Below the pieces are notes generated by a model. The model was not told the origin of the DNA. It did not search any database and worked only from the letters and a program-made list of their open reading frames with translations. Of a stretch of 64,000 nucleotides of DNA, positions 1 to 64,000 are shown in pieces. The position numbers and the translations under genes are program-made. The stretch's first letter is position 1. Each line of letters starts with the position of its first letter. Origin of the DNA: Alcanivoracaceae bacterium (GTDB lineage: Bacteria; Pseudomonadota; Gammaproteobacteria; Pseudomonadales; Alcanivoracaceae); NCBI GenBank assembly GCA_029213045.1, contig JARGPN010000009.1:372001-436000 (forward strand), given 5' to 3'.

Positions 1-609
1 GTCGCATCACAATACCCCAGCGACCCAACCATTCCTGACATCGTCAAAACACACGGCGGCGTACTTGCCTACATTTATCCAACGCGTTTGGTTATGTCCG
101 GAGCGGTTGTTCATACGAAACTCACTGAACCCGTCAGCATGGGCTGTAACGGAGGTGTTGGCCTATGTTTTATCGCGCAACCTACGCCAACAGGCCCGCA
201 ACTTATGCGCGTGCGCTATACCTGCGACCCCGCCATCGAAATATGCGGCGCGCCGGATTATGGTCGCGCGAAAGGCTGGATCGTAAATGATGGGGGCGAA
301 GCACGTTTTATTGCGAATCTTTCCTTGTATCTCGACGCCCCGTCACTGGTGCCTGACGTCGTCAATGACCAAGGCGATCCGGTTCCGGTTTCACACGACC
401 TATACAGCAAGCCACTTGATCTGCAATTAGCAGGCAAGCTCGACTTTTTAGATGATGGACGTCAACGCATCGAAGAAATTAGCGCTAACGCACTGAATAT
501 CGAAGTGCTTCTTAATATTGCGGGTTTATTTCCCAATGAAAAAATTTACCTAACCGTTCCCGCAGGTGCGACGGTACTGAACTATGTATCGGACCCAATT
601 AAACCCTAA
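1..609 (+). CDS. Hypothetical protein, 5'-truncated by the window edge
   Basis: Frame 1 is open from base 1 (VASQYPSDPTIPDIVKTHGG...) into the 88..609 ORF; ends in TAA; GC hairpin follows at 621-643. Confidence 0.6.
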   Translation, partial: VASQYPSDPTIPDIVKTHGGVLAYIYPTRLVMSGAVVHTKLTEPVSMGCNGGVGLCFIAQPTPTGPQLMRVRYTCDPAIEICGAPDYGRAKGWIVNDGGEARFIANLSLYLDAPSLVPDVVNDQGDPVPVSHDLYSKPLDLQLAGKLDFLDDGRQRIEEISANALNIEVLLNIAGLFPNEKIYLTVPAGATVLNYVSDPIKP

Positions 610-764
610 CAAAACTTGGCAGGCTGCTTTTATATAGCAGCCTAAAAAATAAACCGTTCGCTGCGATCTACTTTCCGGCCATATCAATCCGGACGAAATG
701 TCCAACCGGGATTTAGACACTGTATATTTAAGCGCAGCGATGCAGATGTTTAAGGGAGTTCATA

Positions 765-1811
765 ATGAAACGCTTTACCGTTCTGCTTTCCTGTATAGCC
801 ACAATACGATCACAACGGGTACTGCTTTGCGCAGCATCATTTTTTGCCGTGGCACTGCAAGGATGTACCCCTGTTTATAAAACCACCGGCGATATCCTTG
901 TTAGCTACGGCAGAGCAGAAATGACGCCGTACTTACTCACCTACGATGATCTCGACATGGCCTGCGCAACTGGCGAAGCGATGACGCCATTCCTCGTTTC
1001 TTTTGAAGCGGTGAACTCAAACCCTACTCGTCTTGCTGTGCTCACCAACAGCATGGCAGCGGTATGCGCTCAAGATCGCGCCTTGGAACAAGAGCTGCGC
1101 TACATTCGCGCCATTCAAATGGGACAGTCTTCCGAGGCGCGTGACGCACGCACCATGCAAAAAAGATATTCCGCAATTGCTAGCGCGCGCCTGTATGAAT
1201 CCTATGAGCGATCAATTAGTGCTTACGGCGAATCAACTGAGAAGCGCTGCCCACGGCTACGCAGCGACTTTGATGAAATGGTGTTTATGGTAGGTCAGCT
1301 TAACGGTGTTCAAGCGCTTCTCTACGACGCCGCCGCTGATAATTCGCTCGGGCTGCCTCGTAATATCGCGGCAAAAGCGGCTGTCGCCGCTAACTGTCTC
1401 GACAATAAAAAATGGTGGGGAGTACCAGGCGGCATTCAAGCGTCGGTGTGGACAATCCTGCCAATGCTGGCTCCAGAAGGCACTGACACTTGGAAGCTCC
1501 TCCAAGATGCTGCGCAGACCGGCTATGACTCAGGCGTGCGTTTAAGCAGTGCGCTGTATGCCGTTTCAGCGTACAGCTCAGATAACAAAGATGAGCTACG
1601 CCGCGCAATTCGTGATTTCGCTGCAAACGGCGAAGAGCTGAATCAACACTACGCCATGTTAGATGCGATCACAGCCTTTATGATCCAAGGTATTTCAGAT
1701 CGAATGTGGACCGAAGCCACCGGCGAGCGCACACCGTTCGGAGAACTCGGTTCTTTTTGGGACGACGTGGATGATCCAGAGTCATCGATAGACATCGACG
1801 ATTTACTATAA
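765..1811 (+). CDS. Putative lipoprotein (possibly TRAP TatT-component-like)
   Basis: 348 aa ORF, N-terminal hydrophobic segment with lipobox-like VALQGC, RBS-like gggag upstream; family resemblance is weak. Confidence 0.65.
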   Translation: MKRFTVLLSCIATIRSQRVLLCAASFFAVALQGCTPVYKTTGDILVSYGRAEMTPYLLTYDDLDMACATGEAMTPFLVSFEAVNSNPTRLAVLTNSMAAVCAQDRALEQELRYIRAIQMGQSSEARDARTMQKRYSAIASARLYESYERSISAYGESTEKRCPRLRSDFDEMVFMVGQLNGVQALLYDAAADNSLGLPRNIAAKAAVAANCLDNKKWWGVPGGIQASVWTILPMLAPEGTDTWKLLQDAAQTGYDSGVRLSSALYAVSAYSSDNKDELRRAIRDFAANGEELNQHYAMLDAITAFMIQGISDRMWTEATGERTPFGELGSFWDDVDDPESSIDIDDLL

Positions 1812-1865
1812 CAGTGAGATAAAAATTTTCCTGCGGCACTAACGAAAGGCGTCTTCATCTCAACT

Positions 1866-1902
1866 AAAAATCCCGCGATGGACTGTCGTCGCGGGATTTT
1901 TT
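1866..1902. terminator. Bidirectional Rho-independent terminator between convergent genes
   Basis: aaaaATCCCGCGAtggactgtCGCGGGATtttttt-type stem (atcccgcga/tcgcgggat) with flanking A and T runs. Confidence 0.75.
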
Positions 1903-1909
1903 GCATATA

Positions 1910-2776
1910 CTATTCGCGGTTTAGCATCCTTGTACTGTGCAGTGAGATTAACGTGATTTCGGGTGGCACAAGAAAACGAACCGGCAAAATACTCGTGCCG
2001 ACTCCTGAACTGACAAAAAGCTGCTTATTACCCTCGATCACATGCCCTATCGCATAGCTTTCGCCATATTGCGAAGGAACAACAGGACGACCAATTCCGG
2101 GAAAATAAACCTGACCTCCGTGCGTGTGCCCAGCGATGGTTAACGTAACGCTCTCGGGAACCTTCGGGAATATGTCAGGATTGTGCGTAAACAATATGGA
2201 TGCAGAAAAAGGAGGCACCGCGCTCAGCGCCTTGTCGATATCATGGGGTGCTTCCCAGAAATCGCCGACGCCGACCAAATAAAATTCGCAGCCAGATTTG
2301 CTAATATGCACCGCGCGATCTTCCAACACGGGAATATCATTTTCTTCCAATGCGCGGGTGACTCGATCACCGTCTAGCCACCAATCATGATTACCTAACA
2401 CCGCAAACACGCCCAGCGGAGCTGAAAGCGCCGACAAAACTTTTGCTGCGTCTTCCGGCGGCACAAAACGTCCTCCAAGGACGCCTTGAATAACAAAATC
2501 ACCGGGCAGCAAAATCAAATCAGGTTTTAGCTGCATCGTGGTCGATACAATTTTTTCTAGGTTTTCTAGGCCATTAAACGGTGAGCCGACATGTAAATCG
2601 GACAACACGGCGACGGTGAGGTTATGGCAACTTTGCGGCCATTTGGGGATTGAAAGTACATCGGTACTGACCCGCAAGCTCTTGGGCTCCCACCAAAACG
2701 CCCAAGCACCGAGAAATAAGCAGACCAACAATACAACACCGCTCACTCGAACAAGCACTTTCTTCTCTATCGCCAC
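1910..2776 (-). CDS. Calcineurin-like metallophosphoesterase (YaeI/LpxG-like)
   Basis: Motifs VLSDLHVG, LPGDFV, LGNHDWW, FTHNPD, AGHTHGGQ; N-terminal TM segment. Confidence 0.88.
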   Translation of the reverse strand: MAIEKKVLVRVSGVVLLVCLFLGAWAFWWEPKSLRVSTDVLSIPKWPQSCHNLTVAVLSDLHVGSPFNGLENLEKIVSTTMQLKPDLILLPGDFVIQGVLGGRFVPPEDAAKVLSALSAPLGVFAVLGNHDWWLDGDRVTRALEENDIPVLEDRAVHISKSGCEFYLVGVGDFWEAPHDIDKALSAVPPFSASILFTHNPDIFPKVPESVTLTIAGHTHGGQVYFPGIGRPVVPSQYGESYAIGHVIEGNKQLFVSSGVGTSILPVRFLVPPEITLISLHSTRMLNRE

Positions 2777-2821
2777 GGAAAACCCTTTTATCGTGAACCC
2801 GATGCCCTACGCAGTGAGATA

Positions 2822-3271
2822 CTAGACGGATTCGCTGCGCACAGGCATCACCGTTTCTACGCCAGCAGCTTCACCGCATTCTGAGCAATGCAGTATGGGC
2901 GTAAATATTTTTCCGCATTCTTTATGACGAAAAAACAATGATGCACCTTGCTGCAACGGCATCCATTTGTCCCCCCAGGCGGTAAGAGTCATAAGAATCG
3001 GATATATATCCCTGCCCTTATCCGTCAACTGATACTCATAGCGGGGAGGCCGTTGCTGGTAAAGCACCTTCTGCAATATGTCGCACTCAACCATCCTATT
3101 TAATCGCTCAGTCAACACATGACGAGTAACGCCGAGATTGCGTTGAAACTGATCAAAGCGACTCATGCCAAAAAACGCATTGCGAATCACGAGCAAGGTC
3201 CATCGATCACCGATGACAGATAATGAACGCGCAACGGGGCATGGAACTTCGCCTGTTTCTTGCCATTTCAT
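2822..3271 (-). CDS. HxlR-family transcriptional regulator
   Basis: CPVARSLSVIGDRWTLLVIRNAFFGMSRFDQFQRNLGVTRHVLTERL is HxlR-like wHTH. Confidence 0.9.
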   Translation of the reverse strand: MKWQETGEVPCPVARSLSVIGDRWTLLVIRNAFFGMSRFDQFQRNLGVTRHVLTERLNRMVECDILQKVLYQQRPPRYEYQLTDKGRDIYPILMTLTAWGDKWMPLQQGASLFFRHKECGKIFTPILHCSECGEAAGVETVMPVRSESV

Positions 3272-3455
3272 TCATTTGGCTCCAACTGACCATACTAGCG
3301 ACTTGATGAGTTCCTATTTGGAACTTACCATCCCATTCTGTATTCTGACTCACCGCGCGTCAACCACACTAGACAACGCGCGCCCTTACGGGCGAACACT
3401 TATAGCCGACGTTCCACTAATTTTTACGCGACGACGTTTTAGAGGAAACACAAAG

Positions 3456-5726
3456 ATGCCCACTCGCCGTCCTTGGACAACCCTATTTTTAAGCCTCCTC
3501 GCCATCGTACTGGTGGGCAGCGGCGTCCGCTTTATTACTGTTGAAAGCGATTACGAAATTTTCTTTGATGGCGTTAATCCTCGCCTCGCATCCCATTACG
3601 AAGTAGAAGACCTTTTCGGTAGAAACGATTTTCTGCAGGTTGCCGTCACCCCCAAAGAAGGCGACGTGTTCACACCCGAAGTCATGTCGGCGATAGAAGA
3701 CATGACCGAGCAACTTTGGACGCTACCTCATTCACGGCGAATAGATTCCATCACGAACTATCCGTACACCATTGTTGAAGGCGACGACCTTAACACTACG
3801 CCCATGTTTGAAAGTGCCGCAGACCTCAGCCCAGAAGAGTGGCAAACGAGGAAAGAGTTCGCATTGACAAACGTCGCAACAAAACGCGTATTGGTATCCG
3901 ATAACGGAACAGTCACTGGCGTCTCGGCGATGATCATGTTGCCTGAAGGTGACACCATGGCGCCGATTCATCTTGCCAATGAATTCGAATCAAAGATCGA
4001 AGAATTCAAAAAAACGTACCCAGAATTGCAGATGCACACCTACGGCTCAATCCTACTGAACAAAGCATTTTTCACCCATGCGACGCGCGAATTCGGGATG
4101 TTGCTCGCCATTGGCGTCGTTCTTTTGCTAATAGCATCTGGGATTATTTTACGCTCACCGCTGGCAGCCTTTAGCATCGGAGTGCTAATGCTTACCTCCG
4201 TGGTCGCGGGCATGGGTACGACCGGCTGGCTTGGCTTACCGTTAACCGCCCCATCGTCTTCATCACCGGTCATTGTTATGGCGTTATCAATTGCTAGCAC
4301 CGTTCACTTAATGTCTGGATTTTTAAAACGCTTTAATGCTGGAGCCGACCGACAATCAGCCATTCAGTCGTCCATGCGGGAAAACTTAAAACCAATCTTT
4401 CTCACCGCCGTAACAACGGCCATTGGCTTTCTTTGCCTAAATATTTCAGATGTCCCACCGTACCGTTTACTGGGTAACACCACTGCTATCGGCGTGGCCA
4501 TTGCTTTTATGTTGACGTTTACCCTTCTGCCAGCGTTGCTACGAATCCTGCCTTTCCAGCGTCGTTATATTTCAGAAAAGGCCGACCAGAAAAATCGCTG
4601 GAAGAAATTTGGGCGCGTTATTGCCGCGCAACCTGGAAAAATATTAATTGCTAGCCTTATCGTATGCGGGATCATCACTCTCCCGATTAGCAATAACGTC
4701 ATTGACGACCGACTGATCACATACTTCGATGAAAATGTGCCCATTCGAGTAAACACTGAATACGTTATGAAAAATTACAGTTTTTTCTACGGCGCCTTTA
4801 TGCCTGTAAGCTCTGGCAGCGAAAGCGGAATTACGTCACCGACCTACCTTCAAAAACTCGATGACTTTGTTACCTGGTCACGCGAGCAAAAAGAAGTCGT
4901 TACTGCGGTGGCATTTTCTGATGTGATCAAGCAACTCAATCAAAATATGAATGGTGACGATCCGAGTTTCTATCGCATACCCGAAGACCAACAACTGATT
5001 GCCCAATATCTTCTGCTGTATGAACTGTCATTACCGTTTGGCAAAGATCTCAGCACGCAGATTGATAGCAGTCGCACAAGCTCACTTGTTCGCGTGGGAT
5101 TCCACGACTTATCAAGTGCCGAAATGCGGGATTTCGAAGCGCGTGCTGATGCCTATATGAAAGAACACTTTCCACCAGAAATGTACTCGCACCTCACCGG
5201 ACCACCGATGCTGTTTGCGCATATCTGGAACGACGCAACCGTCAGTAACCTGCTCGGCATGGCGCTGGCGATTGTGGTGATCTGCACACTCATCGGCGTG
5301 ACATTACGCTCGGCAAAAATTGGGCTGGTCAGTTTAATGCCCAATATTATTCCAGCGCTGATGGCGTTTGGTGTATGGGGACTTATCAACGGACAAATCG
5401 ATATTGGTTCATCCATCGTGGCGGTGATTGCCTTCGGTATTATTGTTGACGACACCATTCACTTTTTGCATCGCTACCGGCATTACCGCAGTGAAGGTGC
5501 GAGCTACGAAGAGGCCATCGAATCAACCTTCGCTGCAGTAGGGAGCGCACTATTAACCACCACCATCGTACTGACCATAGGCTTTGGTGTACTCGCTTTC
5601 TCCGACTTCACACTGAATAGCTCCATGGGCTTGCTCACCGGCATTACGATTGCGCTAGCGCTGCTCGTGGACTTTATTGTTCTTCCTGCCTTATTAGGCG
5701 TCGTGGATAAAGCACCGGCTAAATAA
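3456..5726 (+). CDS. MMPL/RND-superfamily exporter with sterol-sensing-like domain
   Basis: ~756 aa, two repeats of multi-TM plus large loop, FGIIVDDTIHFLHRYR motif; start moved from 3165 to ATG 3456 preceded by gagg. Confidence 0.88.
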   Translation: MPTRRPWTTLFLSLLAIVLVGSGVRFITVESDYEIFFDGVNPRLASHYEVEDLFGRNDFLQVAVTPKEGDVFTPEVMSAIEDMTEQLWTLPHSRRIDSITNYPYTIVEGDDLNTTPMFESAADLSPEEWQTRKEFALTNVATKRVLVSDNGTVTGVSAMIMLPEGDTMAPIHLANEFESKIEEFKKTYPELQMHTYGSILLNKAFFTHATREFGMLLAIGVVLLLIASGIILRSPLAAFSIGVLMLTSVVAGMGTTGWLGLPLTAPSSSSPVIVMALSIASTVHLMSGFLKRFNAGADRQSAIQSSMRENLKPIFLTAVTTAIGFLCLNISDVPPYRLLGNTTAIGVAIAFMLTFTLLPALLRILPFQRRYISEKADQKNRWKKFGRVIAAQPGKILIASLIVCGIITLPISNNVIDDRLITYFDENVPIRVNTEYVMKNYSFFYGAFMPVSSGSESGITSPTYLQKLDDFVTWSREQKEVVTAVAFSDVIKQLNQNMNGDDPSFYRIPEDQQLIAQYLLLYELSLPFGKDLSTQIDSSRTSSLVRVGFHDLSSAEMRDFEARADAYMKEHFPPEMYSHLTGPPMLFAHIWNDATVSNLLGMALAIVVICTLIGVTLRSAKIGLVSLMPNIIPALMAFGVWGLINGQIDIGSSIVAVIAFGIIVDDTIHFLHRYRHYRSEGASYEEAIESTFAAVGSALLTTTIVLTIGFGVLAFSDFTLNSSMGLLTGITIALALLVDFIVLPALLGVVDKAPAK

Positions 5727-5963
5727 CCATCCACGAATCGCTGCTGCTGGCCCTTAAAAGGGGTCAGCAGCACAATTAGCGACATCTCGCCGAACGCCTT
5801 TCCCCACAACGTCCAACACCCAGTATTTCCTCCCGCCGTACCCCCACGGAAGAGATTGGCCGAGGCGTCAAACCATTTTGTCCTCTCCGGCAATACACTT
5901 TTCATTGTGACATTGGTTAATGTAACTGTATTCTGATCGTATCGATCCGTGGAGAAAGACATT

Positions 5964-6767
5964 ATGTCTCTAAGAATCAAAGAGTTAGCTGAAGCCGAAC
6001 TGCTCGCCAAGCGCTGCACGCAGGCCATTGCGGCGATTCTAGAGCCGGGAATGAGCGAACAAGACGCTGCCAGCCTGATGCGCGAGTGGCTTAAGCAGCA
6101 AGGCGTGACTCAGCATCTGCACCGTCCATTGGCATGGTTTGGGCAGCGCACGGCACTAGCTGGTCGGAGTGGCTGGCTGCCGCGTCCGGGAATACGTCCC
6201 GACTACTTCCCTTCGGATATCAGTCTTCGCGATGGCATGGCGGTGAGCTTGTATTGCGCACCAAGCATCGAACACAAGGCGGCGGAATCGTTACTCTGCA
6301 CGACCATCGGACAAAACCCCGATTACGCTCGCTTAACCGCCGACGTCGCCGAATTACAAACGCGCTTACACGACTTCGTGTCGCAAAGCCGTTCCATTCA
6401 AGCGCTAGAGGAAATGATGCAACGGTTCGCCGCAGGCCGCAGCCTGCAACTGGCGCATCGGCGCCCGCCCGTTTTAGATTGGTTGCGTCCATTCAGCATT
6501 AGTCCCGACACCGGCTATGCCGATGCAAGGCTGGTAGATAAATTAGCAACGCTTACCGGCAACCCCATGCCCGCACATTTGCCGACAAGCCAAATACCAT
6601 TGGATCACGCTTCGCAATTAACCGATGGCCTTTGGGTTATTCAGCCTTGGTTAGTCCGCGACAAACGCGGCGCCGGATTTCGCTCCTTGTTGCACGTTAA
6701 CAACGGCACTGTGAATTGGCTCAACACAGACGAAGCGCCACTTGAGACGCTAATGGAAAGTGCCTAA
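5964..6767 (+). CDS. M24 (pita-bread) peptidase-fold protein, probably catalytically degenerate
   Basis: HRPLAWFG...LRDGMAVSLYCAP...DGLWVIQPWLV...GAGFRSLLHV aligns by eye with M24 landmarks; ATG 5964 preceded by ggagaa. Confidence 0.65.
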   Translation: MSLRIKELAEAELLAKRCTQAIAAILEPGMSEQDAASLMREWLKQQGVTQHLHRPLAWFGQRTALAGRSGWLPRPGIRPDYFPSDISLRDGMAVSLYCAPSIEHKAAESLLCTTIGQNPDYARLTADVAELQTRLHDFVSQSRSIQALEEMMQRFAAGRSLQLAHRRPPVLDWLRPFSISPDTGYADARLVDKLATLTGNPMPAHLPTSQIPLDHASQLTDGLWVIQPWLVRDKRGAGFRSLLHVNNGTVNWLNTDEAPLETLMESA

Positions 6768-6977
6768 GCCCGCACGCGCTAGTGCATTCACCGCGAGAAA
6801 CTAACCTAGCGCACGAAGTGAAATAGGCGGGATAAAATCAATTATCAATATTGTCCCGCTTGGCCCGCTCTTTTGTAACGTCATTCGGCAAAATGGCGTT
6901 GCTATAAAACTGTATTTACGACGAGTTTAAAAACGTCTAGTCCCTAAGAACGTCTACTCCCCAAAAAAGGAAGTCCC

Positions 6978-8717
6978 ATGCCAACAGAATCCCTCAACGT
7001 TCAATCAGGCAATATCCGCCTTTCCGTAAAATGCTACGGCAAAGCCGACAAGCCCGTTGTGGTGTTAGTGCATGGCTATCCGGATAGCAGCAGCATTTGG
7101 GATAAAGTTGTCGAACCGCTGGCTAAAAACTTCCGCGTTGTCACCTATGATGTGCGCGGCGCGGGAGAGTCCGACGTACCCGAAAAAATTTCTGATTACC
7201 AACTGACTTTTTTAATGCAAGACCTCCACGCCGTTATTGATGCGGTCAGCCCACATCGCCCCGTCCATGTAGTCGGTCACGACTGGGGATCGATTCAAAG
7301 CTGGGAGTCCGTCACCGAGCCCGGCGCAGAGAAACGCATCGCGTCTTACACCACCATTTCCGGCCCTTGCCTTGATCACGTAGGGTATTGGTTCCGCGAA
7401 CGTTTCGGCAGTATGTCTCCTTCAGAAATCACCGCGGCTGCCGGGCAGCTGATGCACTCTTGGTATATTTTTCTATTCCAGCTGCCGTGGGTTGCGCCAA
7501 AAATGTGGCAGATGGGCCTTGGCAAAGCCTGGCCGAAGTTGCTCGAAAACATTGAAGGCATTCACGCTGATCTTAGCCCAACGCAAACGCAAGATGGTGT
7601 CCTTGGCGTAAACCTTTACCGCGCTAATATGCTGCAACGTCTATTGCGCCCACGCCGTCGCATGGCGCAGGTGCCGGTGCAAATGTTGGTTGCCAAAAAA
7701 GATAATTTTGTCACGCCGAAAATGCTCACAGAACTTGCTCACTGGACACCACAATTATGGCGTCGCGAAATCAATGTGACCCATTGGCTGCAACACAGCC
7801 ACCCGCAGCAACTGGCCACTTGGATTGGCGAATTCGTTAATCACATTGAAGGTGGCGACGCTTCACCGTCATTGGCCCGTTCGAAAGTGACTCAAGATGA
7901 CGGCGACTTCAACGGCAAGCTCGTGGTCGTGACAGGCGCAGGTTCTGGTATTGGTCGTGAAACCGCACTTGCCTTCGCGGCAGAAGGCGCAGAGGTTATT
8001 TGCGCGGACATTAACGAAGATGCTGCCAACGAAACTGTGGCGCTACTGCCCTATGGATATGGTCACGCGCTCACTATCGATGTGAGCAATAGCCGCGCGA
8101 TGGAAACGTTTGCCAAAAAAATCGCGAAGGAGTTCGGCGTGCCCGACGTCGTGGTGAACAATGCCGGCATCGGCATGGCCGGTAGCTTCATTGATACCAG
8201 CGTTAAAGATTGGCAAAAGGTATTGGGCGTCAATGTATGGGGTGTGATTCACGGCTGTCGCTTATTCGCGAAACAAATGATCGACGAAGCAAAGCCTGGG
8301 CACATCGTTAACACGGCATCCGCAGCCGCCTACACGCCTTCGCGAGCTTACCCGGCCTATGCCACGTCAAAATCTGCTGTCTTGATGCTCACTGATTGCC
8401 TGCAAGCGGAACTCGCTGATCAAGATATCGGCGTGACCGCTGTCTGCCCTGGCGTCATTGATACCGGCATTACATTGGCCACGCACTTTGTCGGCGTGGA
8501 CGACCAAGAACAGGACAAACGCCGGAAAGCGACCAAAGGTCTATACCAAAAACGCGCCTACACGCCTGATCGCGTCGCAGCGGAAATTGTTGATGCAGTA
8601 CGCGAAAACAAACCGCTCGCCATCGTCAGCCCAGAAGCACACGGGTTACGTTTATTGTCGCGCTTTGCGCCGGGGATTTTACGTCGCATGGCACGCATGG
8701 AAGTGACGCCGCAGTAA
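6978..8717 (+). CDS. Fused alpha/beta hydrolase (epoxide-hydrolase-like) and short-chain dehydrogenase, EphD-like
   Basis: N-half VLVHGYPDSSSIWD, VGHDWGS; C-half VVVTGAGSGIGRETA, NNAGIG, YATSKSAV. Confidence 0.9.
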   Translation: MPTESLNVQSGNIRLSVKCYGKADKPVVVLVHGYPDSSSIWDKVVEPLAKNFRVVTYDVRGAGESDVPEKISDYQLTFLMQDLHAVIDAVSPHRPVHVVGHDWGSIQSWESVTEPGAEKRIASYTTISGPCLDHVGYWFRERFGSMSPSEITAAAGQLMHSWYIFLFQLPWVAPKMWQMGLGKAWPKLLENIEGIHADLSPTQTQDGVLGVNLYRANMLQRLLRPRRRMAQVPVQMLVAKKDNFVTPKMLTELAHWTPQLWRREINVTHWLQHSHPQQLATWIGEFVNHIEGGDASPSLARSKVTQDDGDFNGKLVVVTGAGSGIGRETALAFAAEGAEVICADINEDAANETVALLPYGYGHALTIDVSNSRAMETFAKKIAKEFGVPDVVVNNAGIGMAGSFIDTSVKDWQKVLGVNVWGVIHGCRLFAKQMIDEAKPGHIVNTASAAAYTPSRAYPAYATSKSAVLMLTDCLQAELADQDIGVTAVCPGVIDTGITLATHFVGVDDQEQDKRRKATKGLYQKRAYTPDRVAAEIVDAVRENKPLAIVSPEAHGLRLLSRFAPGILRRMARMEVTPQ

Positions 8718-8739
8718 CCCTTCATCGTTTGTCAGGCAC

Positions 8740-8780
8740 CACACGATTGAACCACGCTAACCGCGTTTCAATCGTGTGGG
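8740..8780. repeat. 13-bp perfect inverted repeat with inner 4-bp stem
   Basis: CCACACGATTGAA-ccACGCtaaccGCGT-TTCAATCGTGTGG; no U tract. Confidence 0.75.
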
Positions 8781-9024
8781 CACAACGGGTCTCCCAGCAC
8801 TGAGTTGTCTTGTAATTCGGCAACGAGATGCACCTTGCATGGCCGCGTGGTGAGAACGGCCCCCTGTAGCGCAGATTCGCTGGACACTATCAACACCCTT
8901 CACGACCCCCTTCATACCAAATTCCTAATTTGTCTGGGTGCAGATCGCTAAGATCAGCTACCAAGTCCGCATTTACGGGGAAGATCGGTGGTGCGCTTTA
9001 TGAAACCTCGTTATCATCGAGACC

Positions 9025-9864
9025 ATGAAACAGACTCCCAGCAAGCCCTCGACTATCTTGCACAGTCTCAAACGGCACGTGCCGCAGACTGACGCAAACG
9101 CTATCGAGGCACAAAAGGAATTCACCATCGACGAGTTGGCGCGTGAAGCCAGCTCGACTGTCCGCAACGTACGTGCTTATCAGGATCGAGGCTTATTGCC
9201 TCCGCCTGAAAAACGCGGCCGTACCGGCATCTACACGGACGTTCATTTGGCCCGATTGAAAATCATCGGCGCCCTGCTTGAACGCGGCTTCACCATTAAT
9301 AACATCCGTGATTTGCTCGTTGCGTGGCAGGAAGGACGTGACCTAAACGAAATCCTCGGTTTAGAAATTGCGGTGACGTCTTGGCGCAATCCAGAAATTC
9401 CGGATTACATCGACTACGAAGAGCTGATCGCCGACTTCGGCGAAGAAATCACCACGGATGTGATGACCAAAGCGGTCAAACTTGGCTACATCATTCCTGA
9501 GGGCATGCGCTTACGTATTCCTTATCCGCGTATCTATCACGCGGGCAAGGAGTTAGTCGAAGCCGGTATTCCCATGGGCGCATTGCTCACCCACGTTCAA
9601 TTAATTCGCGACGATGTCGATAAACTGGCGGTCCGTTTTATCGATATGATTGTTGAGCATTTGGTTGACGAAAAGTACGGCCAAGGCGGCTTGCCGAAAG
9701 GCGACGATGTGCCCGCGTTGGCTAACGTGATTAGCCGGTTACGCCCACTGGCCGAAGCGGTAGTCAGTACAGAACTCGGACGAGTCCTTGAGAAATCGAT
9801 CAACAAAGTACTCGTCGATCGCATGGAAAACGTACTCGCACACATTGAAAAACAGAACAAATAG
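9025..9864 (+). CDS. MerR-family transcriptional regulator
   Basis: FTIDELAREASSTVRNVRAYQDRGLLPPPEKRGRTGIYTDVHLARL HTH. Confidence 0.88.
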   Translation: MKQTPSKPSTILHSLKRHVPQTDANAIEAQKEFTIDELAREASSTVRNVRAYQDRGLLPPPEKRGRTGIYTDVHLARLKIIGALLERGFTINNIRDLLVAWQEGRDLNEILGLEIAVTSWRNPEIPDYIDYEELIADFGEEITTDVMTKAVKLGYIIPEGMRLRIPYPRIYHAGKELVEAGIPMGALLTHVQLIRDDVDKLAVRFIDMIVEHLVDEKYGQGGLPKGDDVPALANVISRLRPLAEAVVSTELGRVLEKSINKVLVDRMENVLAHIEKQNK

Positions 9865-9874
9865 CCTGCCCTCC

Positions 9875-9908
9875 GCGCTACACCCTTTCAGGTGTAGCGC
9901 TTTCTCTT
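9875..9908 (+). terminator. Rho-independent terminator
   Basis: GCGCTACACC ctttca GGTGTAGCGC tttctctt. Confidence 0.75.
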
Positions 9909-9924
9909 GGCAACATCATCACTG

Positions 9925-10335
9925 TTATGCGCTGGCAGCAGCGTCCTTCATGGTCGTCGCTAGCAGCACATAGGCTTCCGTCCACGACTGCTTTAGATCA
10001 GCCGTAAACGCATCTCCAAGCCCCTGTTCTAACGTCCACAGCAACGCGCCAGCCACCGTGTCATAGTCAGCGTCTTTTACGCCATATCCAGCGTGGCGAA
10101 TGCCCAACTGCTGGACTGCCGGCACAATCGTATCTAGGCGCGACAAGCCCTTCACTGCGACGCCAATCATCGACATTAATTTCTTTCCCTGTTCTTGCAT
10201 ATCGCCTTTGAACAGGGATTCCAAAGAAGGATCCGTAGAAAACAGCTTTTCATAAAACAGAGCTGCTGCTTGATCAGAGATTCCTTCTACCGCCACCCAA
10301 CTTTCTTGTACTGCCGCAATTTGTTCCGCCTTCAT
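9925..10335 (-). CDS. Single-domain bacterial globin
   Basis: MKAEQIAAVQESWVAV..., IRHAGYGV proximal His region; in-frame alternative start at 10347. Confidence 0.85.
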   Translation of the reverse strand: MKAEQIAAVQESWVAVEGISDQAAALFYEKLFSTDPSLESLFKGDMQEQGKKLMSMIGVAVKGLSRLDTIVPAVQQLGIRHAGYGVKDADYDTVAGALLWTLEQGLGDAFTADLKQSWTEAYVLLATTMKDAAASA

Positions 10336-10422
10336 ACACCCCTCCAAAACCTGCTAGATAGAATTGCTAGATAAACCTGACATCACAACTCGCAACTCAA
10401 CGTTGATAAGAATAAACATTCG

Positions 10423-10998
10423 TTAAAGCGGCACACGAATCACCACGCCACCCATCACATCACCCATTTCAAAATCCGTACGCGGCGAATCTTTATGCGC
10501 GTTGTGACAGGCAATACAAGGTGTCGCCACCGCGACATCTGGATATACCGCAGTGTAATACGTCACACCACCGAGATCTTCTTCGCCGTAGAAGTTTTTC
10601 CCAGGGTTATCGACGATGAATTGCAAACCTTCCTTTTCCAGCGGAGTCTTTGGCGCATTCTGTGGATTGATGGGCCAAATGCTCTGCAAAGAATAGGCAA
10701 AATCAGTGGTCATATCGGCAACGGCTTCGGCGCCAAAGCGAAACATTTGCGCAGGTAACGGCGCTCCGTTATCCAAATCTTCCCAGTATTCATGGGGCTT
10801 GATTGCATCCGCACCTTGAGGCCCTAAACGTTTAATAATGAGCTTGGTGTAATTGGTTCTATCCGCTTTCATTACAGCGAATAAAGAATCCGTATATTTC
10901 TGTGGGCTAATTCCAGTGGTGGCCGCCTGCTCATCGCCACAGGCGCTGAGAAGCATACTACTGGCTACTACTACCCCAATCATTGCTGCTTTTTTCAT
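10423..10998 (-). CDS. DUF3365 (Tll0287-like) c-type heme lipoprotein
   Basis: Signal/lipobox LLSAC; CIACHNAHKDSP heme site; IWPINPQNAP and MGGVVIRVPL typical of the family. Confidence 0.85.
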   Translation of the reverse strand: MKKAAMIGVVVASSMLLSACGDEQAATTGISPQKYTDSLFAVMKADRTNYTKLIIKRLGPQGADAIKPHEYWEDLDNGAPLPAQMFRFGAEAVADMTTDFAYSLQSIWPINPQNAPKTPLEKEGLQFIVDNPGKNFYGEEDLGGVTYYTAVYPDVAVATPCIACHNAHKDSPRTDFEMGDVMGGVVIRVPL

Positions 10999-11018
10999 GG
11001 TGCCTTCCTCCTAGAAAA

Positions 11019-12401
11019 TTAATCGTAAATACTTTCGCGCTTGCCCCGCTTTTCATCGCGTTCAACCGCCATATCGATGGATTCGATATGAACACTTGGA
11101 TCGCCGGGGAAGTTATGCTCAACCAAAACAGGGTCCGCCAACGCATCGATGGAAAACCCTAAACCGTGGCAATTCATGCACACTGAACGAATCATCTTTT
11201 CGTTCGGCCTAAGATTCGCGTTTTGATTGTGATCAACAAATATTCTTCCCTTCGAACCCGAGCCTTTTCGAGTTGCCGGCATATGGCACGTGGCACAGCT
11301 CACACCCGTTCCCGGTGCTGCCTCACCCTTTAACTCTTTACGCCAAAGCGTGTAATGAGGAGAGCGAAGATATTCATTGCTGTGCTCGTCGTTGTGACAA
11401 CCTATGCATTTGTCGACGGCGGCTTTGCGTGTATCGAAGTCATGTGATGTGTGACAAGTGTTACAAGTAAGTTCTTGATGTGATTTTTCAACATGAATAT
11501 TCAACTCACTTTGAGCGGGAGTCATGGGCGACAGACCCTGTGCTAAGCGCATACCATGCTTGCCCTGCAAAAAAGTAGACACTTCATTTTCGTGGCAACT
11601 TTCACATACCGTGTGCTCTGGCTTTTCCTTCCACGACGCTTCGTTGCCGTGACAATCCTTGCATTCAATTGCGGCGGCCGCATGCGAGCTATGCGCCCAG
11701 TTCTCGGGAATAGGCTGCTTTATAACGGGCGCACGACTTAAAATCTGTTCGGCGGTTAATCGTTCAGCTAATCCAGACTTGTCGAAGTAACGCGCACTGA
11801 AGTTGCGTAATGGTCGTACTGGCTCAGATAACGTTTTAGGCTCGTCCGCATGTGCCAGCAGAAAATCTTCGTACAGCGCTCGGTTATCATGGAAATTATG
11901 GCACCCCGCGGATTGGCAAGTATTAAACTCCATGCCCTGATGGCTCGGGCGATCCTCTCCAATGTCCGTATGACAGTGCACGCACACGTTGATGGGCTGA
12001 CTCACGCCCATGGTGGTAATGAGCTCTGGTCGATGCTCAACGTGACACGCCACACATTGACGCGCATCCAGGTGGTTGAGCAGCTCTGCGTTTCTCGGGT
12101 TAGTGAACTTGGAACGCGGATGAGAATCCTGCGCATCATCAAGTTCATCCCCATGACAGTTCATACACGCGTCTTGCAGGACGACTTCCGAATTAAATCC
12201 GTCGGCATGACACACCGTGCATTGCATCTCAATTTGATGGTGTCCATGGGTGGTCTGTCCTGGCAGAAACAAGGCTTTCTGCTCAGATATAAACAGCTCA
12301 GTTCCCAAATACACACCGCCTCCTACTGTTAATAACACCCACAGCATCCACCACTTAGCACTGCCCTTAAGCAATCCTTGGCCATCTTTAGATGCCGTCA
12401 T
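11019..12401 (-). CDS. Membrane-anchored multiheme cytochrome c (10 CxxCH plus one CX4CH)
   Basis: Counted sites: CTVCH, CMNCH, CVACH, CVHCH, CQSAGCH, CKDCH, CESCH, CNTCH, CIGCH, CATCH, CMNCH; one N-terminal TM. Confidence 0.93.
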   Translation of the reverse strand: MTASKDGQGLLKGSAKWWMLWVLLTVGGGVYLGTELFISEQKALFLPGQTTHGHHQIEMQCTVCHADGFNSEVVLQDACMNCHGDELDDAQDSHPRSKFTNPRNAELLNHLDARQCVACHVEHRPELITTMGVSQPINVCVHCHTDIGEDRPSHQGMEFNTCQSAGCHNFHDNRALYEDFLLAHADEPKTLSEPVRPLRNFSARYFDKSGLAERLTAEQILSRAPVIKQPIPENWAHSSHAAAAIECKDCHGNEASWKEKPEHTVCESCHENEVSTFLQGKHGMRLAQGLSPMTPAQSELNIHVEKSHQELTCNTCHTSHDFDTRKAAVDKCIGCHNDEHSNEYLRSPHYTLWRKELKGEAAPGTGVSCATCHMPATRKGSGSKGRIFVDHNQNANLRPNEKMIRSVCMNCHGLGFSIDALADPVLVEHNFPGDPSVHIESIDMAVERDEKRGKRESIYD

Positions 12402-12428
12402 AAATCCCCAATTCTTTTGCGATCACGT

Positions 12429-14456
12429 TCAAAAGTAGTACACAGACAAAATATGAAAACCTAACAAAACGGGTACTGGCCAAAATACGATGATGTGTAG
12501 CCACGTCATTCTCCGTCGCCAATTTGCAGGCCACCGCCCCGCAAACGTTGATTCCGCCAAAGCAAGCAATGCGACCATCCCGCCCCAGCCGAGCACCATT
12601 AAGTAGCTCGTCATTAACCAGCGATTTAAGTTTTGCCCCAAGGAAAACCCTGTGTGCCAAAGCAACAACAACACCGCACACAAGCCGACCACGCTATGCA
12701 CCATTCGCCACGAGGAAAATGCGCCTAACGAAAGAATAGGCACGCGCTTACGCAGCGAAAGAAATAGTGTTAACAGCGACGCAGACAGCAACCCGTAACC
12801 GCTAATTTGCCGCAGTAGCGAATCACGCGACCACATCTCAAACATCGATTGATCTGCGATGGCGGTTGCCACAGAAGGCATTGGCTGTAAAAAAGATAGG
12901 CCCATAAAAAGCGCAGTTAGCATTCCCACAACGCCTAGCACCTTTGCTCCGGGGACCTGCCGCTTTGCCTCGGTGGGGGCACCACAAAGGTTATCCAATA
13001 GCGCATCACAACCGCCACACACCGTTCCCGCGCCTGTTACCTTTTGGATATGATCTTTTCGCTCAGCCGCATCATGTAAAGCAAAACGCTGAAGGACCGT
13101 TGACATCTCGCCGCGTGAAATTGATTTGCACTGACAAACAATTGCCGTGCTAGGCCAATTTTCTACGTGGTGACTATTCGATTCGGCTGACGTCTTTCCG
13201 GTGAGATAAAACCGCAGAATATGCCAAGGAAAAATACGACGATTCTCTCGAAGCAATGTCATTGCTTGTGCGCGCTCAGGCCACTCGCCTATGGACACGA
13301 CGCCTACGACCCGGCCACCGCGCATCATAATTCTGCGGTAAAGCCCCTTACTTCGATTACGAAATACTGCCGTTCGATGAATTCTAAATCTAGATTCTTC
13401 TCGAAATTCGCCGGCGCTAAACACTTCTAAAGACAATACTTTTAGCCACGTAGTATCGGCAACGGGCGCATAGGCCTCGGCGTTGCCAGCGATATGCGCG
13501 GCGGCGATGCGTGCCTGATGAAGACCAGGAGCTACGAGTCCTGATATGTGATCACCAAACTGAGCACACTCACCTACGGCGTAAATATCGGCAAGAGATG
13601 TACACATATGCTCGTCAACGCGAACACCCTGAGCAATGCGAACTCCCGCCTGATCCGCGAGTTCCCGATTAGGCGAAATACCCGTCGCAAACACGACAGA
13701 ATCGCAGTGGATCTTCTCGCCATTCGCCAGTAACACATGTTCGACTCTGTCTCGCCCCCCGATTGATTTAATCGGCGTCTGCAACAAAACGCGCACACCC
13801 TCACCTTCAAGCGCATGGTGAACAATGGACGCAGCTTCTGCGTCCAGCTGCCGATTCATTAAGCGCTCGGAGTGTTGAATCAATGTGACGTCTGTATGAA
13901 ACCGACACAGTCCACGCGCGGCCTCTATACCCAAAAGCCCGCCGCCGATCACAACGGTGTGACGACTACGCGTAGTCCGCGCCATCAACGCGTGCGCGTC
14001 CGCCATATCTCTAAATCGAAAAACACCCGCTAACTGAGTGCCAGGTAAATTTGGAATATAGGCGCGACTACCGAGAGCAAGCACTAAACGGCTAAAGCAG
14101 TGCGTTTCGCCTACGTTGTCCGATACTGTTTTAGCCGATGCATCAATGGCGATAATTTCTCGACCGACATAGTGAACAACGTCGTCGTTAATTTCTTCAG
14201 GTAGGTTAGAAAGGGAATCGAACGAGGCTGAGCCGGCAAGAAAAGAAGAAAGCTTTACGCGATCATAAGGCGCCCAGCGCTCCTTACCAAAAAGGAGAAT
14301 TGGCGTACGCACACCCAAGCGCCGCAATTGTACTAAACATTGCATGCCCGACGGACCATTGCCGACAATAACAATGGGTGACTCAGAATCATTTGGAAGC
14401 TGATTCGCGACGTCTGGCTGCTGCATTGTTGCAGTGGCTACCACGCGTGTCTCCAA
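12429..14456 (-). CDS. Fusion: NirB/NasC-like FAD-NAD(P)H oxidoreductase + BFD-like [2Fe-2S] domain + C-terminal heme-b membrane domain
   Basis: VGNGPSGMQC, VIGGGLLGIEAA, FATGISPN; CQC...CGGC four-Cys BFD set; C-terminal TM helices with His pairs VHSVVGLCAVLLLLWH and LHIIVFWPVPVLLGFH. TTG start at 14456, ATG alternative at 14426. Confidence 0.85.
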   Translation of the reverse strand: METRVVATATMQQPDVANQLPNDSESPIVIVGNGPSGMQCLVQLRRLGVRTPILLFGKERWAPYDRVKLSSFLAGSASFDSLSNLPEEINDDVVHYVGREIIAIDASAKTVSDNVGETHCFSRLVLALGSRAYIPNLPGTQLAGVFRFRDMADAHALMARTTRSRHTVVIGGGLLGIEAARGLCRFHTDVTLIQHSERLMNRQLDAEAASIVHHALEGEGVRVLLQTPIKSIGGRDRVEHVLLANGEKIHCDSVVFATGISPNRELADQAGVRIAQGVRVDEHMCTSLADIYAVGECAQFGDHISGLVAPGLHQARIAAAHIAGNAEAYAPVADTTWLKVLSLEVFSAGEFREESRFRIHRTAVFRNRSKGLYRRIMMRGGRVVGVVSIGEWPERAQAMTLLRENRRIFPWHILRFYLTGKTSAESNSHHVENWPSTAIVCQCKSISRGEMSTVLQRFALHDAAERKDHIQKVTGAGTVCGGCDALLDNLCGAPTEAKRQVPGAKVLGVVGMLTALFMGLSFLQPMPSVATAIADQSMFEMWSRDSLLRQISGYGLLSASLLTLFLSLRKRVPILSLGAFSSWRMVHSVVGLCAVLLLLWHTGFSLGQNLNRWLMTSYLMVLGWGGMVALLALAESTFAGRWPANWRRRMTWLHIIVFWPVPVLLGFHILSVYYF

Positions 14457-14516
14457 TGTACTGAAAATAGATGTACGTTATCTGGCTCGAAAACTTCCAT
14501 ATTCAGGAACAGAACA

Positions 14517-14556
14517 CGGTGCACCCAATCCTTGATACTTGAGTGCACCGTTTTTA
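14517..14556. terminator. Intergenic hairpin between porin and FAD fusion gene; weak terminator or attenuator
   Basis: CGGTGCAC...GTGCACCGttttt; the T run is on the + side. Confidence 0.4.
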
Positions 14557-15735
14557 TCAGAATGACAGTTCTGTCCACGCCCACACTTTATTTGTGTCGT
14601 CCGAGAAATCATCTGCAGAGTAATCTGCATATTTCAAGCCAACGACGTAGGGGCCAAATTTCTTCGTTGCTACGACGTCAATCTCAGACCCATAATCGGC
14701 ATCACCGTCGTCCGCACTAAAGGTGTGATATGCCGCGCCTAGGTTGACGCCTTTAACCGCTCCGCCGACAAACACTAACGTGTCCTGCAACCCTGTGATT
14801 GGCGTGACGAGAAACTTGTCAGCCCAGCCGTTAAAGGCATGCTTGGTGGCGAGCGGCGTTTGGAATCCGTACGTGCCGTCGTCAGAACCGAGCACTTCTT
14901 GTGCCACTTTCACGGTCACACCTGAAATTTTGGCACCAGCTTCGAGCAGCATGTATGAAGCATCGCTATCGCTAGGATCAAATGTTTGCTGTGCATATTC
15001 CGCGGTCAACAACATGGTGAGGCTGTCCATCGGAAATGACCCGCTATAACGCACACCGACGGTGTCACGTGAATCGTCCACGTCTTTGGTTTGCAACATG
15101 TAGCTATAGGCCGTTAACGTGCCGCCTGGTGCTTTTTTCCAGCTAGCATTGAAAAGAAAATCTTCTACGAACGCGTCAAACCCTGGCGTTATCCCGTTTA
15201 CCTTTGTCAGGTAGGCGGCGGAAACTGCAAAGCTCTCATTGCTGTAATCGAGCTTTGTCGCATCAAATGTTTGCTCATCTTGACGCCAGCCAACGTTGCC
15301 AATGAACCGCGCATTGTCATAAATAATGCGTTGGCGTCCATACGCAGCAACAAAACCTTCAAATGAATCCATACCGGTATAACGAATAAAAGATTGGTTA
15401 AGCTCAGTGACGCGCGGATCCGCAATCACTGCATATCCAGCTGTTTCCGGTCCATAATCATCTACTCCGAGCACGACGTGCGTGTCTTCAAATTCAGCGT
15501 ATGCATCGAAGCCACCTAACTTTCCAGTTTGGTACCCCAAACGCGTGCGAAGCGTAAAACCCTCCGCGTTATCATTCACGCCATCATCAACGCCTTCATA
15601 GCGCAGACGCATATTTAATTTGGGTGTGCCGCCTTTTAATGCAGTATAAAAGGCGTCATCTTCCCCCAAAGCGACATTAGCGGTAGCCAACAATGTTGGT
15701 GCAACCACGATCAGCGACAACAAGCGACCTTTCAT
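14557..15735 (-). CDS. Alginate-export-type outer-membrane porin
   Basis: Signal peptide, alternating beta-barrel pattern, LNMRLRYEGVDDG, VYGRQ-like AAYGRQRIIYDNARFIGNVGWRQDEQTFDA, terminal F. Confidence 0.8.
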   Translation of the reverse strand: MKGRLLSLIVVAPTLLATANVALGEDDAFYTALKGGTPKLNMRLRYEGVDDGVNDNAEGFTLRTRLGYQTGKLGGFDAYAEFEDTHVVLGVDDYGPETAGYAVIADPRVTELNQSFIRYTGMDSFEGFVAAYGRQRIIYDNARFIGNVGWRQDEQTFDATKLDYSNESFAVSAAYLTKVNGITPGFDAFVEDFLFNASWKKAPGGTLTAYSYMLQTKDVDDSRDTVGVRYSGSFPMDSLTMLLTAEYAQQTFDPSDSDASYMLLEAGAKISGVTVKVAQEVLGSDDGTYGFQTPLATKHAFNGWADKFLVTPITGLQDTLVFVGGAVKGVNLGAAYHTFSADDGDADYGSEIDVVATKKFGPYVVGLKYADYSADDFSDDTNKVWAWTELSF

Positions 15736-15820
15736 GTTACTTCCCTCGAATAAGTTAAAATTTAAATTACGTTAACAATTAGCAATGTCAGTCGAGGACT
15801 AAGCTCGACAAAAATACGCA

Positions 15821-16669
15821 CTATCCGTGTTTTCTTTCTTCCTTCTTATTCTTTTTTTTACTGTCAATCGGCAGTGAAATTGGCTGAACCTTTCGCTGTT
15901 TTTCATAAAGAAATTGCAAGACTCGCTGACGACAGCGGTTGAAAAGTGGATCATCTGCTAATGCAAGACGGTCACGCGGCCGGGGCAGCGGTACGTCAAG
16001 CACTTCTCCGATGGTTGCAGACGGGCCGTTAGTCATCATGACAATCCGATCCGACAACAACACTGCTTCGTCGACATCGTGCGTAATCATGATGACCGTA
16101 TTGCCCAGTTTGCGATGGATATCCATCAGAGAGTCTTGCAAGTGGGCGCGTGTCAGCGCGTCCAGCGCACCAAAAGGTTCGTCCATTAACAACACGCGTG
16201 GCTGCATTGCTAATGCTCTTGCAATACCTACACGTTGCTTCATACCGCCGGAGATTTCGTCCGGGCGCTTATCCATAGCGTGACTCATGTGCACCAACGA
16301 TAAGTTGTGCTCAATCCATTCACGCATTTCAGCTTTACTTTTTTTGCCTTTAAATACTCGCTTGACGGCAAGCTCAACATTTTCATAGGCCGTGAGCCAC
16401 GGCAGCAGAGAATGGTTTTGAAATACGACTGCCCTCTCAGGGCCCGGCTCATAAACTTCTTTTCCGTCGAGAATTGCGCCGCCTGATGTCGCCTGAAGAA
16501 GGCCAGCAACGATATTGAGAACTGTCGATTTCCCGCACCCTGAGTGCCCAATCAACGAAATAAATTCTCCCTCTCCGATCTTCAAATCCACTTCTTTAAG
16601 CGCCTCGAAACTGCCGCGAGGTGTTTCAAATGAGATGCCGACTTTGCTCAGTTCTAGAATCATTTTCAT
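15821..16669 (-). CDS. nrtD: Nitrate/nitrite ABC transporter ATP-binding protein
   Basis: Walker A GHSGCGKST, ISGGMKQRVGIARAL, MDEPFGALDALTR; adjacent to NrtA and NrtB. Confidence 0.88.
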   Translation of the reverse strand: MKMILELSKVGISFETPRGSFEALKEVDLKIGEGEFISLIGHSGCGKSTVLNIVAGLLQATSGGAILDGKEVYEPGPERAVVFQNHSLLPWLTAYENVELAVKRVFKGKKSKAEMREWIEHNLSLVHMSHAMDKRPDEISGGMKQRVGIARALAMQPRVLLMDEPFGALDALTRAHLQDSLMDIHRKLGNTVIMITHDVDEAVLLSDRIVMMTNGPSATIGEVLDVPLPRPRDRLALADDPLFNRCRQRVLQFLYEKQRKVQPISLPIDSKKKNKKEERKHG

Positions 16670-16697
16670 CGCTATTTTCCTATCGTTGATAGATGAT

Positions 16698-17699
16698 TTA
16701 TCGCTGGGCGGATTGCTTGTCCCACACCAACCAACGTTGCAAGCCGAGCATGGTTCTATCTAAAAGAAAGCCAATCAGACCAATGGTTAACACTGCCACC
16801 ATGATGCGGCCCAAAGACTGGGAACTACCGTTCTGAAATTCGTCCCAGACAAATTTTCCAAGCCCAGGGTTTTGCGCCAGCATTTCCGCCGCGATGAGCA
16901 CCATCCATGCAATACCTAGAGATAAACGTAATCCGGTAAAAATCATCGGCAACGCAGAAGGAATAACAATTTTCCGGACGTGTTCGGCCCAACCTAAACG
17001 TAGAACGCGCGACACATTGACCAGATCTTGGCTGACTGACGTCACACCGACAGAAGTGTTAATGAGTGTCGGCCAAAGACTGCACAGGGAAACGGTAATC
17101 ATCGAAACAACGAATGATTTCGCCACCATCGGATCGTCGCTTACGTACACCGCGCTCACCACCATTGTGACAAGAGGCAGCCACGCCAGTGGCGAAACAG
17201 GCTTAAAGAGTTGGATCAAAGGATTGGTCGCTGCGTGCACGCTAGTGCTTAGACCAATCACAATACCAAGAGGTATGGCGATGACTGAAGCAACCAGAAA
17301 CCCACACATCACAGTAATCAAACTAGTAATAATTTGATCAAAAAACGTGGGGCTGCCGGTATAATCACGGCGCACAGGAACATAGTCAGGATCCGCGGCA
17401 ACTCGGTCTTCGATGCGAACTTCCTGGCGCTGATAGAATGCCTTTTCTTTAGCTCGACCCGCTTTATGTTCCGCATACAGGGTGCTGACTTGTTGCGACA
17501 CATCGCTCGGCCCAGGAAATTTTCCTAAGGACGTATCAATACGTTGCGCAGCGATGTGCCAAAGAAAAATAAATGTCAGCAATCCCAACACTGGCAAGCC
17601 AATCTGCCTTAATAGCTGCGCAACTTGAGCTCGACTTGCTTCGCCTTTTACGACGCTCAGATAAGGCTCTATCCAGCCCGGCATTGTGATTGATGACAT
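16698..17699 (-). CDS. nrtB: Nitrate ABC transporter permease
   Basis: BPD permease EAA-like region; family context SVGVTSVSQDLVNVSRVLRLG. Confidence 0.88.
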   Translation of the reverse strand: MSSITMPGWIEPYLSVVKGEASRAQVAQLLRQIGLPVLGLLTFIFLWHIAAQRIDTSLGKFPGPSDVSQQVSTLYAEHKAGRAKEKAFYQRQEVRIEDRVAADPDYVPVRRDYTGSPTFFDQIITSLITVMCGFLVASVIAIPLGIVIGLSTSVHAATNPLIQLFKPVSPLAWLPLVTMVVSAVYVSDDPMVAKSFVVSMITVSLCSLWPTLINTSVGVTSVSQDLVNVSRVLRLGWAEHVRKIVIPSALPMIFTGLRLSLGIAWMVLIAAEMLAQNPGLGKFVWDEFQNGSSQSLGRIMVAVLTIGLIGFLLDRTMLGLQRWLVWDKQSAQR

Positions 17700-17751
17700 T
17701 TCCTCACTCCTTCATTTATGCAATCGACTTTTCGGATTCAATGAATCCCTG

Positions 17752-19128
17752 TTACATTTTGTCTTTCGCTTTCAAGCCGATTTTTAAGCTTTCTAGGTAG
17801 GCATTGGGGGTGCGTCCGTTGTATTCGACGCCGTCAATAAACTCTTTCTGAGGTGGTCGAAAGCCGTCTTCCGACGCGAAGTCTGGAAAGTCCGCAGCTT
17901 TTACTTTTCCTTCGGCAATAAGTTCTTTTGCAGCAATAGCGTAGATATCTGGGCGATAGACTTTCTTAGCCGTTTCGGTGTACCAGCTATCAGGCTTAGT
18001 ATCGGAAATTTGCCCCCAACGACGCATCTGTGTGAGATACCAAATTGCGTCCGAGTAATAAGGGAACGTTGCGTTGTAGCGGAAGAAAACGTTGAAATCA
18101 GGGACTGAGCGCTTATCGCCTTTTTCGTACTCAAACGTGCCCGTCATACTGTTAGCGATAACTTCAGCATCGGCGCCGACATAGTTAGGCTTGGCAAGAA
18201 TTTTTACCGCTTCAGGTCGATTCGCATTGTTATTTTCGTCTAACCACTGCGCTGCGCGAATCATCGCCTTAACCACGCGAATATGCGTATTGGGATATTT
18301 ATCCGCCCACTCTTTGCTTACACCAAACACTTTTTCAGGGTTGTTTTTCCAGATTTCATAATCGGTAATGACTGGAACACCAATACCTTTGAAAACCGCC
18401 TGCTGATTCCATGGTTCGCCCACGCAATAGCCATAAATCGTTCCGGCTTCCATGGTCGCGGGCATTTGCGGTGGCGGCGTAACAGAGAGCAACACATCTG
18501 CTTTTAACTGTCCTGAGGTGTCACCCTTAGCCGGCGCGTAGTAGCCAGGATGAATGCCTCCGGCGGCTAGCCAATAACGTAATTCATAGTTGTGTGTTGA
18601 AACAGGAAAGACCATACCGAGGTTAAATGGCTTACCTTCCGCACGGTATTTTTCAACAACAGGCTTTAACGCATCCGCCTTGATAGGATGAACAGGCTTG
18701 CCGTCTTTCATCGGCACATGCTTCTTCATTTCGTCCCACACTGCGTTGGAAACAGTAATACCGTTACCGTTAAGGTCCATGCTAAATGCGGTAATAATGT
18801 GTGCTTGTGTTCCGAAGCCGATGGTCGCACCCAATGGCTGCCCTGCTAACATATGTGCGCCATCCAATTGTCCGTCGATCACGCGATCTAGCAAAACCTT
18901 CCAATTCGCCTGCGCTTCCAAGGTCACATAGAGGCCTTCGTCTTCGAAAAATCCTTTTTCATAGGCGATCGCCAACGGCGCCATATCGGTGAGCTTAATA
19001 AAGCCAAATTTCAGCTCTTCTTTCTCCGGATAGCCAACCTCCGCCACCGATAAAGAAGTGATTGTTAGTGCGCAAATTGCAGCACAGGCTTTTGCTGCGG
19101 TGCGTAACTTTCCCCAAGACATTCGCAT
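17752..19128 (-). CDS. nrtA: Nitrate ABC transporter substrate-binding protein (CmpA/NrtA)
   Basis: [28 protein letters not shown]...[21 protein letters not shown]; start reassigned from 19182 to ATG 19128 with upstream GGAG. Confidence 0.9.
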
Positions 19129-19182
19129 AACTTTTCTCCGTTTACCGCGCTTAGCGGGCTTATAGCCATTTTCTTTAGGCAT

Positions 19183-19237
19183 AAAAAAAGGCGCTCAGGA
19201 GGACAGACAGTTAGCTATCTGTTTCCCGAGCGCCTTT
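19183..19237 (-). terminator. Leader terminator upstream of nrtA
   Basis: RNA AAAGGCGCUC...GAGCGCCUUUUUUU; 5' arm overlaps hexaloop hairpin P2. Confidence 0.85.
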
Positions 19238-19272
19238 GCTCGATTCAAATTGTTGCGGCCGCCGTTGGCCGC
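19227..19272 (-). promoter_or_regulatory. ANTAR-target antiterminator RNA (two hexaloop hairpins)
   Basis: P1 GCGGCC-AACGGC-GGCCGC (19272-19255); 12-nt linker; P2 CGAGC-AAAGGC-GCUCG (19242-19227); both loops have A1 and G4. Confidence 0.88.
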
Positions 19273-19300
19273 GAATTAATCGTATTCCTAGAAGTTAGAT

Positions 19301-19318
19301 TGCAAAGCCTGTGCCAAT
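19301..19318 (-). promoter_or_regulatory. Sigma54-type promoter for nrtA
   Basis: ATTGGCACAGGCTTTGCA: GG-N10-GC as in the TGGCAC-N5-TTGCA consensus. Confidence 0.85.
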
Positions 19319-19449
19319 AATTGATTTTCTCTTTAATTCAATCAGTTAGCAGACCCGCACCAATTTAGACCCATTTTTATTTGCTTATTTTGCACTATCA
19401 GTGCACAGCCGTTGTAATTCTTGCATGAAATTCATGCAGCAAAAAAATA

Positions 19450-20622
19450 TCAGGGCACAAATATATTTCCGTCAACGAATAGATCAGGTCCCATGCTCAC
19501 TGCGTCTGGTTGACCCGGAGCCTCCCAGTTATCTGCATGCAAACCTTCTTGCTTCACGTCATCTACTGGCAAACTGGTAATGCCTCGCATGGCTGATCGG
19601 TATAAATCCGTGCGATAACACTGCGCAACCATTGGGCTTAAATTATCACCCTTCAACTGACCCCAGCGCTGCATTTGCCCAAGCAAGAATTCCGCGTGGG
19701 ATCGCCACGGGAAATTGGCTTGGTAACGGGAAAACACATGGAAGTGATGTGCGGGGAAAGGTGCGCCAGTTAGCCCACCCGCCAAACGACCACTTAAAGA
19801 AACGGTCAGCAATTCAGGTGGCAAATCAATATAGTGGCCATCGGTAAGCATGGTCACCGCTTCACTTAGATTTTCATCAACAAATTTACCCGCGCGGTAT
19901 AATGCGCGTAACAATCCGCTCATCGTTTGCGGATGTTGCACCACCCAATCCTGACTCATGCCGAGCACTTTTTCCGGCGCGTTTTGCCAGATGTCATAAC
20001 CGGAAACAATACAATGCCCCACGCCAGTGAGCACCGCCACACTGTTCCAAGGCTCTCCGACGCAGAATCCGTCGATATGCCCTAAACGAAGGTGATCCAC
20101 CATTTGGGATGGAGGAAGCACGACGATCTTAACGTCTTTATCCGGATCAATGCCGCCGACAGCAAGCCAGTAGCGCAAAAGATACGCATGGCATGAGAAC
20201 GGAAAAACAATTGCCAAGACGAGCGGAGGCTGAGAATTTCTACGGCGCGATTCAATCACAACTTTTAATGCGCGTACCGAACCGAGTGGTGTATTTTCTT
20301 CCGCCAGCGCAGCAAGACCACGATATAAACTCGGCGATACTGTAATCGCGTTACCGTTAAGCCCTAACGACCAAGCCGATACCATTTGCTTGCGAATTCC
20401 GCACAACCCCAGCGACGCGGACAACAGCATCGGGGCCAACATTTGCGCACCGTCGAGCTGCCCGACTAATACTCGGTCTCGCAACGTGGCCCAAGACGTT
20501 TCACGCTGTAGATCAACCTCTAAACCTTCGTCGGCGAAGTAACCTAATTCCCGGGCGGCGACTAAAGGCAAACTGTCAGTAAGCGGGACAAATCCTAAGC
20601 GCACGTACTTCTTTTCTGGCAT
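19450..20622 (-). CDS. nasS: NasS-like nitrate sensor (NrtA-family without signal peptide)
   Basis: LGFVPLTDSLPLVAARELGYFADEGLEVDL...; homologous to NrtA above but cytosolic; 3 nt from nasT. Confidence 0.85.
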   Translation of the reverse strand: MPEKKYVRLGFVPLTDSLPLVAARELGYFADEGLEVDLQRETSWATLRDRVLVGQLDGAQMLAPMLLSASLGLCGIRKQMVSAWSLGLNGNAITVSPSLYRGLAALAEENTPLGSVRALKVVIESRRRNSQPPLVLAIVFPFSCHAYLLRYWLAVGGIDPDKDVKIVVLPPSQMVDHLRLGHIDGFCVGEPWNSVAVLTGVGHCIVSGYDIWQNAPEKVLGMSQDWVVQHPQTMSGLLRALYRAGKFVDENLSEAVTMLTDGHYIDLPPELLTVSLSGRLAGGLTGAPFPAHHFHVFSRYQANFPWRSHAEFLLGQMQRWGQLKGDNLSPMVAQCYRTDLYRSAMRGITSLPVDDVKQEGLHADNWEAPGQPDAVSMGPDLFVDGNIFVP

Positions 20623-20625
20623 CCG

Positions 20626-21225
20626 TTAGCCCTCCAGTAAATCGGCAAAGGCCAACAAATTACGAGACACTTCAACGAGGCGCTGACCACGATCCATCGC
20701 CATCCGACGTAACTGTTGATAGGCCTGCTCTTCATTGAGCTGCTTGCGCGCCATGAGTAACCCTTTTGCTTTTTCGATCACACGTCGATCCGCCAGCTGC
20801 CCACGGGTTTTTTCTAGTTCATCACGCAAGGCCTGATATTCACGAAAGCGCGTGATCGCGACGTTCACAATGGCTTTTACGCGAGCGGGCTGAAGACCGT
20901 CGACGATATAAGCACTAACACCCGCGTGAATCGCGCGGGCCATAATTTCTTCATCTTCACTGCCAGCAAACATCACCACGGGACGCGGGAGATCGCGTTG
21001 CAACAACGCCATGTTTTCCAAGGTGTCTCGGTCTGGCGAATCCATATCGACGATAATAACGTCGGGATTCAACTGGCTGACTTGCGCCAACAGGCCCGCC
21101 GCGCTCGGTAAACGCGCGACGACGAGGTACCCGTGATCGGTAAGTGCCCGCTCTAAAATAGCCGCACGGGCGGGCTGGTCATCGACCAACATCACGCGCG
21201 GAACTTGTTGTTCTGGTTGTTGCAC
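20626..21225 (-). CDS. nasT: NasT-like response regulator with ANTAR RNA-binding domain
   Basis: Receiver VMLVDDQPARAA, VDMDSPDRD; ANTAR RRVIEKAKGLLMARKQLNEEQAYQQLRRMAMDRG. Confidence 0.92.
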   Translation of the reverse strand: MQQPEQQVPRVMLVDDQPARAAILERALTDHGYLVVARLPSAAGLLAQVSQLNPDVIIVDMDSPDRDTLENMALLQRDLPRPVVMFAGSEDEEIMARAIHAGVSAYIVDGLQPARVKAIVNVAITRFREYQALRDELEKTRGQLADRRVIEKAKGLLMARKQLNEEQAYQQLRRMAMDRGQRLVEVSRNLLAFADLLEG

Positions 21226-21639
21226 ACCCTACTCCTGCCTATGGGGTAGCCTGTAAAGAGCAATCGCCGTGCCATCTTGCGGACGCACTTGTAAGAGACA
21301 GAAAGAGTGATCGACTCTTTCCCACTTGGACACGCGGCATAGCAAGGTTCAGCTGTGATGCCCACCACAACAATAAGGTGAATACCCTTATTATTCATAT
21401 AGTTGAGAAACTATCGTTGGGTGAATCGGCCACCAACGACAACGATTTAATCACCACAACTTACGCGATAAATGCAGGACATGCCCCCTAGAGAACATTT
21501 TTAGATCAGGCATGGCACCAAATATGTGCACCATACGATCCTCATTTCGAACCAAATGAGCGCATCGCCGTTTGTAAACTGACAGGCCAGGCTGGCAATA
21601 GACGGGCGCTCGACCGAGCACCCTCTTTCCGTCAGGCAC

Positions 21640-21667
21640 AAAAAAGCCAGCGAATGCTGGCTTTTTT
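21640..21667. terminator. Bidirectional terminator
   Basis: aaaaaaGCCAGCgaatGCTGGCtttttt. Confidence 0.85.
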
Positions 21668-21695
21668 GTGCTGCTGTAACGAATCAGCAGAGATA

Positions 21696-21771
21696 TGGCG
21701 TCCCCTAGGGGAGTCGAACCCCTGTTACCGCCGTGAAAGGGCGGTGTCCTAGGCCTCTAGACGAAGGGGAC
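21696..21771 (-). tRNA. tRNA-Glu(TTC)
   Basis: GTCCCCTTCGTCTAGAGGCCTAGGACACCGCCCTTTCACGGCGGTAACAGGGGTTCGACTCCCCTAGGGGACGCCA; cloverleaf read by eye. Confidence 0.97.
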
Positions 21772-21798
21772 TTAGGAACTTGCTTGGTGCGGTAGATC

Positions 21799-21874
<76 letters not shown>

Positions 21875-21953
21875 AGATCTGGCTTTCAGGCTGCGCCCGA
21901 AGGCTGCGCATTGTAGCAGTCAACCGAAGGCTGTCAAGCAATCAGCGGCACGA

Positions 21954-23468
21954 TCAACTCGATGCGGGATCATCGTTTAAAGCTTCGCCGTTTTGAATAC
22001 GCAGCCAAGATTTTTCTAGCTTTTTCGCCTGTTTTTTAGACACACCACCCAGCACTTCAATGGCATGACGTAAACGTGCGCGGGTTAAATCCGGGCCCAA
22101 GATCGCCATGCTATCGACGACAGAAAAACTCGCGGTAGTGCCCGCAATCGCGACAAAAACGGGATGCAAAAACTCTTTCACTTTCACGCCTACCGCTTTG
22201 CTAATGTTCTGAGCCTCGGCAAACAAACTATCTCGATCCCAGCCACGCAGCGACTCAGACGCCCAGAGTAAATATTGCAGCCACTCTTTCATGTCTTCAG
22301 GCTTTAACGTGGCATGCTCGAAGGCACTGGCTTGAACATCCAGCGTGCCAGAAAAACAAAAGGCTGCTTTGTCCGCAACCTGACTGAAGTTTTCTACCCG
22401 TGTACGGATATGCGGAATAATCTGCGCAACGTAATCGCGGTTAAATGACCATTCCATTAATGCATCAAGGAACGCGTTGTCATCAAGGTCGCGCAGCCAT
22501 TGGCCGTTTAACCAAGACAGCTTTTCAACGTCAAACACGGGCCCACCCAATGACACTCGTTGAATATCGAACTTGGCGAGCATTTCGTCGAGCGTGAATT
22601 TCTCACTTTCGTCAGGCATGGACCAACCCATGCGCCCCAAATAATTCACCAGTGCCTGCGGCATAAAGCCCATACGACGATAGAAATTAATGCTGGTTGG
22701 GTTTTTGCGTTTTGATAATTTCGATTTATCCGGATTACGCAGTAACGGCATGTGGCACAACCGCGGCATCTGCCAACCAAAATATTCGTACAATAATTTT
22801 AGTTTCGGCGCAGAGTTCAACCATTCTTCACCACGCAGTACATGGCTGATTTCCATCAAATGATCGTCGACCACGTTGGCGAGGAAGTATGTCGGCATGC
22901 CGTCGCTTTTAAGCAATACCTGAGCATCTTGCAGCGCCCAATCCAACTCAACAGTACCACGCAGCATGTCGTCCACTTCGCAACGACCATCAACCGGCAC
23001 ATGCATACGAATCACATAGCTATCGCCTGCCGCCGCGCGCTTGGCTTGCTCTTCTTCCGACAAAATCAAATCAGAGGGCTTTAGCGCACGATTTTCACCT
23101 GCGTCTTTAATCTGCTGACGAAGCTGATCAAGCTCGGCGGAACTGCGGTAACAGCGAAATGCGTGTCCCTTGTCGAGAAGCTCATCCGCGTATTGACGGT
23201 AAAGGTCACCGCGTTCGCTTTGACGGTATGGCGCAAACGGGCCACCCACATCCGGGCCTTCATCCCACTCCAACCCGAGCCAACGAAGCGAATCAAAAAT
23301 CGCCTGTTCAGATTCTTTTGTGGAACGCGCCTGATCAGTGTCTTCAATACGCAGAATAAACTTGCCGCCATGCTGCCGAGCGAAACACAAATTAAACAAC
23401 GCGATATACGCCGTACCCACATGAGGATCACCGGTTGGTGACGGGGCGACACGGGTTCTGACTGTCAT
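21954..23468 (-). CDS. gltX: Glutamyl-tRNA synthetase
   Basis: [28 protein letters not shown] signature. Confidence 0.97.
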
Positions 23469-23560
23469 GGCAACTCCAAGGGGACTCTATGGCCGCGCAT
23501 TATACGCAAGTCACCGCCTGACTGCTGCCCGCAAAGGGTAAAGGACTAATATTTAGGCAT

Positions 23561-23590
23561 AAAAAAAGCGCTGACCGAAATCAGCGCTTT
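23561..23590 (-). terminator. Rho-independent terminator
   Basis: RNA AAAGCGCUGAuuucggUCAGCGCUUUUUUU. Confidence 0.8.
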
Positions 23591-23629
23591 CCATCCGTGG
23601 ACTACCCCCCAAGGGCAGAACGGCTACTT

Positions 23630-24895
23630 TTAGGCAGCGTTAACTTGTATGCGGGCCAAATCGAGATTGTAGGTGCCAGGCTTTAAGCAACTCGCCACCA
23701 TCAGCGGCTCGCCGCGGTCTGTTTTGTCTACAGACATTAAATCCAATACATGTGGCATCGAAAGCGTTTGCTTGGCCGCATCCATCACCACCAACACCTG
23801 CGGACGCAAACGGCGGCTCGGGTTTTGCGCAATGACCACACCGACTTCATCGTTCGATAACTCGACGATGGTTCCAGTGGGATACACACCAATAGACTGA
23901 ATAAACTGTTCTACCAACGCACTTTGAAACGCTTGATCGCGTTCTGCATACAAGATAGAAACAGCTTCTGTAGAATTGCGCGCTTCTAACCATGGACGAG
24001 GGCTAGTAATGGCGTCGTAGGTATCCACGATGCCCGCTATGCGAGCCAGCAACGGAATTTGCGTGCCTTGCAGGCCGAAAGGATAACCACTGCCGTCATG
24101 GCGTTCATGGTGATACTGCACGACCGCCATAATCTGATCGTTCATGCCATCGCATTGCTCAAGAATATCCAGCGAATGCTGAACATGGTCTTTCACGGCC
24201 TTTTTCTCATCTGCCTCTAACGTGCTTTCTTCGGCGTTCAGGATTTTGCGTGGTAAGCGTGCATTGCCGATATCCATCACCATGACACCGGTGACCAGAT
24301 TTTCTAATACATCAACGGGTAAACCAATATGGCGACCAAACACCGCAGCTAAAATGGCGCAGCGAATGCTGTGGTTATAGCTGTACGAATCTTTATCTTT
24401 TAAACGCGCCAACCACACCATGGCATCGGGGTTGCGCACAATGCTGGCAACGACAGCGCGAGATGCTTTGCGCGCTAGGTCAAAATTAATCGGTTTACCT
24501 TCGCGTACTTGGTTCAACAAATGCACCACCGCTCGTGTGACTTCGCGATGATTCGTCGCCGACGCGGCTACTTCTTTTTTCAATGTCGAGCTAACGGCGT
24601 AACGTACCGGCGTGAACTTGCCGAGGTTTCCTTTGACTTGAACTGTCTTTTTCGCAGCACTGGCTGGGCGTGCGAAACCTACCGGCTGAAAATCGACGGG
24701 ACCTGTGCCCAAGCGCAGATCGATATAAATGTGCTTGCACCACGCGCGCAGCTTCTCAATGTCATCCTGCGAACGAATATGAAACCCCTGCATGGGAAAA
24801 GGTGTCTCTATCCACGGACGATCCAACTGCGACACGTACATGCCCAGTTGTAAATCCTGCGTAGAAACTTGTTCAACCTTTATCGACATACACAA
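23630..24895 (-). CDS. DUF3391 + HD-GYP domain protein (HD dyad altered)
   Basis: IKVEQVSTQDLQLGMYVSQLDRPW; YHHERHDGSGYPFGLQG; VMDIGN where LHDIGK is expected. Confidence 0.88.
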   Translation of the reverse strand: MCMSIKVEQVSTQDLQLGMYVSQLDRPWIETPFPMQGFHIRSQDDIEKLRAWCKHIYIDLRLGTGPVDFQPVGFARPASAAKKTVQVKGNLGKFTPVRYAVSSTLKKEVAASATNHREVTRAVVHLLNQVREGKPINFDLARKASRAVVASIVRNPDAMVWLARLKDKDSYSYNHSIRCAILAAVFGRHIGLPVDVLENLVTGVMVMDIGNARLPRKILNAEESTLEADEKKAVKDHVQHSLDILEQCDGMNDQIMAVVQYHHERHDGSGYPFGLQGTQIPLLARIAGIVDTYDAITSPRPWLEARNSTEAVSILYAERDQAFQSALVEQFIQSIGVYPTGTIVELSNDEVGVVIAQNPSRRLRPQVLVVMDAAKQTLSMPHVLDLMSVDKTDRGEPLMVASCLKPGTYNLDLARIQVNAA

Positions 24896-25174
24896 CCCAG
24901 TTTGCGGTGGTCAACGTCTCGCCAGTGCGCCCTGTGTCGTCCGTCTGACTCGACGACCTGTTAGGAGGAACTGCGGACAAATAATCTAGTGATTTCGTAT
25001 GAATTCTAGCCCCATTTCCCCCTCCGACACACGTGATGCCCTTCACAAATGACGAAATAGGGGACAAACGGACATTTTTCGACAACGATCGGTAAGCAAA
25101 AATGACCATTCTGACTGTTTTTTAAACAGACTCAGCTCTTGTTGGTCACTATAGGCCATTCCCAGTGCCTTTTA

Positions 25175-25639
25175 CTAAGCGGGACTCCGCAGCCACAACA
25201 ACCTACCTGAAGCAGGCGCCATGAGCTCCATGTCTAGACACGCCACAGTTCCTACGGCGAACGGCGTTCTCGTGCTCACGCCTTCTGTCAGCAACCCGGT
25301 CAGCGCTGCCACCAGCGGCATATGACTCACCAAGGCCAACCCCTCAATATTGCTGCAGCTAGCTAACCACTCGATCACAGCTTCCGGGGAATCATCCGGT
25401 GTTATCAATCCCTTTTGCGCGACAACAATCCCAGGGTATTGCGCCGCAATAAACCCAGCGGTTTGCTTCGCTCTGTTAAACGGACTGCTAACAATGCGCG
25501 AAGGTTTAATGCCCTCGGCTTTAAGTTGCGCCCACAGTGCAGTGACGTCTGCACCGCCACGTACTGTGAGATTACGCTCTGCGTCCGTCGGCGCTTTCGC
25601 TTCCGCTTCGCCGTGACGCACGATGTAGAGTCGCATCAA
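25175..25639 (-). CDS. sixA: Phosphohistidine phosphatase SixA
   Basis: LYIVRHGEAEAKA, SSPFNRAKQTA, LVSHMPLV. Confidence 0.9.
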   Translation of the reverse strand: MMRLYIVRHGEAEAKAPTDAERNLTVRGGADVTALWAQLKAEGIKPSRIVSSPFNRAKQTAGFIAAQYPGIVVAQKGLITPDDSPEAVIEWLASCSNIEGLALVSHMPLVAALTGLLTEGVSTRTPFAVGTVACLDMELMAPASGRLLWLRSPA

Positions 25640-26670
25640 TCAGCTTCCCGGTTCGTCACCATAAATTCCACGTCGTGATTATGCTCACCCTGCATCAAGC
25701 CGGCGATCACTTGCTGCACCGGCAACCCTGCGAATAGCATCGCGTTCAATCCTGTAGCAATCGGCATATACACATCGCGACGCTTTGCTTCGGCAGCCAC
25801 TAGCTTAATGGTATTGATGCCTTCAGCGGTTTGCCCTAATTCAGCAACGGCTTCGTCCATTGTTTTACCCTGACCGAGCATATAGCCCACACGGTAATTA
25901 CGAGACAGTGACGACGAACAGGTAACGATGAGATCACCGACACCTGCAAGGCCGAGAAACGTCATCGGATTTGCGCCCAATTGCACCGCAAAGCGGCTCA
26001 TCTCCGCGAGACTACGGGTGATTAAAAAGGCGCGGCTATTTTCACCAACGCCTAACGCTGCGGCCATGCCAGTCGCTATGGCATAAATATTTTTTAACGC
26101 CCCGGCAAGTTCAACACCGTACATGTCAGAGTTGTCGTACACGCGAAAATATCCACAACCCAATGCGTTTTGAATACGTTCGCATAACGCATGATCTTCG
26201 CTCGCAATCACTGTTCCGGTGAATACGCGCTCTACCACTTCTTTTGCTAGGTTCGGTCCACTGAGCACACCAACAGATGTTTGCGGCCAATGCTCCTTCA
26301 ATAAATCGCTCATTAACTGAAAGCCATCCGCATGAATGCCCTTAGTGCAACTCACCACAATAGTGCCCGGCGCCACCCACTCTTTCGCCTGCAGTAACAC
26401 ATCGGCATATGCTTTGCTGGGTACGGCCACGAAAATTAACGTGGCGTCATTTAATGCTTCTTGTAAAGATTCCGTCGCCACAACCGCAGCGGGCAATTCT
26501 GCACCAGGCAGGTAACGGGGATTCTCATGGCTCGCGTTAATCACCGCGGCTGTTTCTGGGTCACGCACCCATAAACGCGTTTGATGGCCATTCTCAGCAA
26601 GAATAGTTGCCATGGCTGTACCAAAACTACCGCCACCCAGCACCGCTGCAATTTCTACTTTTTCACTCAT
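25636..26670 (-). CDS. gpsA: Glycerol-3-phosphate dehydrogenase [NAD(P)+]
   Basis: VLGGGSFGTAMA, GPNLAKEV, LAGVGDLIVTCSS. Confidence 0.96.
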   Translation of the reverse strand: MSEKVEIAAVLGGGSFGTAMATILAENGHQTRLWVRDPETAAVINASHENPRYLPGAELPAAVVATESLQEALNDATLIFVAVPSKAYADVLLQAKEWVAPGTIVVSCTKGIHADGFQLMSDLLKEHWPQTSVGVLSGPNLAKEVVERVFTGTVIASEDHALCERIQNALGCGYFRVYDNSDMYGVELAGALKNIYAIATGMAAALGVGENSRAFLITRSLAEMSRFAVQLGANPMTFLGLAGVGDLIVTCSSSLSRNYRVGYMLGQGKTMDEAVAELGQTAEGINTIKLVAAEAKRRDVYMPIATGLNAMLFAGLPVQQVIAGLMQGEHNHDVEFMVTNREAD

Positions 26671-26743
26671 TCACTCAATTTCCTAACAGCTCCGGAGAGT
26701 CGCGCATTACTTTCAATGCAGGTCATTTAAATACGTCCGCCCG

Positions 26744-27643
26744 CTAAAGCACTTCTGCACGTAGCGCACTATTTATATCCGGATAGCGAAATTCAAAACC
26801 CTCTCGCACTAGACGAGCGGGCGAAACCTTTTGTCCGCCGAGCATCAGCACTGACATTTCACCTAACGCTAACGACAACGGTAATTTTGGAATACGAAGT
26901 AACGCAGGCACATCACAAACCTGCGCCAACGTATTATGGAATTTTCTATAGTTAACCGGTTGAGGTGCAACGGCGTTGTATACCCCTTCCGCAGCGCTCG
27001 CATCTAAACAACGAACAATCACTTCAATTAAATCTTCCAAATGAATCCAAGATAACCACTGGTTGCCATCACCCAGTATTGATCCGAGTCCTTTCCGATA
27101 CAACGGCAATAGCTTTCCTAAAAACCCACCATGATGGGTAATCACTACGCCTATACGAAGTATGCAAACTCGGATTCCCACGTTAGAAAAACTGCGTGCC
27201 GCGTTTTCCCATGCGTCGCACAACAAATAGGTAAAGTCTCGCTTCACTGCGGGACTCGACTCGGTCAGCTCCGCATGCCCAGCATCACCGTAAAAGCCCA
27301 CCGCCGAACCACTGATCAACACTTTCGGCTTGTGTTGTAAACGCTGCACTAACGCTAGCAATGCTTCGGTCACGCCAATACGGCTATCAAAAATTTTCTT
27401 TTTTCTACGCTCGGTCCAGCGACCGCCAGCAATGTTCTCCCCCGCTAGATTAATCACTGCATCCAGCGACAAGTCATCTGGGATTTGATCAAAGGAATCG
27501 ATGACGACCACCGAACCCGGCAAGCGCTTTGAGGCGTTCCAGGGCTGGCGACTATATACCCAAAGTTGATGACCGCGAGTCGCCAAAGCAGCGCTTAATC
27601 GCGTGCCAATTAAACCCGTTCCACCGGTCACCAAAATTTTCAT
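26744..27643 (-). CDS. TIGR01777-type NAD-dependent epimerase (YfcH-like)
   Basis: MKILVTGGTGLIGTRLSAAL, NLAGENIAGGRWTERRKKKI, SAVGFYGDAG. Confidence 0.93.
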   Translation of the reverse strand: MKILVTGGTGLIGTRLSAALATRGHQLWVYSRQPWNASKRLPGSVVVIDSFDQIPDDLSLDAVINLAGENIAGGRWTERRKKKIFDSRIGVTEALLALVQRLQHKPKVLISGSAVGFYGDAGHAELTESSPAVKRDFTYLLCDAWENAARSFSNVGIRVCILRIGVVITHHGGFLGKLLPLYRKGLGSILGDGNQWLSWIHLEDLIEVIVRCLDASAAEGVYNAVAPQPVNYRKFHNTLAQVCDVPALLRIPKLPLSLALGEMSVLMLGGQKVSPARLVREGFEFRYPDINSALRAEVL

Positions 27644-29316
27644 CGGGCGCTACTCACCGTTATTGATTCAATGTCGCTTGGTGCATAGAAATACTCAAGC
27701 GTGCCACTGCCAAGACGGACACCCAGTTTAATTTTCTTTTCGTCAACTGCTTGCAACACGCCCGCTCTAGACTTTCCATCCTTAGTCACAATGACAACAT
27801 TTTTCCCGATCAAGTTAGCGTAGGAATTGCCAGACGCAGCAGGCTTGATTGCTTCTGTGTTTGCAACCGCGCTGTCGTTTTCTACTGGAGCGGGTTCTGG
27901 CGTCGATTCAGACGCTGGAGGCGGTGCAGCAGCCGTGTCAGTTTCTACTGGCACCGGAGTAACAGGAGGTTCTTGCGCATCGATAGCACCGTCCGCGGTC
28001 GGCACTGCACTCAAACTAATCGCCCGCCCCGTGGCAAGCTTCATCGACGCAATCTCACTTTCTGTAATAGAGAATCGCACCAAACCGCTGCCCACCTGAC
28101 TTTCAATTTGCAAAAGGTTACGGCGCAATTCTATAACCTTACCGTCACGCACTTCGCCGCTCTTTAACTTAATGACGACGCGTTGCTCGGCAAGCGATCC
28201 CAACTCAGCAAATGGCAGCACTAGCGGCGGCTCTTCTACGACAGCCTTTTCTGTAGCTGACGCCCGAACAAAGTTTGTATTGCTTTCCTTCTGCACAACT
28301 CTGGTTTCAACGCCGCCCGGACGCAATGCCCACCCTATATCGGCACGCTCTAATTGCAGCAGCTTATCTTCAACACGACCGTTGCTAAGAAAGACACGCG
28401 CAACGGTTGAACCCGATTTTCGACTCAACCGCATAACGGTGTTGGAGTATTCAATATTGGCAATCAGCCCAGGAGGATACTGGCTCTGTAAATATTGCGA
28501 CGCCACGTACTCTAAGGTGTCCTCGTCATCATGGGTAAGGTCAATCCGACCATTGCGGTACCTTAGGTTATTGGTATAAGCAACAAAGTCTCCTGCTACA
28601 TAGCTCGCGGGCTCGCCTGGCAGCACCAGCTGCAAATAGCCCTTCAGCTGATTTTTATCGATAGGCGCCAACTGCAATTCCATGCTGTAGCCCGACGTAT
28701 AAATTTTGGTTTGCGGTAAATTATCACCGTCTTGTAAAACGGACACTTGCACCTCCGGCGCTTGCGCATCGCCGGGACGGACAAAAACATCCTCTCGTTT
28801 AGTAATTTGTGCCGCATCAAGATCAACCAGAATGCGAACTTCGATATCGGGGATAAATGATTTTCCCTGCTGCATCGATAAAACGCCCTGAATTAACTGC
28901 ACTCGAGTGTAATTAAACGGCGTGCCGGAAAGATTACCCGCCAACTCGGTGCCATCACGCTCAATCGCATTTGTTAGCAGCACAGCACTAGACGCTGCCA
29001 TTTGTCCTGCAGAGAAATCTTTGCTTCCCTTCAACGACTGACCGTCACTTTTACTGGTGACAAAAACGGAATGGGTAAGCATCTCTGGGCGCTGCGCGAT
29101 AAAAACGCCAACCCCAAAAAATATGAGCAAACCGCCAAGCACACGTAACAGCACCGCTGCGCGCACGTTCTCCCAATGATGGCGCGCATAGGCAAAGCCG
29201 GTAAACGGCAATGCTACGACGAGCCAACTACGTCCCCGGTCGCTGGCGTCTTGCGCCAACACTAACGTTCCGACAAGAAAAAACGTGATACCAATGATCA
29301 GCAGGGTTCCCGCCAT
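27640..29316 (-). CDS. Membrane-anchored hypothetical protein with two possible Sm-like modules
   Basis: N-terminal TM helices; VVIKLKSGEVRDGKVIELRRNLLQIE and NVVIVTKDGKSRAGVLQAVDEKKIKLGVR; 4-bp overlap with next gene. Confidence 0.7.
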   Translation of the reverse strand: MAGTLLIIGITFFLVGTLVLAQDASDRGRSWLVVALPFTGFAYARHHWENVRAAVLLRVLGGLLIFFGVGVFIAQRPEMLTHSVFVTSKSDGQSLKGSKDFSAGQMAASSAVLLTNAIERDGTELAGNLSGTPFNYTRVQLIQGVLSMQQGKSFIPDIEVRILVDLDAAQITKREDVFVRPGDAQAPEVQVSVLQDGDNLPQTKIYTSGYSMELQLAPIDKNQLKGYLQLVLPGEPASYVAGDFVAYTNNLRYRNGRIDLTHDDEDTLEYVASQYLQSQYPPGLIANIEYSNTVMRLSRKSGSTVARVFLSNGRVEDKLLQLERADIGWALRPGGVETRVVQKESNTNFVRASATEKAVVEEPPLVLPFAELGSLAEQRVVIKLKSGEVRDGKVIELRRNLLQIESQVGSGLVRFSITESEIASMKLATGRAISLSAVPTADGAIDAQEPPVTPVPVETDTAAAPPPASESTPEPAPVENDSAVANTEAIKPAASGNSYANLIGKNVVIVTKDGKSRAGVLQAVDEKKIKLGVRLGSGTLEYFYAPSDIESITVSSAR

Positions 29317-29419
29317 GTGTTTTGATACTCCCCTGTTATTTTTTGGCCTGTATACTACGCAAGCCTTGCTCGCACTTTACAAAGCCTTTGTCCGTTAATC
29401 CACTCGGAGTCACGTATCC

Positions 29420-30295
29420 TTGCACGCTGGTGAACGACATCACATTACGTTAGGGGTACTTTACTCGCTTGCAACCAGCATGGTGGCTAGCACCGCCGCC
29501 GCTGTAGTGAAAATGCTTTCCGCTGATATATCGCCCTGGTTAATCGTTTGGGCACAGTATGGCATTTGTACTCTTATGATGATGCCATGGTTACTGCGCA
29601 ACGGCTTACCTGGATTGCGCTCAGACCATTATGGGTTACATCTCATTCGCGCCACAGGTGGTTGGCTCGGCTTCACTACCTATTATCTCGCCATTCCGAT
29701 GATTCCCTTAGTGGACGCTAGCCTATTACGCGCTGCAGCGCCGTTATGGATTCCTCTAATTGTCTGGGTAGGCCTAGGCCAACGAGTCCCAGCCGCGCGC
29801 TGGGTGGCTCTGCTAACAGGTTTTATCGGTATCTGCATTATTCTGCGGCCTCAGCCTGGGGCAACACATTTCGGTCACTTACTCGGTGCGGCAGCGGGAC
29901 TATCGCTCGCCATTTCCATGGCCTATACCCGAGCACTGTCACGATCAGAGCCCGCCAGCCGAGTCTTATTTTACTATTTCGGATTCTCGTTTCTCGCCAG
30001 TACGCCCATGGCGATTGTTCATTGGAGCCCCATTCCTACCTCACTTTGGCTGGGATTAGGGTACGTCGGCGGCTCCATATTTCTCACCATGGTGCTCTAC
30101 ACGCGCGCTTACAGTTACGCGCCAACCACCATTGTCGCCCCGCTGGGCTATATCGCCGTCCCTCTCGCGGCAATCATCGACTGGATTTTCTGGGGCCATA
30201 TTCCTGGAATATGGGTGATAATCGGCTCAAGCATCGTTATTAGCAGTGGAGTTCTAGCGGTCACTTTGGGCAACCGACAGCAAAGCGAACATTGA
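29420..30295 (+). CDS. EamA-family DMT transporter
   Basis: ~10 TM helices; duplicated EamA pattern; TTG start. Confidence 0.88.
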   Translation: MHAGERHHITLGVLYSLATSMVASTAAAVVKMLSADISPWLIVWAQYGICTLMMMPWLLRNGLPGLRSDHYGLHLIRATGGWLGFTTYYLAIPMIPLVDASLLRAAAPLWIPLIVWVGLGQRVPAARWVALLTGFIGICIILRPQPGATHFGHLLGAAAGLSLAISMAYTRALSRSEPASRVLFYYFGFSFLASTPMAIVHWSPIPTSLWLGLGYVGGSIFLTMVLYTRAYSYAPTTIVAPLGYIAVPLAAIIDWIFWGHIPGIWVIIGSSIVISSGVLAVTLGNRQQSEH

Positions 30296-30511
30296 TAAAA
30301 AGGCTACGTTCATGAATTTTTTGTTGCCGTTAATCGGCAATAGAAAAAAAAACTTGTTTGTAATTTTATGGCGATATATATAGGCGAATATGAGGACGGG
30401 GGAATGTCGGCAACGACGTTAACGACCTCAAATTTGGAAGTCAGGTTAATTGTTCAAGGGGCCAAGCATGCTCTTGCGCATGCAGGCTCAACGGTAAAGC
30501 TGAGGCGCGCC

Positions 30512-30754
30512 ATGACTAATAGCCGCACTGAAACAGAGTATGAAGAGTCGGATGAACTGCTGATGAATGAAGACGCTGATTTCGTCGAAGAAGAACTGGA
30601 AGATGATCAGGAAGAACGGGCAAGTCGCCCCAGAGGCTTTAACCTCGATATGCGCCACCGCATTGAGGATAAGCTTGAAGAGCGACGCCTACTTCAAGAG
30701 CTCAACGAGTATGAGTTCTTTGAGCTAGATGACGACGAAGAAACGCTACACTAA
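30512..30754 (+). CDS. PA3496-family small acidic protein
   Basis: RHRIEDKLEERRLLQELNEYEFFELDDDEE; ATG 30512 preceded by GAGG; upstream part of the ORF track call (30368) probably non-coding. Confidence 0.7.
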   Translation: MTNSRTETEYEESDELLMNEDADFVEEELEDDQEERASRPRGFNLDMRHRIEDKLEERRLLQELNEYEFFELDDDEETLH

Positions 30755-30787
30755 ATAATATGGCCGGTGTGTGCCGGCCTTATTATT
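30754..30787 (+). terminator. Terminator hairpin
   Basis: AATAATAtGGCCGGtgtgtgCCGGCCtTATTATT. Confidence 0.6.
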
Positions 30788-30870
30788 GCTTCGCGCTTTT
30801 TCGAAAAGCACGACTGGAAGCGTCTATTCAACGCCGCTGCTGCCATTAACGGCTGCTGTTAGGCGTGGCC

Positions 30871-31083
30871 TTACGTCAATGCCACCAACTGGCTTGTCTC
30901 TAGCCAATACAAGCCATACATAGCATCGGCTCGGTCGAATTGAACTAAATACTGAATGCGGCCCCGCCTGTCAGCGCGGCGCACCACTGTTGCGGGATCG
31001 TTCGCATGTAACGCTGCCATTGTGCACGACACCGTTGATTGCTCTGCCAACACGACTCTTTGCCCTACTGCATAACCGTCCAT
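30871..31083 (-). CDS. Small hypothetical protein
   Basis: 70 aa ORF, SH3-like composition (VVLAEQS, ATVVRRADRRGRIQYLVQFDRADAMYGLYWL); isolated in an intergenic region. Confidence 0.5.
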   Translation of the reverse strand: MDGYAVGQRVVLAEQSTVSCTMAALHANDPATVVRRADRRGRIQYLVQFDRADAMYGLYWLETSQLVALT

Positions 31084-31238
31084 GGTGCCCCCAAAAAGCC
31101 AAACTCGACGTGCTCAGCTCATCATTCAGTTCAACGTAAGCATCACTTCCCGTAGCGCCTCATGCAAACTCACTTTACGTCTGATGCCAAACCGCCAGTG
31201 TAAGAAATAAGCTATAAGACAAGTCAGCAAAACCCATA

Positions 31239-31269
31239 AAAAATGGGGCCAAATGGCCCCATTTTTTTT
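31239..31269. terminator. Bidirectional terminator at the end of sucD
   Basis: aaaaATGGGGCCaaatGGCCCCATtttttt. Confidence 0.85.
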
Positions 31270-31286
31270 ACCCGCGATAAGAAAAC

Positions 31287-32162
31287 TTACCAACCGGTGG
31301 CTTCTTTTACTGCGAGGCCAATCTGCGAAGGGTTGCGCGTTGTTTTAACGCCTGCCGCTTCTAACACCGCAAATTTCTCATCCGCTGTACCTTTGCCGCC
31401 CGCGATAATCGCCCCGGCGTGGCCCATACGTTTACCTTCTGGTGCAGCAACACCCGCGATATAAGACACCACAGGTTTAGTCACGTGCTCTTTAATAAAC
31501 GCCGCCGCTTCATCTTCTGCTGTTCCGCCAATCTCACCCACCATCACAATGGCTTCGGTTTGTGGATCATTTTGGAACAGCGTGAGCGCGTCGATAAAGG
31601 TTGTACCCGGAATCGGATCACCACCAATACCAATACAGGTCGACTGGCCAAATCCCAGAGCGGTGGTTTGATTTACCGCTTCATAGGTTAACGTGCCAGA
31701 CCGCGACACAATGCCAACCTTACCCGGCAAGTGAATATGACCCGGCATGATGCCGATTTTGCATTCGCCAGGAGTTATAACGCCCGGACAGTTCGGCCCG
31801 ATTAAACGAACACCACCTTTGCGGGTGATGTATTCTTTCACGTACAGCATATCCAACGCTGGAATACCTTCGGTGATACACACGATCAATTCAACACCCG
31901 CGTCCGCTGCTTCGATAATGGAATCTTTGCAAAACGCGGCAGGCACGTAGATGACAGATGCGGTAGCGCCTGTTTCGCTGACTGCCTCACTAACGGTGTT
32001 AAACACGGGCAAATCTAAATGCTTTTGACCGCCTTTTCCTGGCGTCACACCGCCCACCATTTTTGTGCCGTAAGCAATCGCTTGCTCAGAATGCAAGGTA
32101 CCTTGCGCACCGGTAAAACCCTGGCAAATAACGCGGGTGTCTTTATTAATTAAAACGCTCAT
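31287..32162 (-). CDS. sucD: Succinyl-CoA ligase alpha subunit
   Basis: [51 protein letters not shown]. Confidence 0.97.
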
Positions 32163-33328
32163 GCTGCACCCCCGGCGGCTTTGACCACTTGTTCGGCAGC
32201 ATCGTTAAACCCTTGCGCCGCGATAATTGCTAATCCGCTTTCTGCTAATTTCTGCGATCCGAGTTCAGCGTTGTTACCTTCTAAACGCACTACCACTGGC
32301 ACCTTCACGCCAACATCTTTTACCGCAGCGATAATGCCGTCAGCAATTAAATCGCAGCGCACAATGCCGCCAAAGATGTTCACCAGAACGGCCTTCACTT
32401 TGTCGTCGGAAAGAATAATTTTAAACGCTTCCGTGACGCGTTCGCGGGTAGCGCCACCGCCTACATCCAAGAAGTTTGCTGGGAAACCGCCCTTAAGTTT
32501 GATGATGTCCATGGTTGCCATGGCCAAACCTGCGCCGTTCACCATGCACCCGATAGTGCCGTCGAGAGCCACGTAATTTAGCTCCCACTCAGCCGCGCGA
32601 CGCTCGCGCTCATCTTCCTGCGTTGGATCATCCATGGCCTTTAATTTTGGCTGGCGATACAGCGCGCTGCCATCGATATTAATCTTTGCATCCAAGCAAT
32701 GCAGGTCACCGGCTTCGGTGATAACCAGAGGGTTAATTTCCAGCAACGCCAGATCATTTTCTTCAAATAGTTTCGCTAAACCGAGAAAAATCTTAGTGAA
32801 CTGTTTTACTTGCGTTGGATTTAGGCCCAACTTAAATGCAATTTCACGGGCTTGATAAGGCTGCGCGCCTACCAGCGGGTCGACCATTGCTTTAATAATT
32901 TTATCAGGGGTCTCTTCGGCAACCTTCTCAATCTCTACGCCGCCTTCAGTAGACGCCATAAACACGATACGACGGGTTCCACGATCCATCACAGCACCGA
33001 GGTAAAGCTCTTGCGCGATGTCCGTACAAGATTCCACCAGAATTTTAGACACTGGTTGACCTTGGGCATCTGTTTGGTAAGTCACCAAGCGTTTGCCAAG
33101 CCAGTTACGGGCAAAATCTGCCGCTTCTTCTGCTGAATTAACAAGCTTCACACCACCCGCTTTACCGCGACCGCCGGCGTGTACTTGCGCTTTAACCACC
33201 CAACGATTGCCATCAATCAGCTTGAGCTTTTCTGCAACTTCTTCCGGCGTATCGCAGGCATATCCTTTTGATACGGGAAGACCATAGCTGGCAAACAATT
33301 GTTTTGCCTGATATTCGTGAAGGTTCAT
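32159..33328 (-). CDS. sucC: Succinyl-CoA ligase beta subunit
   Basis: [47 protein letters not shown]. Confidence 0.97.
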
Positions 33329-33373
33329 TTTTGGTTACCGTTGTCTATGTCTTGTGGAGCTTGACTACGTTGC

Positions 33374-33408
33374 GTATTAACGACCACCTTTTGGGTGGTC
33401 GTTAATAC
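33374..33408. repeat. 15-bp perfect inverted repeat (RNA hairpin) in the lpd-sucC intergenic region
   Basis: GTATTAACGACCACC-ttttg-GGTGGTCGTTAATAC, no T run. Confidence 0.85.
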
Positions 33409-33427
33409 CCCTTACTTCATGCTGGCG

Positions 33428-34873
<1,446 letters not shown>

Positions 34874-34909
34874 TTAGCTCCGTATTTCGCGTTTCATCAA
34901 TGTCGATTA

Positions 34910-36136
34910 TTAAATATCGAGTAATAAACGCGCTGGATCTTCAATAAATTGTTTTACTGTGACCAAGAATTGAACAGCTTCTTTTCCATCAATTAATCGA
35001 TGATCGTAAGACACAGCGAGATACATCATTGGCAAAATTTCCACCTTGCCATCCACGGCCATTGGGCGCTCTTGGATTTTATGCATCCCCATAATTGCAG
35101 TTTGCGGGGGATTCAAAATCGGCGTCGACATCAGCGAACCAAACACACCACCATTTGAAATCGTGAAGGTGCCGCCGGTCATCTCTTCGATGGAAAGCTT
35201 GCCTTGCTTGGCCTTGTTTCCAAATTCGATAATCTGCGTTTCAATTTCGGCCAGCCCTTTTTGATCGGCATCCCGTAAAATCGGCACAACCAAACCGCGA
35301 TCAGACGACACCGCAACACCCACGTCGTAATAACCGTGGTAAACCACGTCATCACCATCGATAGAGGCGTTCATCACTGGATACCGTTTCAGTGCTTCGA
35401 CGCAGGCGCGCACAAAGAAACTCATAAAGCCCAAACGCACACCGTGTGTTTTTTCAAAGTCCGCTTGGTAATGCTTACGCATCTCCATAATCGGCTTCAT
35501 ATTCACTTCGTTGAACGTGGTCAGAATAGCGGCGTTCTGCTGCGCATCAATCAAGCGCTCAGCAATACGCTTACGTAAGCGCGTCATAGGTACACGACGC
35601 TCTTCACGCTCGCCGACATCGGCAGGCGCTGTATCAGTCACCGCTGAGGTGCTAGTTTTTTCCGCTGGCGCTGCGGTTGATTTTGTTTCGCGCGCTTTCA
35701 GTGCTTTCTCAACATCATCACGGGTAATACGACCGCCTTTACCGCTGCCATCAACGCGATCAGCATCAATGCCGTGTTCGGCCATTAACTTTCTCGCCGC
35801 AGGACCGGCCGCTGCTGACGATTTTTCATCGCTGTCGTCCGCGTCTTCCTTGGAGTCGGGCTCTTTCGCCTTATCGGCACCGCCAGCACTGCCGCTTGCG
35901 CCCTCAGCAAATACCGCCAGCACTTCTTGGCTGATTACGGTATCGCCTTCTTGCTTAAGAATTTCTTTCAGTACGCCATCTGCAGGTGCCGGCACTTCTA
36001 ACACAACTTTGTCGGTTTCAATATCAACCAAAAGCTCATCGCGCTTTACGGTTTCGCCAACTTTTTTGTGCCAGGTCGCTACCGTGCCATCCGCCACCGA
36101 CTCGGGAAATTGAGGTGCTTTAATTTCGGTAGACAT
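34910..36136 (-). CDS. sucB: 2-oxoglutarate dehydrogenase E2, dihydrolipoyl succinyltransferase
   Basis: Lipoyl [23 protein letters not shown]. Confidence 0.97.
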
Positions 36137-36180
36137 GCTTTGTCCTTAATCGCTTATTCGTCGTTAATTGCGTGTAATCG

Positions 36181-39015
36181 TTAAATTTCAAACGCTTCAT
36201 TGACCAAGCGTTGCTGCTGCTCAACGTGCAAACTCATAGAGCCTGCCGCCGGTGCTGCCGCGGCGTCTCGGCCGGCATACTGCAAATACAATTTGGGGTT
36301 ATGTTCGAGCATAACGCGGCGCATATGGTGTTGACTGCAATACCATGCACCTTGATTCTGCGGCTCTTCCTGACACCACACTGCCGCTTCCAAATTCACC
36401 ATGCCGGAAATAATTTCTTGCAAGCGCACTTCAGGGAACGGATACAGCTGCTCAATACGAATAATAGCGGCATCTTTAATGCCGTCTGTTTCCCGCTTCT
36501 CTAGTAAATCGTAGTAAACCTTGCCGCCGCACAAAATTAATCTTTTCACGGCTGCCGGATCCTCAACAGTTTCATCTGCGATCACTGTTTCGAAACGTCC
36601 ATTGGCTAATTCATCAAGCACCGATGTAGCGCGCTTATGACGCAACAAACTTTTTGGCGTCATGATGACCAGCGGTTTACGCAGCGGTCGAACTGATTGG
36701 CGTCGTAACAAATGGAAGATTTGCGCAGGCGTTGTCGGCGTACAAACTTGAATATTATGTTCCGCGCAAAGCTGCAAGAAGCGCTCTAGTCGCGCAGACG
36801 AATGCTCCGGTCCTTGGCCTTCGTAGCCGTGCGGCAACAATAACGTTAGCCCACAAATACGCGCCCATTTCGATTCACCAGAAGAGATAAACTGATCAAT
36901 TACGACTTGAGCGCCGTTGGCGAAGTCACCAAATTGCGCTTCCCAAATCACCAGCGCTTTGGGTGCCGTTGTTGCGTAGCCATATTCAAATGCCAACACG
37001 GCTTCTTCTGACAACAATGAATCGTAAATATCGAAATCAGGCTGGCCGTCATACAAGTTCTGCAACGGAACGTACTGGTCGCCATTTTTCTGGTTGTGTA
37101 TCACCGCGTGGCGATGCGAGAAGGTGCCTCGACCACAATCTTGTCCGGTAAGACGAATAGGAAAACCTTGATCCACTAAGGAGGCGTACGCCAATACTTC
37201 CGCGTAACCCCAGTTAATGGGGAGAGCACCGGCAGTCATTTTTTCACGGTCTTCAATAATCTTCTTAACTTGACGCTGCACCACCATACCTTCCGGCATG
37301 GTTTCCATGCGATTCGCCAAATCCTGTAACTTTTTAAGCGGTACGCTGGTATCCCAGTCGTCCTCGAACGTATGTCCAAGGTATGGAGACCAATCAACGA
37401 ACAACGCCTTATTCGGTTCGCGCACCAAGCTTTTCACCACGTAGGTGCCTTCATCTAACAGACGACGATAATCTTCGTTAATTTTGTCTGATTCCGCCTG
37501 ACTAAGCGCGCCCTCTCCCAGCAATCTCTCCACGTATAAGGTGCGTGCCGTGGGATGAGATTTAATCTTTTTGTACATCAAAGGCTGCGTGCCCGATGGC
37601 TCGTCCGCTTCGTTGTGACCAAGCCGGCGATAGCAAAATAAGTCGATCACAACATCTTTCTTAAACTGCATGCGATAGTCGATTGCCACTTGCGTAACAA
37701 AATATACCGCTTCTGGGTCATCGCCGTTTACGTGGAAAATTGGCGCTTGCACCATTTTCGCAACGTCAGTGCAGTATTCAGTGGAGCGTGCATCGTCGCG
37801 ACGGCTTGTGGTGAAACCCACTTGATTATTAATGATCACATGCACAGTGCCGCCGGTTTTAAAACCACGCGTCTGTGACATTTGAAATGTTTCCATAACG
37901 ACGCCTTGCCCAGCGAACGCGGCATCACCATGAATCAACAACGGCACAACTTGATCACCGTTAACATCTTCTCGGCGATCTTGGCGCGCACGAACGGAGC
38001 CTTCGACCACCGGGGAAACAATTTCCAAGTGCGACGGGTTAAACGCCATAGCCAAGTGCACTTCGCCTCCCGGCGTTTGCACATTCGACGAAAAACCTTG
38101 GTGATACTTCACATCACCGGAGCCCTGGTCGATAAAACTTTTCCCTTCGAATTCACCGAACAAATCCAGTGGGCTTTTACCCAGCGTATTCACCAACACG
38201 TTTAAACGGCCACGGTGCGCCATACCCAGCACCATTTCTTTGACGCCGTAGCTACCTGCTCGCTGAATAATTTCGTCGACTAGAGGAATGAGCGCTTCGC
38301 CGCCTTCAAGACCGAAACGTTTGGTGCCGGGATATTTAGCACCCAAATATTTTTCTAAACCTTCCGCGGCGGTGAGGCGTTCAAGCAAATGCTTTTTAAT
38401 GTCACTGCCGAACTGCGGATGACTGCGCACCGATTCCAATCGCTGCTGCAACCAACGCTTCTCGGCAGTGTTAACGATATGCATATACTCGGCCCCTACG
38501 GTGGAACAGTAGGTGCCTTTAAGGCAATCGACGATCTCACGCAGCGTTGCTTCCTGCTTACCAATAAACAGGTTGCCGGTTTGGAAGACAGTTTCCATGT
38601 CGGCTTGCGTTAAACCGTGATGAGACAATTCAAGATCTGGAACGTCTTCGCGCTCCATCAACCCGAGCGGGTCAAGGCTGGCAACCTGATGGCCACGATT
38701 TCGATACGCCGCAATTAAATGCAGTACACGTACCTGCCGACGTTCATGCTCAGTGCTAACAGCACTGGCACCAAACTTCTGGACGCGGGATCGATTCTTG
38801 GCTTGAAGAAGAAAGTATTCTTTAACCGCAGCATGTGGAATGTCGGAGTCGACAGCGGTCTCTAAAGCCGGCAGCTTTTCAAAATAAGCTCGCCAGTCTT
38901 GGGGAACAGAATTAGGGTCGGTTAACCAGTCTTCGTACAGTTCGTCGACATAGGCCGAGTTGGTTCCCCCTATATGTGAGGAATTCCATTCACGGTGCAT
39001 GGAACTGTCTTGCAT
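36181..39015 (-). CDS. sucA: 2-oxoglutarate dehydrogenase E1
   Basis: GMAHRGRLNVLVN, NNQVGFTTS, FEYGYA, EEPQNQGAW. Confidence 0.97.
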   Translation of the reverse strand: MQDSSMHREWNSSHIGGTNSAYVDELYEDWLTDPNSVPQDWRAYFEKLPALETAVDSDIPHAAVKEYFLLQAKNRSRVQKFGASAVSTEHERRQVRVLHLIAAYRNRGHQVASLDPLGLMEREDVPDLELSHHGLTQADMETVFQTGNLFIGKQEATLREIVDCLKGTYCSTVGAEYMHIVNTAEKRWLQQRLESVRSHPQFGSDIKKHLLERLTAAEGLEKYLGAKYPGTKRFGLEGGEALIPLVDEIIQRAGSYGVKEMVLGMAHRGRLNVLVNTLGKSPLDLFGEFEGKSFIDQGSGDVKYHQGFSSNVQTPGGEVHLAMAFNPSHLEIVSPVVEGSVRARQDRREDVNGDQVVPLLIHGDAAFAGQGVVMETFQMSQTRGFKTGGTVHVIINNQVGFTTSRRDDARSTEYCTDVAKMVQAPIFHVNGDDPEAVYFVTQVAIDYRMQFKKDVVIDLFCYRRLGHNEADEPSGTQPLMYKKIKSHPTARTLYVERLLGEGALSQAESDKINEDYRRLLDEGTYVVKSLVREPNKALFVDWSPYLGHTFEDDWDTSVPLKKLQDLANRMETMPEGMVVQRQVKKIIEDREKMTAGALPINWGYAEVLAYASLVDQGFPIRLTGQDCGRGTFSHRHAVIHNQKNGDQYVPLQNLYDGQPDFDIYDSLLSEEAVLAFEYGYATTAPKALVIWEAQFGDFANGAQVVIDQFISSGESKWARICGLTLLLPHGYEGQGPEHSSARLERFLQLCAEHNIQVCTPTTPAQIFHLLRRQSVRPLRKPLVIMTPKSLLRHKRATSVLDELANGRFETVIADETVEDPAAVKRLILCGGKVYYDLLEKRETDGIKDAAIIRIEQLYPFPEVRLQEIISGMVNLEAAVWCQEEPQNQGAWYCSQHHMRRVMLEHNPKLYLQYAGRDAAAAPAAGSMSLHVEQQQRLVNEAFEI

Positions 39016-39312
39016 CTCTGCGCGTTCCTTTTCGTTGGGATTCAGATGAGCACTACGGCGGTGTTGCCCCCGATAGATAGTGACCGCAGCACGATCATTC
39101 TGTTCCCATTCAGCTAATCAAACCGGCACTTTTTGAGTGTCGATTCGCCCGAATTTCTCTACGCTTCAGGGGGTTGCCCGTCAACGCCTTGCCAGTGTAG
39201 CCCGTTTTTCTTAGCAATGTTAGACGACTATTGAAAAAAGTGTCTGTTCAAATAACGAGCCTTTGATAACACGAATGCTGCATAAGCAGATCGCTCAGCG
39301 AGTAATTATTGC

Positions 39313-39346
39313 GCAAAAAAAAGCGGCCATTTAGGCCGCTTTTTCT
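39313..39346 (-). terminator. Terminator between sdhB and sucA
   Basis: RNA AAAGCGGCCuaaauGGCCGCUUUUUUUU. Confidence 0.8.
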
Positions 39347-39367
39347 ATTACGTCATCGAAGAGCGTC

Positions 39368-40084
39368 TCACACGCCACGTTCGAGTAGCATTTCACGAAT
39401 ATGGCCAATCGCCCGTGTTGGGTTCAAGCCCTTCGGACAAACGCTGACGCAATTCATGATGCCGCGGCAGCGGAACAGCGAGAACGGATCATCAAGTTTT
39501 GACAAACGCTCGTCGGTGGCCAAGTCACGACTATCTGCGAGGAAGCGATACGACTGCAACAACGCAGCGGGGCCCAAGAATTTTTCTGGATTCCACCAGA
39601 AAGAGGGACAGCTGGTTGAGCAGCATGCACACAAGATGCACTCATACAGACCGTCGATTTTCTCACGCTCTTCAGGTGACTGAAGGCGCTCAATCGCAGG
39701 TGCAGGAGTATCGTTTTGCAAATATGGCTGCACTTTTTCGTACTGGTTATAGAACATGGTCATATCAACGACCAAGTCACGTACAACAGGCAGGCCCGGC
39801 AATGGACGCAAAATAAGCGGCTTGCGGCCTTCGAGTACGCCCGGCGCAACGGTCGATAGCGCGGTAATACACGCCAAACCGTTTTTGCCGTTCATGTTCA
39901 TACCATCAGAACCACACACACCTTCACGGCAAGAGCGACGGTAACCCAATGTTGGGTCCTTCTCTTTCACCAGATTCAGTACGTCGAGCACCATCAGGTC
40001 TTTGCCCTGCGTGTCGATGTCGTACTCTTTCATGTACGGTTCTTTATCTGTTTCCGGGTTATAACGGTAGATACTAACTTTCAT
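39368..40084 (-). CDS. sdhB: Succinate dehydrogenase iron-sulfur subunit
   Basis: SCREGVCGSDGMNMNG, CILCACCSTSCPSFWWN. Confidence 0.97.
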   Translation of the reverse strand: MKVSIYRYNPETDKEPYMKEYDIDTQGKDLMVLDVLNLVKEKDPTLGYRRSCREGVCGSDGMNMNGKNGLACITALSTVAPGVLEGRKPLILRPLPGLPVVRDLVVDMTMFYNQYEKVQPYLQNDTPAPAIERLQSPEEREKIDGLYECILCACCSTSCPSFWWNPEKFLGPAALLQSYRFLADSRDLATDERLSKLDDPFSLFRCRGIMNCVSVCPKGLNPTRAIGHIREMLLERGV

Positions 40085-40099
40085 CTTGAGCCTCCGTTA

Positions 40100-41872
40100 T
40101 CAGTAGGTGCGCACTTTCGGCTGGAACGTATCGACGGTCTTCGGTTTGAAGTTCACATCACGCTTGCCGAGCTTTTTGGTGTTTGGATCGAAGATGGAAT
40201 GGCACAACCAGTTCTCATCATCACGATCTGGGAAGTCATAGCGACTGTGCGCGCCACGGCTTTCATTACGTCCTTCCGCAGCAATGGCCGTTGCCTCTGC
40301 TACTTCTAGCAAGTTATCCAACTCCAACGCTTCAATGCGTGCGGTGTTGAACGCCTTGCTCTTATCTTCAAGGTGACCGTTAGCAATGCGCTCGCGCAAT
40401 TCGGCAACTTTCTTCACGCCGTCCTGCATCAAATCGCCTTTACGGAATACACCAAATGCGTTTTGCATGGTGGATTGCAGCGCATTACGCAGTTCCGCAA
40501 CCGATTCACCACCCGTTGAGTCTTCCCAACGACGCATACGTGCAGTCGCGCGATCCAAGTCATCCGCCGTTGGCTCAGCCTGTTCCATACCCTGACGCAG
40601 CGCATCTTCGATGTACAAGCCTGCCGCACGACCAAATACCACGAGGTCGAGCAACGAATTACCACCAAGGCGGTTTGCACCGTGGACCGATACGCAAGCC
40701 ACTTCGCCGACAGCAAACAAGCCATCGATTTGCTTGGCTTCGCCTTCGTGACCACCGCTTAAACGGAGCGCCTGACCATGAATGTTGGTGGGCACGCCAC
40801 CCATCATGTAGTGACACGTCGGAACAACTGGAATCGGCTCTTTCACTGGATCAGCGTGGCCGAAGGTGATCGACAATTCGCAGATACCTGGCAAACGCGA
40901 GTGCAACACTTCTTCGCCGAGGTGATCCATTTTCAAATAAACGTGGTCACCGTTCGGGCCGCAACCACGGCCGTCTAAGATTTCCATCATCATGGCGCGT
41001 GCAACAACGTCACGGCCCGCCAAATCTTTGGCGTTCGGCGCGTAGCGCTCCATGAAACGCTCGCCATCTTTGTTGACGAGATATCCACCTTCACCACGAC
41101 AGCCTTCCGTAACCAGTACACCCGCACCGGCGATACCGGTTGGGTGGAACTGCCACATTTCGATATCTTGCACCGGCACGCCAGTACGCAGCGCCATACC
41201 AATACCGTCACCGGTGTTGATCAATGCATTAGTAGTAGAAGAATAAATACGGCCCGCACCGCCGGTTGCAAAGACAGTGGCCTTCGCTTTGAAGAACACC
41301 ACTTCGCCGGTTTCGATGCAGCACGCGATCACGCCGGCCACTTTGTCGCCCACGGTGACCAAGTCGATGGCATACCACTCGCTATAAAACTGCGTGCCGT
41401 TTTTTAAGTTTTGCTGATACAGCGCATGCAACAATGCGTGACCAGTTCGGTCAGCCGCTGCACAAGTACGCGCTGCCTGACCACCTTCACCAAAGTTTTT
41501 CGACTGACCGCCGAACGGACGCTGATAAATGCGGCCTTCTTCGGTACGCGAAAATGGCAAGCCCATGTGCTCAAGTTCAAATACGGCTTCTGGGCCAACT
41601 GAACACATATATTCGATCGCGTCTTGGTCGCCGATGTAATCGGAACCTTTAACGGTGTCGTACATGTGCCAGCGCCAATCGTCATTTGGATCGGACGAAG
41701 CAATCGCACAGGTAATACCGCCCTGAGCAGATACAGTGTGCGAACGCGTTGGGAATACTTTAGAAATCAGTGCGGTTTTAAAACCAGATTGCGCCATCTG
41801 TAAAGATGCGCGCATCCCAGCACCGCCGCCGCCAACAACAATGGCATCAAAAGTTACGGTACGAATGCTCAT
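40100..41872 (-). CDS. sdhA: Succinate dehydrogenase flavoprotein subunit
   Basis: [55 protein letters not shown]. Confidence 0.97.
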
Positions 41873-41875
41873 GGC

Positions 41876-42247
41876 TTAGGCGCCTCCCCAGATCATTACC
41901 AAACCCCAGAGCAAATACACTAGGGTCAACAATGCGATAACTAGCTGCGCAGTCAGACGAGCAAATGTCGCCTTACTGCCGAATTGCAGCGTAGTAATGT
42001 AGTCGGTGGTCACTGTCCACAAACCTACCCATGCGTGGGCAGAGACAGAGAAAAACACCAAGGTGTTCGCGATTTGCATGCAAAGCGAACCCATAAACGC
42101 TTTCCACGTAAGATAGTCGACGCCGCTATGCGTCATCAGCCAACCCATGGTGAAAATAAAGTAAACGCCAAGAATCAACGCAGTAACGCGCTGAATTAGC
42201 CAATCGTAAAGACCGTTACGGCCAAGGCTCGTTACGCTGGTTACCAT
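41876..42247 (-). CDS. sdhD: Succinate dehydrogenase membrane anchor subunit
   Basis: Three TM helices, SVSAHAWVGLWTVTTDYI; operon position. Confidence 0.92.
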   Translation of the reverse strand: MVTSVTSLGRNGLYDWLIQRVTALILGVYFIFTMGWLMTHSGVDYLTWKAFMGSLCMQIANTLVFFSVSAHAWVGLWTVTTDYITTLQFGSKATFARLTAQLVIALLTLVYLLWGLVMIWGGA

Positions 42248-42624
42248 ATCCAACCTCCGGCAAGCAGAATCAAGACGGCGGATACCGCCAGCACGAGGAA
42301 CGCACCACGGCGACCACCCTCGAGCGTTTCACCAATGCCAATATCCATCAGCAAATGTTTAATGCCGGCGACCAAATGATAGATCAGCATGGCAACGATG
42401 CCCCACACAACAAAGCGGGCCAACGGGGTGGCTAACAGATCTTTTAGGTCGGCGAAGGTTTCCGGAGATGCCAAAGAGCGATCTAGCATCCACAGTAAAA
42501 TTGGCAGAGCTACAAACAAGCCCACACCAGTAATACGGTGAATAATAGAAGCTATGGCCGGTACCGGGAACTTGATCGTCGTCAAATCCAAGTTTACAGG
42601 TCGCTTATCGTTCACGATTGCCAT
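42241..42624 (-). CDS. sdhC: Succinate dehydrogenase cytochrome b556 subunit
   Basis: MAIVNDKRPVNLDLTTIKFPVPAIASIIHRITGVGLF; HLVAGIKHLLMDIG; start trimmed from 42816 to ATG 42624. Confidence 0.94.
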   Translation of the reverse strand: MAIVNDKRPVNLDLTTIKFPVPAIASIIHRITGVGLFVALPILLWMLDRSLASPETFADLKDLLATPLARFVVWGIVAMLIYHLVAGIKHLLMDIGIGETLEGGRRGAFLVLAVSAVLILLAGGWIW

Positions 42625-43016
42625 CACTATATGCCGGGCCCTAAACATCAGGGCGGTTATCGGGAATCCACTGCAACTAACCCTCCCAGAAAGGCAAGTT
42701 ACCTGCTGCAGCCGGGGGAGTGCCGCTTGCGGGCGGGAAGTATATCCCTGCGCTAGCCCTAAAACAAACGCGAGTGAATTAAAAAAAACGCCAACGCGCT
42801 GTTTTTCAAGGTACAATTGCCCCCGTCACCGCTATATCGGTTTTCAATCCTAGAGTTAACGCCAGCGCGCCGGAAGATGCCCCATTACAAGGCATTTTCA
42901 TGACCGGCAAGTCGCCTGTGATCTCGTTGACAAAGGGAAAGCAAATACGTAACGTGCGCGACGCTCTTCAGAGCCGCCCCCCGAGGTCTGCCCTATTCCT
43001 GTGTAGGAGAAATTCC

Positions 43017-44303
43017 ATGTCTGAGAAGAAAGCGATTCTCAAGATTGATGGCCATGATGATCTGGCCCTACCAATTTACAGCCCGACACTGGGACAGGAT
43101 GTCGTCGATGTCGGCAGCCTTACCAGCAAGGGGTTATTCACCTTTGACCCTGGTTTTACCTCGACCGCGTCATGTGAATCCAAGATCACCTTTATTGATG
43201 GCGCTAAAGGCCAGCTTTTACACCGCGGCTACTCTATTGAAGAGCTGGCGGGTAAATCAGATTACCTAGAAGTATGCTACCTGCTGTTGTTCGGAGAGCT
43301 TCCGACCGCCGAGCAGAAAGAAAAATTTGTTAGCACCGTGAAAAACCACACGATGGTTCACGAGCAGCTACAATTCTTCTATCGCGGCTTCCGTCGCGAC
43401 GCGCACCCAATGGCCGTTATGTGCGGCGTTGTTGGCGCTCTGTCTGCGTTCTACCACGACAGCCTCGACATCAAAAACCCGCAGCATCGTGAAATTACCG
43501 CATTCCGCCTTATCGCGAAAATGCCGACGATTGCCGCCATGTGCTACAAGTACACCACTGGCCAGCCGTTTATGTATCCACGTAACGACTTGAGCTACTC
43601 GGAAAACTTCCTGCACATGATGTTTGGTACACCGTGCGAAGAATCAAAGATCAGCCCGACCTTAGCGAAAGCGATGGATCGTATCTTTATTCTGCATGCG
43701 GACCACGAGCAAAATGCTTCGACGTCTACAGTGCGTTTGGCAGGCTCTTCAGGCGCCAACCCATTTGCCTGCATCGCAGCCGGTATTTCTGCACTATGGG
43801 GCCCAGCTCACGGCGGCGCCAACGAAGCAGTGCTGAACATGCTCGACGAAATTGGCGACATTTCAAACATTGATAAATATATCGCCAAAGCAAAAGACAA
43901 GAATGACCCATTTAAGCTAATGGGCTTCGGTCACCGCGTTTACAAAAACCACGATCCACGTGCCACTGTAATGCGCGAATCTTGCCACGATGTATTGAAA
44001 GAACTTGGCATCCAGAATCCAAAACTGGAACTGGCCATGAAGCTCGAAGAAATCGCGCTATCTGATCCGTACTTCAAGGAAAAGAAACTGTTCCCGAACG
44101 TCGACTTCTACTCTGGCATCATCTTGAGCGCCATCGGTATTCCAACGTCTATGTTCACCGTTATCTTTGCTTTGAGCCGTACCGTAGGCTGGATTGCACA
44201 CTGGAACGAAATGATCTCCAACCCCTATAAAATTGGCCGTCCACGCCAGTTGTACACGGGTTATGCAGAGCGCAACTTCGTAGAAGTTAGCGACCGCAAA
44301 TAA
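43017..44303 (+). CDS. gltA: Citrate synthase (type II)
   Basis: [38 protein letters not shown]; start moved to ATG 43017 after aggaga. Confidence 0.97.
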
Positions 44304-44333
44304 TTCAGCAACGACTCTTGTTCGCTGAAATAA

Positions 44334-44365
44334 GAAAAGGCCACCTTAGGGTGGCCTTTTTCGTT
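44334..44365 (+). terminator. Terminator of gltA
   Basis: aaaaGGCCACCttagGGTGGCCtttttcgttttt. Confidence 0.85.
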
Positions 44366-44436
44366 TTTGCTTCCAACGCACTTGCCCCATCTCCCCAAAA
44401 GCCTAAACTCGACGGCAAATTTCAAGGAAAGCATCA

Positions 44437-45540
44437 ATGAAAAAAATAGCGCTCCCCACAATCATCGCATTGATCAGCTACTTACTTTTCTGGCCCGTTC
44501 CTATTGCACCGGTTGCATGGAAGGCGCCACAGGCTCCAGCACTAGATGGCCCTTATGCACCTAACGATCAACTAGCAGCGGTAACGCGTATTGGTGAGGG
44601 CGCCGGCGAAGGCCCTGAAGATGTCGCCATCGACAGTGCCGGCAATATCTATGTGGGATATGTTGATGGGCGCATCGTTCGATTTGATAACACCGGAGAA
44701 AACCCCACTGTCATTGCAAATACTGATGGGCGCCCTTTTGGCTTAGACTTTGATCCCAACGGCAATTTAATCGTCGCCGACGGATACCAAGGGCTACTTC
44801 AGATCACGCCTGCAGGCGTGATCACCGTATTAACCACCGAAGCGGATGGCGTGCCGTTTAAATTTACTGACGATGTTGATGTCGCCAGCGACGGCATGAT
44901 TTATTTCTCTGATGCTTCAAGTAAATTCGGCCCAAAAATGAAAGCGCGGGACGATGTTCTTGAACATAGAGGCCATGGTCGTCTCCTGCAGTTTGATCCC
45001 TCTACAGGCAACACAAACGTTTTACTCTCCGGTTTGCAATTCGCCAATGGCGTTGCCCTTTGCCCAAACGAACAGTGCGTGCTGGTTGCCGAAACGGGCA
45101 GCTACGACATTATTCGCTACTGGCTCAAAGGTGACAAAGCCGGGCAACACGAAGTGTTCTTTTCAAACCTCCCCGGCATACCGGACGGCATTTCCAGCAA
45201 CGGCAAAGACACATATTGGGTCGCACTGTTCGCACCGCGAAATAAGATCCTCGATATGCTTTCAGAGTTACCTTTCGTAAGAAAAATATCCATGCGTTTG
45301 CCGCATTTTTTACAACCACAACCCGCGAAGCACGCTTTTGTATTAGGCCTTTCTCTCGACGGCAACGTGACGCACAACCTTCAGCATATTGGCGCTGAAA
45401 GTTTTCATCCGATTACCAGCGTCGAGCAATTTAACAACACACTTTTCTTGGGAAGCTTAACAAACCCGACTTTCGCCACGTATACCCTACAGGTTCAGGC
45501 CGAGAATCCCACGAACACGGAGAGCATTATCAATGAGTAA
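44437..45540 (+). CDS. SMP-30/strictosidine-synthase-like beta-propeller protein
   Basis: GEGPEDVAIDSAGNIYVGYVDGRIVRF, RPFGLDFDPNGNLIVADGYQGLLQI, FANGVALCPNEQCVLVAETGSYDIIRYWL; N-terminal TM. Confidence 0.85.
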   Translation: MKKIALPTIIALISYLLFWPVPIAPVAWKAPQAPALDGPYAPNDQLAAVTRIGEGAGEGPEDVAIDSAGNIYVGYVDGRIVRFDNTGENPTVIANTDGRPFGLDFDPNGNLIVADGYQGLLQITPAGVITVLTTEADGVPFKFTDDVDVASDGMIYFSDASSKFGPKMKARDDVLEHRGHGRLLQFDPSTGNTNVLLSGLQFANGVALCPNEQCVLVAETGSYDIIRYWLKGDKAGQHEVFFSNLPGIPDGISSNGKDTYWVALFAPRNKILDMLSELPFVRKISMRLPHFLQPQPAKHAFVLGLSLDGNVTHNLQHIGAESFHPITSVEQFNNTLFLGSLTNPTFATYTLQVQAENPTNTESIINE

Positions 45541-46417
45541 GCGCATCGCTTTTATTGGTCTAGGCGTAATGGGTTTCCCCATGGCCGGACATCTGCAGCA
45601 AGCTGGACATCAGGTTACCGTGTTTAATCGCACCGAAAGCAAAGCTCGGGCTTGGCAAACGCAGTACGGCGGCGAGATCGCATTGACGCCAGCTGCTGCA
45701 GCACAACACGCTGAGCTAGTGTTCACCTGCGTCGGCAACGACAACGATTTACGCGACGTGCTACTTGGCGCAGAAGGCGCTTTAGCCAACATACAGCCCA
45801 ACACCGTGCTGATTGATCACACCACTGCGTCTGCAGATGTGGCTAGGGAAATTGCCCAGATTGCGCTGGAAAAACAGTGCGCCTTTATCGACGCGCCGGT
45901 CTCCGGCGGGCAACAAGGTGCTGAAAACGGACAGCTCACCATTATGTGCGGCGGAGATGAACAAGCATTCCAGCAAGCACAGGACGTGATGTTTTGTTTC
46001 GCCAAAGCAATCACATTGATGGGCCCTACTGGTAGCGGCCAGCTCACCAAAATGGTCAACCAAATTTGCGTTGGCGGTGTTTTACAGGGCTTAGCCGAAG
46101 GGCTCAGTTTTGCCGAGCATGCTGGGCTAGATTTACAAAAAGTGATTGATGCTATCTCTCAAGGCGCGGCTGGTTCGTGGCAAATGACGAATCGCCACGC
46201 GACAATGATTTCGGGCGAATACGAACACGGTTTTGCAGTGGACTGGATGCGGAAAGACTTAGATATTTGCCTACGCGAAGCGCGACAAAATGGCACCGAT
46301 TTAACCATCACCCAACAGATTAATAACTTCTACAAGGACGTCCAAGAAATGGGCGGTAGTCGCTGGGACACATCAAGCCTCTACAAGCGGTTACAGGGAC
46401 GCAAGACGCTCCACTAA
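45533..46417 (+). CDS. 3-hydroxyisobutyrate-dehydrogenase-like NAD(P)-binding protein
   Basis: IAFIGLGVMGFPMAGHLQQAGHQVTVFNR, DAPVSGGQQGAENGQLTIMCGG. Confidence 0.92.
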   Translation: MSKRIAFIGLGVMGFPMAGHLQQAGHQVTVFNRTESKARAWQTQYGGEIALTPAAAAQHAELVFTCVGNDNDLRDVLLGAEGALANIQPNTVLIDHTTASADVAREIAQIALEKQCAFIDAPVSGGQQGAENGQLTIMCGGDEQAFQQAQDVMFCFAKAITLMGPTGSGQLTKMVNQICVGGVLQGLAEGLSFAEHAGLDLQKVIDAISQGAAGSWQMTNRHATMISGEYEHGFAVDWMRKDLDICLREARQNGTDLTITQQINNFYKDVQEMGGSRWDTSSLYKRLQGRKTLH

Positions 46418-46525
46418 TCAGCACGCCATATGGCCCAACAGAGGCGCTCGTGCGATACTGCGCGCCCATCACAGACCGCTCTTTTAACACAGCAATTCTT
46501 GGCTGCACTTTTGATAGGAACGACC

Positions 46526-46807
46526 ATGTTTAAAGTAAATGAGTATTTTGAAGGAAACGTTGCATCCATCGCCTTTCAGGGCGAGAAGTTAGCCAGCACC
46601 GTCGGCGTTATGGCGCCGGGTGAATATGAGTTTGGTACCAGCCAACTAGAAACGATGACCGTTGTAAGCGGCGCGCTCACCGTAAAGCTTCCCGGGTCAG
46701 AGGATTGGCAGACGTTCAATGCTGGCGATGAATTTAAAGTACCGGCGAATGTGAAGTTCCAATTAAAAGTGGCAGTAGACACTGCCTACTTGTGCACCTA
46801 CGAATAA
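46526..46807 (+). CDS. ppnP: Pyrimidine/purine nucleoside phosphorylase PpnP
   Basis: [18 protein letters not shown]...[33 protein letters not shown]; start moved from 46430. Confidence 0.93.
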
Positions 46808-46820
46808 CGCCTTTCCATAC

Positions 46821-46860
46821 GACAAAAAAATAGGCGGGAATTCCCGCCTATTTTTTTGTC
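46821..46860. terminator. Bidirectional terminator
   Basis: GACAAAAAAATAGGCGGGAATTCCCGCCTATTTTTTTGTC, a perfect palindrome. Confidence 0.9.
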
Positions 46861-46870
46861 TATCAATCAG

Positions 46871-47590
46871 CTACCAAACGATTTCAGGCAACGTTTCAAA
46901 CGTCCCTTTCAAGCCTTGCGACCACCCTTCGCGCAACGCCTTATAGCCAGGATGATTTTCATCAATGTCATACCGGCTACCGGCATTAAACGCATCACGT
47001 TCGTAGCTCAACAAATCTAACGGTAACCCAACCGAAAGGTTCGAGCGAATGGTCGAATCCATACTTATAAGTGAACATTTAATTGCCTGATCGACACTCG
47101 ACTGAAACGAAATTACGCGGTCAATAATGGGCTTGCCGTATTTCAATTCACCAATTTGGAAATAAGGCGTGTCCTGTGTCGATTCGATGAAATTACCTTC
47201 CGAATAAATATGGAAAAGACGCATTTCTTCGCCTTGAATTTGACCGCCGAGAATAAACGTACAGCCAAAATCAACACCGGTTTGCTCTTGTCCTGCATCA
47301 CGGGTGACAACTTCACGAACCGTTCGACCCACAAGTTCGGCCGCGTCATACAGCGACGCGCAATTCATCAGGTTAGGCAAATCGGAATTAGCACGAGTAC
47401 GTAGCAGGCTAATCACACTTTGTGTGGTCGCTAGATTTCCGGCACTCATTAACACGATGGCGCGCTGGCCTGGCTGCACAAAAGTGAACATCTTACGAAA
47501 CGTCGCAATATGATCGACGCCCGCGTTAGTGCGCGAATCCGCCAGAAAGACCATGCCTGACTCAAGTCGCATGGCAACGCAATACGTCAT
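46871..47590 (-). CDS. Anbu (proteasome-type N-terminal-Thr hydrolase)
   Basis: MTYCVAMRLESGMVFLADSRTNAGVDHIATFRKM places Thr at position 2; start trimmed from 47632; neighbours are alpha-E and ATP-grasp genes. Confidence 0.92.
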   Translation of the reverse strand: MTYCVAMRLESGMVFLADSRTNAGVDHIATFRKMFTFVQPGQRAIVLMSAGNLATTQSVISLLRTRANSDLPNLMNCASLYDAAELVGRTVREVVTRDAGQEQTGVDFGCTFILGGQIQGEEMRLFHIYSEGNFIESTQDTPYFQIGELKYGKPIIDRVISFQSSVDQAIKCSLISMDSTIRSNLSVGLPLDLLSYERDAFNAGSRYDIDENHPGYKALREGWSQGLKGTFETLPEIVW

Positions 47591-47738
47591 ACCTATCTCC
47601 GTCACAAACGCATACCGATTGTCCAACAGCACAATCGCTCAATGTGCGCATATGCTAAGCCAGAAGCCTCTTTGCAAGCTACTGTCACCGGTCGGTAACA
47701 CTCTCAATTCGGTGGAGCCGCCCTCGCCCCCAAAGCAA

Positions 47739-48671
47739 TCACTTAGTAACTTCCAAGAACTCTCTATTGATCTCTTCCGCCAACTCACTGATACGTCTCA
47801 GAAAATCCGTTAAAAATTCATGCAGTCCCAAGTCAAATATATGTCGCACATCGCCATACTGTAGACGTGCGTACTGAACCGCCGCTAGGCGCTTCGCATT
47901 CTTACCGGCATCGCCTTCAATGGCGGGCAGGAGCTCACACAGCATTTGCATACAGGCGCGCAACGAACGCGGCACTTCCGCGCTAAGAATTAGAAGCTCT
48001 GCTACGTTTTCCGTGGTGATACTGTCGCTATATATTTCACGATACGCTTCGTACGCACCCACCGAGCGCAACAGCGCACTCCATCGGTAGTACTCGACGG
48101 CGGCATTGCCGGCAACATCACTGATTTGATGCTTCACATCTAGAATACGCGCGGTGTTATCCGCACGCTCAACAAAGGTGCCGACACGTAAAAAACGAAA
48201 TGCATCGTTGCGCATAATGGTGCCGTAGGTTGCGCCGCGATAAAGGTGTGAACGATTTTTAACCCAATCAAAAAAGTCACTCGCACCGATGGTGAGCAAA
48301 CCCATTTGCTTCATTTCTTGCAGCTCAATCCAAGTGCTATTAATGCTCTCCCACATTTCGGCTGTAATTCGCCCTCTCACTGCATGGGCATTTTCCCGCG
48401 CACAACGAATACAGTTATAAATGCTGACTGGATTCTCATCATCGAGCGTAAAAAAGTGCAAGACATTATGCACCTGTACAGCGCCATAACGCTCTTCGTA
48501 ATCCTCCATGCAACCACTTATGATCAGCGTTGCCGCAATTTCATCGCGCGCAGTAATGGAAAACGGAATCATCGAAAGGTGCCATGCCACATCTAGCATG
48601 CGCGCAGTATTTTCAGCACGCTCTAAGTAACGAGACAACCAATAAAGCTCGGAGGCAGTTCTACTTAACAT
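47739..48671 (-). CDS. Alpha-E domain protein
   Basis: MLSRTASELYWLSRYLERAENTARMLDV. Confidence 0.92.
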   Translation of the reverse strand: MLSRTASELYWLSRYLERAENTARMLDVAWHLSMIPFSITARDEIAATLIISGCMEDYEERYGAVQVHNVLHFFTLDDENPVSIYNCIRCARENAHAVRGRITAEMWESINSTWIELQEMKQMGLLTIGASDFFDWVKNRSHLYRGATYGTIMRNDAFRFLRVGTFVERADNTARILDVKHQISDVAGNAAVEYYRWSALLRSVGAYEAYREIYSDSITTENVAELLILSAEVPRSLRACMQMLCELLPAIEGDAGKNAKRLAAVQYARLQYGDVRHIFDLGLHEFLTDFLRRISELAEEINREFLEVTK

Positions 48672-50100
48672 CGTCAGCCTCCAATACCCAAGTATCTTTT
48701 GTACCGCCGCCTTGTGACGAATTAACGATAAGCGAGCCTTCTTGCATGGCGACCCGAGTTAGCCCACCGCTGGCCATACGAATTTCTCGCCCCGATAAAA
48801 CATAGGGACGCAAATCAATATGTCTCGGGGCAATGCCTTGCGCGGTAAATATTGGACACGTCGACAATGACAATGTGGGCTGCGCGATATAGTGATCCGG
48901 ATTTTTCTTTAGCAATGCGCGAAATCTTTCAATTTCATCTTTACTTGCCGTCGGCCCGATCAACATGCCGTAACCACCTGCGCCATGTACTTCCTTCACC
49001 ACTAATTCGTGCAAATTTGTTAGCACATGATCAAGTGATTTCTTATCGCGGCATTGCCACGTGGGAACGTTTTGTAAAATAGGATCTTGATCGAGGTAGA
49101 ACCGAATCATATCAGGCACATATGGATAAATAGATTTGTCATCCGCAACACCTGTGCCAACGGCATTGCTGATCGAGACGTTGCCGGCGCGATAGGCATT
49201 TATTAAGCCCGGCACACCCAACGTGGAATCTTCCCGGAATGTGGTTGGATCCAAGTAAGCATCATCCACCCGTCGATAAATAACATCGACTTTTTGCGGA
49301 CCCGCGGTGGTGCGCATATAAACCATGTCGTCTTTAGTAAATAGGTCAGCACCTTCGACTAATTCAACACCCATTTGCTGAGCAAGAAATGCATGCTCAA
49401 AATAGGCGCTGTTGTAACGCCCGGGAGTTAATACGACCACATGCGCATCCGCGTGGTGTGCACTTTCTTTTAATGTCTGTAACAACAACGAAGGATAGTG
49501 ATCCACAGGTGCGACAAGATGATCAGCAAATAGCTCGGGGAAAAGTCGCATCATCATTCTGCGATTTTCAATCATGTAACTCACGCCGGAAGGTGTGCGT
49601 AAATTATCTTCCAGTACAAACCACGTACCGTTGCCATCTTTGATTAAGTCGACGCCACTGATATGCGAATACACGCTATTCGGTAAATCCACCCCTTCCA
49701 TGCATTTCTGATACTGCGCATTACCAAGAATTTGTTCAGCTGGGATTAAGCCCGCTTTGATAATGGCTTGATCATGATAAATATCGTGCAGAAAGAGATT
49801 TAGCGCCTCGACGCGCTGACGAATACCAATCTCCAGCGCATGCCACTCGGACGCTGGAATAATGCGCGGCAACGTATCAAACGGAATTAACCGCTCTCGC
49901 CCTTTTGCTTCACCGTAGACGTTGAAGGTAATGCCCACACGATGAAATAGAAGCTCAGCTTCTTTTCTCTTCCTCTCGACTAATGATGCGGGCTGTCGAA
50001 CAAGCCAATTCCAATAGCTGCCATAATGCTCTCTAACCCGGGCTTCGGGGTTGAGCATTTCGTCGTACCCGCTAGGTCGCGGTATAGATACATGCTTCAT
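48661..50100 (-). CDS. Circularly permuted ATP-grasp protein
   Basis: YDEMLNPEARVREHYGSYWNWL, YHDQAIIKAGLIP, LEDNLRTPSGVSYMIENR, HGAGGYGMLIGP. Confidence 0.93.
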   Translation of the reverse strand: MKHVSIPRPSGYDEMLNPEARVREHYGSYWNWLVRQPASLVERKRKEAELLFHRVGITFNVYGEAKGRERLIPFDTLPRIIPASEWHALEIGIRQRVEALNLFLHDIYHDQAIIKAGLIPAEQILGNAQYQKCMEGVDLPNSVYSHISGVDLIKDGNGTWFVLEDNLRTPSGVSYMIENRRMMMRLFPELFADHLVAPVDHYPSLLLQTLKESAHHADAHVVVLTPGRYNSAYFEHAFLAQQMGVELVEGADLFTKDDMVYMRTTAGPQKVDVIYRRVDDAYLDPTTFREDSTLGVPGLINAYRAGNVSISNAVGTGVADDKSIYPYVPDMIRFYLDQDPILQNVPTWQCRDKKSLDHVLTNLHELVVKEVHGAGGYGMLIGPTASKDEIERFRALLKKNPDHYIAQPTLSLSTCPIFTAQGIAPRHIDLRPYVLSGREIRMASGGLTRVAMQEGSLIVNSSQGGGTKDTWVLEADDVK

Positions 50101-50303
50101 AGTTTGGTTCCCACTGTCCCTGTAAACTGCAGCGCAAGGCCCGTGCCATCATGAATAATGAGATAAAACAGCAAGTTATTAAATAAATGCGCCCTGATCA
50201 TTTTATTTGCGCACCATTTAAGGGCGACCCGTGAGTATCATTGTCGCGGACGCACGAAAAACGTGCAAAGCAAATGATTGGCGTATTGCCGCGTTGTTAC
50301 ACA

Positions 50304-50336
50304 TAAAAAAGGCCAGCGAATGCTGGCCTTTTTTAA
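50304..50336 (-). terminator. Terminator downstream of hsp20
   Basis: aaaaaaGGCCAGCgaatGCTGGCCttttttaattt. Confidence 0.85.
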
Positions 50337-50428
50337 TTTCCTCTAGCGGCTCGATCGTCGGTCTTTTTTCATCACGCAGTAATGGGGTACCTGCTCAAAA
50401 AATTGACGGCCTAGCCACCTGTGGAGAG

Positions 50429-50878
50429 TTAGTTAATTTGCTTTTCCCGTTCAACATAATCGATCGGCACCATGCGCGGCTTCGCCTCATCGGGAATAAT
50501 CCGCTCTAGCTTAACGATGAGCAAACCATCTCGCATTCCGGCTGAGATAACCCGTACGTGATCCGCCAATCTGAAGTTTCGCTCGAACGCTCGACGCGCG
50601 ATACCGCGATGCAACCAAGTGCGCTGGGCGTCATCTTTATGGTCTGCCTTACCGGCAACCGTGAGGACATTTTCTTTAATGGTAATATTTAAATCTTGGT
50701 CACTAAACCCAGCAACGGCCATCACGATTTGATAGCTATCTTCGCCCTCTCGGACGATGTCGTAAGGCGGATAAGTGTTCGACTGATCAGCCCGTGCTGA
50801 GCTGTTTAACAGCTCGTCAAAATGATCAAAACCAACGGTATGACGAAATAATGGTGCAAGTGAAAATGCGGTATTCAT
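50429..50878 (-). CDS. Hsp20/alpha-crystallin small heat shock protein (IbpA-like)
   Basis: MNTAFSLAPLFRHTVGFDHFDELLN; YPPYDIVREGEDSYQIVMAVAGFSDQDLNI; RGIARRAFERNFRLADHV. Confidence 0.95.
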   Translation of the reverse strand: MNTAFSLAPLFRHTVGFDHFDELLNSSARADQSNTYPPYDIVREGEDSYQIVMAVAGFSDQDLNITIKENVLTVAGKADHKDDAQRTWLHRGIARRAFERNFRLADHVRVISAGMRDGLLIVKLERIIPDEAKPRMVPIDYVEREKQIN

Positions 50879-50885
50879 AGCTAAT

Positions 50886-50904
50886 CTCCTTAGCATTTAA
50901 GCAA
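50886..50904 (-). promoter_or_regulatory. ROSE-like RNA thermometer hairpin sequestering the hsp20 Shine-Dalgarno
   Basis: RNA UUGCUU-AAAUGCU-AAGGAG, the U(U/C)GCU anti-SD signature opposite AGGAG; AUG 7 nt downstream. Confidence 0.65.
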
Positions 50905-50981
50905 GAAATAACGAGGCCACCCCTCAAATGAGCAAGTAGCAATACCGTGACATTTTCAGGCCTGAGTCGGTCACACAAACT

Positions 50982-51010
50982 AGATGGGTATCGGGCAAGT
51001 TTTTTTCAAG
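50982..51010 (-). promoter_or_regulatory. Sigma32-type heat-shock promoter
   Basis: CTTGAAA-N14-ACCCATCT versus consensus CTTGAAA-N11-16-CCCCATNT. Confidence 0.75.
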
Positions 51011-51031
51011 GGAGAAAAGTATAAAAATATT

Positions 51032-53257
51032 TTACAGGGCTGGAGAGATAACAATATCAGCCTGTGCGGGCTTTAGCGTAAGCCCAAGAGGCGTGTTGCC
51101 GAGATCAGATTCAACTTCGATCCGCATTTTTAATGCGCTGGTCATGTCGCTGTCTGCAGGCACATCAACCCGTACCCGCACGCACACTGGCTGCTCGGCC
51201 TGAACCGGCACCCAGCTTGTGCTGTTTTTTTCCACATAGTCGGATGCGTTGTCGCAGTCTGGATCCAGAAAGAACGCGTGTTTCCAGCCCGCACTACCGG
51301 ATAATTCACCACGATAATGAAATCGTGCACGACTATCGGTGTGCGGAATATAGCGAAACAAAAAGACTTGCGTGCTGCCCTTTTTCGCCGTTCTTTGCGC
51401 CGGCACCTCTAATTCTGGTTCGCGAATTAATCCAAGCACCAAGCCATCTTGTAAGTATTCTTTTTGCCCCGTGAAAAGCCACTCGCCGTTACCGGTATAA
51501 CGGAATGGCGCGAGCGGTAAATCATTCGATTGCGCTACAACGGCGTGCCAGCCTTTTTTTATTGGCGCAGACAATCGCAGGGGCTTTCCCGCCCACTGCT
51601 CAGGCAGCTCCAAGGCAAACTGCCCATTCTCTGACGTCTTCGTGGTCGCGATTTCATTGCCGTCTGCCGTCAACACTCGCACAGGCCAGCCAGCCAACCC
51701 CTTCTCCAAACGCTGCCGCCTTCCATCATGTGCAACAGCGTCATCGCTGCCCGCCACATCAGCGCCATTGTCTTCAAACAGCGTGCCGCCCAGCAGCATC
51801 CCCGAAGGCCGACAAATAAAACCAGCCGCCACACCCGCCGCACTGTCGCGCTGCAATCGTCCGTTCACGGGACGCGAAGTAAGCCCAGCAATGGACAATC
51901 CGCCACCGTAGAGAATACGCCCGTCTCCGCCGCTGCCGCCCAGAGCAGGACCTTGACCACCGCTACCGCCAGTCACGTTGAGCTTTAACTTATCGACGCG
52001 CCCGAATGGTGCTTGCAACCAAAGCGTGCCCGCACCGCCGCCGCCACCACCGGCCTGATCACCAGACTCGCCTTCTGCACCGGCAATATTGATGACCCCT
52101 GGACCATTAAAAATACCTGTGCGAATCATCACGATACCGCCGCCAGCGCCGCCATTTCCGCCTTTTCCTTGGCTGCGCGTTCCCGCACCGCCGCCGCCGC
52201 CAGCGGTTACCACAAATTCATCGACGTCTATCGCCGCGCCACCAAACCCACCGCGCCGCTCACCCGCCACATCGAATCCCGCTTGGCCATCAGTGCCCCC
52301 AGCACCGCCACCACCGCCCGACGCCATGCTGTTATCCGCACTCAGGCTGACGCCGCCTCCACCTGCATTTGCGGGAGCGCCCTTCGCCATGCTGCCTTCG
52401 GGGTATCCATCACTGTGAGAAAGTTTGTCTGCCTGCGGAAGACTATCCTCGACAGGAGACTCTTGTTGACCGGTCACGACCCAACGTGGTGTTCCCGCCA
52501 TGCCTTCGCCTTTGCTCGCGTGCTGACCAAAGCGAACCCGCAGTTCATCAACAGCTGGCGCTCTATAGCGAAAATCCAATTCATCGCCGAGCGCGCCGCC
52601 CAACGTCAACGCAGCGCCGCCACGGAACCCTGCACCCTGTGCATTGATCGTGTGGCCGTTGAGACGCAATTCTCGGCGCACGTCCAGCGCGAGCAAGCCG
52701 CCACTACGACCGTCCCACGGCAGCGTCTCAAGATCATCCGTAAGTGTCAGGTTTTCGAACTGAGGAATACGTACAAGTTGCCAACGCGCAGCGCCTTGCA
52801 AACCGGCCTTTGATGCGGAGCGTGAAATATAGCGATGTAGCACACCGCCATTGGGCCCAGCGCCGCGTACTTGCAAAGAAACGCCCGATAGCTGCTCAAC
52901 ACGGAGATACTCAAAATAACCTGCCTGCAGCGCTTGTAGTCCGCGCCCAATGCCATCACCTGCGGTGCCATCGCCATAAGCATCGTCGTTCCCATGATCA
53001 ATGACCGCACCCTGCATTTGCACGAGCAGCAACAGGTCACCGCTTTGCACAGCACCGCGCCCGCGCCATCCTTCCGCCACCGTTATCGCGCGGGTACCTG
53101 GCTCTAAGACGGTATTATCTGGGGAAGGAATCCAGCGGTTCACCACGCCTTTCAATTGTCGATCGCTATCACGACCGGGAAAGGCACAGAGCTCTGCCGC
53201 CTGAACGAAAGGCGTCACACACCACAGCAATAAAATTAACGCGGCGGATCGAGACAT
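51032..53257 (-). CDS. Secreted Gly-rich protein with C-terminal SdrD-B/carboxypeptidase-regulatory-like segment
   Basis: Signal peptide MSRSAALILLLWCVTPFVQAAE; GGGGGAGG runs; LAGWPVRVLTADGNEIATTKTSENGQFALELP; start trimmed from 53287. Confidence 0.75.
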   Translation of the reverse strand: MSRSAALILLLWCVTPFVQAAELCAFPGRDSDRQLKGVVNRWIPSPDNTVLEPGTRAITVAEGWRGRGAVQSGDLLLLVQMQGAVIDHGNDDAYGDGTAGDGIGRGLQALQAGYFEYLRVEQLSGVSLQVRGAGPNGGVLHRYISRSASKAGLQGAARWQLVRIPQFENLTLTDDLETLPWDGRSGGLLALDVRRELRLNGHTINAQGAGFRGGAALTLGGALGDELDFRYRAPAVDELRVRFGQHASKGEGMAGTPRWVVTGQQESPVEDSLPQADKLSHSDGYPEGSMAKGAPANAGGGGVSLSADNSMASGGGGGAGGTDGQAGFDVAGERRGGFGGAAIDVDEFVVTAGGGGGAGTRSQGKGGNGGAGGGIVMIRTGIFNGPGVINIAGAEGESGDQAGGGGGGAGTLWLQAPFGRVDKLKLNVTGGSGGQGPALGGSGGDGRILYGGGLSIAGLTSRPVNGRLQRDSAAGVAAGFICRPSGMLLGGTLFEDNGADVAGSDDAVAHDGRRQRLEKGLAGWPVRVLTADGNEIATTKTSENGQFALELPEQWAGKPLRLSAPIKKGWHAVVAQSNDLPLAPFRYTGNGEWLFTGQKEYLQDGLVLGLIREPELEVPAQRTAKKGSTQVFLFRYIPHTDSRARFHYRGELSGSAGWKHAFFLDPDCDNASDYVEKNSTSWVPVQAEQPVCVRVRVDVPADSDMTSALKMRIEVESDLGNTPLGLTLKPAQADIVISPAL

Positions 53258-53895
53258 AGACTTGTTGTTGTATTGCGCCTGAACCATCCCGCTATGCTGA
53301 ACCGTTCGCGGTTCGCTGCCAACACTTCATGGGGAATTCGCTCACTGAGAAAACATACTAGGGTGCCAGCACGGGGGACCACGTCTAACACAGCACGTCG
53401 GGCGTCGCGCTCTGGCCAAATACGCAAGCAACCACCGTCCGCCGGCGACCATGCGCTATTCAGATAGACCACCACAGACACCAGCCTAGGGTTATCGCCA
53501 TTGAACGCATCTAAATGGCGTTTATAAAACGCCCCTGGGTCATACACAGCAAAGTGGGATTCAAAATCGAACAGCCCAAGAAATAGCTCACGATTAATCA
53601 GCAAACGTAATGATTCGAATTCTTCCAGTAAACGACATTGCGCCAGCGACGAGGCATCCAGCCAACGTGTGCGATCACGGCGCACCCAATCATTTTGCTG
53701 CTGCAACGCATTACGGCCAATACTCGCCTCTTGAAACTCATTGCGGCGATCACGCAACTTAATTTCGCGCTGCAACGCACGCACTAACACGGGGCTAAAA
53801 TAAACGGGCTCGACGGCATAACCGACCGTACTCAGGCCACCTACAATACGACCACGTCGGTCATCGCCGCCGTCGAGAGGCAGCTGCACTAACAT
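53236..53895 (-). CDS. 2OG-Fe(II) oxygenase (prolyl-4-hydroxylase-like)
   Basis: FAVYDPGAFYKRHLDAF (HxD), PHEVLAANRERFSIAGWFR (distal His and Arg). Confidence 0.87.
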   Translation of the reverse strand: MLVQLPLDGGDDRRGRIVGGLSTVGYAVEPVYFSPVLVRALQREIKLRDRRNEFQEASIGRNALQQQNDWVRRDRTRWLDASSLAQCRLLEEFESLRLLINRELFLGLFDFESHFAVYDPGAFYKRHLDAFNGDNPRLVSVVVYLNSAWSPADGGCLRIWPERDARRAVLDVVPRAGTLVCFLSERIPHEVLAANRERFSIAGWFRRNTTTSLCLDPPR

Positions 53896-53932
53896 TCAGC
53901 TGGCCTCACTGGTCTCGCCTTAAAAAGGTTTT

Positions 53933-54424
53933 TCAATGAAGCGACCCCGCCGGGTCGGCAATGTCATCATCGCCGACATATAGGCAACTCATGTTTTGGC
54001 ACTCTTCGAGCAGCTGAACAGAGGTATCGACTGTGAGCTGCAAAAAGTTGAGGAATTGCTCAAAGGTAACGCCGGAACGACCTAGCAATAGATCGCACGC
54101 CACCAAACGCGGCAACGAGTCATCGTTCACATCAAGGAATATTTTTAAATTTGGATATTCCATATTGAAGCGCGGCACCATTGCCTGCACATCAAATAGC
54201 CGGGAAGGCTGAATTTCTAGTTCAGTCGACATCAACAGCCCCTCACCCTCTACAAACAAGCGGCTATCCAACACGCCGTCTCTACCCTGTAATTGAGAGA
54301 TATGCAGGCCATGACACTGGTCGCAGATATAATGCTGAATACCCGCTTGGCGCAGCCAACGGCCCAGCTGCTCTGAATCCGGCGTCACTAAGGACAACAT
54401 CTGTGTCTCCGCAATAGGTTTCAC
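53933..54424 (-). CDS. YbjN-domain-like protein
   Basis: 163 aa; FNMEYPNLKIFLDVNDDSLPRLVACDLLLGRSGVTFEQFLNFLQLTVDT pattern. Confidence 0.65.
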   Translation of the reverse strand: MKPIAETQMLSLVTPDSEQLGRWLRQAGIQHYICDQCHGLHISQLQGRDGVLDSRLFVEGEGLLMSTELEIQPSRLFDVQAMVPRFNMEYPNLKIFLDVNDDSLPRLVACDLLLGRSGVTFEQFLNFLQLTVDTSVQLLEECQNMSCLYVGDDDIADPAGSLH

Positions 54425-54584
54425 GAAGCGAAATCACCCGCCTCTAAACTGCGCGCATCATCAGACAACTGCGCCCCAAAGAAAAGCACCACGTCGCCCA
54501 AACGGGCCATTCGCATCTGCGGATTTGGCCTGAGCCTCCGTGTATGGCTATTATGCTTCGCAAAGAACAATTATCGGGGCATCA

Positions 54585-55277
54585 ATGACTCATTCGACCA
54601 CCTATGTCGCCTTTCCTGCTAGCGACAAATTACACACACTGACCGACGGCTTTATTAAACGCATGCGCACCTCTAGCGCACGCGCAGAACCGGACACCGT
54701 TGGCCAAATCATGTCGACATTCATGGATGAATCGTTATATGCCTTTATGATCAAGCCGTCGGAGCTATCCGGGCTCTCGCCTGGATTGATGCGCGTGGTG
54801 AATTTCACCACCGAAACTATCAGTAAAACCAGCCAAGTGGTTATTCGCGGCACGGTGAAGAAGCTGAATGTAGAGCAGACCAAGGAAATCGCTGAGTATA
54901 TGGACACCGTGCGCTACTGCTTCGACGGCACATGGAATATCTGCTTTCCGATAAGTCCTGAACTGGCCACAACCGCGCAGGACGGATTTCACATGGCAAT
55001 GGATGGAAAACATCAACAGGCGCTGCCAATGATGATGAGCTATTTTCATAGCCTGACTGACATCGCCATGAAGTGGTATTTCGAGGAACCCATTCGGTTG
55101 CTGAAGTTCGGTCCGATTTTGAGAAAAGTAGCAGATGTTGGCGTGGCCACCACGCGCAAAGCGACCCACGCAGTGGTCGATAATGTCATCCCCAAACTCA
55201 GTCCCGATCAAGCTCATATTTCGTCAGAGTACGCGCTCAGCCTACTCAAGCATGGGCCTCGGGTAGATAATTTTTAA
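54585..55277 (+). CDS. Conserved hypothetical protein
   Basis: 230 aa from ATG 54585 (MTHSTTYVAFPASDKLHTLTDGF) after ggggc; no confident family. Confidence 0.65.
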   Translation: MTHSTTYVAFPASDKLHTLTDGFIKRMRTSSARAEPDTVGQIMSTFMDESLYAFMIKPSELSGLSPGLMRVVNFTTETISKTSQVVIRGTVKKLNVEQTKEIAEYMDTVRYCFDGTWNICFPISPELATTAQDGFHMAMDGKHQQALPMMMSYFHSLTDIAMKWYFEEPIRLLKFGPILRKVADVGVATTRKATHAVVDNVIPKLSPDQAHISSEYALSLLKHGPRVDNF

Positions 55278-55828
55278 TTTTCCTTTGTCATAAAAATGCA
55301 GTGTTTGGGCACTAAGAAAATTCGAAGGCGCCTGCGCATCGAAGCGTTAACTGGAAACGAACACTCTATGCAACTTTTTGGCCGGAAATAACTACGAGAT
55401 CACGGCTTAGTCTTTGCGACGGATTTACTTTAAAAAAGAAGAAGATAAGATTCTTCGAGCTTCGGACGTCGCTTGGAACCATTCGAAATTTAGAGTGCAA
55501 ATTATTTTGCTTAGATAAACGCCTTTATTCCCTAAAACCCGCAAAGGAAAATCGTCTGTAAAGCCTGATTATCTTTTACGTTCGTATTTCTCTAGGCACA
55601 AAAATAGCCAACCAAAGATTTATAGGGAACAAAATAGTAATGCAGAATAATTCACTGATTGAATTTATCTGCTTTTACCAAACTTCACCGCCGTCTATAA
55701 AAAACCTATAAGCTCTTAAAAAAACGAAAGTTTTACAAAAAGCCATCAGTTATTCATTGGTAAGACCGTGGTCGCGCCATTAAGATGATATCAGTCTACC
55801 CTTGTCCACTGAAACCGGAGTTTGTCCG

Positions 55829-56395
55829 TTGTCTTTACCCCACGCGATACTGGCATTACTGGAAAATGAAAACGCTAGCGGTTACGACCTAGCGCGACAT
55901 TTTGCACACAGCGCTGGGCATATTTGGAGCGCAACGCATCAACAAATCTATCTAGAGCTTGGTAAGTTGCATCAAGCCGGATGGGTGAGTTATGAAATCG
56001 TCAGCCAGGACGGCAAGCCCGACAAAAAGGTATACGGAATTACCAAGAATGGAACCGGCGAGCTCATCCGCTGGTTACAGCGCCCATCTAGCCAAAAGCG
56101 AGTACGAGAGCCCCTGTTAATTAAGGTGTTAGGTTCCCACCTCATTGACAGTGATGACCTTATTCAAGAGCTCAAACGACAGCGAGAGGACAACGAAATA
56201 AGTCTTGCGCACTTTTTGAATATTGAGGCCGAGTTTAAACGCAAACCCGTCCCGTTGAGCCTTGAGCAGCGATCAATCTACTTAGCCTTGCGACGAGGCA
56301 TCTTGGATCGAAAAGCGTGGCTGGAATGGGCAAATGAGGCTGAACAGCTACTCGAAGAAGATGTGCAGACTGCTGCACTGAATGAACCGGATTGA
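55829..56395 (+). CDS. PadR-family transcriptional regulator
   Basis: LSLPHAILALLENENASGYDLARHF...LYLELGKLHQAGWV-like wHTH; likely TTG start at 55829. Confidence 0.85.
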   Translation: MSLPHAILALLENENASGYDLARHFAHSAGHIWSATHQQIYLELGKLHQAGWVSYEIVSQDGKPDKKVYGITKNGTGELIRWLQRPSSQKRVREPLLIKVLGSHLIDSDDLIQELKRQREDNEISLAHFLNIEAEFKRKPVPLSLEQRSIYLALRRGILDRKAWLEWANEAEQLLEEDVQTAALNEPD

Positions 56396-57237
56396 TGATC
56401 GATACATTCTGTGCTGAAGAATGGGTTCGCGCATCGCCTCCGCTGTACAGATCGGCAGGCGACATTCAATTGGCCGACGCGTACTTCAAAGACGTCACTG
56501 TTGACCCGCAAAGCGCACCGCTAGCGCCATCGAAGGACCAACGATTAGGGCGGCGCGTTGAGCAACTGGTACAACGGCTCATAGAAGCGCATCCCGATCT
56601 CAACATAATTGCCCAGAACATTGCGCTCCGAGACACGCAACGAACGGTAGGTGAGCTCGACTTGCTGGTGCACGACACGGTTAATGACCTGTACCAGCAT
56701 TGGGAAGTCACTCTTAAGTTTTACCTAGGCGTGAGCGCCACCCACTGGCCGGGCCCAAATCCAAGCGACAACCTTCGCCGCAAAGCCCGTCGCATGTTTG
56801 ATCACCAGTTTCCACTGAGCAACTCCCCGTTATGCCATCAACGGTTACAAGAGCTAGGCATTCCTCGTATTGATGAGAAAAGGCTGCTCTCCCGTGGCGC
56901 GCTGTTTTATCCAGCTACATATGGGCTGCCGCCACCCGCCGAAAGCCACCCTTTGCATACCCGTGGCACCTGGTGGCTAGACAGTGAGCTTCCGGCGAGC
57001 TGGCAGTGGGAAATACTGCCCAGAGAGCAATGGATAGGTATGAGCTCGCTGTCAGACAAAGGCATTACTCTACTTGCGACACACCAGATGGTTGACTATG
57101 TTCAGTCAGCACGCAGCCCCGTGATGGTGTTTGGACATCAATCGCAATCTTCGTCGGTTGCTTCCAAACTGGGCTTTATCGTTACTGACCAATGGCTGGC
57201 TGATGCAAAAAACACCCACTCCGGAAAAGTTGATTGA
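56395..57237 (+). CDS. DUF1853 family protein (PD-(D/E)XK-like)
   Basis: TVGELDLLVHD...HWEVTLKFYLG pattern; TGATG overlap with PadR stop. Confidence 0.82.
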   Translation: MIDTFCAEEWVRASPPLYRSAGDIQLADAYFKDVTVDPQSAPLAPSKDQRLGRRVEQLVQRLIEAHPDLNIIAQNIALRDTQRTVGELDLLVHDTVNDLYQHWEVTLKFYLGVSATHWPGPNPSDNLRRKARRMFDHQFPLSNSPLCHQRLQELGIPRIDEKRLLSRGALFYPATYGLPPPAESHPLHTRGTWWLDSELPASWQWEILPREQWIGMSSLSDKGITLLATHQMVDYVQSARSPVMVFGHQSQSSSVASKLGFIVTDQWLADAKNTHSGKVD

Positions 57238-58240
57238 TGCCAATGGTCAACCCACGTGGGGTAGGTTTGGTGAATCCGTATCGCACATAAACGGGCGAGA
57301 AGCGGATTACCGAACCACACTTGGCAAACCCGCCTCACACTTCGCTCGTCATTTTCACTACAAGCAGTTCCAATATTTCGGCGTAATAAGTGATGAACTG
57401 CTTATCGGCTGTGCATTCGCTAACACTGCTTGGCTCGGGCTCGCGTTTGTCTATATTTACGACACGAAAAGCAAAGCCTTACACGAATATACTTGGCGCT
57501 CCCCCCTCGCCCGAGCACTGACGTTAAGCGAGTCGCCTACTGAGGGGCGCAGCGAATTCAAGCACCCAGACGTTTCAATCGTGATGGGATACCAGCCCAA
57601 CGCTAACGGCGGATTAGAAAAAACGCTGCTGATCGAAAACGCGCAAATTTCCTTGCAGGCTTCCATGCGAGAAGCCAATACATATCAACCCATGTCGTTA
57701 TGCACACGCACCGGCATTAACGGGTGGACCTACGCCAACAAAGTTGCTGGTGTGGCACTCACGGGAAACCTGCAATGGCAAGGCAACAGCTATTCCTTAG
57801 AAGCACTGAACGCGTCCGGCCATCACGATTTTTCAGCTGGCTATATGCGCCCAGAAACATTTTGGAATTGGGCTTGCCTCAGCGGAACGGTTGACGGGCA
57901 CGCTGTTGGCTTTAATTTATCGTGTGGCGTCAACGAGACGAGTGAAACCGAAAACTGTATTTGGTTAGATGGCGAACTCATCAAAGTGAATACTGTCGAA
58001 TTCCGTTATAACCGTGACGACCTCACTCAACGTTGGCACATTCTCAGCGCAGACGGCCAAGTTGATATTTTCTTTACCCCAGAGGGCAATCACCAGGAAA
58101 AACTAAACTTGGGGATTTTTGCCACCAATTTCAATCAACTGTTTGGTTGCTTTAACGGCACCCTGTCTCTTTCATCGGGAAAAGTGTTAACACTAAACAG
58201 CCATTATGGATTCGTTGAGGAGCAATTTGCCAAATGGTAG
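57203..58240 (+). CDS. DUF2804 family protein
   Basis: KHFHYKQFQYFGVISDELLIGCAFANTAWLG-type sequence, NGWTYANKVAG, HDFSAGYMRPETFWNWACLSG; start trimmed to ATG 57203. Confidence 0.8.
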   Translation: MQKTPTPEKLIDANGQPTWGRFGESVSHINGREADYRTTLGKPASHFARHFHYKQFQYFGVISDELLIGCAFANTAWLGLAFVYIYDTKSKALHEYTWRSPLARALTLSESPTEGRSEFKHPDVSIVMGYQPNANGGLEKTLLIENAQISLQASMREANTYQPMSLCTRTGINGWTYANKVAGVALTGNLQWQGNSYSLEALNASGHHDFSAGYMRPETFWNWACLSGTVDGHAVGFNLSCGVNETSETENCIWLDGELIKVNTVEFRYNRDDLTQRWHILSADGQVDIFFTPEGNHQEKLNLGIFATNFNQLFGCFNGTLSLSSGKVLTLNSHYGFVEEQFAKW

Positions 58241-58809
58241 ATTCCGAAAAAAATGCCAAGCCTGAGCCGCAAGAGAAGCCTCATAAGGAGCACGATTACC
58301 GCATTAGTCAGTTTCAAGAAAAATTCCGTCGAGGGCTTTTCTGGTGCTTAGAGTATTGGCGCCAACTCTTTAACTTCCGTTTCGACAAATACATGATTAT
58401 TCAAGTATTGCCCGGTGTTTACGGCATGCTGCTATTCGCCATTGTGCTTACCATCATATTTTGGTGCGGCGTCGCCTTTATGAAAAACGTTTGGCTTGGG
58501 TTATTTGTACTCTTTATTCCCGCCCCCATTACGTTTCTTGTGAGCGCGTCACTGATTCGCGCTTTGTTAGAGTTCTATGTTGTCGTATTCAAAATGTCGG
58601 AACACGTAGATGAACTCGTTGGCCTCCGCGATACCGTAGACCGGCTCTCAGGGATTAGCGATACGGTAGATGAAATGGTTTCCGTGACCCGACGCATTCC
58701 TTTTTGGCGAGCAATTTCAGGAAAGCCGTCAGCGCGCACAACAGATGGCAGGCGTCGTCGCGGCGACACGGATGCGAACAAGGATTCGTCATCACGCGCC
58801 GAAGAATAA
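58234..58809 (+). CDS. DUF4282-like membrane protein
   Basis: FNFRFDKYMIIQVLPGVYGMLL plus two TM helices; 7-nt overlap with upstream gene. Confidence 0.65.
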   Translation: MVDSEKNAKPEPQEKPHKEHDYRISQFQEKFRRGLFWCLEYWRQLFNFRFDKYMIIQVLPGVYGMLLFAIVLTIIFWCGVAFMKNVWLGLFVLFIPAPITFLVSASLIRALLEFYVVVFKMSEHVDELVGLRDTVDRLSGISDTVDEMVSVTRRIPFWRAISGKPSARTTDGRRRRGDTDANKDSSSRAEE

Positions 58810-58879
58810 TGAGAAAAACAATTAGAAAACCAATGAAAGGAAACTAGCATCCGCCACAAATTCGGCGCAAGCTTTTACC

Positions 58880-60334
58880 ATGCAGACAATTTTCGACTGG
58901 ACGTTCGACAACAGCTACGCGCGGCTACCTGACACTCTGTTCAGTCGCGTAACGCCCTCCCCCATTAGCAACCCGCGCTTGGTCATCAGAAGCACGGACT
59001 GCGCGCAGCTTCTTGAGATTAGCGATAGCACAGACGAATCTCTCGCCGCTTACTTCTCGGGCGAAGCACTGCTCGACGGCATGCAGCCATTAGCGCAAAA
59101 ATACACAGGGCATCAATTCGGCGCTTATAACCCTGAACTTGGCGACGGGCGAGGACTGCTATTAGGTGAAATTGTCACGCGCAACAAACAGCGCTGGGAT
59201 CTACATTTAAAGGGTGCCGGCTTAACCCCCTATTCAAGAATGGGCGATGGTAGAGCCGTACTGCGTTCCAGCATTCGCGAATTTTTAGCAAGCGAAGCAC
59301 TTTTCCATTTGCATATACCCACAACGCGAGCACTGTGTGTCATAAGCTCGGACGAGCCTGTCTATCGCGAAACGCAAGAAACCGCCGCCACCTTGCTGCG
59401 TGTCGCCCAGACGCATTTGCGTTTTGGGCATTTTGAATATCTGTTCCACTCGAACAAAAAAGACGCATTAAGGTCGCTCATCGACTACACCATAGAGCAT
59501 CACTACCCAGAATGTGCCAAACAATCTGATCCAGTGCAGTCACTATTCCGCGCTGTAGTTCATCGCACCGCAACAATGATTGCGCATTGGCAAGCTGTTG
59601 GCTTCGCGCACGGCGTGATGAACACCGACAATTTCTCCATTGTCGGCGACACATTTGATTTCGGCCCGTACGCCTTTATGGATTCCTTTAATCCCGCACT
59701 AATCTGCAACCATTCCGACTGGCAAGGTCGTTATGCTTTCAACAAGCAGCCGCAAATCGGTCTTTGGAATCTTAACTGCCTAGCGATGACTTTCTCGGAT
59801 TACCTGAGTCGCGAACAGCTCATTAGTGCCCTTCAAGAATACGACGACGTATTTCATCAGCACTACATGACGCTACTCGGCAAGAAAATCGGGATCGCCC
59901 AAGCTCAAGAGAAAGATGCAGAGCTGATCGGCAACCTACTCAGCCTGATGGCGAAGACCGGCGCAGACTACTCGCGCACGTTCCGTTTTCTCGCCGATCT
60001 TGATGTTGAAAAGCGCACGAGTCGTGCGCGCGATGAATTTAATGACGTTGATGCATTTGATCAATGGTGTGAGACTTACATCGACAGAATGTCTGATGAA
60101 GACATCTCAGCCGATGCACGGGTAGCGTTAATGAATCAATCAAACCCGAAGTTTATCCTGCGTAACTACCTCGCTCAGCAAGCCATTGCCGATGCAGAGC
60201 AAGGTGACTACGCCGAAGTGCGAAGGCTACACACACTTCTGTGTCATCCGTTCGACGAGCAGCCTGAGTTCGGTCACTACGCTGACCTGCCACCAGACTG
60301 GGGCAGGCATATGGAAATCAGCTGCTCTTCCTAA
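58880..60334 (+). CDS. selO: Protein adenylyltransferase SelO (YdiU)
   Basis: KYTGHQFGAYNPELGDGRGLLLGE, DLHLKGAGLTPYSRMGDGRAVLRSSIREFL, HGVMNTDNFSI; C-terminal ISCSS. Confidence 0.96.
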   Translation: MQTIFDWTFDNSYARLPDTLFSRVTPSPISNPRLVIRSTDCAQLLEISDSTDESLAAYFSGEALLDGMQPLAQKYTGHQFGAYNPELGDGRGLLLGEIVTRNKQRWDLHLKGAGLTPYSRMGDGRAVLRSSIREFLASEALFHLHIPTTRALCVISSDEPVYRETQETAATLLRVAQTHLRFGHFEYLFHSNKKDALRSLIDYTIEHHYPECAKQSDPVQSLFRAVVHRTATMIAHWQAVGFAHGVMNTDNFSIVGDTFDFGPYAFMDSFNPALICNHSDWQGRYAFNKQPQIGLWNLNCLAMTFSDYLSREQLISALQEYDDVFHQHYMTLLGKKIGIAQAQEKDAELIGNLLSLMAKTGADYSRTFRFLADLDVEKRTSRARDEFNDVDAFDQWCETYIDRMSDEDISADARVALMNQSNPKFILRNYLAQQAIADAEQGDYAEVRRLHTLLCHPFDEQPEFGHYADLPPDWGRHMEISCSS

Positions 60335-60348
60335 CCGAGGCATAGTCA

Positions 60349-62514
60349 TCAATGTGTTGACTCATCCGTGGCGGCCAAGGCGGCCAACAAAAGCCGCCTA
60401 TACAGTTTCTCTTTTAACCCTTCCGTTTTCTCAAGTTGCATGCGCTTTAAATGGGCGATAAACCTTTCCGCTTGCTTCGCATCCTCGCTCATCGCTTTGC
60501 GGCCAAGCTGAAAATACTCTTTCGATGATACTTTCTCTTTTAACCATCCAAGCGCATTTAATAACGTGCGCTCTGTGCGATCGAAGTCTGTGCCAAGCGG
60601 AAATGAAGGGAACTGATCTTTTTGCTTCGCGTAAATGTCTGCCAGCCGCTCAGGCGTATTATTGCGATGCACTTCTGGAATCACGTAGTCTGCGCTCAAC
60701 TTACCTGCCTCCACTGCTTGAGCGCATAGCGCGCTTTGGAAACGACTATCTGAAATATTCAGCATGGCTTTAATACATTCAGAATCAGATCTACCACGTA
60801 AATCAGCGATCCCATATTCGGTGACATAGATATCACGTAAATGGCGCGGGATTGTGGTGTGACCATATTGCCAAAGAATATTGGACGTCGCTTCGCCGCC
60901 ACGTTCACGCCACGCGCGTAACAACAATATAGACCGCGCATTGTCTAACTCCTGCGCCTGCGCCACAAAGTTATACTGCCCCCCTACGCCACTGAGCACC
61001 TGTCCGGATTCAAGCTGATCGGAAATACCAGCACCCATTAACGTCGCAGAAAACACTGTATTCACAAATCGGGCGTTTTTTCTTTGCAAGCGTTTCAAAC
61101 GCTCACTGCCATACAGCTGATTAACATAGCTGATTCGCGTCATATTAATGCGCGCACGCTCTTCATTACTCATCGACTGTAAGCGACGGTAAAACGCCAG
61201 CGGGCCTAGGAAAAAACCACCATGCAATAATGTCGTTCTAAGCGTATCGCCCAATAAGGGACGAATCGCTTCGCGTACGGTACGGTCTTCCAGATCATTT
61301 ACCGCTGAAGTGCCATCTGGAAGCTGCAAGCGATTATCTTTTAACGAAATGATCTCACGTAAGATTCCATGTTTGTGTAACCATTTCAGCATGCGTGGTG
61401 TAGTACGCCGCGCCAGTACGCCATCGTCCAACAGGACGTCTATCGTTTTTAAGGAAATTTGCTCGCCTATGCGACCACTTTCCAGCAGTCGCAATAAATC
61501 CGCGTCATCAACAACGGGGCGTCTAATAACGCCACCGTCCACGAGGCCAATCAACCCTGCTGTGACCATTTCACTGCAGCCGTAAAGGCCTTCTGCAAAA
61601 GGCTCTACGCCGCCCACTGAAGCAATTTCTTCGGCAAAATATTTACTCGCACAAATATCTGCGAGCAACTTTTTGTATGTGGCGTTTTCGTGGTGGCGCA
61701 TTAAGGTGTGATGCACCAAGGCATCCCCCAATGCACCAATGCCTATTTGCAATAGCCCTTTGTCAGCCACTAAGGCGCTAGCATGCAAACCTACGAAGTG
61801 GTCCTGCAAACTCACAGGCATATTGGGGGTAGAAAACAAACGGGTCGACAATCCAGGTTGATCAATCAAAACATCAAACATGGACGCCGACACTTCCGCA
61901 TCATTGAGCATGTAAGGCAAGTCAGAATGAACTTGCCCCACCGCTAATATCTTTTCACCTTTTGCGCGCCGAGCCTCGATAAGAGGCAGCAAGTCGAGTG
62001 ACACCTCTGGATTACAACTTAAGCTAACTTTGTTTGGATCAGAATCATTCGACGCGACCAACTGCGCGACGACATTAATACCGCGCGCATTTAAGTCTCG
62101 TGCGACATGAGTGTAGTTGCAGCTAATATAATTTTGCTGTGCCGATGCATTGCCGAGCATGCTTGCCGGCTGAAAGAAGAACTCGAACACCTCAATGTTC
62201 TTCGGCACAGCGCGCTTGCGCAGGTCTATATAGTAATCAAGCTCAACATAATCCGCGAAAACGCGCTCTACAAAAGGCTCAAGAAAACGGCGCTGCAGCT
62301 CGCTGCCCGCACTGGGGCGCCCGAGTGACAACGCGGTGAATATCATTAAGGAGTACTGCGGATTATTCTTTACGCGCTGGTATAAGGCGTTAATGAACTG
62401 ATTGGGTTTGCCCAAGCCTAGCGGCAATCCAATGCGGACGTGACCGCCAGTCTCAGTCAAAATATGATCGACTGCGCTTTCTACGGTAGTACGAAGTGGG
62501 ACGTTTTTTTCCAT
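60349..62514 (-). CDS. Acetyl-CoA hydrolase/transferase family protein
   Basis: RIGLPLGLGKPNQFINALY; GVGGQYNFVAQA; EYGIADLRGRSDSECIKAML. Confidence 0.9.
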   Translation of the reverse strand: MEKNVPLRTTVESAVDHILTETGGHVRIGLPLGLGKPNQFINALYQRVKNNPQYSLMIFTALSLGRPSAGSELQRRFLEPFVERVFADYVELDYYIDLRKRAVPKNIEVFEFFFQPASMLGNASAQQNYISCNYTHVARDLNARGINVVAQLVASNDSDPNKVSLSCNPEVSLDLLPLIEARRAKGEKILAVGQVHSDLPYMLNDAEVSASMFDVLIDQPGLSTRLFSTPNMPVSLQDHFVGLHASALVADKGLLQIGIGALGDALVHHTLMRHHENATYKKLLADICASKYFAEEIASVGGVEPFAEGLYGCSEMVTAGLIGLVDGGVIRRPVVDDADLLRLLESGRIGEQISLKTIDVLLDDGVLARRTTPRMLKWLHKHGILREIISLKDNRLQLPDGTSAVNDLEDRTVREAIRPLLGDTLRTTLLHGGFFLGPLAFYRRLQSMSNEERARINMTRISYVNQLYGSERLKRLQRKNARFVNTVFSATLMGAGISDQLESGQVLSGVGGQYNFVAQAQELDNARSILLLRAWRERGGEATSNILWQYGHTTIPRHLRDIYVTEYGIADLRGRSDSECIKAMLNISDSRFQSALCAQAVEAGKLSADYVIPEVHRNNTPERLADIYAKQKDQFPSFPLGTDFDRTERTLLNALGWLKEKVSSKEYFQLGRKAMSEDAKQAERFIAHLKRMQLEKTEGLKEKLYRRLLLAALAATDESTH

Positions 62515-62567
62515 CTGTGCCGTTCCTTTTGGTTCGACACAGTGTAGCGAGAGAATCAGGTTCAGTT

Positions 62568-64000
62568 CTAGACTGGAATGGGTGGTTCTCGGTCAGTAAA
62601 GCCAGCTTCCCACGCAGCCCACAGCTCAGGGCTCTCGTACGGGTTCTGCATTTCCGTGGAAAAGCGGCTCGCCCACTGCCCCAATCGGTATGCCGTAGCG
62701 ACAGAATCCTTTTGTGACGGGCGCGGATCATGCCGGTGCTTCCAGCGCAATTTAAGCGCTTCATTGAGCGATGAAAGATACTCTCGTACATCATGTGCCA
62801 TAAGCATCTGCGCGGGCACAAGAATTAAACTGACCAGTGTCGCAAACAATACGCCGAACGCTAATGAAATAGCCATCGGCACCAAAAAGCGCGATTCAAC
62901 TGAATTGTCGATAATCATAGGTGCAATACCGGCGAAGGTTGTCACCGAGGTCAGCATGATAGGCCTAAAGCGGCTAGCACCAGCTTCTAACACCGCTTCA
63001 AATAACGTTGCGCCGCGCTCTCGGTTTTGGTTGATACAGTCGAGCAGCACAAGGTTATCATTCACCACCACGCCACTTACCGCCACAACCCCGACTAACG
63101 ACCACAGGGTAAATTCATGCCCAAGCAACAAATGGCCTACAAACGAACCAACAATGCCGAATGGAATGGCACTCATCACTAAAATAGGCTGACCATAATT
63201 CCCAAACAAAACGGTTAACAAAAAGAAAATACCGAACAATGCAATTAAATAGGCATTGCCAAGATAATCTGTAAATTCTTTAACGGATTTTGGCTTACCC
63301 GCGATACCCCAGCTTCCGCCTGGATACTCAGTATCAATATGATCTAAGAAGTCAGAGCGCAAAGAAGACATTACCCGGCCCACAGACACCACCTCTTCGT
63401 CAACCATTGCAGTAACAATCGCATTACGCTCGCGCATATAGTGACTGACGACCGCAGGCGAATTACGAATTTTTAACTCCGCCAACACGCCTAGGGGAGC
63501 CCAGTCGCCTGTTGGCAAACGTATAGGTAGCTCCTCTAGATCCCACTGTGTCGTAGCATCCTCCGCTGAAAGCTTAAGCATTACCGGTACTTCATAATCA
63601 CGTTCTGCAATGCGGTCAACTTCAATACCAAAAAACGCATCCCGTACCTGTGCCGCCAAATTATCTTCTGTTAACCCCAAATCTAGCGCGGACGAGGTTA
63701 ACGTTAGTTCCATAATCTGACGCTGCGCCGCCAAGTTATTACCGACCTCATTGACGCCGTGATAGCCGTTTAACAACCACTGAAGTTCAGCAGCCATTTT
63801 TTGCAGCGTTTCCAAATCGTCATGGAAAAGATTGATATACACATCAGAATTCGTCGGCATTAAATTCGAATCAAACTTTACCGATGTCGCGCCTGATACT
63901 TCGCCGTTAACAAGACGCCATTGCCGTGCAATATCACTTGCCTCTACCTCAGCATTTCCGTTCAATTTCAGCGAAACACGAATCCTGTACTGCGCATCAG
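62568..64000 (-). CDS. RND (AcrB/HAE1-type) efflux permease, C-terminal portion; start lies beyond the window
   Basis: Frame open to base 64000 (DAQYRIRVSLKLNGNAEVEA...); GSFVGHLLLGHEFTLWSLVGVVAVSGVVVNDNLVLLDCINQ; RFRPIMLTSVTTFAG. Confidence 0.93.
   Translation of the reverse strand, partial: DAQYRIRVSLKLNGNAEVEASDIARQWRLVNGEVSGATSVKFDSNLMPTNSDVYINLFHDDLETLQKMAAELQWLLNGYHGVNEVGNNLAAQRQIMELTLTSSALDLGLTEDNLAAQVRDAFFGIEVDRIAERDYEVPVMLKLSAEDATTQWDLEELPIRLPTGDWAPLGVLAELKIRNSPAVVSHYMRERNAIVTAMVDEEVVSVGRVMSSLRSDFLDHIDTEYPGGSWGIAGKPKSVKEFTDYLGNAYLIALFGIFFLLTVLFGNYGQPILVMSAIPFGIVGSFVGHLLLGHEFTLWSLVGVVAVSGVVVNDNLVLLDCINQNRERGATLFEAVLEAGASRFRPIMLTSVTTFAGIAPMIIDNSVESRFLVPMAISLAFGVLFATLVSLILVPAQMLMAHDVREYLSSLNEALKLRWKHRHDPRPSQKDSVATAYRLGQWASRFSTEMQNPYESPELWAAWEAGFTDREPPIPV

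Follow-up and report, generated by a model that had tools for sequence, protein, structure and literature searches.

Inner-membrane b- and c-heme proteins that feed periplasmic multiheme cytochromes are found in CymA/MtrCAB and CbcL, which take their electrons from quinol and serve respiration; to our knowledge, quinol is the usual donor of the multiheme conduits known so far, and respiration their usual purpose. NADPH oxidases and ferric reductases send electrons outward from cytosolic NAD(P)H through FAD and two stacked b hemes. Assimilatory nitrate reduction is cytosolic. In Bradyrhizobium, a NasS-NasT-controlled nitrate-assimilation operon (NarK-Bjgb-Flp-NasC) combines a single-domain haemoglobin with an NAD(P)H flavoprotein, and this globin-flavoprotein pair was shown experimentally to detoxify NO (PMC4724949). 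Nitrate or nitrite causes the NasS-NasT complex to release NasT, which binds the nasA leader RNA (PMC3795266). The leader motif of these ANTAR regulators (NasT/NasR) consists of hairpins whose hexaloops have A1 and G4; an intrinsic terminator overlaps the second hairpin (PMC3369931).

We analyzed a window of 64,000 nucleotides from an Alcanivoracaceae bacterium (contig JARGPN010000009.1) that holds a locus resembling the Bradyrhizobium operon, as far as gene content and leader tell. The Bradyrhizobium system is described as comprising only Flp, globin, transporter and NasC; a b-heme membrane domain, a multiheme cytochrome and a Tll0287 protein are not part of that description, and its electrons remain cytosolic. 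Here, as the initial annotation had described, four consecutive minus-strand reading frames run from 14456 to 9925 and encode a flavoprotein-membrane fusion (FUS), an 11-heme cytochrome (MHC11), a Tll0287/DUF3365 heme lipoprotein and a globin; both coordinates and domains were confirmed. The intergenic gaps are 27, 20 and 75 nt. The features of the locus are as follows.

20626-21225, minus strand: nasT (ANTAR); domain matches for the nasS-nasT pair are PF13379, PF03861 and PF00072
19450-20622, minus strand: nasS, the other member of this pair
19183-19272, minus strand: predicted NasT/ANTAR-type attenuator (custom scan, motif as in PMC3369931)
17752-19182, minus strand: nrtA, nitrate ABC transporter; the listed start abuts the attenuator
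16698-17699, minus strand: nrtB, nitrate ABC transporter, upstream of the unit on the same strand
15821-16669, minus strand: nrtD, nitrate ABC transporter, likewise upstream on the same strand
14557-15735, minus strand: outer-membrane porin, PF13372 type, 392 aa
12429-14456, minus strand: FUS, NirB-like FAD/NAD(P)H reductase with BFD [2Fe-2S] and five-helix diheme-b membrane domains, 675 aa
13254-14375, minus strand: FUS FAD/NAD(P) and rubredoxin-reductase C-terminal domains, residues 28-401 (PF07992, E 3e-58; PF18267, E 7e-9)
12996-13142, minus strand: FUS BFD-like [2Fe-2S] domain, residues 439-487
12435-12947, minus strand: FUS membrane domain, five helices, b-heme ligands H587/H601/H654/H668
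11019-12401, minus strand: MHC11, N-terminally anchored periplasmic 11-heme cytochrome c, 460 aa, ten CXXCH and one CX4CH
10423-10998, minus strand: Tll0287-like (DUF3365, sCache_heme) lipoprotein, one c heme, PF11845
9925-10347, minus strand: single-domain globin (Globin, E 7e-15)

Judging from the sequence, FUS is likelier to start at the GTG at 14444, after GGAG, than at the listed TTG at 14456, and the likelier globin start is the ATG at 10335, after GGAGG.

The N-terminal part of FUS corresponds to the FAD/NAD/BFD half of NirB. The NirB profile TIGR02374 covers residues 28-493 (E 5.6e-101), with 339 bits against a cut-off of 578; unlike NirB, however, FUS lacks the siroheme/4Fe-4S catalytic half (NIR_SIR, PF01077, not matched in the domain search) and carries a diheme-b membrane domain instead. 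Pfam assigns Pyr_redox_2 to residues 28-316 (E 3e-58), Rubredoxin_C to residues 336-401 and Fer2_BFD to residues 439-487, the latter slightly below the cut-off (E 5e-5); C441, C443, C480 and C483 are invariant in 13 of 13 sequences. The residue following the NAD Rossmann motif is mostly Q or H, not the usual acidic one. The C-terminus forms five long helices in the AlphaFold model (pLDDT 92), with H587, H601 and H654 invariant in 74 of 74 sequences and H668 present in 73. With two b hemes on His pairs spaced by 13-14 residues, FUS recalls NADPH oxidases and ferric reductases, but its flavoprotein is of NirB type, not FNR type, has a [2Fe-2S] domain and faces a dedicated multiheme acceptor, and its membrane domain has neither a Pfam nor a PDB counterpart. 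The Pfam search did not match PF01794 or PF01292 (NOX/ferric reductase and cytochrome b561 families) and gave up to E 1 only a chance Presenilin match, while the PDB fold search returned nothing better than E 0.28. Loops 2-3 and 4-5 carry 5.5 and 3.9 K+R, versus 1.1 and 0.5 in the opposite loops, which would place the FAD/Fe-S part in the cytosol and the two heme pairs on opposite membrane faces. The electron-conduit anatomy proposed earlier is supported: FAD/NAD, [2Fe-2S], bis-histidine b-heme and c-heme residues are invariant, and the predicted topology sets the b hemes on opposite faces. A second copy in one genome (G324) has a GPP34 domain where the FAD/[2Fe-2S] part would be, so NAD(P)H is not the donor for every variant.

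MHC11 has an N-terminal membrane helix followed by ten CXXCH and one CX4CH motifs. All 11 heme sites are kept in 75 of 75 aligned sequences, together with 11 additional conserved histidines. We may ask whether this protein is itself an enzyme, that is, a terminal periplasmic nitrite, NO or hydroxylamine reductase fed with NAD(P)H through FUS and belonging, as a divergent member, to the octaheme nitrite reductase/NrfA/HAO group. Its C-terminal heme motifs do resemble this group by profile, with partial matches to the eight-heme nitrite reductase (E 2e-10) and NrfA (E 1e-9), and hydroxylamine oxidoreductase is its best PDB fold match (E 0.011, TM-score 0.28). The N-terminal half of MHC11 was modelled poorly. 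In its own genome, MHC11 is the sole PF02335 match of the NrfA search. However, it differs from the group by its 11 hemes, its membrane anchor and the lack of CXXCK, which occurs in none of the 75 sequences; the site weakly aligned with the CXXCK of ONR reads CXXCH. As the further conserved histidines equal the hemes in number, no obvious five-coordinate heme is left. The absence of CXXCK and the presence of one such histidine per heme favour a wire over an enzyme, and on these sequence grounds a role of MHC11 as terminal reductase is disfavoured.

The genomic context argues in the same direction. The initial annotation noted no nasA, nirBD or nap gene, which holds for the window but not for the whole genome, and its statement that the terminal reductase for nitrate use is unknown in this organism is not supported: a nasA-nasB-nirB operon and a narK-type transporter lie about 340 kb from the unit, which therefore is not the missing assimilatory reductase. 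Of molybdopterin oxidoreductases, the same genome has only NasA and one other, of 745 aa. Most unit-bearing genomes contain NIR_SIR genes as large as NirB or NirA, leaving no reductase gap, and MHC11 was rejected as a missing nitrite reductase for this reason. We consider it unlikely, then, that MHC11 is a terminal reductase of this group. The broader idea of an unrecognised periplasmic arm of nitrate assimilation, in which a NirB-derived NAD(P)H reductase and a new diheme membrane domain would supply an 11-heme cytochrome with nitrite, NO or hydroxylamine reductase activity of its own outside the cytoplasm, is doubtful.

The third gene encodes a PF11845 protein (E 2.2e-17) with a lipobox at C20 and a CXXCH at 161-165 that is invariant in 14 of 14 sequences; its conserved cysteines are limited to the lipobox and heme motif. 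Axial ligation in Tll0287 is Cys/His; the alignment with 5b82 is weak and does not include the ligand site. Stand-alone Tll0287 (sCache_heme) proteins act as redox proteins and are likewise periplasmic, with a conserved CXXCH (PMC12889525). The protein described here differs in being the fixed third gene of a unit and in having a lipobox; a genomic role is absent from that report.

Among 85,462 species genomes, 390 relatives were confirmed. Of 274 gammaproteobacterial genomes, 22 encode both the FUS membrane domain and MHC11 and none encodes only one of them; the two genes are adjacent on the same strand in all 79 testable loci, over about nine phyla. Co-conservation, whose failure would have spoken against the earlier proposal, is near-perfect (22/22 genomes, 79/79 loci). 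DUF3365 usually comes next (79 of 80 loci), and genes for a class I cytochrome c and for a globin often lie after it. FUS-MHC11-DUF3365 is a discrete unit. Nitrate genes are missing within 10 kb of about half of the loci, as might be expected if unrelated redox genes had come to lie side by side at a nitrate locus by chance; this explanation is nevertheless scarcely tenable given the common leaders, and for the three-gene core it is refuted by the perfect co-occurrence and the order fixed across phyla. We found no paper describing the gene set in the literature searched, whose coverage largely excludes subscription journals.

A leader RNA ties the unit to nitrate. Rfam matches in the window are two tRNAs only and do not include the leader, which was therefore tested by a custom scan with controls. 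The candidate attenuator upstream of nrtA has a P1 hairpin GCGGCC[AACGGC]GGCCGC (19272-19255) and a P2 hairpin CGAGC[AAAGGC]GCUCG (19243-19226), which overlaps a terminator (19234-19190) followed by T7 (19189-19183). It agrees with the ANTAR target definition, with hexaloops having A1 and G4 and a second hairpin overlapping an intrinsic terminator. The FUS-MHC11 unit lies downstream of this nrtA attenuator. Across the loci, an ANTAR-type leader stands directly before FUS in 13 of 54 testable cases (41 have no motif) and before nrtA in 11 of 19, compared with 0 of 324 other genes and 0 of 540 shuffles. The NasS/NasT control proposed earlier is supported by the predicted attenuator ahead of nrtA in the window and by those directly ahead of FUS in 13 other loci. 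Within 10 kb of the unit, nrtA is found in 28 of 80 loci and nasT in 22; NasA is present in 42 of the 49 unit-bearing genomes covered by the search, versus 68 of 131 other genomes of the order. The nitrate link of the unit is real.

This link also bears on whether the unit is an alternative NAD(P)H dehydrogenase or redox overflow, passing electrons to the periplasmic cytochrome c pool and from there to an oxidase or an acceptor such as metals, which would ease the NAD(P)H load of cells growing on nitrate, without the unit itself taking part in nitrogen chemistry. In about 36 of 80 loci, the gene after DUF3365 encodes a class I cytochrome c lipoprotein (PF13442), and delivery to the respiratory c pool also fits; some related b/c-heme systems lack nearby nitrate genes (L135, L138). 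However, NasT-type leaders, NasA co-occurrence and globins point specifically to nitrogen oxyanion conditions, and nitrate assimilation already uses much reductant, which makes overflow quite unlikely.

FUS might instead be mainly a membrane-held reductase for cytosolic partners such as the globin or NasA, its hemes being secondary. Bradyrhizobium Flp supplies NasC and Bjgb (PMC4724949), and NasB is a relative of the FUS N-terminus, with 30-37% identity. Yet MHC11 is obligatory (22/22, 79/79), whereas a globin or truncated haemoglobin is present in 59 of 80 loci and is an optional accessory, in whose place some loci carry a truncated haemoglobin together with a reductase for it (trHb + FNR_fer2); moreover, the genome's own nasA is already paired with a nasB. 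A primarily cytosolic role is accordingly very improbable.

We lean towards a nitrate-induced NAD(P)H-to-periplasm electron conduit, probably for nitrite and NO by-products. The conduit reading itself is strong: the sequences show the domains with their ligands and topology signature, the co-conservation, the order of the operon and the leader, whereas electron direction, redox partners and terminal acceptor are our inference. Points against the reading as a whole are the loci, about half, with no nitrate gene in a 10-kb range, the 41 of 54 testable FUS leaders that lack the motif, the G324 copy, the Q or H after the Rossmann motif, which blurs the nucleotide preference, the class I cytochrome c, and the poor model of the MHC11 N-terminal half. 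FUS-MHC11-DUF3365 would be a dedicated transmembrane electron-transfer unit made during nitrate assimilation. By homology, NAD(P)H would reduce the FAD of the NirB-like domain, the BFD [2Fe-2S] cluster would receive the electrons, and the b hemes would carry them across the membrane from the cytosol-side pair H587/H654 to the periplasm-side pair H601/H668; in effect, the siroheme half of NirB would have been swapped for a diheme membrane wire. The anchored MHC11 chain of 11 putatively bis-His hemes would accept the electrons and hand them to the heme lipoprotein of the DUF3365 family and, in loci that encode one, to the class I cytochrome c lipoprotein. For the window, we expect antitermination by NasT at the leader of nrtA to co-induce transporter, porin, conduit and globin. 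Most likely, the conduit would serve to reduce or poise nitrogen compounds that arise in the periplasm as by-products when nitrate is taken up and reduced (leaked nitrite, NO). The globin would remove NO in the cytosol, a detoxifying role that is probable by analogy.

The proposed conduit shares with CymA/MtrCAB and CbcL the passage from an inner-membrane heme protein to a periplasmic multiheme cytochrome, but its predicted donor is NAD(P)H and it is tied to assimilation; it appears to tap NAD(P)H directly and to be regulated jointly with nitrate uptake through an RNA switch. If this is true, assimilatory nitrate reduction includes a conserved electron branch in the periplasm, whose most plausible use is to deal with nitrite and NO. 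An MtrB-type large porin, an outer-membrane cytochrome and a second multiheme gene are absent from the cluster, where the 392-aa PF13372-type protein is the only porin. This porin is mostly seen where nrt genes occur and belongs with them, not with the FUS-MHC11 unit. Long reading frames that seemed to fuse FUS and MHC11 into a single protein (L069, L071, L075, L110, L123) are merely upstream frame extensions.

Four minus-strand genes follow nrtA, nrtB, nrtD and a porin gene on the same strand, and their gene coordinates bear out the positions proposed in the initial annotation:

14456-12429, minus strand: FUS, an FAD/NAD reductase of the NirB type, then a BFD [2Fe-2S] domain and a membrane domain
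12401-11019, minus strand: MHC11, a single membrane helix at the N-terminus and attachment sites for 11 c hemes
10998-10423, minus strand: Tll0287/DUF3365 lipoprotein, one heme site
10347-9925, minus strand: globin

The gaps between successive genes are 27, 20 and 75 nt. The porin-FUS gap contains an inverted repeat (GGTGCAC...GTGCACC, window 14548-14515) without a T-run, possibly an mRNA processing or stabilising hairpin.

FUS and MHC11 form a real unit. In a class sample of 274 gammaproteobacterial genomes, the FUS membrane domain and MHC11 have their strong matches (E below 1e-30) in an identical set of 22 genomes, where the two adjoin, contig breaks aside; none of the remaining 252 genomes has either one alone (Fisher 6e-33, kinship between genomes ignored). 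Across 85,462 species genomes, 390 MHC11 relatives were identified, and the locus counts below rest on the best 80 of these, which span Pseudomonadota, Verrucomicrobiota, Lentisphaerota, Planctomycetota, Poribacteria, Nitrospirota, Acidobacteriota, Myxococcota and Dadabacteria. At all 79 testable loci (79/79), the gene immediately upstream of MHC11, in the same orientation, is FUS; the 80th was left out as its contig starts within MHC11. DUF3365 is found in 79/80 loci and a globin or truncated haemoglobin in 59/80; about 36/80 encode a class I cytochrome c lipoprotein with a single heme. The truncated haemoglobins are mostly paired with their own ferredoxin-reductase-type partner, which argues that the obligate partner of FUS is MHC11 rather than the globin. 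In L087, L094, L098, L105, L108, L118 and L122, a truncated haemoglobin and a ferredoxin-reductase-type (2Fe-2S + FNR) protein, possibly a two-gene NO dioxygenase, stand in place of the globin. We found no description of the FUS-MHC11-DUF3365 gene set in the open-licence papers searched.

The NirB model TIGR02374 covers FUS residues 28-493 (E 6e-101); where NirB has its catalytic siroheme half, FUS appears to carry a transmembrane diheme wire. This membrane domain, modelled as five long helices (pLDDT 92), has no match to any Pfam family or solved fold. Histidines H587, H601 and H654 are shared by all 74 aligned sequences, and H668 by 73 of them. Since K/R residues are abundant in loops 2-3 and 4-5 (5.5 and 3.9, versus 1.1 and 0.5 in the opposite loops), the positive-inside rule places the FAD/[2Fe-2S] part in the cytosol, with H587/H654 holding the heme on the cytosolic side and H601/H668 the one on the periplasmic side.

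The 11 heme attachment sites of MHC11, of which ten are CXXCH and one is CX4CH, are invariant in 75 aligned sequences, as are ten further histidines, an eleventh, H320, being conserved in 74/75. Judging from the alignment, one further histidine for each of the eleven hemes would allow full bis-His coordination, a hallmark of electron wires. MHC11 might instead be an enzyme, as profile comparison relates its C-terminal half to eight-heme nitrite reductase (E 2e-10) and NrfA (E 1e-9), and the best PDB match of its model is hydroxylamine oxidoreductase (E 0.011); however, none of the 75 sequences contains CXXCK, and the site weakly aligning with the CXXCK of octaheme nitrite reductase is CXXCH, which makes a catalytic role improbable. 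With MHC11 as a wire, electrons would pass from NAD(P)H through FAD, [2Fe-2S], two b hemes and the 11 c hemes, and on to DUF3365 and, where present, the cytochrome c; the donor and the one-way architecture predict an outward direction. Stand-alone Tll0287 proteins act as redox proteins, not NO sensors (PMC12889525), so DUF3365 suits the part of end-of-chain carrier.

The initial annotation found no nasA, nirBD or nap gene in the window and considered the multiheme protein a possible terminal reductase. About 340 kb away, the source genome (3.17 Mb, 99.9% complete) carries nasA, nirB and a nasB-type flavoprotein gene grouped with a narK-type transporter. Of the two observations that had been named as jointly counting against the conduit, a nas/nir system elsewhere and the lack of a mutant phenotype, the first is thus found. 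NirB- or NirA-size genes are also present in most unit-bearing genomes, and these two findings rule out the unit as the missing assimilatory reductase. NrfA was not found in the source genome, whose only molybdopterin oxidoreductases are NasA and one other. A second type of assimilatory nitrate reductase, a NasA-like protein of about 740 aa followed by a partner of about 640 aa, is seen at L126:8449-12603; similar genes occur in L128-L134 and are frequent in unit-bearing genomes.

Nitrate assimilation makes NO, and in Bradyrhizobium a globin and flavoprotein pair encoded in a NasT-controlled nitrate operon detoxifies it (PMC4724949). Given the recurrent globins at unit loci, nitrite/NO handling is the likeliest purpose of the unit, which we propose as a periplasmic counterpart of the Bradyrhizobium pair.

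The leader between nasS and nrtA folds strongly (z -5.8) and has an intrinsic terminator at its end (19234-19190, T7). Its upstream hairpin has the loop AACGGC, and a second hairpin, CGAGC[AAAGGC]GCUCG, overlaps the terminator stem. By its sequence, this leader follows the ANTAR antiterminator design (PMC3369931), in which two hairpins each have a hexaloop with A1 and G4 and the second cannot form together with the terminator; nitrate or nitrite frees NasT from NasS, and NasT then binds such a leader (PMC3795266). As no strong minus-strand terminator was found from nrtA to the globin gene, the predicted read-through should extend into the conduit genes. The listed nrtA start (ATG 19182; window 19182-19128) touches the attenuator T-run; the true start is likelier downstream, ahead of the signal peptide.

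Leaders that pass a strict test (an AANGNN hexaloop hairpin, then a strong terminator) precede FUS in 13/54 loci and nrtA in 11/19, versus 0/324 for other genes and 0/540 for shuffles. Several leader-positive FUS loci have no adjoining nitrate transporter (for example, L071 and L077 in Marinobacter and L105 in Cellvibrionaceae), so the nitrate link rests on more than neighbourhood. Within 10 kb of the unit, nrtA is found in 28/80 loci and nasT in 22/80, whereas random placement in a 4-Mb genome would put them there in about half a percent of loci; no nitrate genes lie within this distance in about half of the loci. Nitrate adjacency requires 11 changes on the MHC11 tree and is therefore not one inherited arrangement. 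NasA matches at E 1e-100 or better occur in 42/49 unit-bearing versus 68/131 other genomes of the order, phylogeny ignored.

Several related loci depart from this organization. In a second unit copy in genome G324 (L136:4986-8344), the FAD/[2Fe-2S] part is replaced by a GPP34 (Golgi phosphoprotein 3-like) domain, which is fused to a FUS-type membrane domain and followed by MHC11 and DUF3365; this implies that the cytosolic end of the unit is exchangeable. The source genome itself holds a distantly related second conduit (L135:1014-6002; C3, about 79.0-84.0 kb), comprising a TrxR-like FAD protein with two cNMP-binding domains and 4Fe-4S, a b-heme membrane protein of 296 aa that the FUS membrane model matches, and an FHA protein with a multiheme cytochrome c; weak matches of this size occur in dozens of gammaproteobacterial genomes. 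A minimal relative (L138:3496-5577) lacks an NAD(P)H domain; its single operon encodes a b-heme membrane protein that stands alone, a DUF3365 protein and a small multiheme cytochrome. Finally, a decayed unit (FUS fragment, MHC11 remnant and globin; L134:5809-6779) lies by an intact nrtABD-nirBD-nasA cluster, suggesting loss of the unit in that lineage.
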